Shown here piece by piece: positions 1 through 42,870 of a DNA stretch of 42,870 bases (positions are counted from its first letter, which is position 1; each line of letters opens with the position of its first letter). A model generated the notes under the pieces. It did no database searches. It was not told where the DNA came from and saw only the letters and a program-made list of their open reading frames with translations. The position numbers were made by a program, and so were the translations under genes. Where the stretch lies: positions 1 to 42,870 of the IMG/VR virus record IMGVR_UViG_3300045454_000129, one strand, 5' to 3'. The stretch is from a virus.

Positions 1-306
1 TCATGGTGCTGCAACTCGGCTTCTGAACTCGGCGACGACCGCCTCCAGTTCGTCAGGGGTGTACCCCGACAGGTCGTCGGAGAACCAGTGCAGCCACACG
101 GCGCGCAGGTCGGCGACGTCGATGGTGCCGCGCTCGCGGAACACAGCCGCGAGTGACTCCGCCTCGGGCTCGTACTCGTCTCGGGGCGCCCACCCGGGCT
201 GCCCGGGCTGGAGTACCTCGAGGTCGGCGTCTGCCAGTCCCTCGGTCAGCGACGCGACGAGTGCATCATCCGAGCGAGGGTGGGTGTCGGACGTGTTCGT
301 GGTCAT
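1..306 (-). CDS. Hypothetical host protein beside the prophage
   Basis: A 101-residue acidic soluble protein with no signal peptide or membrane segment. The ATG at 306 is preferred over an upstream in-frame ATG at 519, because the upstream extension would run through the other-strand host gene and across attL. It lies outside the attL core, so it belongs to the host chromosome. It is divergent from the split host gene at 409. I do not recognise the family. The C-terminal half is rich in Asp, Glu and Trp (around LRAVWLHWF), which suggests a small folded domain. The stop codon is the first triplet of the window. Confidence 0.6.
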   Translation of the reverse strand: MTTNTSDTHPRSDDALVASLTEGLADADLEVLQPGQPGWAPRDEYEPEAESLAAVFRERGTIDVADLRAVWLHWFSDDLSGYTPDELEAVVAEFRSRVAAP

Positions 307-408
307 GCGACCAGTGTGCGGGGACGCTCCGACAGGGCAAGGCCGCCGCGCGGCGCCACTGTGGAGAATGCTCTCGCCGATGACCCGACTCCAGCCACAA
401 TCGCCCGC

Positions 409-498
409 ATGCGCAGAATCCTCGACTTCCTCACCCGAGCCAGCCGCGACCCGCGCGACGACCGCGGCGACGTGCCCGGCTGGGTGCTCATCACCCTC
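409..498 (+). pseudogene. 5' part of the host gene split by the prophage
   Basis: Thirty codons from ATG 409 encode a basic/acidic N-terminus followed by DRGDVPGWVLITL, the start of a membrane segment. The reading continues naturally in the 42775-42870 fragment (MTAGLVILIWALAG...), giving an intact 61-residue single-span membrane protein if the prophage is removed. From memory, small DRGDVPGW-type proteins occur beside Tad/Flp pilus genes in actinobacteria. That context cannot be checked here. In the lysogen the reading frame runs on into phage DNA (see the 559 gene). Confidence 0.75.
491..498. other. attL core (left prophage junction)
   Basis: TCACCCTC here matches TCACACTC at 42767-42774 with one mismatch, and the 3 bp CTC at 496-498 is identical to 42772-42774. 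Joining the host flanks at CTC restores an uninterrupted 61-codon host gene. Joining the phage flanks gives an attP whose arms contain ACGCGAA (42745-42751) and TTCGCGT (507-513) in inverted orientation. A very short core fits a serine integrase. The exact crossover dinucleotide within CTC cannot be fixed by eye. Confidence 0.75.
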
Positions 499-558
499 GT
501 CACTGTTTCGCGTTCTCACCCCCTACGGATTGAGGCATTCTCGCGCTACGTTGGCGGT

Positions 559-978
559 ATGTCAGGACTCACCTTTAGGCCCGGTGACCAACTAAGCGAT
601 CGCGGACGGAAGAAGAGTTGGCGCCCTCCCCTGGAACCTGCCTACATCGTCATGTACGTATCGTTGGCTTTCGTAGCCGCTGCTCTGATCCTCGTTGCCG
701 TGGGCGGGGGGTTCAGGCAGTCCGAACCAACTCCTTACGACCCTGACAACGCAGGCGAGGCCCAAGCGCAGTGCCGCGACCTGGTGGAGGGAAGCCTGAA
801 GGCTCCTGCGACCGCTGAGTTTGGCGAGTTGTCGGCTGCCAAGCTGCTGGGCGAGTGGACGGTCACCGGCTACGTAGACGCAGAGAACTCCTTCGGCGCA
901 ATGCTTCGCAACAACTTTCAGTGCACCGTGCGTGTCGTGGACGGCACGATCGAACGTCGGCTCGATTACCTGGAGTGA
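559..978 (+). CDS. Single-span membrane protein, first phage gene after attL
   Basis: A 139-residue protein with a basic cytoplasmic N-terminus, one membrane segment at about residues 30-52 (YIVMYVSLAFVAAALILVAV) and an extracytoplasmic domain of about 80 residues. That domain contains two Cys residues and the pattern KAPATAEF...GYVDAENSFGAML, which I recognise from small phage and actinobacterial hypothetical proteins of unknown function. No strong ribosome site precedes ATG 559. The frame is open upstream through attL to the host ATG at 409, so a host-phage fusion is possible in the lysogen. The role is unknown; an envelope location suggests lysogenic conversion or superinfection effects. 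Confidence 0.6.
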   Translation: MSGLTFRPGDQLSDRGRKKSWRPPLEPAYIVMYVSLAFVAAALILVAVGGGFRQSEPTPYDPDNAGEAQAQCRDLVEGSLKAPATAEFGELSAAKLLGEWTVTGYVDAENSFGAMLRNNFQCTVRVVDGTIERRLDYLE

Positions 979-1014
979 GTCCTGGACTTTGCCCGAGACA
1001 GGCAGCCTCGCGGG

Positions 1015-1188
1015 CTACTCCGATTCCAGTTTGGCGATGTAGGCGTCGACCGCGGCCTGGCGGTAGCGGATGTACTTGCCGACCTTGATGCCCTGCGGCC
1101 CCTTCCCGGCAGCTCGCCACTTGTAGAGCGTCGAGACGGGCACCTGCAGCGCCTCGGCTAACTGCTCTGGGGTCAGGAGTCGCTCCAT
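1015..1188 (-). CDS. Excisionase-like HTH protein (candidate recombination directionality factor)
   Basis: A 57-residue protein made almost entirely of an AlpA/MerR-type winged helix: LTPEQLAEALQVPVSTLYKW followed by the wing KVGKYIRYR and a helix AVDAYIAKLE. This is the usual form of excisionase or DNA-binding helper proteins. It starts at ATG 1188. It sits about 0.5 kb inside attL, while the integrase lies at attR. In the circular phage genome both would flank attP and converge on it, which suits a directionality factor. Serine-integrase RDFs are diverse in sequence, so the functional call is inference. A transcriptional regulator is the alternative. Confidence 0.75.
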   Translation of the reverse strand: MERLLTPEQLAEALQVPVSTLYKWRAAGKGPQGIKVGKYIRYRQAAVDAYIAKLESE

Positions 1189-1237
1189 TGCAACAGCCTC
1201 TCATTCCGGATGGGCTCGCCAGCGCGCATAGTCGACC

Positions 1238-1483
1238 TCAGGCCACGTGGGTGTAGCGCGCGCGATGTGCAGCGTCGCGGAGGCGGTGCAGCCGGCCGAC
1301 GAGCATCGGCTCAGCCGAGACGACCTCGGGCAGATCGATTAGGCGCCAGAGAGTCGCGTAGTAGGTCGTCAGGCCCCACCTGAAGTGGGCGCGCACCTCT
1401 TCACGTGTTGGACGTCGTCCGGGCAGCTGCAGCTCGAAGTCGAGCAGGGCGCGCGCTGCAGGGGTCATGCGACGATCATTCAT
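1238..1483 (-). CDS. DUF3263 family protein
   Basis: An 81-residue protein matching the DUF3263 pattern found in actinobacteria and their phages: ALLDFELQ near the N-terminus, TTYYATLWRLIDLPE in the middle and MLVGRLHRLRD near the C-terminus. The predicted fold is an HTH-like helical DNA-binding protein. The biological role is not established. It is transcribed leftward ahead of the excisionase-like gene, so the two may be co-transcribed. Start is ATG 1483, and a second ATG lies five codons inside. Confidence 0.75.
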   Translation of the reverse strand: MNDRRMTPAARALLDFELQLPGRRPTREEVRAHFRWGLTTYYATLWRLIDLPEVVSAEPMLVGRLHRLRDAAHRARYTHVA

Positions 1484-1552
1484 CCGACCACCGACGCTTC
1501 ATCTTGTGGAGACGCCACGACGCGCTTCGGGGATCGAGCCTAGGTTCGTGCG

Positions 1553-1672
1553 ATGGGAATCCTCGACTTCATCGCCGACCCGAACTGCCCCGAGTGTCTG
1601 GAGAAGATGAAGGTCGTCGTCGGCGGCTGGTGGTGCGCTCACTGCCGCATCGTCACCCGCCCAGCACCGTAG
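1553..1672 (+). CDS. 39-residue zinc-ribbon miniprotein
   Basis: Reads M-GILDFIADPNCPECLEKMK..., with two metal-binding pairs, CPEC and CAHC, about 20 residues apart: a minimal zinc ribbon. There is no ribosome site. Instead a -10-like TAGGTT (1541-1546) ends seven bases before the ATG, so the transcript could be leaderless. It lies alone on the plus strand between two minus-strand genes. The family is unknown; small zinc-ribbon proteins are common in actinophage accessory regions. Confidence 0.6.
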   Translation: MGILDFIADPNCPECLEKMKVVVGGWWCAHCRIVTRPAP

Positions 1673-1691
1673 ATGCTTTACGCCGAAACAA

Positions 1692-1964
1692 CTAGACGGG
1701 CGATGTGATGTCGCCGAGCTTCATCGGGAAGAAATCACTGTCAGCCGCGAAGTAGTGTCCATGGGTACGCATGATCGTCTCGATGCTGTCAGAGCCGATC
1801 AACACAATCTCATAGTCCTCAGGCTTGCCAGAGGCCAAGAGCTCCCTTTCCTTCTCGGCATATGCCAGTGTCGCCTTCTTGACGTCGTAGAACTCGTCGC
1901 TCTGCACGAGCCTTCCGTCAGCGTGGTGGAACACGATCAGCACGTGCACGGTGGATGCGCTCAC
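1692..1964 (-). CDS. Small partner protein of the RelA/SpoT-domain gene
   Basis: A 90-residue soluble alpha/beta protein starting at GTG 1964, with a strong ribosome site (GGAGG about five bases upstream). The GTG overlaps the stop of the RelA/SpoT-domain gene (GTGA), so the two are translationally coupled. The C-terminal half carries EIVLIGSDSIETIMRTHGHYF. I recall similar small proteins downstream of other actinobacterial RelA/SpoT-domain genes, which would make this a conserved pair. An antitoxin, regulator or effector role is inference; there are no catalytic motifs I recognise. Confidence 0.7.
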   Translation of the reverse strand: MSASTVHVLIVFHHADGRLVQSDEFYDVKKATLAYAEKERELLASGKPEDYEIVLIGSDSIETIMRTHGHYFAADSDFFPMKLGDITSPV

Positions 1965-2716
1965 TGTCCCCTCCTTCGTGAGTAATAGCCCTCGTCGATG
2001 ACGCGTTCGGTGGCAGCGGTAAGTCGACTAGCAAGGTCTGCAGGCACGACCTGGCCTTGATCCTCGTGGTAGATGAAGTCACTGGCTGCTCGAAAGTATT
2101 CCACAAGAGCCTGTGGGCCAATCCCATCCTTGAGGTTCAGCCCTCGTCTCGAGTCGAGCGCTTCTATAGCGTCGGCCCATCGTTGCTGTCCAACTGTTCG
2201 AAGTTGAACTTCAATGCGTCGATCGCGGCGTTCGACAACAACGTGATGGGCGCGATAGCCAATGTCTCGAGGCTCGGTGATCAGGTCTCGTTGGCGCTTT
2301 ATCGAGCCGGCCCATGTCCTCTCAAGCCGCTCACGTACACGGTGCAGATCCTCCAAGGAGTCGAGCACCGCACGAACGCCGCCGATGTCCTCGAGCCGGG
2401 CAAGGTTCGTCGAGCCGTCGGGTTGTCCATCCATTCGATGGATCTTCCGGATGATCCTGGGAACGCGCTTCAGCCGTTGGGAAACCGCCGGCCGATCTGT
2501 TCCTGTTGCAGTTCGAACCATGCTCCTCAGGCCCATCGCGACGCTGTTCATCGGAGCAGCGTGAGCGCTGCGGAAGAGGGTGACGACGTCATACGCCCGG
2601 ACGATCTCCTCCCACTCTGCTTCCGTGGCAGGCTCGTTGACCATCGCACGCGCCAGTAGGGCTCCGCTGCGATTCACTTGGCCGTTGCTCGGTACGGCGA
2701 TGTATCGGGGGGCCAT
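1961..2716 (-). CDS. RelA/SpoT-domain nucleotide pyrophosphokinase (alarmone or toxic small alarmone synthetase)
   Basis: A 251-residue protein with a single RelA/SpoT synthetase domain and no hydrolase, TGS or ACT domains. From ATG 2716: QRLKRVPRIIRKI (about 80-92), LARLEDIGGVR with the metal-binding Asp at about 110, EPRDIGYRAHHV (about 148-159) and RRIEVQLRT with the catalytic Glu at about 169. All key residues are kept. Such proteins transfer pyrophosphate from ATP to GDP/GTP, or, in toxic relatives, to adenine nucleotides or the tRNA CCA end. ATG 2716 was chosen over ATG 2734 because a -10-like TATGTT ends seven bases before it (leaderless start) and neither ATG has a ribosome site. It is coupled to the small gene downstream. 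Mycobacteriophage Phrann encodes a related defence synthetase. Confidence 0.85.
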   Translation of the reverse strand: MAPRYIAVPSNGQVNRSGALLARAMVNEPATEAEWEEIVRAYDVVTLFRSAHAAPMNSVAMGLRSMVRTATGTDRPAVSQRLKRVPRIIRKIHRMDGQPDGSTNLARLEDIGGVRAVLDSLEDLHRVRERLERTWAGSIKRQRDLITEPRDIGYRAHHVVVERRDRRIEVQLRTVGQQRWADAIEALDSRRGLNLKDGIGPQALVEYFRAASDFIYHEDQGQVVPADLASRLTAATERVIDEGYYSRRRGQ

Positions 2717-2798
2717 GGAATGAACATAAGTCATTGACAGCGGGCGCGCCTAGACTGCCGTTCTGCAGCGGCCGGGCTGCTCCACCTCCAGGAGCACC

Positions 2799-3113
2799 AT
2801 GGGCACCAGCTGGGATCCGATCCTCGCCGCGCACGAGTACGCGGCCGGCGAGTGGATCATGGTCGACCCCAGCGCGAAACCGTACGCGATCGTCCGCATG
2901 CTCGAGGTCGCGGGAGAGCGTGGCTACCGGGCGGTGACGTGGGCTGAGCGGTCGGAGGATCGGCAGCTGATCGGCTACTGGCGGACCCTCAGGGCGGCGT
3001 GTGCGGGCGCGCATCGCTTCTACCTGTCGTCGCACGGGCCCGCACCGTTTCGCGGCTACGGGGTGGCTGTGAGGCCGGGGAACGCAGAGAAGGCCCCGAG
3101 CGCCCACCCGTGA
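2799..3113 (+). CDS. Conserved hypothetical phage protein
   Basis: A 104-residue soluble protein with a clear ribosome site (AGGAG, five bases before ATG 2799). The sequence YAIVRMLEVAGERGYRAVTW followed by LIGYWRTLRAACAGAH is familiar from hypothetical proteins of Microbacteriaceae phages. The function is unknown. It is the only plus-strand gene in this stretch, diverges from the RelA/SpoT unit and is followed at once by a strong hairpin terminator. It may therefore be an independently expressed accessory gene. A -10-like TAGACT lies at 2751-2756. Confidence 0.65.
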   Translation: MGTSWDPILAAHEYAAGEWIMVDPSAKPYAIVRMLEVAGERGYRAVTWAERSEDRQLIGYWRTLRAACAGAHRFYLSSHGPAPFRGYGVAVRPGNAEKAPSAHP

Positions 3114-3132
3114 GGGTGAGGCTCGGGGCCTT
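3090..3132. terminator. Bidirectional hairpin terminator
   Basis: AAGGCCCCGAGC (3090-3101) pairs perfectly with GCTCGGGGCCTT (3121-3132), and an inner CACCC/GGGTG stem extends the hairpin. It overlaps the 3' end of the plus-strand 2799 gene and faces the end of the leftward lysis operon (small ORF stop at 3147). It therefore separates the convergent transcripts. Confidence 0.8.
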
Positions 3133-3146
3133 CATCGTTGCCCTGC

Positions 3147-3221
3147 CTACTGGCAGGACTCGCACTGCAGATCGTCCATTGGGTCTGTCGGAACGTCGTA
3201 CTCCTCTTCGGGATCGCTCAT
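3147..3221 (-). CDS. 24-residue acidic Cys-pair peptide
   Basis: Encodes MSDPEEEYDVPTDPMDDLQC followed by ESCQ. The ATG at 3221 overlaps the stop of the HNH gene (TGATG), so it is probably coupled to it. It is acidic, with a C-terminal CESC pair. It is very short and could be non-functional, but coupling and position before a terminator support translation. No function is proposed. Confidence 0.45.
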   Translation of the reverse strand: MSDPEEEYDVPTDPMDDLQCESCQ

Positions 3222-3673
3222 CACGCGGCCTTCACGATCCGAGCCACCTGAGTCTTGCTGATGCCAACGATCGAAGCGACTGCGGCGTAGCCGACAACGC
3301 GAGGCTCATACAGCTCAAGCACACGATCGACGACTGCTCGCGGAAGTCGCGGCGGGTTGAAGGTTCCGGCATCGACAGCATCCTGGATGTTCTCGGCTTG
3401 CGTTCCGGCGATCAGATGCGCCGGATTGACGCACTCACGCACGCCGCAGGTGTGCCTGGTGACCATCCCGGCGGGAACCGGGCGACCATCGATCAGCAAG
3501 GCAACCCGGTGTGCGCGGTGGTTGCGGCGGTCGATCATGAACTGACCGTACCCATCCTGATCTTTCGCCCCTTCGAAGGGCCAGCAGTCCTGTGGCTCAC
3601 CTCTTTGCACTCGCGCCCAGAAGCGGAGCTGCACGTCGACCGGGACCTCGTAGACCGGGCGGTCGACGCCCAT
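3221..3673 (-). CDS. HNH endonuclease with C-terminal helix-turn-helix
   Basis: A 150-residue protein with an HNH core of the H-N-H/zinc type: CWPFEGAKDQDGYGQF, HRAHRVALLIDG, TRHTCGVRECVNPAHL, then AENIQDAVDAG. The end (VVDRVLELYEP...IVGISKTQVARIVKA) is a resolvase-type HTH. This arrangement is typical of free-standing homing endonucleases of phages. The ATG at 3673 overlaps the holin stop (TGATG). It lies in the lysis operon rather than beside terminase, so a packaging role is less likely than selfish homing. Confidence 0.85.
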   Translation of the reverse strand: MGVDRPVYEVPVDVQLRFWARVQRGEPQDCWPFEGAKDQDGYGQFMIDRRNHRAHRVALLIDGRPVPAGMVTRHTCGVRECVNPAHLIAGTQAENIQDAVDAGTFNPPRLPRAVVDRVLELYEPRVVGYAAVASIVGISKTQVARIVKAA

Positions 3674-3975
3674 CAGTTCAGCTGTCCCGCGCCCGTGTCG
3701 GCCGGGGACTGGTAGCCGAGGCGACCCAGCCACGCGTTCACCGCCGGGATCGCCATCACGCGAGCGATCGCGCCGGCGATCGCGCCCGCAGTGCCGACGA
3801 TGCCGAGCAGCCACAGGTAGGCGTGCTCCGGCAGCACGTCGCGGAGCGCTTCGAGGATCTCAGGCGCGATCGCGGCGAACGCGAGGAACGCGCTCACGAG
3901 AGCGACCGTCACGCCGAGGATGTTCTGCAGGATGGTGCGGGCCGTGGCGACCCACGGTGCGGTGATCGGGTTCAT
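3673..3975 (-). CDS. Holin
   Basis: A 100-residue protein with two membrane segments (about 17-37, ILGVTVALVSAFLAFAAIA, and about 50-72, AYLWLLGIVGTAGAIAGAIA) and a polar C-terminal tail, starting after GGAGG at ATG 3975. Size, topology and position two genes downstream of the endolysin indicate a class II-like holin that times membrane permeabilisation. The sequence resembles holins of actinobacterial phages. Confidence 0.8.
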   Translation of the reverse strand: MNPITAPWVATARTILQNILGVTVALVSAFLAFAAIAPEILEALRDVLPEHAYLWLLGIVGTAGAIAGAIARVMAIPAVNAWLGRLGYQSPADTGAGQLN

Positions 3976-3994
3976 GGTGACCTCCTCAGGTCAG

Positions 3995-4372
3995 TTAGTG
4001 GATGTACCCGGGCGGAGGCTCGGGAGGGGGTGGCGGCTTGCGCTGCCAGATGTGGTCGCGCAGCTCGGCGACGTGCTCGCGGGAGGCGGCCTTGTCGGTC
4101 CACATCGTGTCGAGGCGGGACGTGTACGCCTCCCGTTCCTCGCGGATCAGCTTCCGCTCAGCTGCAAGCTGGGAGGCGTACTCTTCACGCTCCTGGTGCA
4201 GCAGCTGGTGGGCGGCGTCGCGTTCTTCCTGGACTTGGTCGATGAACGCTTGCCGTTCCATGTCGCGTGCGGTGCGTTCGTCAGCTGCCGCTTTCCGCAT
4301 CGCCGCGATGCCGCCGATGAAGCCGCCGCCCGCTGTGATGACGGCCACAACAAGGGTGATGATCCACTCCAT
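3995..4372 (-). CDS. Membrane-anchored coiled-coil lysis-cassette protein
   Basis: A 125-residue protein with one N-terminal membrane segment (MEWIITLVVAVITAGGGFIG), then a long charged coiled coil (about 30-105, rich in Glu, Arg and Ala) and a Pro-rich end (KPPPPPEPPPG). It lies between endolysin and holin; ATG 4372 is five bases after the endolysin stop region. The topology recalls a second holin, a holin regulator or a spanin-like protein. I cannot choose between them from sequence. Confidence 0.65.
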   Translation of the reverse strand: MEWIITLVVAVITAGGGFIGGIAAMRKAAADERTARDMERQAFIDQVQEERDAAHQLLHQEREEYASQLAAERKLIREEREAYTSRLDTMWTDKAASREHVAELRDHIWQRKPPPPPEPPPGYIH

Positions 4373-4377
4373 CGGAA

Positions 4378-5130
4378 CTACTTCGAGACGGTGGGCCCGC
4401 CGGCGACGTACGGACGGCCGCCCGGTCGCAGGCATGCGTTCGACGCGCCCAGTGCCTTGACGGCCTGCCAGTCGGCTTCTTGCCACCCGTACTGGTTGAG
4501 CAGGCCGATGAACCGCAGATCACTGATCGCGTCGGTGATGCCGTGCTCGCGCTCAGCGTCCGCGTACACGCTCGCTGGGCCGACCTTGCGGACGAGCAGA
4601 GTGGGCGACACGAGGGCGACATCGCCGTGGTAGTTCGGTGCGAGCGTGCGGTCGCTGGTGTTGCGGATCACTCTGGGCATGTCGTCGTCCTCTCGAAACG
4701 GTACTGGCGTGGGCGGGTCAGGAATGGTGGTCAGGTGCGGGGCGGGGTCGACGCGACGCCACACGCCGAGGGTGCGCTTCCACAGCTCGAAGTGCAGGTT
4801 GTTGCCCGTCGACCGGCCGGTCGAACCGGAGAGGTAGACCACCTGCCCGCGGCGGACGCGATCGCCGACGCGCATCGTCGACCGCTGGGCGCCGTGCGCG
4901 TAGCGGGTGCGGGTGGTGCTGTCGTGCTCGATGAGGACGTACCAGCCGAGCTCGTCATGCCACCCCTCGCCAACCACGACACCATCGGCTGCGGCGAGCA
5001 CGAGGAACTGGCCACCAAAATCCATGCCGTTGTGGATGCGTCGGCTGGCACGGCCGGCGATGGTCTCGGTGCGCCACCCGTACGGGCTCGTGACCGGACG
5101 ACCCGGTGCCGGAGTGGTGAGGACCGTCAT
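4378..5130 (-). CDS. Endolysin, M23 family metallopeptidase with C-terminal domain
   Basis: A 250-residue lysin. Residues 10-135 form an M23 (LytM/lysostaphin) zinc peptidase: HNGMDF gives H33 and D37, YAHG gives H79 and NLHFEL gives H113. The usual HxH pair is NxH here (N111), so one catalytic His appears replaced. A Pro-rich linker (about 138-147) joins a C-terminal domain of about 100 residues beginning MPRVIRNTSD, presumably for cell-wall binding. The peptidase would cut peptidoglycan cross-bridges. The ATG overlaps the stop of the tail gene (ATGA). An internal ribosome site precedes Met151. Confidence 0.9.
   Translation of the reverse strand: MTVLTTPAPGRPVTSPYGWRTETIAGRASRRIHNGMDFGGQFLVLAAADGVVVGEGWHDELGWYVLIEHDSTTRTRYAHGAQRSTMRVGDRVRRGQVVYLSGSTGRSTGNNLHFELWKRTLGVWRRVDPAPHLTTIPDPPTPVPFREDDDMPRVIRNTSDRTLAPNYHGDVALVSPTLLVRKVGPASVYADAEREHGITDAISDLRFIGLLNQYGWQEADWQAVKALGASNACLRPGGRPYVAGGPTVSK
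4678..4693 (-). promoter_or_regulatory. Possible internal translation start in the endolysin gene
   Basis: AGAGGA (4688-4693, minus strand) lies seven bases before an in-frame ATG (4678-4680) that begins exactly where the C-terminal domain begins. Translation here would yield a separate polypeptide of 100 residues. In-frame secondary starts that make a free binding domain are known for some Gram-positive phage endolysins. Confidence 0.4.
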
Positions 5131-6206
5131 GCGATCTTCGCGATCAGGTCGTACTCCATGCGGTCATCCGCAGCCCACGTCCACGGAGAAGTTGCCGTGA
5201 TCGCAGCCACACCTGCTGCGGTCGCCGCGTTCTGCAGAATCTCGAACCGGTCTGTGTTCGTGCTGTTGTACCGCAGGTAGCCGACGTTCACCGCCACACC
5301 CGTATCGAACAGGGTGGCACGGCCGAACAGTTGCTCATTCGGCGCGAGAGGAGCCCGCAACGCGAACCCGGACGGCATACCGACGCACGGGTTCGTCCCC
5401 ACCGAAGCGCCCGTCGTCCCCAACAGCAGACGACCCCGAATGCGCATGTCACCATCGGTGAACTTGTACTCGCCCTGGTTGACGCCGCCGTTAGCAACCG
5501 ACATGACCATGTTTGTCAACGTCGGCGCGTAAGGAATCCACGGCGACGACCACGGCTGCCACGTCGACCCGCTGTACCGGTACGTGATGCCGTTCGACAG
5601 CACCTCGCACAACAGCCCCAGGTACGGTGTCGAGATCGCGTTCATCTCCGCCGTCGTCCGCCGCACCAGGTGGCCACCATGCACCGACGTGAACGGAGCC
5701 GTCTGCGTGATCACCACGCCGCCACCATTCGTCGCCGTCGCCCCCGCCGACACCGTCGCCCGTGCCAGCTCAACCGCACCCGGGAGCGACGACAGCGACG
5801 GAGCCACCGGAACCGCGGCCGGCGTCCCCTGCAACACGCCGATCACCGGATTCGAGTCGACCCCATCGAGAGAGAACTCCCGCTGCCAGACGTAAATCAC
5901 ATCGATGCGCGAGTTCGACCCGGGCGCGGCAGTCGTCGCCACCGTCACCACGCCGTCATTCGCAAGCAGCACCGCACCCGCTGCCGCACCACGGGTCAGC
6001 ACCGCCGTGAACGGCAGTACGTCGTACGCCATGTTCGCCCGACCGACGACGATGTTCGACACACCGTCGTAGAACAGCCCCGGGCGGATCAGATTCGACC
6101 CTCCGCCGCCCTTCGAGATCAGACCCGCCTGCGCCAGCTTGTGATCCAACGGGGTGACAGTGCCCGCCCCGTCGCCGGTGGTCCCGAGACCCTTTGTTGC
6201 TGCCAT
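5127..6206 (-). CDS. Minor tail protein, probable fibre or receptor-binding protein
   Basis: A 359-residue protein. The first 200 residues resemble phage baseplate/appendage proteins (SNLIRPGLFYDGVSNIVV, then RIDVIYVWQRE and the VELARATVSAG pattern). A short collar (YRYSGSTWQPWSSPWIPY) leads to a beta-rich C-terminal domain that should form the trimeric tip. ATG 6206 was chosen because GGAGG lies nine bases upstream, whereas the in-frame GTG at 6215 abuts that site. It lies between the S74 fibre gene and the endolysin. Host range is a likely role. Confidence 0.75.
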   Translation of the reverse strand: MAATKGLGTTGDGAGTVTPLDHKLAQAGLISKGGGGSNLIRPGLFYDGVSNIVVGRANMAYDVLPFTAVLTRGAAAGAVLLANDGVVTVATTAAPGSNSRIDVIYVWQREFSLDGVDSNPVIGVLQGTPAAVPVAPSLSSLPGAVELARATVSAGATATNGGGVVITQTAPFTSVHGGHLVRRTTAEMNAISTPYLGLLCEVLSNGITYRYSGSTWQPWSSPWIPYAPTLTNMVMSVANGGVNQGEYKFTDGDMRIRGRLLLGTTGASVGTNPCVGMPSGFALRAPLAPNEQLFGRATLFDTGVAVNVGYLRYNSTNTDRFEILQNAATAAGVAAITATSPWTWAADDRMEYDLIAKIA

Positions 6207-6264
6207 TGTCGGCACCCTCCGTTTAAGGTGAACCCGAGGAGTCGTTGACTCTCAGGAGGTCGAA

Positions 6265-6642
6265 GTGAACAAGAAGCTCATCGCCGGCATCGCCGCTGCC
6301 GTACTCATCGCTGGAGGCGGCATCGGAATCACCGCCGCGGCCGCCTCGAACGCGCCCACGATCGAGCGCGCCTACGCCGTCGTCGACATCGAGAAGCAGG
6401 CCACCGTTGTGGAACCGGTCGCCGTCGAGACGCCCCAGCCGACCGTCGAGCCAGCGCCCGCCGTCGAGCAACCTGCTCCCGCCCCGGCACCCGCCCCGCC
6501 CGCGCCGGTGCGATGCCCGGCAGGGTCAACTGCGAACTCCAGCGACGGGGTCAACGACACGTCCTGCTTCCCCGACGTGTGCTTCACCATTCCGGTGCCT
6601 GACCCGGCGTACCCCGAGTGCGACGTAGCGTTCAGGCCGTAA
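6265..6642 (+). CDS. Secreted or membrane-anchored Cys-containing protein inserted in the tail operon
   Basis: A 125-residue protein from GTG 6265, with AGGAGG five bases upstream. It has a signal peptide or anchor (MNKKLIAGIAAAVLIAGGGI), a Glu/Val stretch, a Pro/Ala/Glu linker (about 52-78) and a C-terminal domain with four Cys residues (RCPAG, TSCFPDVC, YPEC). It is on the plus strand inside a leftward tail operon, and its 3' end overlaps the S74 fibre gene by 11 bp. Independent orientation and export are the usual features of a lysogenic-conversion gene (moron). The function is unknown. Confidence 0.7.
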   Translation: MNKKLIAGIAAAVLIAGGGIGITAAAASNAPTIERAYAVVDIEKQATVVEPVAVETPQPTVEPAPAVEQPAPAPAPAPPAPVRCPAGSTANSSDGVNDTSCFPDVCFTIPVPDPAYPECDVAFRP

Positions 6643-7405
6643 TTCCGAGAGCCGCTTTCAGCTCAGCGATGTCGCCCTTCATGGTGACCATCTCTGACGC
6701 GAGGTGACGCGCGACGACCTGCAACGCGACGCCCCAGTTCACGTAGTGGATTCCGTCCGGGATTGCATCGCCGTGCTCGTCGAGCAAGAGCGTGTCATCC
6801 GGGTTGCGGGCGTACACGACGAACTGCCATAGGCCCGCCTCGTGAAGTCGCTCAGCGATCATGCCGACCTCTGTCGACACGTGCATGTCCTCGACGTACT
6901 CCGGATGATCGACGGGCAGGTTTGCGCGTCGCTCTCGCTCCTCGAGCTGCTCGATCCACTGGTAGTAGACGGGTTCGATCGACAGCACCGCTTCCGGGTC
7001 GATGTCCAGCGGCGTGATGTTCGCTTTCCGCTTCTCCGACGACGTTGCCGTGCCCAGGAAGCCATCAGACGTTCGACCCCACACCGCAACGCGTGTCGCT
7101 GTGATGTTCGTGTTCACCGACTGTGCAAACACACTCCCGCCAGTGACATTCCCCGAGCCGGTGACGTTCGCGGCGTCGACGTTGCCACCGGTCGACACCG
7201 GGCCCGCCCACGTCACACCAGACGCCGCCAGCGAGTTCACGGTGTCCACGAGATCCTCGACGAGCATCTTGAGGGTCGCGAGGGTGTCGGCCGTCTGCGA
7301 CCCAGTCGGCGCCTCGAGCTCCGAAAGTCGATCACGGATGTCCCGCAACTGGGATCGAAGTTCACCCACTTCGCTTTGGTCATAGGTCACGTAGCCGCCC
7401 GACAC
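6632..7405 (-). CDS. Tail fibre protein with C-terminal S74 peptidase (intramolecular chaperone) domain
   Basis: A 257-residue protein. An N-terminal helical stalk (SEVGELRSQLRDIRDRLSEL) is followed by a short repetitive Asn/Gly/Val region and an S74-type domain: SSEKRKANITPLDIDPEAVL, then YYQWIEQ, EVGMIAERLHE and a C-terminal coiled coil. In S74 proteins the Ser of the SxxRxKxxI motif starts self-cleavage after trimer folding. The expected Ser, Lys and Asn-Ile positions are present. GTG start, with AGGTGA upstream. Confidence 0.8.
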   Translation of the reverse strand: MSGGYVTYDQSEVGELRSQLRDIRDRLSELEAPTGSQTADTLATLKMLVEDLVDTVNSLAASGVTWAGPVSTGGNVDAANVTGSGNVTGGSVFAQSVNTNITATRVAVWGRTSDGFLGTATSSEKRKANITPLDIDPEAVLSIEPVYYQWIEQLEERERRANLPVDHPEYVEDMHVSTEVGMIAERLHEAGLWQFVVYARNPDDTLLLDEHGDAIPDGIHYVNWGVALQVVARHLASEMVTMKGDIAELKAALGITA

Positions 7406-8563
7406 TTAGGTCACCTCCGGCTGAAGCGTTAGAGCAAGACGACGGCCTCGAGCATCCCCCGAACGAGCAGTCACTCGAAGCCGGTACTCGCCGTCGTCGA
7501 GGTACGAGTTGTCTCGCACTCGGAACCGGACGAAGTCCCCTGCATGGAACGCACCCACGAACGGACGAACGGAAATGTCGTGATCGAAAGTGAGCGAGCG
7601 AATCGGCAGGCGACCTCGAGCCACGCGCTCGTCGGCGTGCGCCTGAAGGGTGGTTAGCTCTGTGACGGTCGCACGCGCGGTGTCGCTGACCTCGAGCACT
7701 GGGAACCCAGCGGCTGTGAGCGCGCTGTTGGTCGCCACCGCCACCAGGCTCTGCTCCGCCGCACGGCCGCCCAACGCATAGGCCTGACTCGCTAGGTTGC
7801 GACCATCGACCTGAACTCGCAGGCGCGACACTGACGACCGCGGCAAGCCGTAGTTGAACACCGGCTCCTGGGTCGAGAAGAGAAGCGGCTGAGTCGGCGT
7901 ACCGATCTCCATCACCCACTCGACGCCAAGCCGATCAGAAGTGAACCGGGGAGTAAACCTGATATCAGGGCCGCCCTCAACCTGGCTAAGTTCTCGCAGC
8001 CGACGGCCCACCGTGGCCAGATCGGCCCCACGATAGAGGCGCTCGCTCGTTCCGGCGATCTCCGCAGGCAGTACGACGGGGACGTTCCCGCTGGTCCACG
8101 ACTGCGCCTGCGCCACGAGCGCGCGCGCCATGCCCTGCAGCGACTTCCTCGTGTCCGTCGGCCACGGGTCATCCGGGTCCGACGACACCGCAGTGAACCG
8201 AGTGTTCGTCGTCGGATCCGTAGGGAGCCGCCCCGCGAGGACGGGGAGCACCATGCGGTGGTCGAAGTATGACCACATGCCGGATGCGGTGAGCGTGAGT
8301 CGTTGGCTGTCGTCATCCCAGTCGTGCATCCAGATCGGACCCGCCTGCAGGCCCGTGTCTTCACTGAAGACAGCGAGGAACGACGCTCCCGGGATCGCCG
8401 ACTCACGAAGCCCCAGCCTTCGCACCTGACGGTTCCGCATCGACACGGTGCATGACAGATCCCCGTCGGCGTTCAGCAGCTCAGACCATGTGCCCGCTAG
8501 TACTGGAAGGGTCTGAATACGTCGCCCGGTCAGCAGGTTGCCGATGAACCATGTGGTTGCCAC
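7406..8563 (-). CDS. Minor tail protein (tail hub, Gp37-like)
   Basis: A 385-residue protein with the pattern of actinophage proteins that follow the distal tail protein: WSELLNADGDLSCTVSM near the N-terminus, GPIWMHDWDDDSQRLTLTASG, a central helical part with PDIRFTPRF and a C-terminal FVRFRVRDNSYLDDGEYRLR. It would sit in the tail tip hub. Its GTG overlaps the stop of the upstream gene (TAGTG). Confidence 0.7.
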   Translation of the reverse strand: MATTWFIGNLLTGRRIQTLPVLAGTWSELLNADGDLSCTVSMRNRQVRRLGLRESAIPGASFLAVFSEDTGLQAGPIWMHDWDDDSQRLTLTASGMWSYFDHRMVLPVLAGRLPTDPTTNTRFTAVSSDPDDPWPTDTRKSLQGMARALVAQAQSWTSGNVPVVLPAEIAGTSERLYRGADLATVGRRLRELSQVEGGPDIRFTPRFTSDRLGVEWVMEIGTPTQPLLFSTQEPVFNYGLPRSSVSRLRVQVDGRNLASQAYALGGRAAEQSLVAVATNSALTAAGFPVLEVSDTARATVTELTTLQAHADERVARGRLPIRSLTFDHDISVRPFVGAFHAGDFVRFRVRDNSYLDDGEYRLRVTARSGDARGRRLALTLQPEVT

Positions 8564-9417
8564 TAGAAGTAGCCGTCCGCAACAGTGACCGTCATCTCCG
8601 GAGTGCCTGAGCTTGCTCCGATCGCGTTGAACTGCACGTCGAATGCCTCTCCAGGGCCGACAGAGAAAAAGTCGAAGCGGGTCAGGTAGGTTGACCCGTC
8701 TGAGTCGCCGTCGATGAGCACTTCGCCGGTTCGGTGATCAACCGAGACGGTGCTTCCGAGCGGCACCACTCGGTCGTACCGGATCGTCTCGCCAGTGTCG
8801 AGCCGCTGATAGAAGAACCCTGAAGCGAGCTCGCCCGAGACGGTGACGATCGGCCACACGCGGGCGTCACCCGTGTTCGAAGCGGTCACCCGGCCAAGGC
8901 CACCGTTAGCGCCATACTCGAGCGTTCCAGCCGCCCCGAAAAGCGGATAGGTGAGCCCGCCGCCAGCTGTCGGAAGACCGGTCACCAGGTCCCGAGGCGC
9001 GGAGTACTTGACCGGGTCGGTCGCGAGAAGGGGGACTGAGAATGTCGCGTAACGGTTCTCCTCGACCACCGTGAACCGAATCTTGCCCGCGAGCTGCACC
9101 TCCGCCTGCAGGGTGCCCTCGGAGTCGGTCACCTCCATGGTGAACTTCGACGAGTACTGCTTCAACGCCATGAGGCTCTGCCGGAACTCCGAAAGGTCAG
9201 CGTCGCTCTCGGCGAAGATGGAACCCGAGACGACGGGGTAGCGCGCGGCGTCGTATACCGGATCCTGGTCCGACTCGCCGTCACGATTCGGCCAGGACAG
9301 TGTGCGGTCGAGCTTCTTGTCGACGGAGTCGGTCCAGTCGGCGAGGTCGGCCAGCCGAATGCGAGCTGCCGGGTCGTTCGTGATCGCGGGAACGCCGGGG
9401 AGCAGGACGGTGATCAT
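8563..9417 (-). CDS. Distal tail protein (Dit-like)
   Basis: A 284-residue beta-rich protein directly downstream of the tape measure gene (ATGA overlap), the usual place of the distal tail protein. The N-terminal half has the pattern SVDKKLDRTLSWPN and FTVVEENRYATFSVPLLATD. The C-terminal half (WPIVTVSGELASGFFYQRLDTGETIRY, VDHRTGEVLIDG) resembles the tail-tip galectin-like region of siphovirus Dit proteins. It would connect the tail tube to the tip. Confidence 0.75.
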   Translation of the reverse strand: MITVLLPGVPAITNDPAARIRLADLADWTDSVDKKLDRTLSWPNRDGESDQDPVYDAARYPVVSGSIFAESDADLSEFRQSLMALKQYSSKFTMEVTDSEGTLQAEVQLAGKIRFTVVEENRYATFSVPLLATDPVKYSAPRDLVTGLPTAGGGLTYPLFGAAGTLEYGANGGLGRVTASNTGDARVWPIVTVSGELASGFFYQRLDTGETIRYDRVVPLGSTVSVDHRTGEVLIDGDSDGSTYLTRFDFFSVGPGEAFDVQFNAIGASSGTPEMTVTVADGYF

Positions 9418-12362
9418 CGCACGCCCCTCGACACTCGCGTTGTGGCACTCTCCACGATCTGCCCGGCCTGCTCCTGCACGACACCCTCGATGTAGCCGTA
9501 GAGGCCATCACCGAGGTCGAGAGTGCCCGTGATCACCATCGGGGCGTTCCCCCCTCCTGCGGTCGCCTGCGCTCCGTCTCCGATCGGCGCCATCGTGTAG
9601 CCCCACCCGTTGAGCATCTGCTCGGCGAGCATCATCGACCGCGTCCGCTTGGCCGGGCCATCGGGGATGTACCACTCGCCACCGGTCTCCGGTTCAGCCC
9701 ACACGCGCATGTCGCCTGCGCGCGCGAACTGCGCGACGCGGTTCTCGCCACCGTTCGCGAAGAACTGGATGTTGCCGCCGTCGGCCTGGTAGAACGTCTG
9801 CCCGTCGCGTGAGTACGTCTGCTGACCCTGAGCGCCGACGCGGAGCGTGATCTGCCGACCATCGAAGGAGGAGATGAAGCCGTTCACCGCAGCGGTTGCG
9901 GCGGCCGTGTTCGCCAGCACGTCGAACTCGTACTCCGTCGGCATCGCGAGGATCGTGTCGGCAAGCAGCTGAGCTTCCTCCCGAGTGGTGCCGAACGCCA
10001 TGGCGCGATCAATCAGCGACCGACGTGACTCCTCAAGTCGACGACGCAGACCTTCGACGCTGCCATCGAGAGCGAACTGCGCTTTGGCAGCGTCCCAGGC
10101 ATCCTCAGCGAGGTCGAGAAGCATGTTCTTGTTGTCGCGGCCCGCCTGAGTGTTCTCGTCGAGGCCCAGCGCGTATCCCTCAACACCCTCGCGAGCGTTC
10201 GCGATCGCCTGATCGACCTGAGCGAGAGCGTCGCGGTAGTCGAGATTCGAACTGATCGCGTCCTGGTTCTTCCCGTTTGCCTCATCCAGGAGCTTGAGAA
10301 GAGAATCGAGGTCCCGCTCGAGCGATCGGGCACCATCTGCCGCCTCAAGGTACGCCTCTGCGGCAGTCTGAGTTTGGCCAGCCCCACGCCCGAGTGCCAG
10401 ATCCAGCAGCGCCTGTCGCGCAGTGAGATCTTCGGTGTTCGAAACGTTGAGACCGAGCGCGGTCGCCTGCTCGATCAGAGCGTCGCGGAACTCTGGCATC
10501 GAATCGATGAGCGTCCACAGCTGATCGTTCGACAGACCCTGGCCCTCGGTGAAGACCTCGAACGCCCGCTGCGCTGCGGGCAAGTCGGACTGAGCGATGG
10601 TGGCTAGCTCGACGCCGGCTTCCTTCACCGCCGCACGGAAGCCGTGGGTCTCTGTGGTGAACCGGGCCCACACGTTCTCGTTCTCGTTCTTGACCTTGCC
10701 GAGCATCTCGGTCATGTTCTCGAGGTCGGCAGTGACATCGCGGAAGTACACGATCTCCTTGCCCTGACCGAGGGTGGAGAACTGGTCGGCGGCGTCCTTC
10801 GCGGTGGTGAGGGAGTTGGCGATCTCCTCGCTGCTCGCCTGCCCCGACTTGAGCGCCGAGTCGAGCAGCATCAGCCCGACGACGGCGGCCGCCAGAGCGA
10901 CACCCCACGGGCCACCGAGGAACGACGTGAAGCCCTTGGCCGCGCTGGTCGCGTTCGGCATCGTCGTGGCAAGGGCTGCCACTGCCAGGCGAAACTCGAC
11001 GATCTTCGGTACGGCCAGGAGCGCAGCGCCACCGGTCAGGATGATCCCGCCAGCGAGCAACGCGAGGATCGCGACAGCGCCCTGGACCGGCTCAGGCATT
11101 CCGCCGACCATGTCGGCGAAGTCGCCGACGCCTTCAGCAGCAGCGATGACAAGCGGCAGGAGGTGCTCTCCGAGTTCGATGGCCATGTCGACGACACTGT
11201 TACGAGCCATCGCCACCTTCGCGGCAGTCGTCTCATACCGCTTCTCGGCTTCGACCTGAAGGGCGTTGTTCTCTTCGAAGGCCCGGTTGCCGGTCTCGAG
11301 TGAGGTGCGCAGAAGATCGCCCGCACCCGACAGGCTCAGAAGCGCCCGGGTGACGCGGATGTCGGACTGGCCGAGCTTCGTGAGCGTCGCGAACACGTCG
11401 CCGCCGGACGCGTTCAGGCGGCCCATGCCCTCGATGACGGTGGCAAGAGCGTCCGCAGGGTCGGCCTTCCAGCGTCGAGCGAACTCGTCACCCGTCACGC
11501 CGGCGATCCGCGCCCACTCTTCGAGGTCTGCTCCGCCAGCGGACACGGCCTTCGAGATGTCGATCATGATGTTCGACACGGCCGAACCGCCGGCCTCGGC
11601 TTCGATGCCGACCGACGCCAGAGCGTTCGCGAGTCCGAGCACTTCACCCTCGGTGAGGCCGACGACTTCACCGGCGCCCGCGATCCGCTGCGCCATCTGG
11701 ACGATGTCGCGCTCCGTCGAGGCACCGTTGTTGCCGAGCTCAACGACCGCAGCACCGAGTCGATCGACATCCGCAGGCGACGTGCGCATGATGTTCATCA
11801 GCTGCGCGAGCGACGTCGCCGCTTCCTGCGACGTGAGGTTCGTCGTCTCGCCCAGATCGATCATCGTTCGCGTGAACCGCACGATGTCGGCCGACTTCAC
11901 ACCGAGCTGACCGGCCGCCTCTGCGACCGCGGCGATCTCGCCGTGCGCTGCAGGGAGCTCCTTCGACATGGACCGCAGGCCCGCCTCGACGTCGGAGAGT
12001 TCCTCATCGGTGCCGTCGACGGTCTTGCGGACGCCCGCCCACGCCGACTCCCAGTCCTGGGCGGCCTTCACCGTGAGGCCCACCGTGGCGACGATTGCCG
12101 CTCCGATGAGAGCCATCGCCCCGCCGACCTCGCGCGACGACTGTCGCGCTTCGTCGGACATGCCGCGGATCTCTTGCTCGACCTGCGCCAGCTTCGGCTT
12201 CAGAAAGGTCGACTGGTTGCCGAGCTCCTTGGTGGCCTTCGCCGACTCGCTGATCGACTTGGCGGCCTTCTTCGCCGCATCGTCAGCCTGAGCGAGCTCC
12301 GACTTGAACAGGCCAGCGCCGACGGTCTGGATGCGGAAGATCAGGCTGCCTGCTTCGAACAT
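9414..12362 (-). CDS. Tail tape measure protein (TP901 family)
   Basis: The largest gene, 982 residues. The N-terminus (MFEAGSLIFRIQTVGAGLF, then a coiled coil) leads to the TP901 core (about 90-330: AAQDWESAWAGVRKTVDG, EIAAVAEAAGQLGV, TTNLTSQEAATSLAQLMNIM). Hydrophobic segments (about 430-460 and 485-500) and a Gly-rich end follow. The length sets the tail length; at about 0.15 nm per residue the tail would be roughly 150 nm (inference). It overlaps the frameshifted chaperone frame by 80 nt. Confidence 0.95.
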   Translation of the reverse strand: MFEAGSLIFRIQTVGAGLFKSELAQADDAAKKAAKSISESAKATKELGNQSTFLKPKLAQVEQEIRGMSDEARQSSREVGGAMALIGAAIVATVGLTVKAAQDWESAWAGVRKTVDGTDEELSDVEAGLRSMSKELPAAHGEIAAVAEAAGQLGVKSADIVRFTRTMIDLGETTNLTSQEAATSLAQLMNIMRTSPADVDRLGAAVVELGNNGASTERDIVQMAQRIAGAGEVVGLTEGEVLGLANALASVGIEAEAGGSAVSNIMIDISKAVSAGGADLEEWARIAGVTGDEFARRWKADPADALATVIEGMGRLNASGGDVFATLTKLGQSDIRVTRALLSLSGAGDLLRTSLETGNRAFEENNALQVEAEKRYETTAAKVAMARNSVVDMAIELGEHLLPLVIAAAEGVGDFADMVGGMPEPVQGAVAILALLAGGIILTGGAALLAVPKIVEFRLAVAALATTMPNATSAAKGFTSFLGGPWGVALAAAVVGLMLLDSALKSGQASSEEIANSLTTAKDAADQFSTLGQGKEIVYFRDVTADLENMTEMLGKVKNENENVWARFTTETHGFRAAVKEAGVELATIAQSDLPAAQRAFEVFTEGQGLSNDQLWTLIDSMPEFRDALIEQATALGLNVSNTEDLTARQALLDLALGRGAGQTQTAAEAYLEAADGARSLERDLDSLLKLLDEANGKNQDAISSNLDYRDALAQVDQAIANAREGVEGYALGLDENTQAGRDNKNMLLDLAEDAWDAAKAQFALDGSVEGLRRRLEESRRSLIDRAMAFGTTREEAQLLADTILAMPTEYEFDVLANTAAATAAVNGFISSFDGRQITLRVGAQGQQTYSRDGQTFYQADGGNIQFFANGGENRVAQFARAGDMRVWAEPETGGEWYIPDGPAKRTRSMMLAEQMLNGWGYTMAPIGDGAQATAGGGNAPMVITGTLDLGDGLYGYIEGVVQEQAGQIVESATTRVSRGVR

Positions 12363-12711
12363 GCGCCGTCACCGCCTTCCGAGTCCAGGTGCCGTCGATG
12401 TGGGTGAGGCGGTCGATCGCGCCGCGCACGAAGTGCCACGTACGGTCACGAAGTGCGCGGTCAAGATCGGGGATCAGTTGGTGTTGCACGAGGTCGAGCT
12501 CGACCTCGTCAAACAGGTGAGGGAGCAGGAGCGTCCAGAGTTCGCGGGCGGTCAGCGAGTGCTCTGGCGCGGGGCCTTCGGTCGCCTGTCTTGCGGCTGC
12601 TTCCCGGGCTTCACGCCATCCGGGAGGGAAGACGTACTCGGGATAGAGCCCTGAAGTTGGATCAGGCTTTCCAATGCCGAACTGGGCGATGTCAGCTGGC
12701 TCGAGAGCCCC
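12283..12711 (-). CDS. Frameshift extension of the tail assembly chaperone
   Basis: An open frame in the -1 phase relative to the upstream chaperone gene, with protein-like sequence (ADIAQFGIGKPDPTSGLYPE, FPPGWREAREAAARQ, TARELWTLLLPHLFDEVELD). It has no start codon with a ribosome site. Its position just before the tape measure gene matches the classic gpG/gpGT arrangement, so it is probably made by -1 ribosomal frameshifting. Candidate slip sites are GGGG (12708-12711) and GGAAAGC (12666-12672). The upstream edge given here is the first of these. Confidence 0.7.
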   Translation of the reverse strand, partial: GALEPADIAQFGIGKPDPTSGLYPEYVFPPGWREAREAAARQATEGPAPEHSLTARELWTLLLPHLFDEVELDLVQHQLIPDLDRALRDRTWHFVRGAIDRLTHIDGTWTRKAVTAHVRSRQPDLPHPDRRRWPVQVGARSG

Positions 12712-13118
12712 ATACGGGCGACTAGCGCCCCCGTCGCTTTTGAGAGGCCCTCGACGCCTCCACCACTGCTCAGGTAGATGTTCACGCCAGTGTCCTGCAG
12801 AACGGTCTGCCATATGAGGGCAGCCATGGCGATGTCTTCCGCTTCGCCGAGGGAGACCTCGTCGCCGAGCCGCCGGGAGTTCACGCGGTGCGCCTCAGGC
12901 ACGGGCATCCACCGCTCGCCGTCTTTGACGCCACCGTCGAGCGCCATCGCGAGCGCTTCGCTCATCTCGTCAGGCGTGGCCTGTCCGACGTTGGTTCGGA
13001 GGAAGGTGTCGGTGAGCTGGTAGCCGGCGTTGCCCGGCAGGGGCTTGATGATGAAGGGGGCGTCGATGCCTTCGACGGTGAGTCGGAGGTTCCTGCCCTC
13101 CGTGGCCGCGGTGATCAT
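12552..13118 (-). CDS. Tail assembly chaperone
   Basis: A 188-residue protein starting after AGGAAGG at ATG 13118. The main body (DTFLRTNVGQATPDEMSEAL...EAEDIAMAALIWQTVLQDTGVN) is helical and resembles tail assembly chaperones of actinophages. In the zero frame it ends with a low-complexity tail (QDRRPKAPRQSTR). In the -1 frame it continues into the 12283 extension. The chaperone pair coats the tape measure during tail assembly. Confidence 0.8.
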   Translation of the reverse strand: MITAATEGRNLRLTVEGIDAPFIIKPLPGNAGYQLTDTFLRTNVGQATPDEMSEALAMALDGGVKDGERWMPVPEAHRVNSRRLGDEVSLGEAEDIAMAALIWQTVLQDTGVNIYLSSGGGVEGLSKATGALVARMGLSSQLTSPSSALESLIQLQGSIPSTSSLPDGVKPGKQPQDRRPKAPRQSTR

Positions 13119-13192
13119 GGTCGCCTTCCTGTGAATGAGAGTGAAGTGACGTGCAAGTGAGGCCAGTGATCGTCAACTGACCGGGAAGTGAA

Positions 13193-13225
13193 GCGGCGGG
13201 CGCCCCAAGGAGAGGCGCCCGCCGC
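13193..13225 (-). terminator. Hairpin between major tail protein and chaperone genes
   Basis: GCGGCGGGCGCC (13193-13204) pairs with GGCGCCCGCCGC (13214-13225), a 12 bp GC stem with a 9-base loop just after the major tail protein stop (13234). There is no T-run, so it is probably an attenuator that lets the major tail protein be made in excess over downstream tail genes. Confidence 0.65.
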
Positions 13226-13233
13226 GGCGTCCG

Positions 13234-13992
13234 CTACGCGGCGGTGTACGCGAACGGGTCCGAGGCTCCCGCGGCGTTGGTGACGACGACCGGGGACTCA
13301 CCCGACACGGTGGCGGGGATCGTCGCGACGATCGTGTTCGCGTCGACGATGGTGAAGTCCTCCGTCGCCGTGCCGACCGCCTGGCCGTCGATCGTGATGC
13401 CGGTCGTGCCGAGCAGGTTGTAGCCGCGGATGACGACCTGCTCGCCGACAGCCTGGCCGGCGGGTCCGACCGACTCGAGGATCGGGGTGCCGTCGCCCGC
13501 AACCGGCGACGTGATCTGGTCGACGACGCCGTCGGAGTTCAGGGTGAAGGCGTACGTGCCCTTGTCCTGGTAGCCCGGGGTGGCGTTCGCGACCATGATC
13601 GAGAACGAGCCCTCGAACGCGGGCAGGTTCTCGTCGAGCAGGTCGAACAGCTGGAACTCGGCCTTGTTGTCGGCGCCCGTCGCGAACGCCTTCGCGAGCA
13701 TCTCGACGAGCCACGGCTGCGCGATGTGCTTCGTGATCGGGTTGCGGATCGCCTCGACGGTGAAGGTCGGAGCGAAGCTGTAGCCGATGACGTCCATCGC
13801 GGGCGTCGACTTGTTGCCGTAGACCTCGGAGGCGACTGTGATCGGGGTCGGGTTGATCAGCAGGTTGTTGATGTCGCCGGTGATGTTGACGAACACGCCG
13901 GCGTTGTTCTTGTAGCGGATGCCCTGCTGGTGGGCGAGGGCGAGCGAACCGCTGGTGCGCGCCATCGTGTCGTACAGAGTGGGGTCACTCAT
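13234..13992 (-). CDS. Major tail protein with C-terminal Ig-like (IPT/TIG) domain
   Basis: A 252-residue protein. Residues 1-165 are the tube domain (GIRYKNNAGVFVNITGDINN, DVIGYSFAPTFTVEAIRNP). Residues 166-252 form an IPT/TIG-type Ig fold (PILESVGPAGQAVGEQVVIR, GITIDGQAV, VATIPATVSG, VVVTNAAG), an add-on that decorates the tail surface in many siphoviruses. Ribosome site GGAG before ATG 13992. Its place between connector and chaperone genes fits. Confidence 0.9.
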   Translation of the reverse strand: MSDPTLYDTMARTSGSLALAHQQGIRYKNNAGVFVNITGDINNLLINPTPITVASEVYGNKSTPAMDVIGYSFAPTFTVEAIRNPITKHIAQPWLVEMLAKAFATGADNKAEFQLFDLLDENLPAFEGSFSIMVANATPGYQDKGTYAFTLNSDGVVDQITSPVAGDGTPILESVGPAGQAVGEQVVIRGYNLLGTTGITIDGQAVGTATEDFTIVDANTIVATIPATVSGESPVVVTNAAGASDPFAYTAA

Positions 13993-14067
13993 GAGGTTCT
14001 CCTTCGTTCGGATGGGGAATGCCGCCCGATGCGGCGAACCCCTTCACTTGAAGGGGTGGTCTGGGGG

Positions 14068-14484
14068 TTACTGCTCGCGGCCGCGGAATCCGTACGTCAC
14101 AGCGACGGCGACACGGCCCTGCGTGTCCTTCTCGAAGTAGGTGCGCGACATCTCCCACGCCCACGAGATGCCGAGAATGTTCGGCATGTACTCCTTGCGG
14201 TGCAGGAGCCCCTTGAGGTCGTTGGCCCATTTCTCGACGACGGTCGGGGAGCCCTTGCGTCGAGTGAAGAACTGGGCGCGATACACGACGTTGTCGCTGA
14301 ACCCGTCAGCAGTCGTCGGCGGTGAAGAGATCGAGGTGAACTCGTCGATAGCCGTGGGAAACTCGCCGTCGAGCTTCACGCCGAGCGCGGGCAATGCGCC
14401 GGTCGGCGCGTACACGGCGAGCGAGTTCGCCTGCAGCAGCTGCGCAAGCGCGCGACGCAGGATCAGTTCGGGGGCGTCAGCCAC
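14068..14484 (-). CDS. Tail terminator protein
   Basis: A 138-residue protein from GTG 14484, preceded by GGAGG. The sequence (ELILRRALAQLLQANSLAVY...DNVVYRAQFFTRRKGSPTVVEKW, VAVTYGFRGREQ) has the size and pattern of siphovirus tail terminator (gpU-like) proteins. It lies immediately upstream of the major tail protein, as expected. The longer in-frame ATG at 14559 was rejected because it lacks a ribosome site and overlaps the upstream gene. Confidence 0.7.
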   Translation of the reverse strand: MADAPELILRRALAQLLQANSLAVYAPTGALPALGVKLDGEFPTAIDEFTSISSPPTTADGFSDNVVYRAQFFTRRKGSPTVVEKWANDLKGLLHRKEYMPNILGISWAWEMSRTYFEKDTQGRVAVAVTYGFRGREQ

Positions 14485-14833
14485 GGCCCGCCTCCGTCGC
14501 GATGATCTGGCCGAACTCGCGCGAGTTCTCCAGCGCCGGGTTTTCGACGTACTTGCCACCCGTGCCGGGCTCGCTGAAGTCGTACTCCGGGTGCTCGTGC
14601 AGGCGAGCGGCGTACGGAGTGTCGAACGTCACCGCAGCGCCCTCTTGCGGGTCTGCAGCAGGTATCACCGCGCCCGACTCGCGCAGCAGACCGTCGCGCA
14701 GTGGAGTGCGGGGCAGCGCCAAGGCCAGGAGCCGCTCGGCTGCGAGAGTCTCACCGCGAAGGATGCCGGCGAGCGCCATCTGTGACGCCTGCCCGAAGTT
14801 CGAAGTCACCGAGACGGAAGCATCGACGGTCAT
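14477..14833 (-). CDS. Head-tail connector protein, HK97 gp10-like
   Basis: A 118-residue protein: helical N-terminus (ASQMALAGILRGETLAAERLL), then PLRDGLLRESG and a beta part ending YAARLHEHPEYDFSEPGTGGKY. The YAARLHEH pattern is typical of HK97 gp10 or minor capsid connector proteins. Ribosome site AGGAG before ATG 14833. It overlaps the terminator gene by 8 bp. Confidence 0.75.
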   Translation of the reverse strand: MTVDASVSVTSNFGQASQMALAGILRGETLAAERLLALALPRTPLRDGLLRESGAVIPAADPQEGAAVTFDTPYAARLHEHPEYDFSEPGTGGKYVENPALENSREFGQIIATEAGRG

Positions 14834-14843
14834 CGGCTACTCC

Positions 14844-15188
14844 TCACTCGAGGTCGAGCTGCACGTGGTTCGGAGTGCGACGGTCGTAGTCGAACTTGGC
14901 CGACGCGATGACTTCGGAGGTGCGTTCGCGCGGCGTTCCGGCCCACACCTTCACCTGAGATGTCGGCGGGATGTCGTTCTCGGGGAGCAGGATCACTCGG
15001 GTCGTCGAGGTGATCTCCTGGCCGCTTGTGGCCGACGTCGCGCGGCGGTCGACGATGAGGCGCGTTTTCTGTTCCACGTAAGCCGGAAGTGGTTCGCTCC
15101 ATGCGCTCGGCGTCTTGCCTTCAGCGGTCTCCGTGACCGTCCGGAAGACGATCGAGTGCGGGAGGTCGCGGGCGCGCAGGCGAGGCAT
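14844..15188 (-). CDS. Head closure (head-tail joining) protein
   Basis: A 114-residue beta-rich protein (LPHSIVFRTVTETAEGKTPS, TRVILLPENDIPPTSQVKVW). Size and position between the adaptor and gp10-like genes fit a head closure protein of the SPP1 gp16 type, the second ring of the neck. Ribosome site GGAG nearby. The assignment relies mostly on gene order. Confidence 0.65.
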   Translation of the reverse strand: MPRLRARDLPHSIVFRTVTETAEGKTPSAWSEPLPAYVEQKTRLIVDRRATSATSGQEITSTTRVILLPENDIPPTSQVKVWAGTPRERTSEVIASAKFDYDRRTPNHVQLDLE

Positions 15189-15197
15189 GGTATCTCC

Positions 15198-15668
15198 CTA
15201 CGTGTGCGCGATGATCGAGCTGATAAGGCCAGCGTTCTCGAGGATCTGGACGGCCTCAGGCGCGATTCGTGATTCGCGGGCTTCGGCCGATGCGCCGCCC
15301 GTCGAGCGTCCACGCGCGCCAATCGACACTGATCCGATCGAGATGGTTCCGTCCTGCGACAGAGAGCCGGTGATGTCGTCGGACTCGTCGAACCATTGCG
15401 CCTGAGCGCAGGTGGCTTCCTTGAATGCGTCGGCGATGCCTTCGTCGGTCGGGTAGCCGTCGTCGTCGACCTCGTACCGTGCATGACGCGTGTGGGAGTC
15501 GATGACCGACGATGCGCGCCGCAGGCGGGCGTTGAGGTCTTTCTCGGTGATCGACTGCGGCTCTTGCGGCTCTTGACCCTCCTCGGGGTCGGGCGGGGTC
15601 GTCATGGGCTGGTCGTCGCCGATGAAGTCGTAGTAGTCGGAGGCCGTGGCATAGACTCGCTGAGCCAC
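15198..15668 (-). CDS. Head-tail adaptor protein
   Basis: A 156-residue protein. VYATASDYYDFIG at the start, LNARLRRASSVIDSHTRHARYE in the middle and AFKEATCAQAQWFDESDD match helical head-tail adaptors (HK97 gp6 / SPP1 gp15 type) that dock on the portal. GTG start at 15668, just after the stop of the upstream gene. The long acidic insert (about 23-38) and Gly/Ser-rich stretch are unusual additions. Confidence 0.75.
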   Translation of the reverse strand: MAQRVYATASDYYDFIGDDQPMTTPPDPEEGQEPQEPQSITEKDLNARLRRASSVIDSHTRHARYEVDDDGYPTDEGIADAFKEATCAQAQWFDESDDITGSLSQDGTISIGSVSIGARGRSTGGASAEARESRIAPEAVQILENAGLISSIIAHT

Positions 15669-15670
15669 GA

Positions 15671-16093
15671 TTAGGCCTCTTCAGCGTCGACGGAGGCTCG
15701 AAGCTCGGCGGCGAGCTCATCGAGGATCGCCGACTCGGCAGGCGTGGCGGCGAGCGCTTCCCGCTGCTCGTCGAGGGCCGCGATGATGTCCGCCTTCTTG
15801 GCGCCCTTCGGCACCTCGACGCCCTCGAAGTCGGCGATCTCGCGCAGCTCCGCAACGCTCAGGTCAGCGAGGGGAGCCGGTTCCGCCGGCGCACTCAGCG
15901 GTTCGGGGAGCGCCAGCGGCCAGTCGCTGGGGGCGCTGACCGAGCCGTCGTCGAACTGGATGAGGAAGCCGTGCTGCTCGAGCGCGACGAGACGCTCAGC
16001 GTGCAGCTCACTGACTTCGGCGACGCCGCCATGGAACTCGACGCCGATGAACTTCTGACGGCCGATCTGAGGCCGCGGGTGGAAGATGCGCAC
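15671..16093 (-). CDS. Head-region protein with C-terminal HeH/SAP-like motif, paralogue of the next gene
   Basis: A 140-residue protein from GTG 16093 after GGAGG. The N-terminal part (FIGVEFHGGVAEVSEL...LEQHGFLIQFDDG) is a small beta domain. A Pro/Ala linker leads to a HeH/SAP-like helical motif (LSVAELREIADFEGVEVPKG then KKADIIAALDEQ). The adjacent upstream gene has the same two-part design and similar N-terminal pattern, so the two look like tandem duplicates. The function is unknown; possibilities are head decoration or DNA contact. Confidence 0.65.
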   Translation of the reverse strand: MRIFHPRPQIGRQKFIGVEFHGGVAEVSELHAERLVALEQHGFLIQFDDGSVSAPSDWPLALPEPLSAPAEPAPLADLSVAELREIADFEGVEVPKGAKKADIIAALDEQREALAATPAESAILDELAAELRASVDAEEA

Positions 16094-16125
16094 GACGCGC
16101 CTCCGATCTGTGAGAGAGGGGCTGC

Positions 16126-16151
16126 GGCCCGCGCACCGCACGGCGCGGGCC
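16126..16151 (-). terminator. GC-rich hairpin between the two HeH genes
   Basis: GGCCCGCGC (16126-16134) pairs with GCGCGGGCC (16143-16151). The 9 bp stem lies between the paralogous genes and just after the upstream gene's stop (16163). There is no T-run; it may be an attenuator or an RNA-processing site. Confidence 0.5.
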
Positions 16152-16162
16152 ACAGGTCGGGG

Positions 16163-16513
16163 TTAGGACGCGGGGGCGTCCTTCTGCTTATCGGCGGCGT
16201 CGCTCTCGGCGGCCGCGGCGGCTTCGATGAGGTCGAGGATGTCGTCCTTCGTCTTCGCCTGACTGATGTCGATGGAGCGCTCGGTGGCGTACTCGACGAG
16301 TCGGTCCTTGTTCCACGCCTTCGTGGGCGCGTCGACCTTCTGCTCGTCGGCCGAGTCCGGCTCGGGCTCGCCGTCAAAGGTGAAGCCGTGGTCGGTGAGG
16401 ACGGCGCGTGCGGCGTCGTCGAGGTTCGCGACCTCCGCCTTGCCGTTGACGAACGTCAGACCCGACACCTCGACGGTGCCCTCGGGGACGCTCGGGTGAG
16501 TGATGGTGATCAT
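16163..16513 (-). CDS. Head-region protein with HeH/SAP-like motif
   Basis: A 116-residue protein beginning MITITHPSVPEGTVEVSGL, with the FVNGKAEVANL...LTDHGFTFDG pattern that parallels the downstream gene, an acidic linker and a C-terminal HeH/SAP-like part (WNKDRLVEYATERSIDISQA, TKDDILDLIEAAA). It lies immediately after the capsid gene and its terminator. HeH or Rho-N-like motifs near capsid genes are seen in other phages, but the role is not known to me. Confidence 0.65.
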   Translation of the reverse strand: MITITHPSVPEGTVEVSGLTFVNGKAEVANLDDAARAVLTDHGFTFDGEPEPDSADEQKVDAPTKAWNKDRLVEYATERSIDISQAKTKDDILDLIEAAAAAESDAADKQKDAPAS

Positions 16514-16555
16514 GATGCGGTTCTCCTGTCAGAGGGTTGCTGTGGTGCGGTGGCT

Positions 16556-16591
16556 GTCGGGCCGGACGGAGCAAATCACGTCCGGCCCGAC
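16556..16591 (-). terminator. Strong hairpin after the major capsid gene
   Basis: GTCGGGCCGGAC (16556-16567) and GTCCGGCCCGAC (16580-16591) form a perfect 12 bp stem eight bases after the capsid stop (16600). This is the usual place for a terminator or attenuator that raises capsid protein yield relative to the genes beyond. Confidence 0.75.
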
Positions 16592-16599
16592 AGGTGGCG

Positions 16600-17793
16600 T
16601 CAGGCCCAGACGGGCTCGACGGGGAGGCCGCGAATGATGCCGTGCGCCTTCTCGTTGCCGTACTTGAGGCCGACCTCGCCGTACAGCTGCTCACGGTGGG
16701 ACGCGCCGATCTTCGCCAGCGGCTCCGTGAACATGTGGCCGTTCTCCGTGCGGAGGAAGACCGGGGCGAGCTGCTCGATCGACACGACCGCGAACGCGTC
16801 GTCCGGCATCCACCGGTCGAGCATCACGTTGAACGTGCCGAAGTCGGTCTCGACCGTGCGCAGGTTGACGCCGCCCACGTTGCGCGACATCTCCTGGTAC
16901 TTGCCGTACTCGCGGGCGTACGCCTCCGACAGGTTCCGCTTCTGACGCGAGCCGACCAGGATGGTGCGGGTCTCGCCCTCAGCCAGACCGCCGTTGTCGA
17001 ACACGGTCTGGAAGAGGTTGTCGTACGTGTTCTTCGTCGGGCCCGCCGTGGTCAGCTTTGCCAGCGCCACGGTGGCAGTGCCGATCGTGATCGCCGCGCC
17101 GCCCTTGGTGGCCGAGACCTTGAAGGCGTCGGTCGTCTTGTTGACGACCCAGTAGACCGTGTTCAGCTTGATCGCGGTCGACACGCCCACCGAGGTGAAT
17201 CGGATGGCGTCGCCGTTTGCGAGGGTCGTAGCGGTCTGCGCGATCGTGTCGGTCGACGCGGACAGGCCCGTGAAGACCGTGCCCAGCTCGATGACGTTCG
17301 TGCTGATCGCCTGGATCAGGCCGCGCGTCTTCCGAGGCGTCGTGTTGTCCACCGGCGACTGGTACTGGCCGCGGATGAACGACATCTCGATGTCTCGAGC
17401 CTTGCCCTTCAGTGCCAGCATGATCTGGTGGTCGAGCTCGTTGAGCACCGGGTTCGAGCCGTCGATGTTCGCGCCCGCACGGTTGCCGGTGGCAGCCTGC
17501 TTCGTGTACGACACCTCGACGGTCTCCTGGTGGATCTCGACCACGTTGGTGACGTTCGCACGTACGCGGGTGTCCGCGGTCTGCGCATTCGCACCCTCGA
17601 GGCGCGACCGGTTCTCCTCCGCCGTGCGGAGATCCTCGGTCTGCCACTCGATGGTGGTCGAGGCGGTCTCTTCGCCACCGGTGAGGCCACCGATGGTCGA
17701 GAGAAGGGGCGTGTCCTCCGGCGAGACCTGGAAGAGCTCACCGGTGTAGTTGGGGGCGTTGAACGTGGTCGCCTGCCCCGCGATTCCAGCCAT
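16600..17793 (-). CDS. Major capsid protein (SU10-like family, HK97 fold)
   Basis: A 397-residue protein starting after AGAAGGAG at ATG 17793. The N-terminus (NYTGELFQVSPEDTPLLSTI then GGLTGGEETASTTIEWQTED) and the C-terminal part (SEAYAREYGKYQEMSRNVGG, DFGTFNVMLDRWMPDD) match the SU10-type major capsid family. Residues about 170-260 appear to be an inserted beta domain (GDAIRFTSVGVSTAIKLNTV, YWVVNKTTDAFKVSATKGG) of a kind also seen in tail proteins, probably exposed on the shell. Scaffold lies upstream and a strong hairpin downstream. Confidence 0.9.
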   Translation of the reverse strand: MAGIAGQATTFNAPNYTGELFQVSPEDTPLLSTIGGLTGGEETASTTIEWQTEDLRTAEENRSRLEGANAQTADTRVRANVTNVVEIHQETVEVSYTKQAATGNRAGANIDGSNPVLNELDHQIMLALKGKARDIEMSFIRGQYQSPVDNTTPRKTRGLIQAISTNVIELGTVFTGLSASTDTIAQTATTLANGDAIRFTSVGVSTAIKLNTVYWVVNKTTDAFKVSATKGGAAITIGTATVALAKLTTAGPTKNTYDNLFQTVFDNGGLAEGETRTILVGSRQKRNLSEAYAREYGKYQEMSRNVGGVNLRTVETDFGTFNVMLDRWMPDDAFAVVSIEQLAPVFLRTENGHMFTEPLAKIGASHREQLYGEVGLKYGNEKAHGIIRGLPVEPVWA

Positions 17794-17817
17794 GCTGGTC
17801 TCCTTCTGTTGTGTGGG

Positions 17818-18519
17818 CTACGCCTTGGCGGCCGCGATGGCGCGCCGGAGGCGAATGGTCTCCGTGAGGTTCTTCGACTCGATCGCTTTCGCGAGCTGAG
17901 CTTCGAGGGTCTGCACGGTGGCTCCCTGGTGTTCGCCGCCACCTGAGCGGGGAGAGGTTGCCTTGAGGGTGGGCGTGTCCTGCACGGCCTTCTGGATCGC
18001 CGCCGTGATGGCGGCCTCATCGGTCGGCTCTGCCGACGCGATGGAGGTCTTGAACTGCTCGTTGGCGAGCAGCAGCTTGGCGTTCGCGCCGAGGGTGGGG
18101 GCGAGGATGGCGACCTGCAGCTGCAGGTCTGCCGTCTTGATGGCGGCCTGCGCCTTGGTGAGTTCGCCGTTGGCGGCCTCGACCTTGGTCGACAGGTCCG
18201 TCACCTTCTCGGCGAGCTTCACCGGGTCGGTCTCCGGCTCCGTCTCGCCGGTCAGCAGCTTGGCGAACTGGGCGAGGGTCGCCTTCTGCGTCTCTTCGGA
18301 CGCCTTCTTGACCGCCTCGGCGATGGCTTCTTCGCGCTTCTGCTTTTCGGCAGCGAGGTCGCCACGGAGGTTCTCAGCGAGGCGCCACATCTTGTCGGGG
18401 TCGAACTTCGACGGGTCGTCACCCCAGGGCGGGGTCGACGCTGCAGGCGCCGGAGGCGCTGCGGGCGGAGTGGGCGCGGGAGCCGGAGGGGCCGGTGCGG
18501 GCGGGTTCTGATCGGACAC
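17818..18519 (-). CDS. Capsid scaffolding protein
   Basis: A 233-residue protein with a Pro/Ala-rich N-terminus (about 5-35), a Lys/Glu/Ala coiled coil (about 48-150) and a basic C-terminal end (ESKNLTETIRLRRAIAAAKA). The composition and position directly before the capsid gene identify a scaffold, which guides shell assembly and then leaves. GTG start with AGGAG seven bases upstream. Confidence 0.85.
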   Translation of the reverse strand: MSDQNPPAPAPPAPAPTPPAAPPAPAASTPPWGDDPSKFDPDKMWRLAENLRGDLAAEKQKREEAIAEAVKKASEETQKATLAQFAKLLTGETEPETDPVKLAEKVTDLSTKVEAANGELTKAQAAIKTADLQLQVAILAPTLGANAKLLLANEQFKTSIASAEPTDEAAITAAIQKAVQDTPTLKATSPRSGGGEHQGATVQTLEAQLAKAIESKNLTETIRLRRAIAAAKA

Positions 18520-18602
18520 GATGATGCTCCTTCTGCGACGCCTGGTCGCATCGGTGGTACGCCGACCACTTGGCCGGACGTTTAGGCGCTCGCGCGCGTT
18601 CG

Positions 18603-18675
18603 CAAAGGCGACAGGACTCGAACCTGCAACCTCCGGTTTTGGAGACCGGCGCTCTACCAGTTGAGCTACGCCAAT
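18603..18675 (-). tRNA. tRNA-Trp (anticodon CCA)
   Basis: A 73-base cloverleaf on the minus strand: D stem GCTC/GAGC, anticodon stem CCGGT/ACCGG with loop CTCCAAA (anticodon CCA) and T arm GCAGG-TTCGAGT-CCTGT. The acceptor stem is ATTGGCG against CGCCTTT, with two T-T mismatches (pairs 2-71 and 3-70). The 3' CCA is not encoded. It sits between the MuF head gene and the scaffold gene. The weak acceptor stem leaves open whether it is fully functional. Confidence 0.85.
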
Positions 18676-18849
18676 AGAGCCCCGTTGTCGTCTTCTCGGG
18701 TGGGGCGACCCTCAACTCGCGCGGAAAGGACGCGCTGGACGTGTGTGGGAGGGGCGCAGGTACGCCTCGCCGGGTCAAGAACGGCGTCGTGAGCGCCCTT
18801 CGCGGCCATGTGCCATCCGCGTTGACGCCCCTCCCTGGAATGTGGAGTT

Positions 18850-20898
18850 CTACGGGCCGTCCGAGAAGTGAAGCTGCTCGCGATACGACGCTCGCGGGCG
18901 CCCAGTTTGACGGATGAATTCGCGCATCTCAGCCTGGCGATCACGAATCTCGGACTTAGCACGCTTCCGTGACACGTCATCAGGGGCTGTGGCCGCATCG
19001 CGCTTGGCTGAACGGATGCGGCGCTCGAGCTCGCGCTGCCGTTCCCTCTCGGCCTCGGCCTCGGGGCTGTACTTGTAGTCCGCCTGCGGAATCAACAGGC
19101 CCGGCAAATGCGCGGCGAAACGGCATCGGCAGTTGTGCACGACGATAGACTGAGCGGTGTACCAACCACCCGCCGTCTGAAGGTTGTAGACATGCCCCGC
19201 AAAGTTCCGCCGCTCGACCTTGACCACCTGATCGAGCGTTACCGAGCCGGCGAGAGCGTCAAGCAACTCGCCAGCACTCACGGTGTCTCCCGCAGTGTGA
19301 TCACTCGCCGCCTGCGCGGGGCTGGCGTCGAACTGCGCGACCGTTCCGCCGCCATGTACACCCGCATGGCCAGCACGAGCGCCGAGGAGCGCTCCCGGCT
19401 TGCCAGAGGTGCTCACGACGCCGTGCGCGGCATGACCCGCACCATCAGCGACCTCGAGAGTCGAGCGCTCACCAAGCAGGCGCGGCTCTCGCACGCGACT
19501 GAGGATGAGATTGCTCTCGGGAGAGAGTTGGAGCGTCGTGGGCTCGCCGTCACTCCCCAGCAGGCGGTCGGCAAGTACAACGTCGACCTCGGAATCGGCG
19601 ATGCCGTCGCCGTGGAAGTCTTCGGCGGTTCCTGGCATCGAGACGGCCGCCACATGGCGCGACTGCCGAAGCGTCTCATAGACCTCGCCGATAGGGGCTT
19701 CAACACCCTCATGATCTGGTCGGCTCGTGAGTGGTTGCTCGACATCACCGCTGTAGCTGACGAGGTTGTGGCCTTCTGCGAGCGAACCCGCAGCGACCCA
19801 GCCTTCGTCCGTCAGTACCGGATGGTTTGGGGTGACGGAGAGTTCGCGACCGGCGGCAGTGTGGATGACGACGAGCTCGCCCTCAAACCAACGCGAGTCG
19901 GCAGCGGTCACGCCCGTCGGGGCTGAGACAGGCACGAACCGGGGGAAGCAATTCGGGTGATTCCAGCCGGCGTCCCGAGCCTGGTCGACCGTCCCCGCGA
20001 CCTGCACAGTCACCATGGCGTCGCTTGTCGCCGACTGCATGATGCGCGCGCCAGTGGGAGAGCCATCCAACGACACGATCTTCCCGATCCACGGCCCACA
20101 CTTCGAGCACGCGTCGAACCCGCCAACGATCACCGCCAAGCGGATGTTCGACTGCTGCAGTCGCCACTGCGTCGCATCGTTGAACGCTCGGTTCACAGCT
20201 GTGCGTGAAGCCATCTCTGCGTACGCGCCGATCGTCCACCGTCGGTTCGACACGTCGACGAAGCCAGTGACACCCTCAGCCAGGAACTTGCGCACGGCCT
20301 GCTGTTGCGCCTGCAGTCCTGTGCTCACGCCGAGGATCGCGTTCGGTGCGGTCATCGACACGATGCGCTGGTACGCGTCTTGTGGGTAGCGGGTGATGCG
20401 CTGGTTCATGGCTTCGAGGCGTGACTGCAGCGACAAGCCGAGCGATGCGACCGCTTGGCCCGCATAGCTTCCGATCGCGGGTGCTCCGATGCCGCTGACG
20501 CCGGCAAGGAGGCGTGAGCCGAAGCCGAGCATGGCCACCGCGGCGGCCTCGCCCTGCATGGCAGCTTCGCGCACGAGTTCCGCCGCCAGACCAGCGACGC
20601 GGAGTTGTTCGGTGATCGCCACAGCCAGTTCCTGCAGTTCCCGCATCGACTGGGCGCGGTGTGCAGCGAGCCGCGCGAGCGCCTCGTTCTGTCGACGTCG
20701 CTCCGCAGCGGTCAGGCCCCCTGCGACGATCGTCGACGGGGCGAGCTGCTGCAGTTGCAGGTCACGGTAGGCGCGTGCGGCGAGCTGCTGGATGAGCTCG
20801 TTCTCGGCTTCGCGGTACCGGTTCGACAGGTCGAGGGAGAGTTGCTCGATGAAGTCCTCAACGTCGAAGCCGTCGGGGTTGGGGAGAAACTGAGCCAA
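18850..20898 (-). CDS. MuF-type minor head protein interrupted by an intein
   Basis: A 682-residue precursor from TTG 20898 (GGGGGG five bases upstream). Residues 1-316 and 590-682 form a 409-residue SPP1 gp7/MuF-type head morphogenesis protein: a helical N-terminal part, then GGFDACSKCGPWIGKIVSLD and the signature GWNHPN-CRCRFAAHLPG. Residues 317-589 are an intein inserted exactly between HPN and CRC. After splicing the conserved motif would be restored. The C-extein is highly charged (EAEAERERQRELERRIRSAK). MuF proteins bind the portal and are packaged in the head. A second gene lies antisense within the intein. Confidence 0.9.
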   Translation of the reverse strand: MAQFLPNPDGFDVEDFIEQLSLDLSNRYREAENELIQQLAARAYRDLQLQQLAPSTIVAGGLTAAERRRQNEALARLAAHRAQSMRELQELAVAITEQLRVAGLAAELVREAAMQGEAAAVAMLGFGSRLLAGVSGIGAPAIGSYAGQAVASLGLSLQSRLEAMNQRITRYPQDAYQRIVSMTAPNAILGVSTGLQAQQQAVRKFLAEGVTGFVDVSNRRWTIGAYAEMASRTAVNRAFNDATQWRLQQSNIRLAVIVGGFDACSKCGPWIGKIVSLDGSPTGARIMQSATSDAMVTVQVAGTVDQARDAGWNHPNCFPRFVPVSAPTGVTAADSRWFEGELVVIHTAAGRELSVTPNHPVLTDEGWVAAGSLAEGHNLVSYSGDVEQPLTSRPDHEGVEAPIGEVYETLRQSRHVAAVSMPGTAEDFHGDGIADSEVDVVLADRLLGSDGEPTTLQLSPESNLILSRVREPRLLGERSTLEVADGAGHAAHGVVSTSGKPGALLGARAGHAGVHGGGTVAQFDASPAQAASDHTAGDTVSAGELLDALAGSVTLDQVVKVERRNFAGHVYNLQTAGGWYTAQSIVVHNCRCRFAAHLPGLLIPQADYKYSPEAEAERERQRELERRIRSAKRDAATAPDDVSRKRAKSEIRDRQAEMREFIRQTGRPRASYREQLHFSDGP
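19132..19950 (-). other. Intein in the MuF protein (273 residues)
   Basis: Begins with Cys (codon 19948-19950) and ends with His-Asn before extein Cys (Asn codon 19132-19134), so all splice-junction nucleophiles are present. Block A region: CFPRFVPVSAPTGV. Block B: ELSVTPNHPVLTDEGW, with the TxxH motif. Block F: FAGHVYNLQTAGGWY. Block G: SIVVHN followed by Cys+1. Between B and F there is no LAGLIDADG or HNH domain, only a Ser/Gly/Asp/His-rich linker of about 160 residues. That linker is the reverse strand of a nuclease gene (19192-19926, plus strand). Splicing should be competent; expression was not tested. Confidence 0.9.
19192..19926 (+). CDS. Antisense-encoded Vsr-like homing endonuclease within the intein
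   Basis: A 244-residue protein from ATG 19192 (GAAGG eight bases upstream), nested on the opposite strand of the intein in exact codon register. Residues 8-45 form an HTH (LDHLIERYRAGESVKQLAST, GVSRSVITRRL). Residues 51-82 are a basic AH-A-RG linker. Residues 100-215 form a Vsr/DUF559-like nuclease: YNVDLGIGD (D132), AVEVFGGSWHRDGRH (E142, W148, H149), then LIDLADRGFNTLMIWS. It fills the space between the intein's splicing blocks and runs over block B. Long antisense frames arise by chance in high-GC DNA, but recognisable HTH and nuclease motifs, a ribosome site and the location argue for a real gene. Its likely target is the intein-free MuF gene. Confidence 0.8.
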   Translation: MPRKVPPLDLDHLIERYRAGESVKQLASTHGVSRSVITRRLRGAGVELRDRSAAMYTRMASTSAEERSRLARGAHDAVRGMTRTISDLESRALTKQARLSHATEDEIALGRELERRGLAVTPQQAVGKYNVDLGIGDAVAVEVFGGSWHRDGRHMARLPKRLIDLADRGFNTLMIWSAREWLLDITAVADEVVAFCERTRSDPAFVRQYRMVWGDGEFATGGSVDDDELALKPTRVGSGHARRG

Positions 20899-20913
20899 CT
20901 CGTCCCCCCATGG

Positions 20914-21090
20914 TCAGGCCTTGGGCCTCCGAGGCTTCGAGGTCAGGTGCCAGCCGTTGCAGTGAGGGCATCGGTAGGCGCGGCTCTCGGTCTTCTCGCG
21001 CCGTGAAGAGTCGGACCGTTGCGTGGAAGCGAGCGCCATGAGCGCCGCGATCCTGTCGCGGTACCGGATCTTGTCTCTACACATCGTCAT
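20914..21090 (-). CDS. Small zinc-binding protein
   Basis: A 58-residue basic protein: CRDKIRYRDRIAALMALAST, then RAYRCPHCNGWHLTSKPRR, with a CPHC...H zinc-knuckle pattern. This type is common in actinophage genomes. Start is uncertain (ATG 21090, ATG 21084 or GTG 21114), since none has a clear ribosome site. It lies directly upstream of the MuF gene. The function is unknown. Confidence 0.65.
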   Translation of the reverse strand: MTMCRDKIRYRDRIAALMALASTQRSDSSRREKTESRAYRCPHCNGWHLTSKPRRPKA

Positions 21091-21121
21091 CGGGAGCAGT
21101 GTGCCGTTCACCACTGACGGG

Positions 21122-21328
21122 CTACGAAGTGCGGTGGCGAGCGCGATCGCGTCTGGTGCGCCCCGAAGCGTCGACCTCGCCTCGGGTGCGCTTCTTCTTC
21201 GAGACGGTCAGGGTCGGCGCGATGTCGAACCACGTCGGCCCAGGGCTCGCGCCTCGCTCACTGCACAGCACCTCGAGCAGCAGGTAGAAGCCACCGAGCA
21301 CGACAACCCAGAGGGCTAGAGTCGTCAC
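21122..21328 (-). CDS. Small single-span membrane protein
   Basis: A 68-residue protein from GTG 21328 with AGGGGG six bases upstream. One membrane helix (MTTLALWVVVLGGFYLLLEVL) is followed by a basic, Arg/Lys-rich tail. It lies between the HNH gene and the zinc-knuckle gene. There is no family assignment. Confidence 0.5.
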   Translation of the reverse strand: MTTLALWVVVLGGFYLLLEVLCSERGASPGPTWFDIAPTLTVSKKKRTRGEVDASGRTRRDRARHRTS

Positions 21329-21349
21329 ATCGCACCCCCTGTTGGTTGA

Positions 21350-21790
21350 TCAGGCAGCGCGGCGTCTCGCGCGAGCGGAGTCTGCATTGCAGGTGCGGCA
21401 GTACCGGGCCTTGCCGTGGCGGTAGGTGTTCGCCTCTGTGTACTCGTGACCACGGGGACAGTGAGTTATCGTGACCACAACCCGACGGTTGTTCTCTGCC
21501 GTGGTCACAGGCTCAAGATGCTCGGGGTTCACACAGTCGCGATTGCGGCACAGGTGATCGATCGCAAGGCCGAGCGGGATCGGGCCCACGAACATCTCGT
21601 ACGAGATGCGATGCGCGTACACCTGGAACCGTTCGCCAGACACGTGCATGCTGAACACGCCGTAGTCGTTATCGCTCTTCGCGGCAGTCCAGCGCCAGCA
21701 TCCATCGGAGTCGACTCGATACTTCGCGCGAAACCGTTCGCGGTCAGAGTCGGTGAACAGTTCGGAAAAGCTCGGGCGGCTACGCTTCAC
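21350..21790 (-). CDS. HNH endonuclease inserted between portal and MuF genes
   Basis: A 146-residue HNH protein: CWRWTAAKSDNDYGVFSM, YAHRISYEMFVGPIPLGLAI, DHLCRNRDCVNPEHLEPVT, then a C-terminal zinc ribbon (HCPRGHEYTEANTYRHGKAR followed by YCRTC). This is the standard phage homing HNH design. GTG 21790 was chosen over ATG 21814 because GGAGG lies six bases upstream. It is not next to terminase, so homing is favoured over a packaging role. Confidence 0.85.
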   Translation of the reverse strand: MKRSRPSFSELFTDSDRERFRAKYRVDSDGCWRWTAAKSDNDYGVFSMHVSGERFQVYAHRISYEMFVGPIPLGLAIDHLCRNRDCVNPEHLEPVTTAENNRRVVVTITHCPRGHEYTEANTYRHGKARYCRTCNADSARARRRAA

Positions 21791-21828
21791 GGTAGCCCTC
21801 CAATCGAGTCGCATTCGATTCAGGGTCA

Positions 21829-21864
21829 GGCCCCGGCGAGTGTTAGCGCACTCGGTTCGGGGCC
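21829..21864 (-). terminator. Hairpin after the portal gene
   Basis: GGCCCCG (21829-21835) pairs with CGGGGCC (21858-21864), and CGAGTG/CACTCG pairs inside, just after the portal stop (21869). It separates the packaging genes from the HNH gene and may be a partial terminator. Confidence 0.6.
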
Positions 21865-21868
21865 GTTC

Positions 21869-23575
21869 TCATTCTACGGGCTCGGGAACGATAGGAGCCG
21901 ACTTTGGGCGCGAGCCGTCAGGAGTGGTCGGGTCATCCGTGAAGTTCGCAGGGTCCGGTGCCGGAGAGCCCAGTTCCCGTTCGATCGCGGCCACCTCTTC
22001 GTCGATCTGCTCATCGTCAAAGTCAGGATGCAGCGTCTTCACACGCTGGCGGAGACTCATCGAGTTCGAGAGGTAGCCGGCCGACGCGATGCGAGCCAGC
22101 TTCTCCATGTCCTGCTGCGAGATGGGCGTGAACTCGATGTCGGGCAGCTCGTCGTACCACTTCGCACCCGGCGTGCCGAAGACGACACCCTGCAGTGCCA
22201 CGGCGACCTGGGCGAACTTCGCCAGTGCAGGCTTCGCGAGCATCGCCTTCGTGTCGCGAGTGCGCTCCGAGTCCGTGAAGTCGGCCGTGATCTCCGTCGC
22301 CGTCTTCGTACCCGTCGCCGCATCGCGAACGCCGAGGTGTGCGGGGGAGTATCCGGTGCGTTCCGCGATCTGCCGCTTGATGACGTCCATCGCGTGGTCG
22401 TGCTCTTCGACGCGGATCTCGAACTGAGTCGAGACGATCTGGTCCTTCATGCCCTCGTCGCCCTTGCCGAGAGCGCTCACGCCGACGTACACCTGGCGAC
22501 GAGGGTCGAACGTGGACCCTTGGCCGCGCGGGCCCTGCTCGAGCCACGACTCGGGAACCGTCAGCCGGCCTTCGCCGTTCTCGACGTCGCGCATGAGGCT
22601 CGTGAGGATCTGCGCGTACTTGTCGAGCATGTCCTCGATGCCGTCAAGGTCGGAACGGCCGAGGTTCGCGAGGGTGCCGAGCTTGTCCCAGTTGTGGTTC
22701 GGGAAGCGGTTCGGGATGTACACGACCGTCAGCGCCTCAGGCACACCCGTGGCGACCGTGACGGGCCCGTTGAGAATGCTCGGATCCTCCATGGCCGCAT
22801 CCCACTCCGCGTCGGTGCGCAGCGTGTTGTAGTGGCTGGTCTCGGGAAGCTCCGACATCGGCACCATCGGGCCGAGTACCTTGTCGGAGCCGCGGTGGAG
22901 CGTGTAGGTGATGAGGCCCTTCTCGTGCCGCTCGAGCAGGCGGAACACGTGGGAGGTGTCAGCAGTGCGGTACTCCGACCAGAGCGTGCACGAGATCAGC
23001 TCGCCGTAGCGGAACACGGGCAGGGCGCAGTCGGAGCGGTACGCGCGAGGGAACACGTTCTTGCGCACTTCCGGATCCCACACGGCGGCAATGAACGTGC
23101 CGCCGAGAGCGGCTGCGTACTCGCCCGACTTGAGCAGCTCAGCGTGTGCCTGGTCGGAGCCCATGATGAGGTCGAGGGTGTCCTGGGCAGGGTGGCGCCA
23201 CTTCTTCGGCTTCGCCCCCTCAGCCGTCGACTCGGCGGCCGCAGTGCTCTCCGGCTTCGGGTAGCGGAACGTCGGCGCCTCGCCGTACAGCAGCGCAGCC
23301 GACAGCGTGCAGATGTCGCCGGCGAGGGGCGGCATGGAGAACATGCGCTTCTCGTTCGCGACGATCGGCTGACCGAGGAACATCTTCGACAGCAGACCGA
23401 ACGCGCCACCGCGGTATGGGCGCCCGTTGACCATGTGCGTGGCCGTCGAGTAGGTGTCCTTGCCCTGGTAGATCGCGTTCAGGGTGTCAGCGTCTTGGCG
23501 CACCCACGCGTCATGCTCGCGGAACTTCGAGTAGGCGAAGTCGAACGGCACCGGGGGGAAGGCGTCGTCGGTCAT
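21869..23575 (-). CDS. Portal protein (SPP1 gp6-like)
   Basis: A 568-residue protein in the correct place between terminase and MuF genes. Typical portal features are an N-terminal MFLGQPIVANEKRMFSMPPL, the central VVYIPNRFPNHNWDKLGTLA, LDKYAQILTSLMRDVENGEG and a C-terminal helical part (AERTGYSPAHLGVRDAAT, GTKTATEITADFTDSERTRD). It forms the dodecameric ring at the packaging vertex. The C-terminus is acidic and Pro-rich. Confidence 0.9.
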   Translation of the reverse strand: MTDDAFPPVPFDFAYSKFREHDAWVRQDADTLNAIYQGKDTYSTATHMVNGRPYRGGAFGLLSKMFLGQPIVANEKRMFSMPPLAGDICTLSAALLYGEAPTFRYPKPESTAAAESTAEGAKPKKWRHPAQDTLDLIMGSDQAHAELLKSGEYAAALGGTFIAAVWDPEVRKNVFPRAYRSDCALPVFRYGELISCTLWSEYRTADTSHVFRLLERHEKGLITYTLHRGSDKVLGPMVPMSELPETSHYNTLRTDAEWDAAMEDPSILNGPVTVATGVPEALTVVYIPNRFPNHNWDKLGTLANLGRSDLDGIEDMLDKYAQILTSLMRDVENGEGRLTVPESWLEQGPRGQGSTFDPRRQVYVGVSALGKGDEGMKDQIVSTQFEIRVEEHDHAMDVIKRQIAERTGYSPAHLGVRDAATGTKTATEITADFTDSERTRDTKAMLAKPALAKFAQVAVALQGVVFGTPGAKWYDELPDIEFTPISQQDMEKLARIASAGYLSNSMSLRQRVKTLHPDFDDEQIDEEVAAIERELGSPAPDPANFTDDPTTPDGSRPKSAPIVPEPVE

Positions 23576-23584
23576 GGCGCCTCC

Positions 23585-24913
23585 TTAGGCTGCGAGCTTG
23601 ATGTGTTGGCGCCAGATGTTCTCGGTGGTTGTCACGCCGTAGCGCCCCTGATCGAGAGAGTGGTCTGCGACCTTGATCGGCTTGTCGACGCCCTTCAGCG
23701 TCTCGTCCGGATCCCACGCGTACCCGGGCGCCTCTTGAATGAAGCGAGGGCAGCCACGTTCAGGGTGAGCGTCTGTCGGGCGTGCGATGAGCAGCTTGCC
23801 CGCACCGATCAGCGATGCGACGGTGCGGATGCCGTACAGAACGTCGTTGTCGGCCGCGGTCGCCGTGAGGCCGTCTTGCGACAGCTGCACTCGGAACGAT
23901 GCGGCCGACGGGTCGACGATGATGTAGCGCGGCTTCATCGACGGGAACGTGTCGCGTGGGATGTGGCCGCCGGCGTCGAGCCATGCGCGCAGTCGTTTCG
24001 ACAGTTCGCCGTCGGTGAGCTTCTCTTGCGAGGCCGTGGCGTCGTACACCCACTCGTCAACCATGAACAGCCGCGGGGTAGGGCGGCCCAGTGCGTCGAT
24101 CTCTGCTGATAGGCCGAGGATGCCTGCCACGGTCGGGTTGGTCGTGCCGTAGTCGATCGCGCAGGCAATAAGTTCGCGCATCTCGGGGAGGTCGTCCCAG
24201 GGGATCGTGTGCTTGTCGACGTCCCACATGTCGTAGATCGCGCCCTCAGCGGCGACCCAGAGCCCCTGCACGAAGCGCTTGAACCAGAGCCCGGTGAACT
24301 CGGACTTGATCTGGTTCTTGTACTCCTCCGACAGTGCCGGGTTGTCGTCGAGAGTGAAGTGCCAGGAGCGCCACCGCTCGAGGCCCTTGCCTATGCGGTC
24401 GAGGAACTTGACCTTCAGCCAGTGCGCCGGCGAGTCGGGGTTGGTCGTGCCGAACAGCTTTGCGCGGGGCGGCGACATGCGACCGAGCAGCTGGGTGAAG
24501 AACTCCTCGGGGATCACGGTGATCTCGTCGACGTATGCCAGGCCGACCGTGAGACCGCGGAGCACCTTCTCGGACTTCTTGTCGTTTGCGCCGAGCACAT
24601 GCACTGTGCGGCCCATGATGCGACCCGTCGGCGCACCGCCCGTGTAGTGCACGAGCTTCGCGAGGGGGCCGAACAGGTTTCGGTCCATGAGCGGCTCGAA
24701 CACATTGCGGTATGCCGAGTCACGCGTGCGCGCCACAACGATGATGACGCCTTGACGGTGCATGACGACGGCCATGAGGAACCGGAGCAGCGACACGATG
24801 GTCTTGCCCGAGCGAATGGCGCCCTCGAACACGTTGATGCGGGTCTTCGACTCGCGCAGAGACTTGATCTGCTGCGGGCCGAGCGTGCTCACCTCAGGCA
24901 GGTCGTCACTCAT
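23585..24913 (-). CDS. Terminase large subunit
   Basis: A 442-residue packaging ATPase/nuclease. Walker A is GAIRSGKT (31-38) and Walker B is LAYVDE (125-130) with the catalytic Glu. The coupling region is FGTTNPDSPAHWLK. The C-terminal RNase H-like nuclease domain starts at CAIDYGTTNPTVAG, followed by YIIVDPSAASF. It overlaps the small subunit gene by 8 bp. Confidence 0.95.
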   Translation of the reverse strand: MSDDLPEVSTLGPQQIKSLRESKTRINVFEGAIRSGKTIVSLLRFLMAVVMHRQGVIIVVARTRDSAYRNVFEPLMDRNLFGPLAKLVHYTGGAPTGRIMGRTVHVLGANDKKSEKVLRGLTVGLAYVDEITVIPEEFFTQLLGRMSPPRAKLFGTTNPDSPAHWLKVKFLDRIGKGLERWRSWHFTLDDNPALSEEYKNQIKSEFTGLWFKRFVQGLWVAAEGAIYDMWDVDKHTIPWDDLPEMRELIACAIDYGTTNPTVAGILGLSAEIDALGRPTPRLFMVDEWVYDATASQEKLTDGELSKRLRAWLDAGGHIPRDTFPSMKPRYIIVDPSAASFRVQLSQDGLTATAADNDVLYGIRTVASLIGAGKLLIARPTDAHPERGCPRFIQEAPGYAWDPDETLKGVDKPIKVADHSLDQGRYGVTTTENIWRQHIKLAA

Positions 24914-25400
24914 CTTCGTGCAGGCCCAACTCGAGGATGAGGTTCATCAGCATCGACTCGGCCTCAGCGACACCCTCGTCGTCATCGTCGCGCATGAGCT
25001 CACGGGCATCCTTCAGCGCGAGAGATGCGGCACGGTGGAGGTTCAGCCGATCGGGGATAGGCGGTTGTTCGCGCTCGTGGTCTTCGTACTCGTTGTTCAT
25101 CCCGCCGAACGCGTACACCTTGTACGGCTGGTCGATGGCCGCGAGATGATCCGCGGCCTTCATGGTCAGCTCGTCGATCAGCTCGATGCGGCGAGCCTTC
25201 AGATCGGCCTGACGCGCGGCCACTGCGGTTGCGGTCATCGTCGCCCGCTCGAAGCTGAGGCCCTCCTCCTGCGCGATCTTCGTGACCGACGATGGGGCGA
25301 TCATCAACTCGCGAGCGATGGCGTTGCGTGGGAGGCCCTGCTCGATGAGCTCACGCGCGCGCTCGCGTACAGCGGCTTCGACTGGTCGACCTTGAGCCAC
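24906..25400 (-). CDS. Terminase small subunit
   Basis: A 164-residue protein with an N-terminal HTH (RARELIEQGLPRNAIARELM, IAPSSVTKIAQEEGL), a central helical oligomerisation region and an acidic C-terminus (MRDDDDEGVAEAESML). The gene order identifies a small terminase that recognises the packaging site. GTG 25400 was preferred over GTG 25409 because AGGTGA is then correctly spaced. Confidence 0.85.
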   Translation of the reverse strand: MAQGRPVEAAVRERARELIEQGLPRNAIARELMIAPSSVTKIAQEEGLSFERATMTATAVAARQADLKARRIELIDELTMKAADHLAAIDQPYKVYAFGGMNNEYEDHEREQPPIPDRLNLHRAASLALKDARELMRDDDDEGVAEAESMLMNLILELGLHEDE

Positions 25401-25505
25401 GGCAATCACCTCTTGGCGTCGCCTGGACGCGTTGGCGGTGAGGCTGAGCCTCGGTGGTTGAGGGTTCTTCTAGGATCGAGGCACTCAGAGCGGAAGGTGG
25501 CTTTC

Positions 25506-25721
25506 ATGGCCAGCGAGACGAAGTACGTCGTGCACTACGGCGGGCAGCGGTTCATCACGTACAACGCCGATGTCATTGAGCAACTCAGTGGTCAGGAGGG
25601 GCTGGGAACGGTGAAGTTCCGCCTCGACGATAATCGCTGGCTAGAGATCGCCACCGGGCCCGGCATTCCGATCGCGGTTGAGGAGATGAAGCCAGACGGC
25701 ATCGTCCGCTCGATTCGCTGA
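25506..25721 (+). CDS. Small hypothetical protein
   Basis: A 71-residue beta-rich protein (VVHYGGQRFITYNADVIEQL, VKFRLDDNRWLEIATGPG) with ribosome site GGAAGGTGG five bases before ATG 25506. It is on the plus strand, divergent from terminase. A -10-like TAGGAT lies at 25471-25476. The family is unknown. It may share regulation with the small gene at 25800. Confidence 0.6.
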   Translation: MASETKYVVHYGGQRFITYNADVIEQLSGQEGLGTVKFRLDDNRWLEIATGPGIPIAVEEMKPDGIVRSIR

Positions 25722-25799
25722 GCGTCTGGTTCAGCTGATCTAGCGGGGTCGCGACTCGAAGCCCTGGGGGATGTCGGAAGCCGACGCTAGATTCGCCGC

Positions 25800-25922
25800 A
25801 TGACAGACACTCAGTTGCTTCGCGACATTCTGGCGGAGCTGAAGAAGATCACCAGGGCCCTCGAAAGCGTGGACGCCTCAGTGCAGGGCGTGGAGTCGGC
25901 GGTGTACGACAGCAGGTCGTAG
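25800..25922 (+). CDS. 40-residue helical miniprotein
   Basis: Encodes MTDTQLLRDILAELKKITRA followed by an acidic helix: an amphipathic coiled-coil peptide. There is no ribosome site; a -10-like TAGATT (25788-25793) ends seven bases before the ATG, consistent with leaderless expression. It lies downstream of the 25506 gene on the same strand. The function is unknown. Confidence 0.5.
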   Translation: MTDTQLLRDILAELKKITRALESVDASVQGVESAVYDSRS

Positions 25923-26014
25923 TCGCCGGGACGGCATTCGCCATCTCACTACATACATGGTGCGGGTTTTCCGGGGTTTTCGCTCGTGATGCGCCTGTAG
26001 TTCAATTCGGCGTG
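25923..26014. other. Short intergenic gap beside terminase, candidate packaging region
   Basis: No coding signal. It contains two adjacent copies of CGGGGTTTTC-like sequence (25963-25971 and 25972-25981). The flanks share AGCTGATC..CGGGGTC (25733-25750 and 26027-26043). Sites near the small terminase gene are typical for cos or pac, but nothing here proves it. Confidence 0.3.
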
Positions 26015-26218
26015 TCACTGTCGCTTAGCTGATCCGCGGGGTCTTCCGGGTCGCCGTTGGCCGAGGATGCGGCGAAGGTCCCCAAGGTGGACGAGTGTGC
26101 CCCGTGTGGACTCTTCGGTCTTGACCCCTCCGATGCGGATGATGTCGTAGATGACAGTCTTGGATCGGTCGGTAAGGATGACGGCCTCGGCGACTGTCAC
26201 CCAGCTGGGTTCGCTCAT
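26015..26218 (-). CDS. HTH protein with C-terminal AT-hook
   Basis: A 67-residue protein: SWVTVAEAVILTDRSKTVIY begins a MerR/excisionase-like HTH, THRGTLVHLGDLRRI-type wing follows, and the end RRPGRPRGSAKR contains a GRPRG AT-hook. ATG 26218 is preferred over the in-frame TTG at 26236. It lies between the early region and the packaging genes. A late-gene activator or packaging-site binder are possible roles. Confidence 0.65.
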   Translation of the reverse strand: MSEPSWVTVAEAVILTDRSKTVIYDIIRIGGVKTEESTRGTLVHLGDLRRILGQRRPGRPRGSAKRQ

Positions 26219-26386
26219 GGTGGTCCTGTCCTTCAACCTTCTCGATGTGTTTCGCGCGACCTAGACTCGTTGTGCGGGGTTGCTCCCGTATCGCTCGAAG
26301 CGCGCGGATCCCAACGGGTGACGCTCCCTAACGAAGTTCGCATCCTCGGGTACCACCTCGAGGCAACCGAGAAGGGCGATGTGGAA

Positions 26387-26416
26387 GGCGGCGGGTCGCT
26401 TCGGTGGCCCGCCGCC
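26387..26416 (-). terminator. Terminator of the leftward early operon
   Basis: GGCGGCGGG (26387-26395) pairs with CCCGCCGCC (26408-26416) immediately after the stop of the last early gene (26418). The following 26237-26386 stretch holds no gene that I can support. Confidence 0.65.
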
Positions 26417-26417
26417 G

Positions 26418-26675
26418 TCACCGAGCGCTCCCGGGATCAGGAGAAGTCGGGTAGCCGAGTTCCTGCAGGTCACCCAGCAGACGATCACGCTCAGACGCAG
26501 GATCGGGCGAACGATAGTTCAGCGCGGCGGTGAGCGCCGTCGAGAAGTCTGAGCAATGCGACACCGACCCGTCCTGGTGCTCTGCGTGCCAGGCGCACGG
26601 CCATACACAGCGACGAGCGCGATACACGCGCGGCTTCGCAGCGCTGTGCTTCGCCAAAAGCCCGCGGATGCTCAC
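26418..26675 (-). CDS. Hypothetical early protein with Cys/His cluster
   Basis: An 85-residue protein from GTG 26675 with AGGGAG eight bases upstream. The RCVWPCAWHAEHQDGSVSHC segment has a Cys/His pattern that could bind zinc, followed by a helical tail (SERDRLLGDLQELGYP). It is the last gene of the early operon. Its start region is nearly identical to that of the gene at 28182 (see repeat). Confidence 0.55.
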   Translation of the reverse strand: MSIRGLLAKHSAAKPRVYRARRCVWPCAWHAEHQDGSVSHCSDFSTALTAALNYRSPDPASERDRLLGDLQELGYPTSPDPGSAR

Positions 26676-26705
26676 TGGTCTGTCTCCCTGCCGGAATCGG
26701 GCGAT
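26670..26705 (-). repeat. Gene-junction repeat, copy 1
   Basis: On the minus strand this 36-base stretch runs from ATCGCC through GATTCCGGCAGGGAG to CCAGTGAGC and includes the ribosome site and GTG of the 26418 gene. It matches copy 2 (28177-28212) with two mismatches. Here it is noncoding upstream of the GTG, whereas in copy 2 it also encodes the end of the preceding protein. Confidence 0.75.
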
Positions 26706-26712
26706 CTACGGT

Positions 26713-27474
26713 TCATGCTGTGAGTCCTTCCAGGTCAAATGTTTGCTGTGAAAGCCGCTTGGCGGCCGCGGTCGCATAGTCCTCGCGCGCCTCGAAGATG
26801 ACGCATCGACGACCCAGCGCTCGCGCGGCCACAGCGGTCGTGCCCGAGCCCCCGAACAGGTCTACGACGAGATCACCCCGGTCGGTGCTGTACTCGATGA
26901 GCGGTGCGACGATGCCCACCGGCTTCTGGGTGGGATGCACCGCGCGACCGTGCTGGGACCGCACCTGGATGACGGAGCGCATGAGCCGCGGGCCGCCATC
27001 CTCTGAGACGTAACTGATCGCCCCTCGTGAGCCCTGGTGCTCACCCTTCGACTCTCGCCGACGAACGATGCGTGGACTCGCGTCGGCGGTGGTCGGTGTC
27101 GTGTGCTTCACCTCAGCCCACTCGCCGCGATACCAGTGCGTGGCGATCTCGTGCACACGGCGAAACCGATCAGCGGCCAGCCCGGAGCCGTTGTGCTTCT
27201 CCCAGATCACGTCCTGAGCGAAGCGGTAGCCAGCATCGGTGAACTCGTCCGCATGCTCGAGGAACATCCGCATCGAGCCGAAGCACCACAGCGCGGGAGC
27301 GAGCGCGCAGGCGTCATCGAGCCATCCGGTCGGCCATCTGTCCCAGTCAAGGCTCGTCTCGCCATAGGGCGGGTCGGTCACGACGGCCGTGGCATCCAGG
27401 TCGGAGAGGTCGGCGTCCCGGTAGTCGCCGAGGAAGAGCTGCACGAACTCGTCGGCGTAGATCAGCTCAGGCAT
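26713..27474 (-). CDS. DNA methyltransferase (beta class, N6-adenine or N4-cytosine)
   Basis: A 253-residue protein from ATG 27474. Catalytic motif IV TDPPYGETSLDWD (about 45-57) precedes the AdoMet-binding motif I (LVVDLFGGSGTTAVAARALG, about 205-225), the beta-class order. The HPTQKPVGIV motif is typical. No restriction gene is nearby, so it is a solitary methylase, probably protecting phage DNA from host restriction or altering expression. Base specificity cannot be read from sequence. It overlaps the XF1762 gene by 8 bp. Confidence 0.9.
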   Translation of the reverse strand: MPELIYADEFVQLFLGDYRDADLSDLDATAVVTDPPYGETSLDWDRWPTGWLDDACALAPALWCFGSMRMFLEHADEFTDAGYRFAQDVIWEKHNGSGLAADRFRRVHEIATHWYRGEWAEVKHTTPTTADASPRIVRRRESKGEHQGSRGAISYVSEDGGPRLMRSVIQVRSQHGRAVHPTQKPVGIVAPLIEYSTDRGDLVVDLFGGSGTTAVAARALGRRCVIFEAREDYATAAAKRLSQQTFDLEGLTA

Positions 27475-27955
27475 CAGGCACTTTGGTCTCGAAATCGTGT
27501 GAACTTGGCACTGTTTCCCAAAGCGTGCGTTGCACGCCCTCCGTGCCCCGCGGAGTGCGCGCGCGGCTCGGCGTGTGCCAGCCGCCACGAGCGGGGCGCG
27601 AGGCGATCACGCGATAGCCCGCAGCCCGCAGCGACGCACCGCTCTCACCCGCCTGGGTGTAGGTGATCAGGCGGTCATAGCCGAGCGCGAAAGTGACAGC
27701 ACGCGCGGCCCCGTAGAGCTTCGAGTTCGCATTCGGCGTGCCGTCCGTCGCCGTGCGAATGACCTCAAGAGTCGTACCCTCGGCGGCGATCACACGAGAC
27801 ACAGGCCGCCCGACGATCGCGACGCCGACCAGCTGTGCGCCCTGCGCGACACCGATAGAGAACTTGTGGCCGCGAGGCGCATCGTGGTGACGGTGGTGCT
27901 CAGCGACGAAGGCGCAGGCGTCAGCGAAGCTCACCGGCACAATGCGCAGGCTCAT
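27467..27955 (-). CDS. XF1762 family protein (GNAT-like)
   Basis: A 162-residue protein from ATG 27955: LRIVPVSFADACAFVAEHHR, then HHDAPRGHKFSIGVAQG, GVAIVGRPVSR, IRTATDGTPNANSKLYGAAR and LITYTQAGESGASLRAAGY. This is the XF1762 pattern common in phages and distantly similar to acetyltransferases. The biochemical role is unknown. The ATG overlaps the upstream stop (ATGA). It is co-transcribed with the adjacent methyltransferase, so a joint role in DNA modification is conceivable but unproven. Confidence 0.8.
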   Translation of the reverse strand: MSLRIVPVSFADACAFVAEHHRHHDAPRGHKFSIGVAQGAQLVGVAIVGRPVSRVIAAEGTTLEVIRTATDGTPNANSKLYGAARAVTFALGYDRLITYTQAGESGASLRAAGYRVIASRPARGGWHTPSRARTPRGTEGVQRTLWETVPSSHDFETKVPDA

Positions 27956-28182
27956 GACGCTTCCCCGGAATCGTGTGAACCCGGCACGCCGTCCGCGCGC
28001 ATCGCCGCGGCGCAGTCCGCGCACGTGACACCGCGGGCGTGCGTCGTGCTCGCATACAGCCGGCGGCCGCAGTACGCCGTCGAAGTTCCCGGCTGCTGAT
28101 AGCACGTCGCCCTCGAACGAGGCGTCGACACCTTCGCGGGCTCGTGCGACTTCCACCACTGCGCGATCGGCCCCTCGCTCAC
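27952..28182 (-). CDS. Small zinc-binding hypothetical protein
   Basis: A 76-residue protein from GTG 28182 with a good AGGGAGG ribosome site. Cys residues occur as ATCYQ, AYCGRRLY and VTCADCAAAM, a pattern often used to bind zinc in actinophage proteins of this kind. The C-terminus SHDSGEAS is encoded by a sequence similar to other gene junctions in the region. Coupled to both neighbours by 4-nt overlaps. Confidence 0.6.
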   Translation of the reverse strand: MSEGPIAQWWKSHEPAKVSTPRSRATCYQQPGTSTAYCGRRLYASTTHARGVTCADCAAAMRADGVPGSHDSGEAS

Positions 28183-28212
28183 TGGTCTGCCTCCCTGCCG
28201 GAATCAGGCGAT
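28177..28212 (-). repeat. Gene-junction repeat, copy 2
   Basis: A 36-base near-copy of 26670-26705 (two mismatches). Here it encodes the C-terminal SPDSGREADQ of the upstream protein and includes the ribosome site and GTG of the next gene. Confidence 0.75.
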
Positions 28213-28562
28213 TCCGTGACGGCCTCGCGCGGCCCGTCGATGAACGCCCTCATGATCAGTTCCAGCAGTTCGACCATCTCGTCCCAGACCTCCTCGACCT
28301 CGGGGCGGATGCGTTCGGCAATCCTGTGCTTCGCGAGCGAGACAGAGCCGTCCTCGCAGACCCACGCCGTCAGGTCTGACGGGTAGAGAACACGGCCGAA
28401 GCGCCGGCTTTCGTCGTAGATCGTGACGTCGATCGGCGAGACGATGTACTCCTGCTGCTCGCCATCGCGGGGATGGCGACCCTGAAGCACGACCCAGCTC
28501 CCGCTGATCCTGCCGTCCGTACCGATCACCCGCTTGTAGCGACTCATGTCGTATGCCTTCAC
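28179..28562 (-). CDS. Hypothetical early protein
   Basis: A 127-residue protein from GTG 28562 (GGAG seven bases upstream); an ATG follows five codons later. It has a beta-rich N-terminal half (RYKRVIGTDGRISGSWVVLQ, EYIVSPIDVTIYDES) and an acidic helical C-terminal half (RIRPEVEEVWDEMVELLELI). No family recognised. Confidence 0.6.
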   Translation of the reverse strand: MKAYDMSRYKRVIGTDGRISGSWVVLQGRHPRDGEQQEYIVSPIDVTIYDESRRFGRVLYPSDLTAWVCEDGSVSLAKHRIAERIRPEVEEVWDEMVELLELIMRAFIDGPREAVTESPDSGREADQ

Positions 28563-28605
28563 GGCTGCTCTCCTGTCTCTGAATCGTGTGGTTTCGAGTA
28601 GCCGT

Positions 28606-29367
28606 TCATGCCGCGGTCCTCTCTGCGATCGCGGCCTCAACCTCGAGCCGATACAACCGCAGATCGAACTCCCGCATGTTCGGGTCATGAATGGCGCCGC
28701 ACGCCCGGCACTCATCCACCCGAGCGGCAGTGAAGTGCAGCGGCGGTCGGTCGACCACCGCGAACTGCCCGCACTCCCTGCAGCGGAGGTACGGCACCCG
28801 CTTCGGCTTCTCTTCGAGCGGGAAACGTGACAGCTGACGTTGAAGCTCCCGATACAGCCGCACAGCCGCTTCCGCGCCCTGGTGACGTGCCGTCACCGAC
28901 GGATCCGCAGTCAGTGATTCCGCGAGCTGAGAGATCGCCTGTACTGCGCCGGCCACGCTCAACGACGGCAAGAACCCATCGATCACCGACGTGCCTGCCG
29001 GCCACTCCGGTTCCTCAGTCCGCGAACCGATCGAGTGTGCGATCGCGACGCCCGCCAAGTGCATCCACAACGAATCTGCGGCGAGCTTCGCCTCAGCGAT
29101 GGGCAGACGAGGCCCTGGCATGCCGCGCGACCTGTTGACGTCGACCGGAGGAGCACCGCCCGACACGAGGAAGTGCACCAGCTTCGGGAGCACGTCGAGC
29201 GCGGCACGGTAGCGCTCATCGCAGAGTCGGCAGAGCATGCCCACCTCGGCTCGATAGGGCAGGCAACCCGTGCACGTCTCGGTGTCGAAGCAGGTCGACA
29301 GGTGCTCGCCCCGCACCGTGCACGGGCGTCCGGGCATGTCGATGGTGACGCAGAGAAGGGCGCTCAT
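28606..29367 (-). CDS. Zinc-ribbon hypothetical protein
   Basis: A 253-residue protein from ATG 29367. The N-terminus has several Cys pairs (CFDTETCTGCLPY, MLCRLCDERY). A helical central region (AEAKLAADSLWMHLAGVAIA) follows, then a C-terminal rubredoxin-like zinc ribbon (LRCRECGQFAV, DECRACGAIHDP). This architecture is common in actinophage early regions. The function is unknown; DNA or RNA binding is plausible. It is coupled to the upstream small zinc protein (ATGA). Confidence 0.65.
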   Translation of the reverse strand: MSALLCVTIDMPGRPCTVRGEHLSTCFDTETCTGCLPYRAEVGMLCRLCDERYRAALDVLPKLVHFLVSGGAPPVDVNRSRGMPGPRLPIAEAKLAADSLWMHLAGVAIAHSIGSRTEEPEWPAGTSVIDGFLPSLSVAGAVQAISQLAESLTADPSVTARHQGAEAAVRLYRELQRQLSRFPLEEKPKRVPYLRCRECGQFAVVDRPPLHFTAARVDECRACGAIHDPNMREFDLRLYRLEVEAAIAERTAA

Positions 29368-29564
29368 GCTGCATCCGCCAATCGGTGAGTCAGCACGTCG
29401 CGGAACGACAACGGGCTCGGCGGGGGCACGAACAGGCATTCGCCGCAGAAGCCGCAACGGGCATCTCGATCGCCATGACAGCCGCACGTCGACCGGGCGC
29501 ACATGAATGGCGTCGAGCACTGCGCGCAGCAGCGGCCGATCCGGTTCAGGTCTCGGTGGTCCAT
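29364..29564 (-). CDS. Small Cys-rich protein
   Basis: A 66-residue protein from ATG 29564 with many Cys residues: GRCCAQCSTPFMCARSTCGC, then RCGFCGECLF, enough for two zinc sites. It lies directly after the SSB gene. The longer upstream frame was rejected because it overlaps SSB. The function is unknown. Confidence 0.6.
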   Translation of the reverse strand: MDHRDLNRIGRCCAQCSTPFMCARSTCGCHGDRDARCGFCGECLFVPPPSPLSFRDVLTHRLADAA

Positions 29565-29566
29565 GC

Positions 29567-30052
29567 TCAGAAGGGGGTGTCGTCGGAGTGGGGGGTCGGC
29601 GTGGCCCAGGAGTCGCTCGCGGCGGCCGCAGGTGCGGGCGTGGCCCACGGCTCCGATGCGGCAGGCGCTGGCGCCGCGCTCCCTCCGCTCGTCGCGCGCG
29701 TGACCTGTGCGGTCGCGTACCGCAGGCTCGGGCCGATCTCGTCGACCTCGAGCTCGATGGTGGTGCGCTTCTCGCCTTCCTTCGTCTCGTACGAGCGCTG
29801 CTTCAGTCGGCCCTGCGCGATGACGCGCGACCCCTTGGTCAACGACGACGCGACGTGCTCGGCGAACTCACGCCAGACGCTCGCGCGGAGGAACAGCGGA
29901 TCGCCGTCCTTCCACTCGTTGGCGTTGCGGTCGAACTGGCGCGGGGTCGACGCGATCGTGAAGTTCGCCACCGCGAGCCCGGACTGGGTGTAGCGCAGTT
30001 CCGGGTCGGCGGTCAGATTGCCGACGACCGTGACGATCGTCTCGCCGCTCAC
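29567..30052 (-). CDS. ssb: Single-stranded DNA-binding protein
   Basis: A 161-residue OB-fold SSB from GTG 30052: [57 protein letters not shown] and [17 protein letters not shown]. The C-terminal tail is Ala/Pro/Trp-rich and ends HSDDTPF, the acidic tip that recruits replication and repair partners. GTGA overlap with the upstream gene. It works with the RecT/exonuclease pair and the replication protein in this operon. Confidence 0.93.
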
Positions 30053-30471
30053 AGGGTGGCCGCCTTCCCGGTCTCGGGGTCGAGGACGGACCACGTCGGG
30101 TGCTCGCTGGCGATGTGCGCCTGCACGTTGTCGAAGTGGCGGCGGCAGTTGCCGACCGGGCAGACTCCGTTCGCGATCTTGTTGCGGGCCCGCGTGAGGT
30201 GGCCCTTGAGAGCGGCCTTCGACCGCTCCGACGCGTGCAGCTGGTCGCGGTACCACTGGGCGTCGTTCCGTGAGTATTCGAGCTGGCGGCGCAGCTTCTG
30301 CTCGTCGGTCTCCCCCACGTAGTGCTGGCGGTGACCCTGCGGGCAGTAGAACCAACGGTCGTGGTCCCTGCTGAGCGCGTTCATCAGATCCTGCGGCATC
30401 GCGAAGCTGATGCCGCAGCTGCAGCACTCCTCGATGGCGAGGACCCCGGTGTAGGTCATCGTGGCGGTCAT
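30049..30471 (-). CDS. Zinc-finger hypothetical protein
   Basis: A 140-residue protein. [12 protein letters not shown] and [11 protein letters not shown] form an N-terminal zinc site, a charged coiled coil follows ([20 protein letters not shown]), and the end is C2H2-like ([20 protein letters not shown]). I recognise this as a frequent actinophage gene without known function; DNA binding is likely. Starts at ATG 30471, overlapping the upstream gene (ATGA). Confidence 0.65.
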
Positions 30472-30773
30472 GATGCATGCTTCCTTTCGGGGTGGGTGAA
30501 CCAGGGATCAGCGGCTGCAAGCTCTTCCATCAGCGCCTGCAGGCGGGCCTCGCCAAGCCGCCGCTCCAGAGGGGTGTAGGTGACCTGCTCAGCGCGAGCC
30601 TCAGCGATCAGACGCTGCTGAACTCGCACACGTGCCTCGCCCTCGAGGCGGCGACGCAAAGCAACCTGACGGGGAGCGGTCGGCAGTTCAAGCTGAAGGC
30701 GGGCAACCAGCGCCGCATGCGATTCGCGCTCATGGGTCACGAGCTCCGCAGAGAGTTCCCGAAGCCACGTCAT
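30468..30773 (-). CDS. Helical hypothetical protein
   Basis: A 101-residue, Arg/Glu-rich helical protein ([40 protein letters not shown]). ATG 30773 overlaps the stop of the replication gene (ATGA), so it is preferred over the longer frame. No family recognised; position suggests an accessory replication role. Confidence 0.55.
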
Positions 30774-31579
30774 ACGATCGCCGCCACATCGATCTGCGAC
30801 GCGATCTCGCGCACCTCGGCTGGCGTCGTCCGACACGACGAGATCACATACGCGTCCGCGTTCCGCACCGGACCAGCAGCGCGCGCCAGGATCACTTCCG
30901 CGATCTCCAACGCAGCACCCAACGTCAGCCGCTCGAGAGTGGTGGTCTCCAGATGGTCGCGGAGGGCGACCAGATCGCGGATACCGGCCTGCTCAGCGCG
31001 GAGCAGAGCACGCTCCTTCATCCTCGCCAGAAACTCCCCCGGGTCGGCTTCGGGGTCGCGCGCGGTACTTACGTGAGATGACTGTGGGGGGTGCTTAATG
31101 TCAGTCAAGTCTTCTCTTGACTCTATGACTCTATGACTCTGCTTCCTGTTTGCTTCTAGCAAAGCGGGGTTATCCACAGGGTTTGCTACAGCACTTGCTG
31201 TGGCATTTGCTTTAGCACTTGCTACCGTCTTGGCCTTCGCCTCACCGCCCCGCCGACCAGCCGCGGCGCGCTTCTCCCGCAACGCCTCGATCGCGGCCAC
31301 CGTCAGCTGGTGCTCGGCGTAGTCGCGAATCACGTACACGTCACCCTCGAGGGCCACCAGGGGCCGCTCCGGGTGCGAGGCGACCAGTTCCGCCAGCGCC
31401 TTCCCCTTCCACCGTCTGCGGGCCGTGGCGGCCGCAATACGCCCGTCGAGGGACTGGCGGCGGGAGTAGGCGTTCATCTCGATGAACGCGCGGAACGCAG
31501 CATCCGACAGCGGAGCGACCTTCGGGTGTTCGTCGAAGTCGATCGGGAACGTCATGTACAGACGGGAGTCCTTCGGCAT
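30770..31579 (-). CDS. Replication initiation (replisome organiser) protein
   Basis: A 269-residue protein from ATG 31579. The N-terminal domain (SRLYMTFPIDFDEHPKVAPL, SDAAFRAFIEMNAYSRRQ) is a winged-helix type found in phage replication organisers. A charged hinge is followed by a repetitive Ala/Asn stretch (ASAKANATASAVANP) and a C-terminal helical domain. Like lambda O, the middle of the gene contains iteron-like repeats and a DnaA box, so the protein probably binds an origin inside its own gene. No helicase gene is seen, so host DnaB is likely recruited (inference). Confidence 0.7.
   Translation of the reverse strand: MPKDSRLYMTFPIDFDEHPKVAPLSDAAFRAFIEMNAYSRRQSLDGRIAAATARRRWKGKALAELVASHPERPLVALEGDVYVIRDYAEHQLTVAAIEALREKRAAAGRRGGEAKAKTVASAKANATASAVANPVDNPALLEANRKQSHRVIESREDLTDIKHPPQSSHVSTARDPEADPGEFLARMKERALLRAEQAGIRDLVALRDHLETTTLERLTLGAALEIAEVILARAAGPVRNADAYVISSCRTTPAEVREIASQIDVAAIV
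31119..31229. repeat. Candidate replication origin: tandem repeats, DnaA box and iterons
   Basis: Within the replication gene: GACTCTAT repeated at 31119-31126 and 31127-31134, plus GACTCT; TTTGCTTCTAGCA (31149-31161); a perfect DnaA box TTATCCACA (31170-31178); then 12-bp iterons TTTGCTACAGCA, CTTGCTGTGGCA, TTTGCTTTAGCA and a partial CTTGCTACCG (31182-31227), consensus YTTGCTNNNGCA. The stretch is visibly less GC-rich than its surroundings. The repeats also encode an Ala-x-Ala-Asn/Ser peptide repeat, so a purely protein-level explanation is possible. Confidence 0.65.
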
Positions 31580-31965
31580 CAGCTCTCCATCCAGTACATG
31601 CCGAGCACGCTGCGTGCCTCGAGCTCGGTGATCTCGGTGAAGTTGCCGTGGTCGTCGTAGTACACCCACGCCGCGCGGAGCGTGTTCAGCGGGGTCGGCA
31701 GCCACCGTCTCGCGGGCCACCACTGCGGGTCCGCCCATCCAGGGCATGCCCATCCTTCGGCGATCGCGCGGCGCGGGTTGCTGGTCTTCCAGTCGTGGCA
31801 GAACACGCACAGCAGCTGCAGGTTCGCCACGGTCGTCTTGCCGCCCTGCGACCGGTTCTTGCGGTGGTCGCGCTGGGTGGCGGCACCGTGACGGTGGCAC
31901 TTCTGGCACACGTTCCCGTCGCGGAGGGTGACGGTCTCGTAGGCGATCTGACCGGCGGGGCTCAT
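31579..31965 (-). CDS. HNH endonuclease
   Basis: A 128-residue protein with VCQKCHRHGAATQRDHRKNR, SQGGKTTVANLQLLCVFCHD and WKTSNP: an HNH nuclease with two CxxC zinc pairs. A C-terminal extension (TEITELEARSVLGMYWMES) follows. Coupled by TGATG to the replication gene. This location beside replication genes is common in actinophages; the role could be homing or DNA processing. Confidence 0.85.
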   Translation of the reverse strand: MSPAGQIAYETVTLRDGNVCQKCHRHGAATQRDHRKNRSQGGKTTVANLQLLCVFCHDWKTSNPRRAIAEGWACPGWADPQWWPARRWLPTPLNTLRAAWVYYDDHGNFTEITELEARSVLGMYWMES

Positions 31966-32237
31966 GCGGCCTCTCCCTGCAGTTCGTAGCCGGGACACAG
32001 TTCGCCTTCGTCATCTCGTACTTCGACGTGATGCGTCAGTTCCAGGCCGAACTCCTCGAAGGTCTCGTCCTTGTCGTCCGGGTTCGCAGGCCACAGGCCC
32101 ACGGTCACCGATGTGCCGTCGAATGCGACCCAGGCCAGTTCGCGCGGGGTGGTCCACGTTGTGAACAGGGCCTCCGAGTCTTCGACCTCGATCTGGATGA
32201 AGCCACCCACGTGAATGTGGCCCAACTGCTTCGCCAT
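31962..32237 (-). CDS. Hypothetical early protein
   Basis: A 91-residue protein from ATG 32237, which overlaps the methyltransferase stop (TGATG), with AGGAG nine bases upstream. It is an acidic beta-rich protein (GHIHVGGFIQIEVEDSEALF, VTVGLWPANPDDKDETFEEF). No family recognised. Confidence 0.6.
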   Translation of the reverse strand: MAKQLGHIHVGGFIQIEVEDSEALFTTWTTPRELAWVAFDGTSVTVGLWPANPDDKDETFEEFGLELTHHVEVRDDEGELCPGYELQGEAA

Positions 32238-33982
32238 CACGCTGCACTCCTCTCAAGGGAGTCGACGACTGCGCCGACGATGTCGCGAGCTGCAGGCGGC
32301 GTCACAGCGTTCCCCGCGGCCTTCACGAGGTCGCGGTTCGAGACCGGCTTGAGGCGGTCCACGGGCTGCCACACGTAGGAGGAGGGGAACGCCATGCCGG
32401 CGGCGACCTCGTGCGGGCGGAACATGCGGAACAGAACGTCCGGGAGCATGTCGCGGGCCACCGCGAGATCCTTCACCGTCACCTGGCGGCGGGTTGGCCG
32501 CTGCAGGAGAGCGACCTGCCCACCAGTGGTCAACGTGCGCAGGTACTCAGTAGTTGGCGTCGTCATCGCTGCACCCTGATCGTTCAACCGATGCACCAGC
32601 GCGTGCCGCGGCTCCGTAGTCACAGTCATCAGCGGCTCGCTCGTGGCGTGCATCGCGTCGTCGCGCGAGTAGTACTCCATCACCAGGCCGTGGCTTGCCC
32701 CGTCCGCGACGATCGTGCGCAGAGGCTCGACGGCGGGGTCGAGGTTGCGGTCGTCGCGGTCGCGGAACTGGGTCACGAACGGACGGTGCGCGAGCCCGTG
32801 GTGATTCCCGCCCGCGGTGAAGGTGCCGGCCGCCTCACTCACGGGACGCGCCGTCGACGTGCCGTACATCTCGACGATGAGCGGGTCGACCGCGAGCGCA
32901 GTTTCGGCGCGGGTGGTCTGCGTGCGCAGCGGCACGTCGACCGGTGCGGCGTCCTTCCCGTCGCGACCCTCCACCGGCACCGCGAGAGCCTTCGTGGGGG
33001 TCGTGTGCAGTGCCTTGAGCGGCTCGCTCGTCGGCCAGGCGCGCATGTACGCGTCGGGGTCGCCGTGATTGCGGTGCTTCGGGTCGGCGGAGTCGTACTG
33101 GTTGCCGCCTGCCTCGAGCGTCAGCGGGCCCCAGTAGCGGGCGATGCCGGCGGCGATGCGCGCGAGAGTCTTCTCCGCGAGCGGCTTGTCGCGGTCGCCG
33201 ATTCGCTCACCGGGGATGGTCCAGTCGATCGCGGTCGCGGCGGGCATCCAGTAGGGCTCGACGATGCCTCCGCATCGGGGGCAGCAGTAGACGTACGCCT
33301 GCCGGTATCGGCCCACGGTGCGGCCACGCTTGAACGACTGCACGGCGCGAATGTCTACGTCGCAGGTGTCGCAGTGGGCGGGCGGCGAAACGACGCGGTC
33401 AAGGTTCGGAGCGGGCTCGTGCTCAGGCCACGCGACGATGTAGATGCGATCCCGGGACTGCGGTGCGGGCGGCCCGTACAGGGAGGCGTGCATCGAGTTC
33501 AGGGACAGCACGCGGAACGCGTAACCGAGCGCGCGCAGCTCCTGCCGCCACACATCCCACGCGGTCCGGTACTTCGTCTGCGTGGCGATGTCGACGACGT
33601 TCTCCACGATCACGAGCCGGTAGCGGTGGTGCTCGATGAAGCGCAGCACGTCGAACATCAGCAGGCGCGAGCGCTGCTTCACGTCGTCGCTCAACGGGTC
33701 CTCGAATAGGCCCTCGTCGATCGCGGGCAGCTTCGCACCGTTCGCCTGCGACCACTTCGTGCACTCCGGTGACGCCCACAAGATGTCGGTGCGGGGGAAG
33801 TAGGAGGGGCGTTCCTCGTGCAGGTCGACGTTGGCGTGGTCGGTGTTCTGGTGGTTCGCGTTGTGAATGTCGAGCGCGGTCTGCCAGTGGTTCGCGGCGA
33901 TGCGGACGTGCACGCCGGGCACCTGCATGGCGCCCGTGCTCGAGCCGCCCGCGCCTGCGAAGAGGTCGGTGACGGTGATCAT
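32237..33982 (-). CDS. DNA cytosine-5 methyltransferase with repeat-containing target domain
   Basis: A 581-residue enzyme. Motif I is DLFAGAGGSSTGAM (6-19), motif IV is ASPECTKWSQ with catalytic Cys74, motif VI is VIVENV (about 124-129), motif VIII is QSRDRIYIV and motif X is AAGNAVTPPAARDI near the C-terminus. A zinc-ribbon-like insert (CDTCDV...CCPRCGG) follows motif VIII. Between motifs VIII and X is a long region with about five imperfect PL-T-TT----ALV repeats. No cognate restriction gene is present, so it probably protects phage DNA. ATG 33982 is the natural start just before motif I. Confidence 0.92.
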   Translation of the reverse strand: MITVTDLFAGAGGSSTGAMQVPGVHVRIAANHWQTALDIHNANHQNTDHANVDLHEERPSYFPRTDILWASPECTKWSQANGAKLPAIDEGLFEDPLSDDVKQRSRLLMFDVLRFIEHHRYRLVIVENVVDIATQTKYRTAWDVWRQELRALGYAFRVLSLNSMHASLYGPPAPQSRDRIYIVAWPEHEPAPNLDRVVSPPAHCDTCDVDIRAVQSFKRGRTVGRYRQAYVYCCPRCGGIVEPYWMPAATAIDWTIPGERIGDRDKPLAEKTLARIAAGIARYWGPLTLEAGGNQYDSADPKHRNHGDPDAYMRAWPTSEPLKALHTTPTKALAVPVEGRDGKDAAPVDVPLRTQTTRAETALAVDPLIVEMYGTSTARPVSEAAGTFTAGGNHHGLAHRPFVTQFRDRDDRNLDPAVEPLRTIVADGASHGLVMEYYSRDDAMHATSEPLMTVTTEPRHALVHRLNDQGAAMTTPTTEYLRTLTTGGQVALLQRPTRRQVTVKDLAVARDMLPDVLFRMFRPHEVAAGMAFPSSYVWQPVDRLKPVSNRDLVKAAGNAVTPPAARDIVGAVVDSLERSAA

Positions 33983-34001
33983 GAGGCTTCGCTTTCGAGA
34001 T

Positions 34002-35099
34002 TCATGCCGCTGCCCGCTCGGGCAGAAGGTGGTTGCCGCCGGCATCGACTGCCGCGGGCAGTCCGAGCTCCTGACGGATTCGGAGGACTGATCGAGCTGC
34101 AAGATGAAGTCGATCCGCGATGGCGTTGTCCGACATGCCTTCCGCCTGTAGTTGGGTCACAGCGGCTCGCCGTTCGGTTCTCGTCAGACGCACGATTTCG
34201 CCAGCGCAGGCCAGCTCGACGGCGATCGAATCGACCTCCTCGCCTTCCGTCTCGACGACGGGTGGCTCCTCGTCTGTGTCGATGTCATCCCAAGCCAGCG
34301 GCGGCAACCACCGGCGCGCTTTCGCATAGCCGATCGCGCGCGTGTACGCGGCCCTGTCGTGCCAGCTCTCCCGAGGAGGCAGTTGATCCCACAGCTCCTC
34401 GTACAGGGCGACGACCTGTCGGTGCGTGCGGGCAAAGACTTGCTCTCGCTGCATCATCGACGAGAGGTTCGCGACCTGGACACCGAGGCGCTCAGCAAGC
34501 TTCGACAGCGACCAGCCGCGAGCCACCAGTGCCTGCAACCGACGGTGCGTGCCACGCGCCGGCATCTTCCCGCCGTCGGCCAGATTCGCCACATCGGGCT
34601 CGACGGCGAGGATTGCCTCCGCAGTCGCCCGCTTCACGCGCCGCTGCAGCTCACCCTTGCGCGGTCCCGGGTCCTGACGACCCCACACCAGGTTGCGCAC
34701 AGCGGTCACGCCGATGCCAGATACCTCGGCGACTCTCTTGTAGCCGATGCCGAACTCGGCCAGTGCGAGGATGTGCTCACGCACGGGCTCAGCGTCGACG
34801 AGGCCCGCGTCGTACCGGCCGTAAGCCTTCAGCTTCCTCCGGGTTCCGTCGCGCTTCGAGCGAGCCGCAGAGCAGTCTTCGCAGCGGCACTGGTGGTGCA
34901 CGTAGCAGGTGCCCGACGCGCCGTGCTTGTGGTCGGGCGGGCAGACCTTCGGATCACGCACGCGCGACGGCAGCTTCTCGTGCTTGCCGATCTCGCGTGC
35001 CTTCCACGCCTGCTGGTAGTGGGCCGGGCAGAGTCGTCGCGCGCGCGACCTGCGATCGCATCCGTCTGCGACGCAAACCAGGGGGCCTCGCTCCGTCAT
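34002..35099 (-). CDS. Multi-domain HTH DNA-binding protein
   Basis: A 365-residue protein from ATG 35099. The N-terminus is zinc-finger-like (CVADGCDRRSRARRLCPAHY, then GTCYVHHQCRCEDC). Several HTH segments follow: FGIGYKRVAEVSGIGVTAVR, GWSLSKLAERLGVQVANLSS and a sigma-like C-terminal LQAEGMSDNAIADRLHLAAR. WhiB-associated actinophage regulators with this repeated HTH build are familiar. It is probably a transcription regulator of early or late genes; the target is unknown. Confidence 0.75.
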   Translation of the reverse strand: MTERGPLVCVADGCDRRSRARRLCPAHYQQAWKAREIGKHEKLPSRVRDPKVCPPDHKHGASGTCYVHHQCRCEDCSAARSKRDGTRRKLKAYGRYDAGLVDAEPVREHILALAEFGIGYKRVAEVSGIGVTAVRNLVWGRQDPGPRKGELQRRVKRATAEAILAVEPDVANLADGGKMPARGTHRRLQALVARGWSLSKLAERLGVQVANLSSMMQREQVFARTHRQVVALYEELWDQLPPRESWHDRAAYTRAIGYAKARRWLPPLAWDDIDTDEEPPVVETEGEEVDSIAVELACAGEIVRLTRTERRAAVTQLQAEGMSDNAIADRLHLAARSVLRIRQELGLPAAVDAGGNHLLPERAAA

Positions 35100-35266
35100 G
35101 GACGAGCCCCCGATCGCTCGGCGAGGCGCTCCCACAGTTGACCCTTTGCCGACGGCAGCTGGTACTGGTTCTTGGAGATCTCGTCGCCATGGATGGGCGC
35201 GTCGATCTCGCGCACGCGGCCGGTGAGGTGCGGGCCGATGCGCGCCCAGAAGATAGGGGCGGTCAC
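35096..35266 (-). CDS. Small hypothetical protein
   Basis: A 56-residue protein from GTG 35266: TAPIFWARIGPHLTGRVREI, DAPIHGDEISKNQYQLPSAK and GQLWERLAERSG. It overlaps both neighbours by 4 nt (GTGA at the start, ATGA at the end), which strongly supports translation. No family recognised. Confidence 0.65.
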   Translation of the reverse strand: MTAPIFWARIGPHLTGRVREIDAPIHGDEISKNQYQLPSAKGQLWERLAERSGARP

Positions 35267-35667
35267 GAGTCGCTCCCGAGGATCGCGTCGGCCAGCGCGA
35301 GAGCGGCGAGCGGCGCGGTGTCGTTCAGCGCGTCCGGGGCGGCGAAGGCGATGCCGAGCCGAAGGATCTCGAGCTGAACGTCGATCGTGCGATGCAGGGT
35401 CACGATCAACTGCGCGCGTGCCTCACTCGTGACGTCAGCGGCAACGATCGAGCCGTCGTGGCCACCGTTGTGCGAGTCCAGCACAGTGATGAACCGCATC
35501 GTCTCGCCAACCTGATAGTCGACGACCCACTCCGAGTCGGAGCGCACGGGCACGGCCGCCTCGAGACGGTCGCTGATCGTGCGGATCAGCATCTCGAGTT
35601 CCACCGGAGAGACGGGTTCGTAATCGAGCAGTTCGCCCGTCTCGCGGTTAATGATGTCGGTGCTCAC
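35263..35667 (-). CDS. Hypothetical early protein
   Basis: A 134-residue acidic protein from GTG 35667. INRETGELLDYEPVSPVELE starts a helical segment; TMRFITVLDSHNGGHDGSIV and the helix IVTLHRTIDVQLEILRLGIA follow. It lies directly downstream of the RecT gene with a 4-nt overlap and so may assist recombination. No family recognised. Confidence 0.6.
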   Translation of the reverse strand: MSTDIINRETGELLDYEPVSPVELEMLIRTISDRLEAAVPVRSDSEWVVDYQVGETMRFITVLDSHNGGHDGSIVAADVTSEARAQLIVTLHRTIDVQLEILRLGIAFAAPDALNDTAPLAALALADAILGSDS

Positions 35668-36554
35668 GCGGTCACCTCCGGCGCGACGTAGTCCGGGTGC
35701 GCTTCATCGAGCGGCTCGGCAACCACTGCAGGCGGCTCGGGCTCGGCGGGCGCCTCGGGTACGGCCGCCGCTTCGGTGCGACTCAGGGTGCCGTAGCGGG
35801 CGAGCGCGTAGGTGCGCAGCTCGTCGGTGAACTCTCGGCCCTCGTCGACGCTCTTGATGCGTTCGACGACCGCCGTGATTTCGTCCTTCGTCGTCGCGGC
35901 GTCGAGCAGGGCCTTCCAGTCTTCCGAGGGCAGGACCACGATTGCGTCGCCAGTGTCTACCGCTTCGGTGTCGAAGTCTTCCGGCGTGTAGAGCCCGGAA
36001 AGGTCGTTCGGGAACGCACGACGCAGAGCGTGGGTCTCGGCGCGAATGGCGAGCATGTGCGCGGGGCGGTCGTTCCAGTTGCCGCTCGACTTGCCGAACT
36101 CTGCCCACGTCACTACCTGCATCAGCGGCTCGGTGAACCCCTTTCGGAGGATCCCAATCCGAGCCGCCGCAGGCTTATCGCCCTTCTTTCCGCCCTGCAA
36201 TTCAGGCAGCCAAGCGTCGACCCAGGTGACGCCGTCGGCGGTCCACTGAATCGGCGTTTGTCCCGTGTACTGTCCCGAGCGTTGAGCGACCACGCGGAAG
36301 CCGTCAACTCCGGTGAGGATCGTCCACTTGCCGCCGATCAGGGCGGCGTAGATCTGCTTCGCGGTGGGGTCGAGGCCAGTGCGGCGGCACGCCTGGATGA
36401 ACGCGGCGGTGATGCCCGAGGGAGCAAACAGTCGGACGGTTTCTTCGCCGCGCTTCTCCGTCCATGTCAGCCCAGCGAACTCCATCATCGCTGCTGTGTC
36501 CGCGTCCCAGGTTTCGGGGCGGACGGAGGTGGGTAGGGCCAGTTCGGTGCTCAT
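35664..36554 (-). CDS. recT: RecT-family single-strand annealing protein
   Basis: A 296-residue protein: DPTAKQIYAALIGGKWTILT, GVDGFRVVAQRSGQYTGQTP, FGKSSGNWNDRPAHMLAIRA, ETHALRRAFPNDLSGLYTPE. This is the RecT/Bet pattern. The C-terminus is a Pro/Glu/Ala-rich tail. It anneals complementary single strands made by the exonuclease encoded just downstream (4-nt overlap) for recombination and replication restart. Confidence 0.92.
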   Translation of the reverse strand: MSTELALPTSVRPETWDADTAAMMEFAGLTWTEKRGEETVRLFAPSGITAAFIQACRRTGLDPTAKQIYAALIGGKWTILTGVDGFRVVAQRSGQYTGQTPIQWTADGVTWVDAWLPELQGGKKGDKPAAARIGILRKGFTEPLMQVVTWAEFGKSSGNWNDRPAHMLAIRAETHALRRAFPNDLSGLYTPEDFDTEAVDTGDAIVVLPSEDWKALLDAATTKDEITAVVERIKSVDEGREFTDELRTYALARYGTLSRTEAAAVPEAPAEPEPPAVVAEPLDEAHPDYVAPEVTA

Positions 36555-37144
36555 GCTGCGTTCAGCTCCTGTTCGAAGGCTCGCGCTGCGCGAAGGCGCG
36601 CGAGAAGGTCGGTGGCAATGGGCAGCATCCGCTGCGTCAGATCGACGAGCTCACGGTCGTCGCGACGGAACTCGACATACTTCGGCTCGGCGTGGAACGG
36701 CTCGCCGTGCTCGTCGATCTCCATCCAGATCCACTGCATGCGGTCGAACTCGGGGAGGCAGAGAAACTGCCACGCGATCTGTCGTTTCTCCGGCAGCGTC
36801 GGGCCCTTGACGACTAGGTTCTGCTTCGCCTTGCACTCCGCGATGTAGCCGTTGCCGATTCCGTCAGGAGTGGCGGCGAAGCCGCGCTCGAGCGGCGAGT
36901 GCACCAACGCCTTGTTCTCGTAGATGCCCGCCCAGGCGAGCATCATCGGCTCCCACCGGTGCCCCTGCCGCGTCGCCTCAGTGCCGCGGAACGTACCGTC
37001 CTTCAGCTTCGCCAACAGGTACTTGTCGACCGACTGCATCTTCGACAGCGACTTCGCGTCGTAGGCACCGATCACGTCGCGACGGGCGATCGCCCACGCG
37101 TCTCGGTCAGAACCGTCGACGAGGATTCGGTCGCGCCACGTCAT
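36551..37144 (-). CDS. YqaJ-type (lambda-exonuclease-like) recombination exonuclease
   Basis: A 197-residue nuclease: GHRWEPMMLAWAGIYENKAL, ATPDGIGNGYIAECKAKQNL, QIAWQFLCLPEFDRMQWIWM. The Glu, PD and ECK catalytic elements of the PD-(D/E)XK fold are present. It would resect double-strand ends for RecT. The ATG at 37144 overlaps the stop of the upstream Cys-rich gene (TGATG). Confidence 0.88.
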   Translation of the reverse strand: MTWRDRILVDGSDRDAWAIARRDVIGAYDAKSLSKMQSVDKYLLAKLKDGTFRGTEATRQGHRWEPMMLAWAGIYENKALVHSPLERGFAATPDGIGNGYIAECKAKQNLVVKGPTLPEKRQIAWQFLCLPEFDRMQWIWMEIDEHGEPFHAEPKYVEFRRDDRELVDLTQRMLPIATDLLARLRAARAFEQELNAA

Positions 37145-37353
37145 CAGAAGCACCCGTCACAAGTGCAGTGGGGACGCCCGCCCGATCGGCAGCCAGGCAT
37201 TGCGTCGTGCTGCGGAGCGAAGGCGTTCTTCCCTTGACGGACGCACTGACCGCAGTCGGAGCGCCAACGTACGTTCCCGGCATGGCCCACCTCGAGAGTG
37301 ACGTCGCCGATCGTGTGAGAGCCGCGAGTGAGAGTCGGCGATGTGCTCGTCAT
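37144..37353 (-). CDS. Small Cys-rich protein
   Basis: A 69-residue protein with CGQCVRQGKNAF and PHCTCDGCF, two likely zinc pairs. It is coupled to the SMC-like ATPase (ATGA) and to the exonuclease. The function is unknown; it sits inside the recombination cluster. Confidence 0.6.
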   Translation of the reverse strand: MTSTSPTLTRGSHTIGDVTLEVGHAGNVRWRSDCGQCVRQGKNAFAPQHDAMPGCRSGGRPHCTCDGCF

Positions 37354-38624
37354 GCCTTCACCTGGCCGTCTTCGATGACGATGCCGACCTGACCGGACTC
37401 GTCAACCACCTCGACCCACACCTGGAAGTCGTTCTGCTCGGCAAGCTCCGTGAGGACCTTCATCGAGTCCGAATCGAGCAGGCTCCCGTCGCGCACCTGC
37501 AGGATCCGCAGCTGCGGGTTCGACGCCATCGCGAGCGCCGCCGACACGCGCAACTGCTCCGCGGCCGACGCCTGCGAGAACGGGATGCCCTTGTAGAGCA
37601 CGCCGGACTCGTCGAACGACAGACCATCGACAGGGAACTTCACCGCGGCGAGCGCATCGCTCTTGCGCTTGTCGATCTCCTGCAGCTTGAGAGTGAACTG
37701 GGCGGCCTCCTCGCGCTTCGCGGCAAGTTGAGCGGCGACTCGGCGGTGCTCCTGGCCAGCGCGTACGGCGGCGTTCGTCTGCTCGACCTTCTGCAGGCGC
37801 GCGGAGATCTCCGCGGTGTCGATGCGCTCTGGCCCGTCCTTGAACGTGACGAGCTTGACCTGGTAGTCGTTCCACGTGTTCGTTGCGGCCTCGCGCGCCC
37901 GAGCCAGTTCCGCCTCGAGTGCGGCGACGCGCGCCTTGGCTTGCTCCGCTGCGCTCTGCATCAGCTCGAGGTTCCGCATCTCGTTGTCGAGGGCGGCGTT
38001 GTGCTCGCGGGCCTTCTCGAACTCGGCGATGATGTCGGCGGCTGACACCTCGACCTCAGGCGTTCCGTCTACCGGCTTCGCGATGCCCGTCAGTTGACCC
38101 TCCAACTGCTTCACCGTGCGGTTGATCTCGGTGCGCTGGTCGAACACGCCTGCCCGCTCGCGATCGAGTACCGTCGGGTCGAAGGGCAGATCGACCGTCG
38201 CCACGAGGGTCGCGACCTGCTCAGCCGCAGACATGCGGGTGAACGCGAGCGGATCGAACGCGCGCTTGCCAACGAGCTCGTCGAGCAGTTTCTGTGGTGA
38301 CGAGTACTTCTGCTTGCGGCCATCAGCCGTCGGCGGAGTCTCGACCGTGAGAGAGCCGGCGTCGTCGTCGGTCCACCGTCGGGTGACGATGTAGTCGCCC
38401 AGGTCGAGGCGGACGACGGCTACGTCTTGGCCGTCGCGGATCGGTTGCTTTGTCGCCCGGGAGGCTTCGCCGCCGGCGAGCGCGGCAAAGATCGCGTCGA
38501 GCACCGACGACTTGCCCTGCGCGTTGCGACCGGACAGGGTGACGATGTTGCCGTCGGGGGAGATGTCGACGGCAACGAGGCGCTTGTAGTTCTCGGCCTG
38601 CAAGCGAACGATGTGGAGGGGCAT
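37350..38624 (-). CDS. SMC/RecF-like ATPase
   Basis: A 424-residue ABC-type ATPase. N-terminal RLQAENYKRLVAVDISPDG and Walker A GRNAQGKSS (32-40), a central coiled coil (about 160-300), then the signature-like SQASAAEQLRVSAALA and a Walker B region (LRILQVRDGSLLDSD). It resembles the small AAA_23/SMC ATPases of phages that act with nucleases in recombination. It is placed upstream of the YqaJ exonuclease and RecT, so a shared DNA-end processing role is likely. Confidence 0.85.
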   Translation of the reverse strand: MPLHIVRLQAENYKRLVAVDISPDGNIVTLSGRNAQGKSSVLDAIFAALAGGEASRATKQPIRDGQDVAVVRLDLGDYIVTRRWTDDDAGSLTVETPPTADGRKQKYSSPQKLLDELVGKRAFDPLAFTRMSAAEQVATLVATVDLPFDPTVLDRERAGVFDQRTEINRTVKQLEGQLTGIAKPVDGTPEVEVSAADIIAEFEKAREHNAALDNEMRNLELMQSAAEQAKARVAALEAELARAREAATNTWNDYQVKLVTFKDGPERIDTAEISARLQKVEQTNAAVRAGQEHRRVAAQLAAKREEAAQFTLKLQEIDKRKSDALAAVKFPVDGLSFDESGVLYKGIPFSQASAAEQLRVSAALAMASNPQLRILQVRDGSLLDSDSMKVLTELAEQNDFQVWVEVVDESGQVGIVIEDGQVKA

Positions 38625-38641
38625 GTGCGGTGCCTTTCGGG

Positions 38642-39097
38642 TTACGCGGCGGCCTGCAGGCGAGCAGGGCCGTCGAGGGTGACGTGGAGTTCGATGTGGG
38701 GGGTCTCGTCAGGTCGGTAGTCGACGACGGATGGCCCTCGGGTGACGTGCTTCTGGTCGTCGTCGACGACCACGCCGTAGTCGACGAGGCCGTCGATGAG
38801 GGCCTTGAGCGTGGGGGCGAGGTTCTCGCCTCCGTCGCGCTTCCGGCGGTCGGCGACGACCCACGTGAGGGCGACGGTGACGTGCGCCTGGTCGGCAGGA
38901 AGACGAGCTGCACGCGCCTGCCACGACGCGGCCAGACGCATGAGGCGGGTGTGCTTCGCCTTCTCGCGCCAGTGTTTCCGGTCGTTCATGGTCAGCGGCG
39001 GGCGCGGCCAGTCGAAGACGAGCGTGAAGGTGATGCCGGTGTCGTCGGTGTCGAAGTAGGACGGCATCGCCTCGCCGCTGTAGTCGAGGCCGCTCAT
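38642..39097 (-). CDS. RusA-like Holliday junction resolvase
   Basis: A 151-residue protein: FDWPRPPLTMNDRKHWREKA, VTVALTWVVADRRKRDGGEN, LAPTLKALIDGLVDYGVVVD and DDDQKHV. The NDR, D-N and DDD positions are typical of RusA endonucleases, which cut four-way junctions during replication and packaging. ATG 39097 overlaps the upstream stop (ATGA); an internal ATG at residue 11 is also possible. Confidence 0.85.
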   Translation of the reverse strand: MSGLDYSGEAMPSYFDTDDTGITFTLVFDWPRPPLTMNDRKHWREKAKHTRLMRLAASWQARAARLPADQAHVTVALTWVVADRRKRDGGENLAPTLKALIDGLVDYGVVVDDDQKHVTRGPSVVDYRPDETPHIELHVTLDGPARLQAAA

Positions 39098-39264
39098 GAA
39101 GGACTCCTCTCGTGCGACGTAGTGCAGACGGGGCAGTCGAAGCCGCCTCGGCCGAGCTCGGGGTCGTACCAGGCATCAACGAGGCCGTGGTAGCCGCAGT
39201 GGTCGCATGAGTCGGTGCGCGTGAACTCCTCGACGTGAGCGCCGGAAGAGGTTGAGACGCTCAT
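39094..39264 (-). CDS. Small zinc-ribbon protein
   Basis: A 56-residue protein with RTDSCDHCGYHGLVDAWYD and GGFDCPVCTTSHE: two CxxC pairs 24 residues apart, a zinc ribbon. Overlaps both neighbours by 4 nt, which supports translation. A similar small ribbon protein is common before resolvase genes in actinophages. Confidence 0.7.
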   Translation of the reverse strand: MSVSTSSGAHVEEFTRTDSCDHCGYHGLVDAWYDPELGRGGFDCPVCTTSHERSPS

Positions 39265-39506
39265 ACGGCAACCCCCGGCAGCGCGGTCACGACCATGTCG
39301 TCGAAGTCGCGTGCGATGTCCTCCGCCAGCAGGGAGGGCGCGTCAGGGTTGGTCACATTGGCCCAGTACTCGTTCCCGAGCACAGACACTCGGCTCTCGA
39401 ACATCAGCGCTCGAGCCGTCCCGTCGCTCTCGACGTCAGCGACGACGATCTGCGAGCCGACGGGGAGGTGCCGAAGCGCGGTCGCTGCCATAGCTGCGTT
39501 CTTCAC
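39261..39506 (-). CDS. Hypothetical early protein
   Basis: An 81-residue beta-rich protein from GTG 39506 (TALRHLPVGSQIVVADVESD, LMFESRVSVLGNEYWANVTN). It overlaps both neighbouring genes by 4 nt. No family recognised. Confidence 0.6.
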   Translation of the reverse strand: MKNAAMAATALRHLPVGSQIVVADVESDGTARALMFESRVSVLGNEYWANVTNPDAPSLLAEDIARDFDDMVVTALPGVAV

Positions 39507-39910
39507 GAGAGCGCCTCCCGCCCCATCTCGGTCAGCCGATACAGCGACTCGGGCAAGTTGTTGCCCTCGGCCGTGCGCGTCTCCGAACCGTCGAGGAACC
39601 CGTCTTCAGCGAGCTCTCCAGCGCGCTTGCGGGGGGTGTCCCACGCGACGCGGCGCCAGTTCATCCGCGCCGCCATCAGCTGGTACTGCTCGTTGATCTC
39701 CGACCCCACGAGCGATCCATGCGTGTTCACGATCTGCAGAACACGCCGCTTCGTCTCGTGCAGGTGAACTGCGGAGGCATCGGCGGCGATGTGCGACGTG
39801 ACTGGGTCAGACCGTCGAACGCGAGGAGAGTCGCCGACCATGATGATCTGCGGCGGTTCGAGCTCGAAGATTGCCGTGTCAGCTTCTGATGCCAGTGCGG
39901 TGGTCATCAT
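39503..39910 (-). CDS. Winged-helix-like DNA-binding protein
   Basis: A 135-residue protein. RRSDPVTSHIAADASAVHLH, then KRRVLQIVNTHGSLVGSEIN, NWRRVAWDTPRKRAGELAED and GFLDGSETR form a winged helix, with a C-terminal LYRLTEMGREAL. The DPVTSH-AAD pattern is frequent in phage early regulators. Probable transcription regulator. It begins with two consecutive ATG codons (39910, 39907). Confidence 0.65.
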   Translation of the reverse strand: MMTTALASEADTAIFELEPPQIIMVGDSPRVRRSDPVTSHIAADASAVHLHETKRRVLQIVNTHGSLVGSEINEQYQLMAARMNWRRVAWDTPRKRAGELAEDGFLDGSETRTAEGNNLPESLYRLTEMGREALS

Positions 39911-39971
39911 CAGTCCTTTCGATCGAGAGGGAATCCGGCCCGACAGCTTCGGGTGAAGTCGGGACGGAGGA

Positions 39972-40163
39972 TCAGGTGCGCCGATAGCGCGACGGAACAG
40001 AGCGGGCGAACGCCACAGCGGCGATCAAGGCGGCCGCGAGCACGAAGACGGTGAAGCCGATCGCGAAGAGGATCAGCGTCCAGTCGTCGGCCGCTGCGAT
40101 GGCCGCGGCACCGTCGAGGGGGAGAGCCGGCGGGAACGTCTCGTCGGGAGTCGGGGCGGTCAT
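39972..40163 (-). CDS. Small single-span membrane protein
   Basis: A 63-residue protein with a Pro-rich N-terminus and one membrane segment (WTLILFAIGFTVFVLAAALI then AAVAFA) ending in a basic tail. Early expression next to the switch region suggests superinfection control or a host-membrane effect. Coupled to the upstream small gene (ATGA). Confidence 0.6.
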   Translation of the reverse strand: MTAPTPDETFPPALPLDGAAAIAAADDWTLILFAIGFTVFVLAAALIAAVAFARSVPSRYRRT

Positions 40164-40273
40164 GCTGCCACGTCCATGGGCCGGTACATCTCGTGGTCGA
40201 TCAGGATGCGCGCGAGCAAGAGCCCAGCAGCCTGCATTGCCTCAGGGCTGGGTGCTGTGCCGGTGACGATCAC
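40160..40273 (-). CDS. 37-residue early peptide
   Basis: Encodes IVTGTAPSPEAMQAAGLLLA then RILIDHEMYRPMDVAA from GTG 40273, which overlaps the stop of the Cro-like gene (GTGA). Its own stop overlaps the next ATG. A compact helical peptide. The function is unknown. Confidence 0.55.
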   Translation of the reverse strand: MIVTGTAPSPEAMQAAGLLLARILIDHEMYRPMDVAA

Positions 40274-40500
40274 GCGACCGACCGTTCGGCTGCGGAGAAG
40301 AACGATCCAACCGAGACGTTCAGGGTGGCCGCGACTCGAATCAGTTCGCCGGCCGTGAAGTCGGAGTGGCCGTTCACCTTCCGATTCAGAGTGGTCAGCG
40401 GGATCCCGGATTCGAGAGCAATCGCGTTGCGACTTTTGTTGCTTCGGCCGATCGCGGCGGCCACTTGGGTAGCGACTTCGTTGGAGGATGTGGGAGCCAT
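40270..40500 (-). CDS. Cro-like HTH regulator, first gene of the leftward early operon
   Basis: A 76-residue XRE-type HTH: ATQVAAAIGRSNKSRNAIAL, ESGIPLTTLNRKVNGHSDFT, AGELIRVAATLNVSVGSFFS. It diverges from the repressor gene across clustered operators. ATG 40500 is chosen because a consensus promoter (40507-40535) would start transcription at that A. The mRNA is then leaderless, and the longer TTG start (40521) is excluded. The expected role is Cro-like, turning off the repressor during lytic growth. Confidence 0.8.
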   Translation of the reverse strand: MAPTSSNEVATQVAAAIGRSNKSRNAIALESGIPLTTLNRKVNGHSDFTAGELIRVAATLNVSVGSFFSAAERSVA

Positions 40501-40506
40501 ACGGCA

Positions 40507-40535
40507 ACCATAGGTAACCAAATGGGTACTGTCAA
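40507..40535 (-). promoter_or_regulatory. Leftward early promoter (PL-like), leaderless
   Basis: On the minus strand, TTGACA (40530-40535), a 17-base spacer and TATGGT (40507-40512). The predicted start falls on the A of ATG 40500, six bases after the -10. A repressor operator fills the spacer. It would drive the Cro-like gene and the early operon. Confidence 0.75.
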
Positions 40536-40542
40536 GACGAGT

Positions 40543-40571
40543 TTGTTACCTATTTGGGTAGCGCAGATAAC
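40543..40571 (+). promoter_or_regulatory. Candidate rightward promoter of the repressor operon
   Basis: TTGTTA (40543-40548), 17 bases, GATAAC (40566-40571). An alternative -10 is TATTAC (40580-40585). The operators at 40545-40562 and 40567-40584 overlap it, fitting autoregulation. There is no clear ribosome site before ATG 40596. Confidence 0.5.
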
Positions 40572-40595
40572 CAAACCGGTATTACAGTCATCCAC

Positions 40596-40952
40596 ATGGT
40601 TACTGACAGCATCGACGCGACCGAAGCGGTCGCCGCAGAGCTTCGCGCAGAGCGCGCAGCTGCACGCCTCACGGTCGAGGAGCTCGCCGAGCGATCAGGA
40701 GTGCACCGAGGAACCCTGCTTCGATACCTCAACGCCAAGCGCGACATCCCCGTCTCGACGCTGATTCAAATCGCGGAGGGGCTCAACATCGCGCCGCACC
40801 TGATCCTCGAACGCGCAGCCGAGCGAATGTCAGAGAAGCGCAGTAACGTCACTCCGCTCAGGAGCCGTGAATTCACGACCGAGCAGATCGAAGGATTCGC
40901 GGGCGACAAGGCCGCTCACCGCGACCCCGAGATGGACACGGACGAAGACTGA
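40596..40952 (+). CDS. Immunity repressor (XRE-family HTH)
   Basis: A 118-residue protein from ATG 40596. HTH at about 14-70: AVAAELRAERAAARLTVEEL, AERSGVHRGTLLRYLNAKRD, IPVSTLIQIAEGLNI. The acidic C-terminal tail of about 45 residues has no LexA-type protease domain, so inactivation probably depends on the ImmA-like protease encoded next. It would bind the adjacent operators, shut off the leftward promoter and confer immunity. Confidence 0.8.
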   Translation: MVTDSIDATEAVAAELRAERAAARLTVEELAERSGVHRGTLLRYLNAKRDIPVSTLIQIAEGLNIAPHLILERAAERMSEKRSNVTPLRSREFTTEQIEGFAGDKAAHRDPEMDTDED

Positions 40953-40968
40953 TGACGAAGGAGAAGGC

Positions 40969-41340
40969 GTGCAGTACGACCCTTACCTCCACGCTGATTC
41001 GATGGGCATCGAAGTCATCGAGCGCCCGATACGAACGGCAAACGGTCTCTGGATCCCAGACCACAACCTCATCGTGATCAAGAGCAACATGCGGGCCGTC
41101 CACAAGAGAACGACGCTCGCGCATGAACTAGGCCACGTGTGTTTGGGTCACCGCGATGATCGCCCGAAGCACGAAGTGCTCGCCGACCGTTTCGCAGCCG
41201 AGCGTCTCATCGACCACGACAAGTTGGTCGAACTGGGGGAGTGGATTGAACACCCTGCCAAGCTTGCGGCCGAACTGGGCGTCACCAACCGAATCCTTCG
41301 CGTGTACCTCAACATGAGTGGTCTCGCGAGGACCGCATGA
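40969..41340 (+). CDS. ImmA/IrrE-family metallopeptidase
   Basis: A 123-residue protein from GTG 40969 (AAGGAG five bases upstream). The zinc motif HELGH (about 52-56) lies in TTLAHELGHVCLGH, followed by EVLADRFAAERLI. In ICEBs1-type elements such a protease cleaves the linked repressor upon DNA damage. Here it lies between repressor and integrase genes, and its stop overlaps the integrase ATG (ATGA). It is likely to control induction of this prophage. Confidence 0.85.
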   Translation: MQYDPYLHADSMGIEVIERPIRTANGLWIPDHNLIVIKSNMRAVHKRTTLAHELGHVCLGHRDDRPKHEVLADRFAAERLIDHDKLVELGEWIEHPAKLAAELGVTNRILRVYLNMSGLARTA

Positions 41341-42755
41341 AGCTTGCACGCATCACGGGAGTGCGACCGCGCGCCGTGCTCTACCTGCGGCAATCCACGC
41401 ACCGCGAAGAGTCCATCTCGCTTGAGCTGCAAGAGCACGAGGGCCGGGCCTACTGTGAGCGCAAAGGCTACGAAGTGGTCGCGGTCGAAGCCGACCCTGG
41501 CATCTCGGGTCGAACATGGAACAGACCTGCCGTGCAGCGCGTCATGACGATGGTGGAGGCGCATGACGTCGACGTCGTCGTACTGTGGAAGTGGAGTCGA
41601 TTGTCCCGCTCGCGCCTCGACTGGGCCGTTGCAGCCGACCGAATCGAGACGGCTGGCGGCCGCATCGAATCTGCAACCGAGCCGCTCGACACAACCACGT
41701 CCACCGGGCGCCTGGCCCGCGGCATGCTGACCGAGTTCGCCGCGTTTGAGTCCGAACGCATTGGCGACGTCTGGCGCGAATCCCACGCTCGACGAGTGCG
41801 CAACGGCATGCCCGCCAACGGGAAGCCGCGGTTTGGCTACTCATACTCGCGCGAGGAAGGGTTCACACCCGACCCCGTCACGGGCCCGATACTTGCAGGG
41901 CTCTACCGCGAGTACATTTCGGGCGTTTCCATCTACGCTCTCGTCAAGCAGTTGAACGATGCAGGAGTGACGACAGTGCTCGGCTACGGGCGGGGCGACC
42001 GACGTTGGTCAGACCGGACGCTCCGCCGAGTCCTGGACTCGGGGTTCGCTGCAGGTCTGTTCCGCGCCGGCGACGAGCTGCACCAGGGTCGGCACGAAGC
42101 GATCATCACCGCGGCCGAGTGGGCAGCGTTTCAAGAAGCGCGCGGCCGCCGACGCGTGTACCGGCGCACCGAACGTTCCGAGTACCTCCTGTCAGGTCTG
42201 GTGCGGTGCGCGTGCGGCTCGAGCATGACCGCTGGGCAATTTGGTCAGGCCCGACAGGCGAAGTATCGATGCTCTGATGCGCACAAGAAACGAACTCACG
42301 CTGGCGGCTACGTGACAGCGTCGTTCGTCGAAGCCGCGGTGTTCGAGTGGCTGCTGCAATACCAGAGCGAGCTGTCAGAGATCAGCCGTCAGCGCATGAA
42401 CGAGATCAAGTTGCGGGCGACGATCAGCCCGGTCGAGCAACTGACAAAACGACTCGACCGCGTGTCAACCAAAGTCGCCCGACTGCATGACCTGTACGCC
42501 GACGGTGGGATGACCCGGGAGGAGCATCGCGCTGCGATCGAATCCTTGCGTGTCGAAGAGGCGAAGCTGACCGCCGCGCTGCGCGGCGCTGACGTCGCCA
42601 CACTCCGCCCTCCGCTTCAGGTGTTGCCGGACCTGGTTGCGCGGTGGGACGAACTGTCGATCCCGAAGCGCCGGGAGCTCCTGCGAGCGCTCGTTGAGAA
42701 GGTCGAAGTGACACCTGGCCGACCCCAGGCGAAGATTCATATTCACGCGAAGTGA
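41337..42755 (+). CDS. int: Large serine integrase
   Basis: A 472-residue recombinase. N-terminal resolvase domain with catalytic Ser20 (VLYLRQSTHREESISLELQE), then GISGRTWNRPAVQRVM, LWKWSRLSRSR and GRLARGMLTEFAAFESERIG. The central recombinase domain follows (ANGKPRFGYSYSREEG). A zinc-ribbon (LVRCACGSSMTAGQ, KYRCSDAHKK) shows only three Cys, so His may supply a ligand. The coiled-coil C-terminus (TKRLDRVSTKVARLHDLYAD) is typical. Its gene ends 17 bases before the attR core. It joins attP and attB; the candidate RDF is the HTH protein at the other end. Confidence 0.95.
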   Translation: MKLARITGVRPRAVLYLRQSTHREESISLELQEHEGRAYCERKGYEVVAVEADPGISGRTWNRPAVQRVMTMVEAHDVDVVVLWKWSRLSRSRLDWAVAADRIETAGGRIESATEPLDTTTSTGRLARGMLTEFAAFESERIGDVWRESHARRVRNGMPANGKPRFGYSYSREEGFTPDPVTGPILAGLYREYISGVSIYALVKQLNDAGVTTVLGYGRGDRRWSDRTLRRVLDSGFAAGLFRAGDELHQGRHEAIITAAEWAAFQEARGRRRVYRRTERSEYLLSGLVRCACGSSMTAGQFGQARQAKYRCSDAHKKRTHAGGYVTASFVEAAVFEWLLQYQSELSEISRQRMNEIKLRATISPVEQLTKRLDRVSTKVARLHDLYADGGMTREEHRAAIESLRVEEAKLTAALRGADVATLRPPLQVLPDLVARWDELSIPKRRELLRALVEKVEVTPGRPQAKIHIHAK

Positions 42756-42766
42756 ACAGACACTTG

Positions 42767-42774
42767 TCACACTC
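42767..42774. other. attR core (right prophage junction)
   Basis: TCACACTC, the partner of TCACCCTC at 491-498. The host reading frame resumes directly after the CTC. The phage arm ACGCGAAGTGAACAG upstream includes the last codons of the integrase gene, so attP would overlap the 3' end of int. Confidence 0.75.
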
Positions 42775-42870
42775 ATGACCGCCGGCCTCGTGATCCTCAT
42801 CTGGGCGCTCGCCGGCCCCGCTCTCCAGGGCGTCTTCCAACAGGCGATCGACCGCGTTACCGGCTTCTAG
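42775..42870 (+). pseudogene. 3' part of the host gene split by the prophage
   Basis: The 31 codons before the TAG encode MTAGLVILIWALAGPALQGV then FQQAIDRVTGF, the membrane segment and C-terminus of the protein whose first 30 residues lie at 409-498. An ATG is present at the junction, but no ribosome site is visible. The fragment is probably not translated in the lysogen. Confidence 0.75.

Follow-up and report, generated by a model that had tools for sequence, protein, structure and literature searches.

The minor capsid gene (MuF) of the virus record IMGVR_UViG_3300045454_000129, analysed over all of its 42 870 bases (hereafter the window), very probably carries a homing intein with its endonuclease gene on the opposite strand of the same bases, the two reading frames matching codon by codon. 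In the homing inteins described so far, the excised protein includes the endonuclease as an in-frame domain (reviewed in PMC3943268), and we found no published description of an antisense homing endonuclease gene in an intein in the open-licence literature. The two open reading frames, their register, the homology of their products, selection on both frames, the tuning of a start codon and ribosome site, empty insertion sites and horizontal transfer were all observed in the sequences compared here. Taken as a whole, it also seems likely that the arrangement represents a convergent, general class, involving at least two nuclease superfamilies (EDxHD/Vsr-like and LAGLIDADG-like) and numerous phage lineages, ranging from actinobacterial to Helicobacter prophages, with a 12-base core fixing a nuclease active site and an intein motif on opposite strands. 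Such a class, if true, would offer a present-day and experimentally tractable example of long in-register sense/antisense coding for two functional proteins, a kind of coding otherwise debated mainly from ancient or designed cases.

An intein and an antisense gene within MuF

The MuF gene occupies positions 18850–20898 on the minus strand (682 aa), and its product matches Phage_min_cap2 in Pfam (E = 5e-27) and a minor head protein in PHROG (1.3e-51). A tRNA-Trp (CCA) gene (18602–18675, minus strand) adjoins the head genes, and a 154-aa open reading frame at 21350–21814 (minus strand) resembles, by eye only, a free-standing HNH endonuclease. Between the N-extein (19951–20898, minus strand) and the C-extein (18850–19131, minus strand) lies an intein of 273 residues (19132–19950, minus strand) that begins with Cys directly after HPN and ends with HN directly before CRC, MuF reading ...GWNHPN on one side and CRCRF... 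on the other. The original prediction had placed a complete splicing intein here, and its bounds (Cys1 at 19950, terminal Asn at 19132) fit: the product matches Intein_splicing in Pfam (1.6e-6), and a profile built from 63 relatives retrieves the Mtu RecA intein (6.8e-11). On the minus strand, the Cys1 codon (19948–19950) is invariant in the alignment of relatives, as are His43 of the block B motif TPNH (residues 40–43, 19822–19833) and Asn273 of the terminal His-Asn (19132–19137; C-terminus VVHN, followed by Cys); Thr40, Pro41, Asn42 and Cys+1 (19129–19131) are nearly invariant. The Hint fold is present, the best fold matches of the intein AlphaFold model being the inteins 2imz and 4e2t (probability 1.00). 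This model reaches a pLDDT of approximately 95 at both ends, where the splicing blocks sit, is fair over residues 81–128 and falls near 35 over most of residues 129–221, which form a poorly ordered linker. Pfam and domain scans of the sense frame detected no LAGLIDADG, HNH or other endonuclease domain, in agreement with the original prediction.

On the plus strand, an open reading frame of 244 codons runs from an ATG at 19192 to a stop codon at 19924–19926 (19192–19926). As both frames begin their codons at positions equal to 1 mod 3, every codon pairs exactly, as its reverse complement, with one codon of the other frame, which bears out the predicted register: intein residue r faces nuclease residue 254−r, and intein residues 10–253 are covered by the nuclease. 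This frame does extend across block B, as had been claimed, TPNH facing a conserved strand of the nuclease (its residues 211–214). The claim that it starts right after the C-terminal splicing block has to be corrected, since its ATG lies inside block F (HVYNL, residues 253–257; 19180–19194, minus strand).

The plus-strand product matches REase_MTES_1575 (3.3e-8) and HTH_58 (3.4e-6) in Pfam and the homing-endonuclease model of PADLOC (4.3e-5). A profile of 65 relatives, 47 of which match REase_MTES_1575, retrieves from PDB the structure 3hrl (3.6e-8) and the catalytic domain of I-Bth0305I (3r3p, 9.6e-6), together with HTH proteins. Its AlphaFold model has a pLDDT of 91.8, and Foldseek places I-Bth0305I first among PDB entries (probability 1.00, TM to target 0.58, with a modest E-value of 4.4e-3). 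The protein combines an N-terminal HTH with an EDxHD/Vsr-like nuclease domain, much as first proposed. The HTH covers residues approximately 10–45 (19219–19326, plus strand; HTH_58 match, AlphaFold helices at 10–43), and the catalytic domain, delimited by the REase_MTES_1575 match, conservation and the fold match to 3r3p, covers residues approximately 104–203 (19501–19800, plus strand). Among relatives, the catalytic acidic residues are conserved at 0.98 (Glu106), 1.00 (Asp132) and 1.00 (Glu142), and the EDxHD residue His149 at 0.74; Asp151 is invariant only in a five-member actinophage alignment. Asp132 closes the motif YNVD (residues 129–132, with Tyr at 0.97 and Asn at 0.98), whose bases are read on the other strand as VDVV of the intein (19576–19587). 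A complete annotation of this nuclease was absent from every phage record opened.

Constraint on both strands

Searches with the nuclease frame yielded 85 distinct loci with a GC content of 0.36–0.71, and the intein frame was free of stops across the nuclease open reading frame in 84 of them. For comparison, the equivalent antisense register of the exteins contained 522 stops in 29 181 codons, and for single low-GC loci the probability of an open frame by chance was approximately 1e-3 to 1e-16. The expectation that the antisense frame would always be open in related inteins thus held for essentially all relatives, AT-rich ones included. Two loci (L094 and L095) show one stop in the nuclease frame and an open intein frame, and probably represent a dead endonuclease in an intein that is still open.

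Selection was evaluated with a dual-frame codon test, in which substitutions are sorted by their effect in each frame, over 15 pairs. Within the overlap, omega was 0.24–0.63 for the intein and 0.15–0.46 for the nuclease, whereas in the exteins of the identical 15 pairs a fake antisense frame gave 0.56–1.13 and MuF itself 0.13–0.70; these close-pair omegas, like the codon counts given below, come from related sequences, and therefore the significance figures do not stand for independent events. A bias of omega arising from codon position 2 was considered and checked against this same fake frame. For the window and its relative L002, omega was 0.33 [0.17–0.51] for the intein and 0.25 [0.12–0.40] for the nuclease, against 0.96 [0.71–1.36] for the fake extein antisense frame. 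This test shows purifying selection acting on both frames and not on the intein frame only, in line with the proposal that the same bases are selected for both products.

Moreover, 27 intein columns are conserved at 60% or more beyond the expectation from synonymous choice in the nuclease frame, TPNH and FHGD among them. The second of these motifs belongs to a shared core, GTCGCCGTGGAA (19606–19617, both strands), which encodes VAVE of the nuclease (residues 139–142, including the invariant Glu142) and FHGD of the intein (residues 112–115). Of 77 distinct loci, 49 share this 12-mer without any change, and 61 do so if ATC is permitted as the first codon. The linker motif EDFHGDG, which had been suggested to mirror a nuclease motif and to mark a widespread class, does mirror the active site of the nuclease, and the class is widespread, as suggested; the motif is kept by the intein frame too, FHGD being conserved beyond what the nuclease needs.

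The start of the antisense gene carries a similar signature. Its ATG is what the CAT codon for the His of GHVYNL in block F reads on the other strand, and a Shine-Dalgarno-like GAAGG (19179–19183, plus strand) lies 8 nt upstream, consistent with the ribosome site initially proposed. Among 39 loci, extein usage predicts 11.7 with CAT for this His, and 31 were observed; the Leu codon is CTC or CTT, which supply the GAG or AAG of the ribosome site, at 58 of 67 loci, where 26.6 would be expected. Both excesses reach P < 5e-5 in simulation, a value that is indicative since the loci are related. Judged from codon usage, block F of the intein is tuned to supply the ATG and the ribosome site of the nuclease. 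Expression of the nuclease independently of the capsid gene is suggested by a single line of evidence, namely this conserved start codon and ribosome site. A scan for a sigma-70-like promoter near the nuclease start found none, a weak test in a GC-rich phage. In Klebsiella phage RCIP0113 and Edwardsiella phage MSW-3 (L014:747–2321 and L018:338–2342), small plus-strand genes lead directly into the nuclease start and are a possible source of transcript.

Mobility, mechanism and competing explanations

The inteins of Salmonella phage vB_StyS-sam and E. coli phage Snoke are 95.7% identical, whereas their N-exteins and C-exteins share only 66.3% and 79.5% identity. In LSPA1, the N-extein is Snoke-like (88.5%) and the C-extein sam-like (92.3%), and K1ind2 displays an exact empty site, the absence of the intein from this phage having been noted by the authors of Snoke (PMC6776784). 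Most Guernseyvirinae have the empty site. The intein-containing MuF query matched 497 records, 70 of them over 80% or more of its length; most of the remaining records listed cover approximately 55% of it, in two pieces separated by a gap at the intein. On the strength of these comparisons, which combine horizontal transfer with precise intein-less sites, the element is mobile.

The following mechanism would account for these observations. Read in the sense direction with the capsid gene, the element would yield terminal splicing blocks joined by a poorly ordered linker, and the intein would excise itself, restoring MuF. Read antisense, from the start in block F to the stop near block A, it would yield a free-standing HTH and EDxHD/Vsr-like endonuclease able to cut intein-less MuF alleles at the HPN/C junction in co-infecting phages; repair of the cut allele would then copy in the whole element. 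The antisense nuclease thereby probably spreads the intein, with splicing, cleavage, homing and antisense transcription and expression as the predicted steps. A plausible origin would be that an endonuclease gene entered an intein in reverse orientation, in the one antisense register that allows stops to be avoided by synonymous changes, the antisense reading of the inserted gene then serving as intein linker. With its two halves sharing bases on opposite strands, the element stays short, and production of the endonuclease could proceed independently of capsid protein synthesis and splicing.

Three other readings were weighed against this one. Open antisense frames are readily found in register in GC-rich genes, and the helicase intein of Corynebacterium phage phi673 carries an in-register antisense open reading frame of 342 aa in which a nuclease domain was looked for and none recognised; the plus frame might then be a non-gene by-product of GC-rich coding in a stop-poor register. 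For the family of the window, this explanation is refuted and we regard it as extremely improbable, given the clear nuclease homology with a confident model (pLDDT 92), a nuclease-frame omega far from the near-neutral extein control, a frame that stays open at a GC content of 0.36 and the tuning of the start and ribosome-site codons. Hardly more credible is the converse, that the nuclease is the sole real gene interrupting MuF and the minus frame an open, non-splicing remnant. The nuclease frame does give the stronger tblastn signal, its scores mostly exceeding those of the intein frame (151 versus 74 bits in Angelicage), but the invariant or nearly invariant Cys1, TPNH, C-terminal Asn and Cys+1, the low omega and the 27 columns of the intein frame, and an insertion placed precisely at the HPN/C junction, together with exact empty sites, all point to a real intein.

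A less improbable, though still unlikely, alternative accepts both genes but sees the main role of the nuclease in attacking co-infecting phages or the host, not in spreading the intein. Phage homing endonucleases can exclude relatives, which gives this idea some ground; horizontal transfer and precise empty sites within one phage subfamily nevertheless fit homing, and all full-length members found sit in an intein, no full-length free-standing relative being present among the loci found. Two candidates for such a relative were rejected: MT835811 (L128), a weak phage match, proved to be a chance match, and another (G002:C179) sits in a 1574-aa open reading frame.

A homing intein with an antisense endonuclease would share with PI-SceI and the Mtu RecA intein a splicing domain, insertion in a conserved motif, a patchy distribution and association with a homing endonuclease, but this endonuclease would be a separate protein encoded on the opposite strand. 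Its catalytic fold and its combination of DNA-binding modules with a nuclease domain recall I-Bth0305I, an EDxHD, Vsr-like enzyme of a mobile group I intron; that enzyme is intron-encoded and does not overlap another protein, whereas the protein described here has its HTH at the N-terminus and is encoded antisense to an intein. Dassa and colleagues reportedly described in 2009 a new homing endonuclease family associated with split inteins. Antisense homing endonuclease genes are known from Didymium nuclear group I introns (PMC9548176), where the gene likewise runs opposite to its host gene; there, splicing takes place at the RNA level and the opposite strand gives no protein, so that dual protein coding is not involved. 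The ShiLan domain, an out-of-frame HNH endonuclease encoded on the same strand within a methylase insert (PMC11855218), is also an actinophage homing insert with an endonuclease out of the frame of the host gene, but no intein or intron splicing domain is recognised in it, in contrast to the opposite strand and complete splicing domain of the window element. Finally, the Rodin–Ohno hypothesis derives aminoacyl-tRNA synthetases from in-register sense/antisense coding (PMC4082485), and thus also invokes two functional proteins from codon-for-codon complementary genes; that case is ancient and hypothetical, whereas the intein/nuclease case is present-day and testable. Since both products have expected, assayable functions, the element would be a tractable system for studying how proteins evolve codon for codon on two strands.

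Relatives, variants and an additional endonuclease type

A tblastn search with the nuclease matched 120 phage records, the intein matches lying on the other strand, in phages of Salmonella, Gordonia, Pseudomonas, Klebsiella, Vibrio, Idiomarinaceae, Edwardsiella and others (E-values of 6e-40 for Gordonia, 1e-30 for Salmonella and 5e-26 for Idiomarinaceae). The element is frequent in sequenced phages, including dozens of Salmonella phages, and Aaphi23, missed by tblastn, also carries the nuclease. Scans of IMG/VR and of genomes added approximately 90 loci; the element occurred in 5 of 396 genomes from the phylum of Micromonospora and in 1 of 398 from another phylum. Host genes among 65 scanned were Phage_Mu_F (38), Phage_min_cap2 (13), VG15 (1) and dCMP deaminase (1). 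In Rctr197k (L020) and at a further locus (L124), the intein and its antisense nuclease lie inside a deoxycytidylate deaminase gene instead of MuF, and in fEg-Eco06 (L019) the intein occupies a different site of MuF. These cases indicate movement between sites.

At the same MuF site, the intein of Gordonia phage Lennon contains an in-register antisense open reading frame of 196 aa (L022:2492–3082, minus strand), which resembles phage endonucleases (2e-6), I-MsoI (1.3e-3) and the PADLOC homing-endonuclease model (1.8e-3) and has no match in Pfam. As this frame is LAGLIDADG-like, two endonucleases of unrelated kinds seem to have come into this arrangement. Between Lennon and Barsten (L123), differences at nuclease codon positions 1, 2 and 3 number 16, 6 and 51 (dNN/dNS 0.13), a pattern that, on this comparison, is typical of a gene under selection in the antisense frame; the intein frame has changed far more (dNN/dSN 0.58). 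No relatives of the Lennon nuclease were found in the viral contig collection, and in Cyanophage PP a relative stands as a separate gene, flanked by terminase and portal. The Lennon-type frame is also present in Sitar, Nordenberg, Thing3, SchottB and Barsten.

Some variants depart from the common form. In Rhodococcus phage REQ3 (L130:2078–3856), Ala replaces Cys1 and the nuclease seems to lack the HTH; this relative seems to be either a decaying or an Ala1-type intein. Two lengths of intein and nuclease recur at many loci (e.g. L047, L057, L080 and L101), the intein counting approximately 270 or 320 residues, and the longer forms seem to carry an additional copy of the nuclease HTH, which appears in the intein as extra linker.
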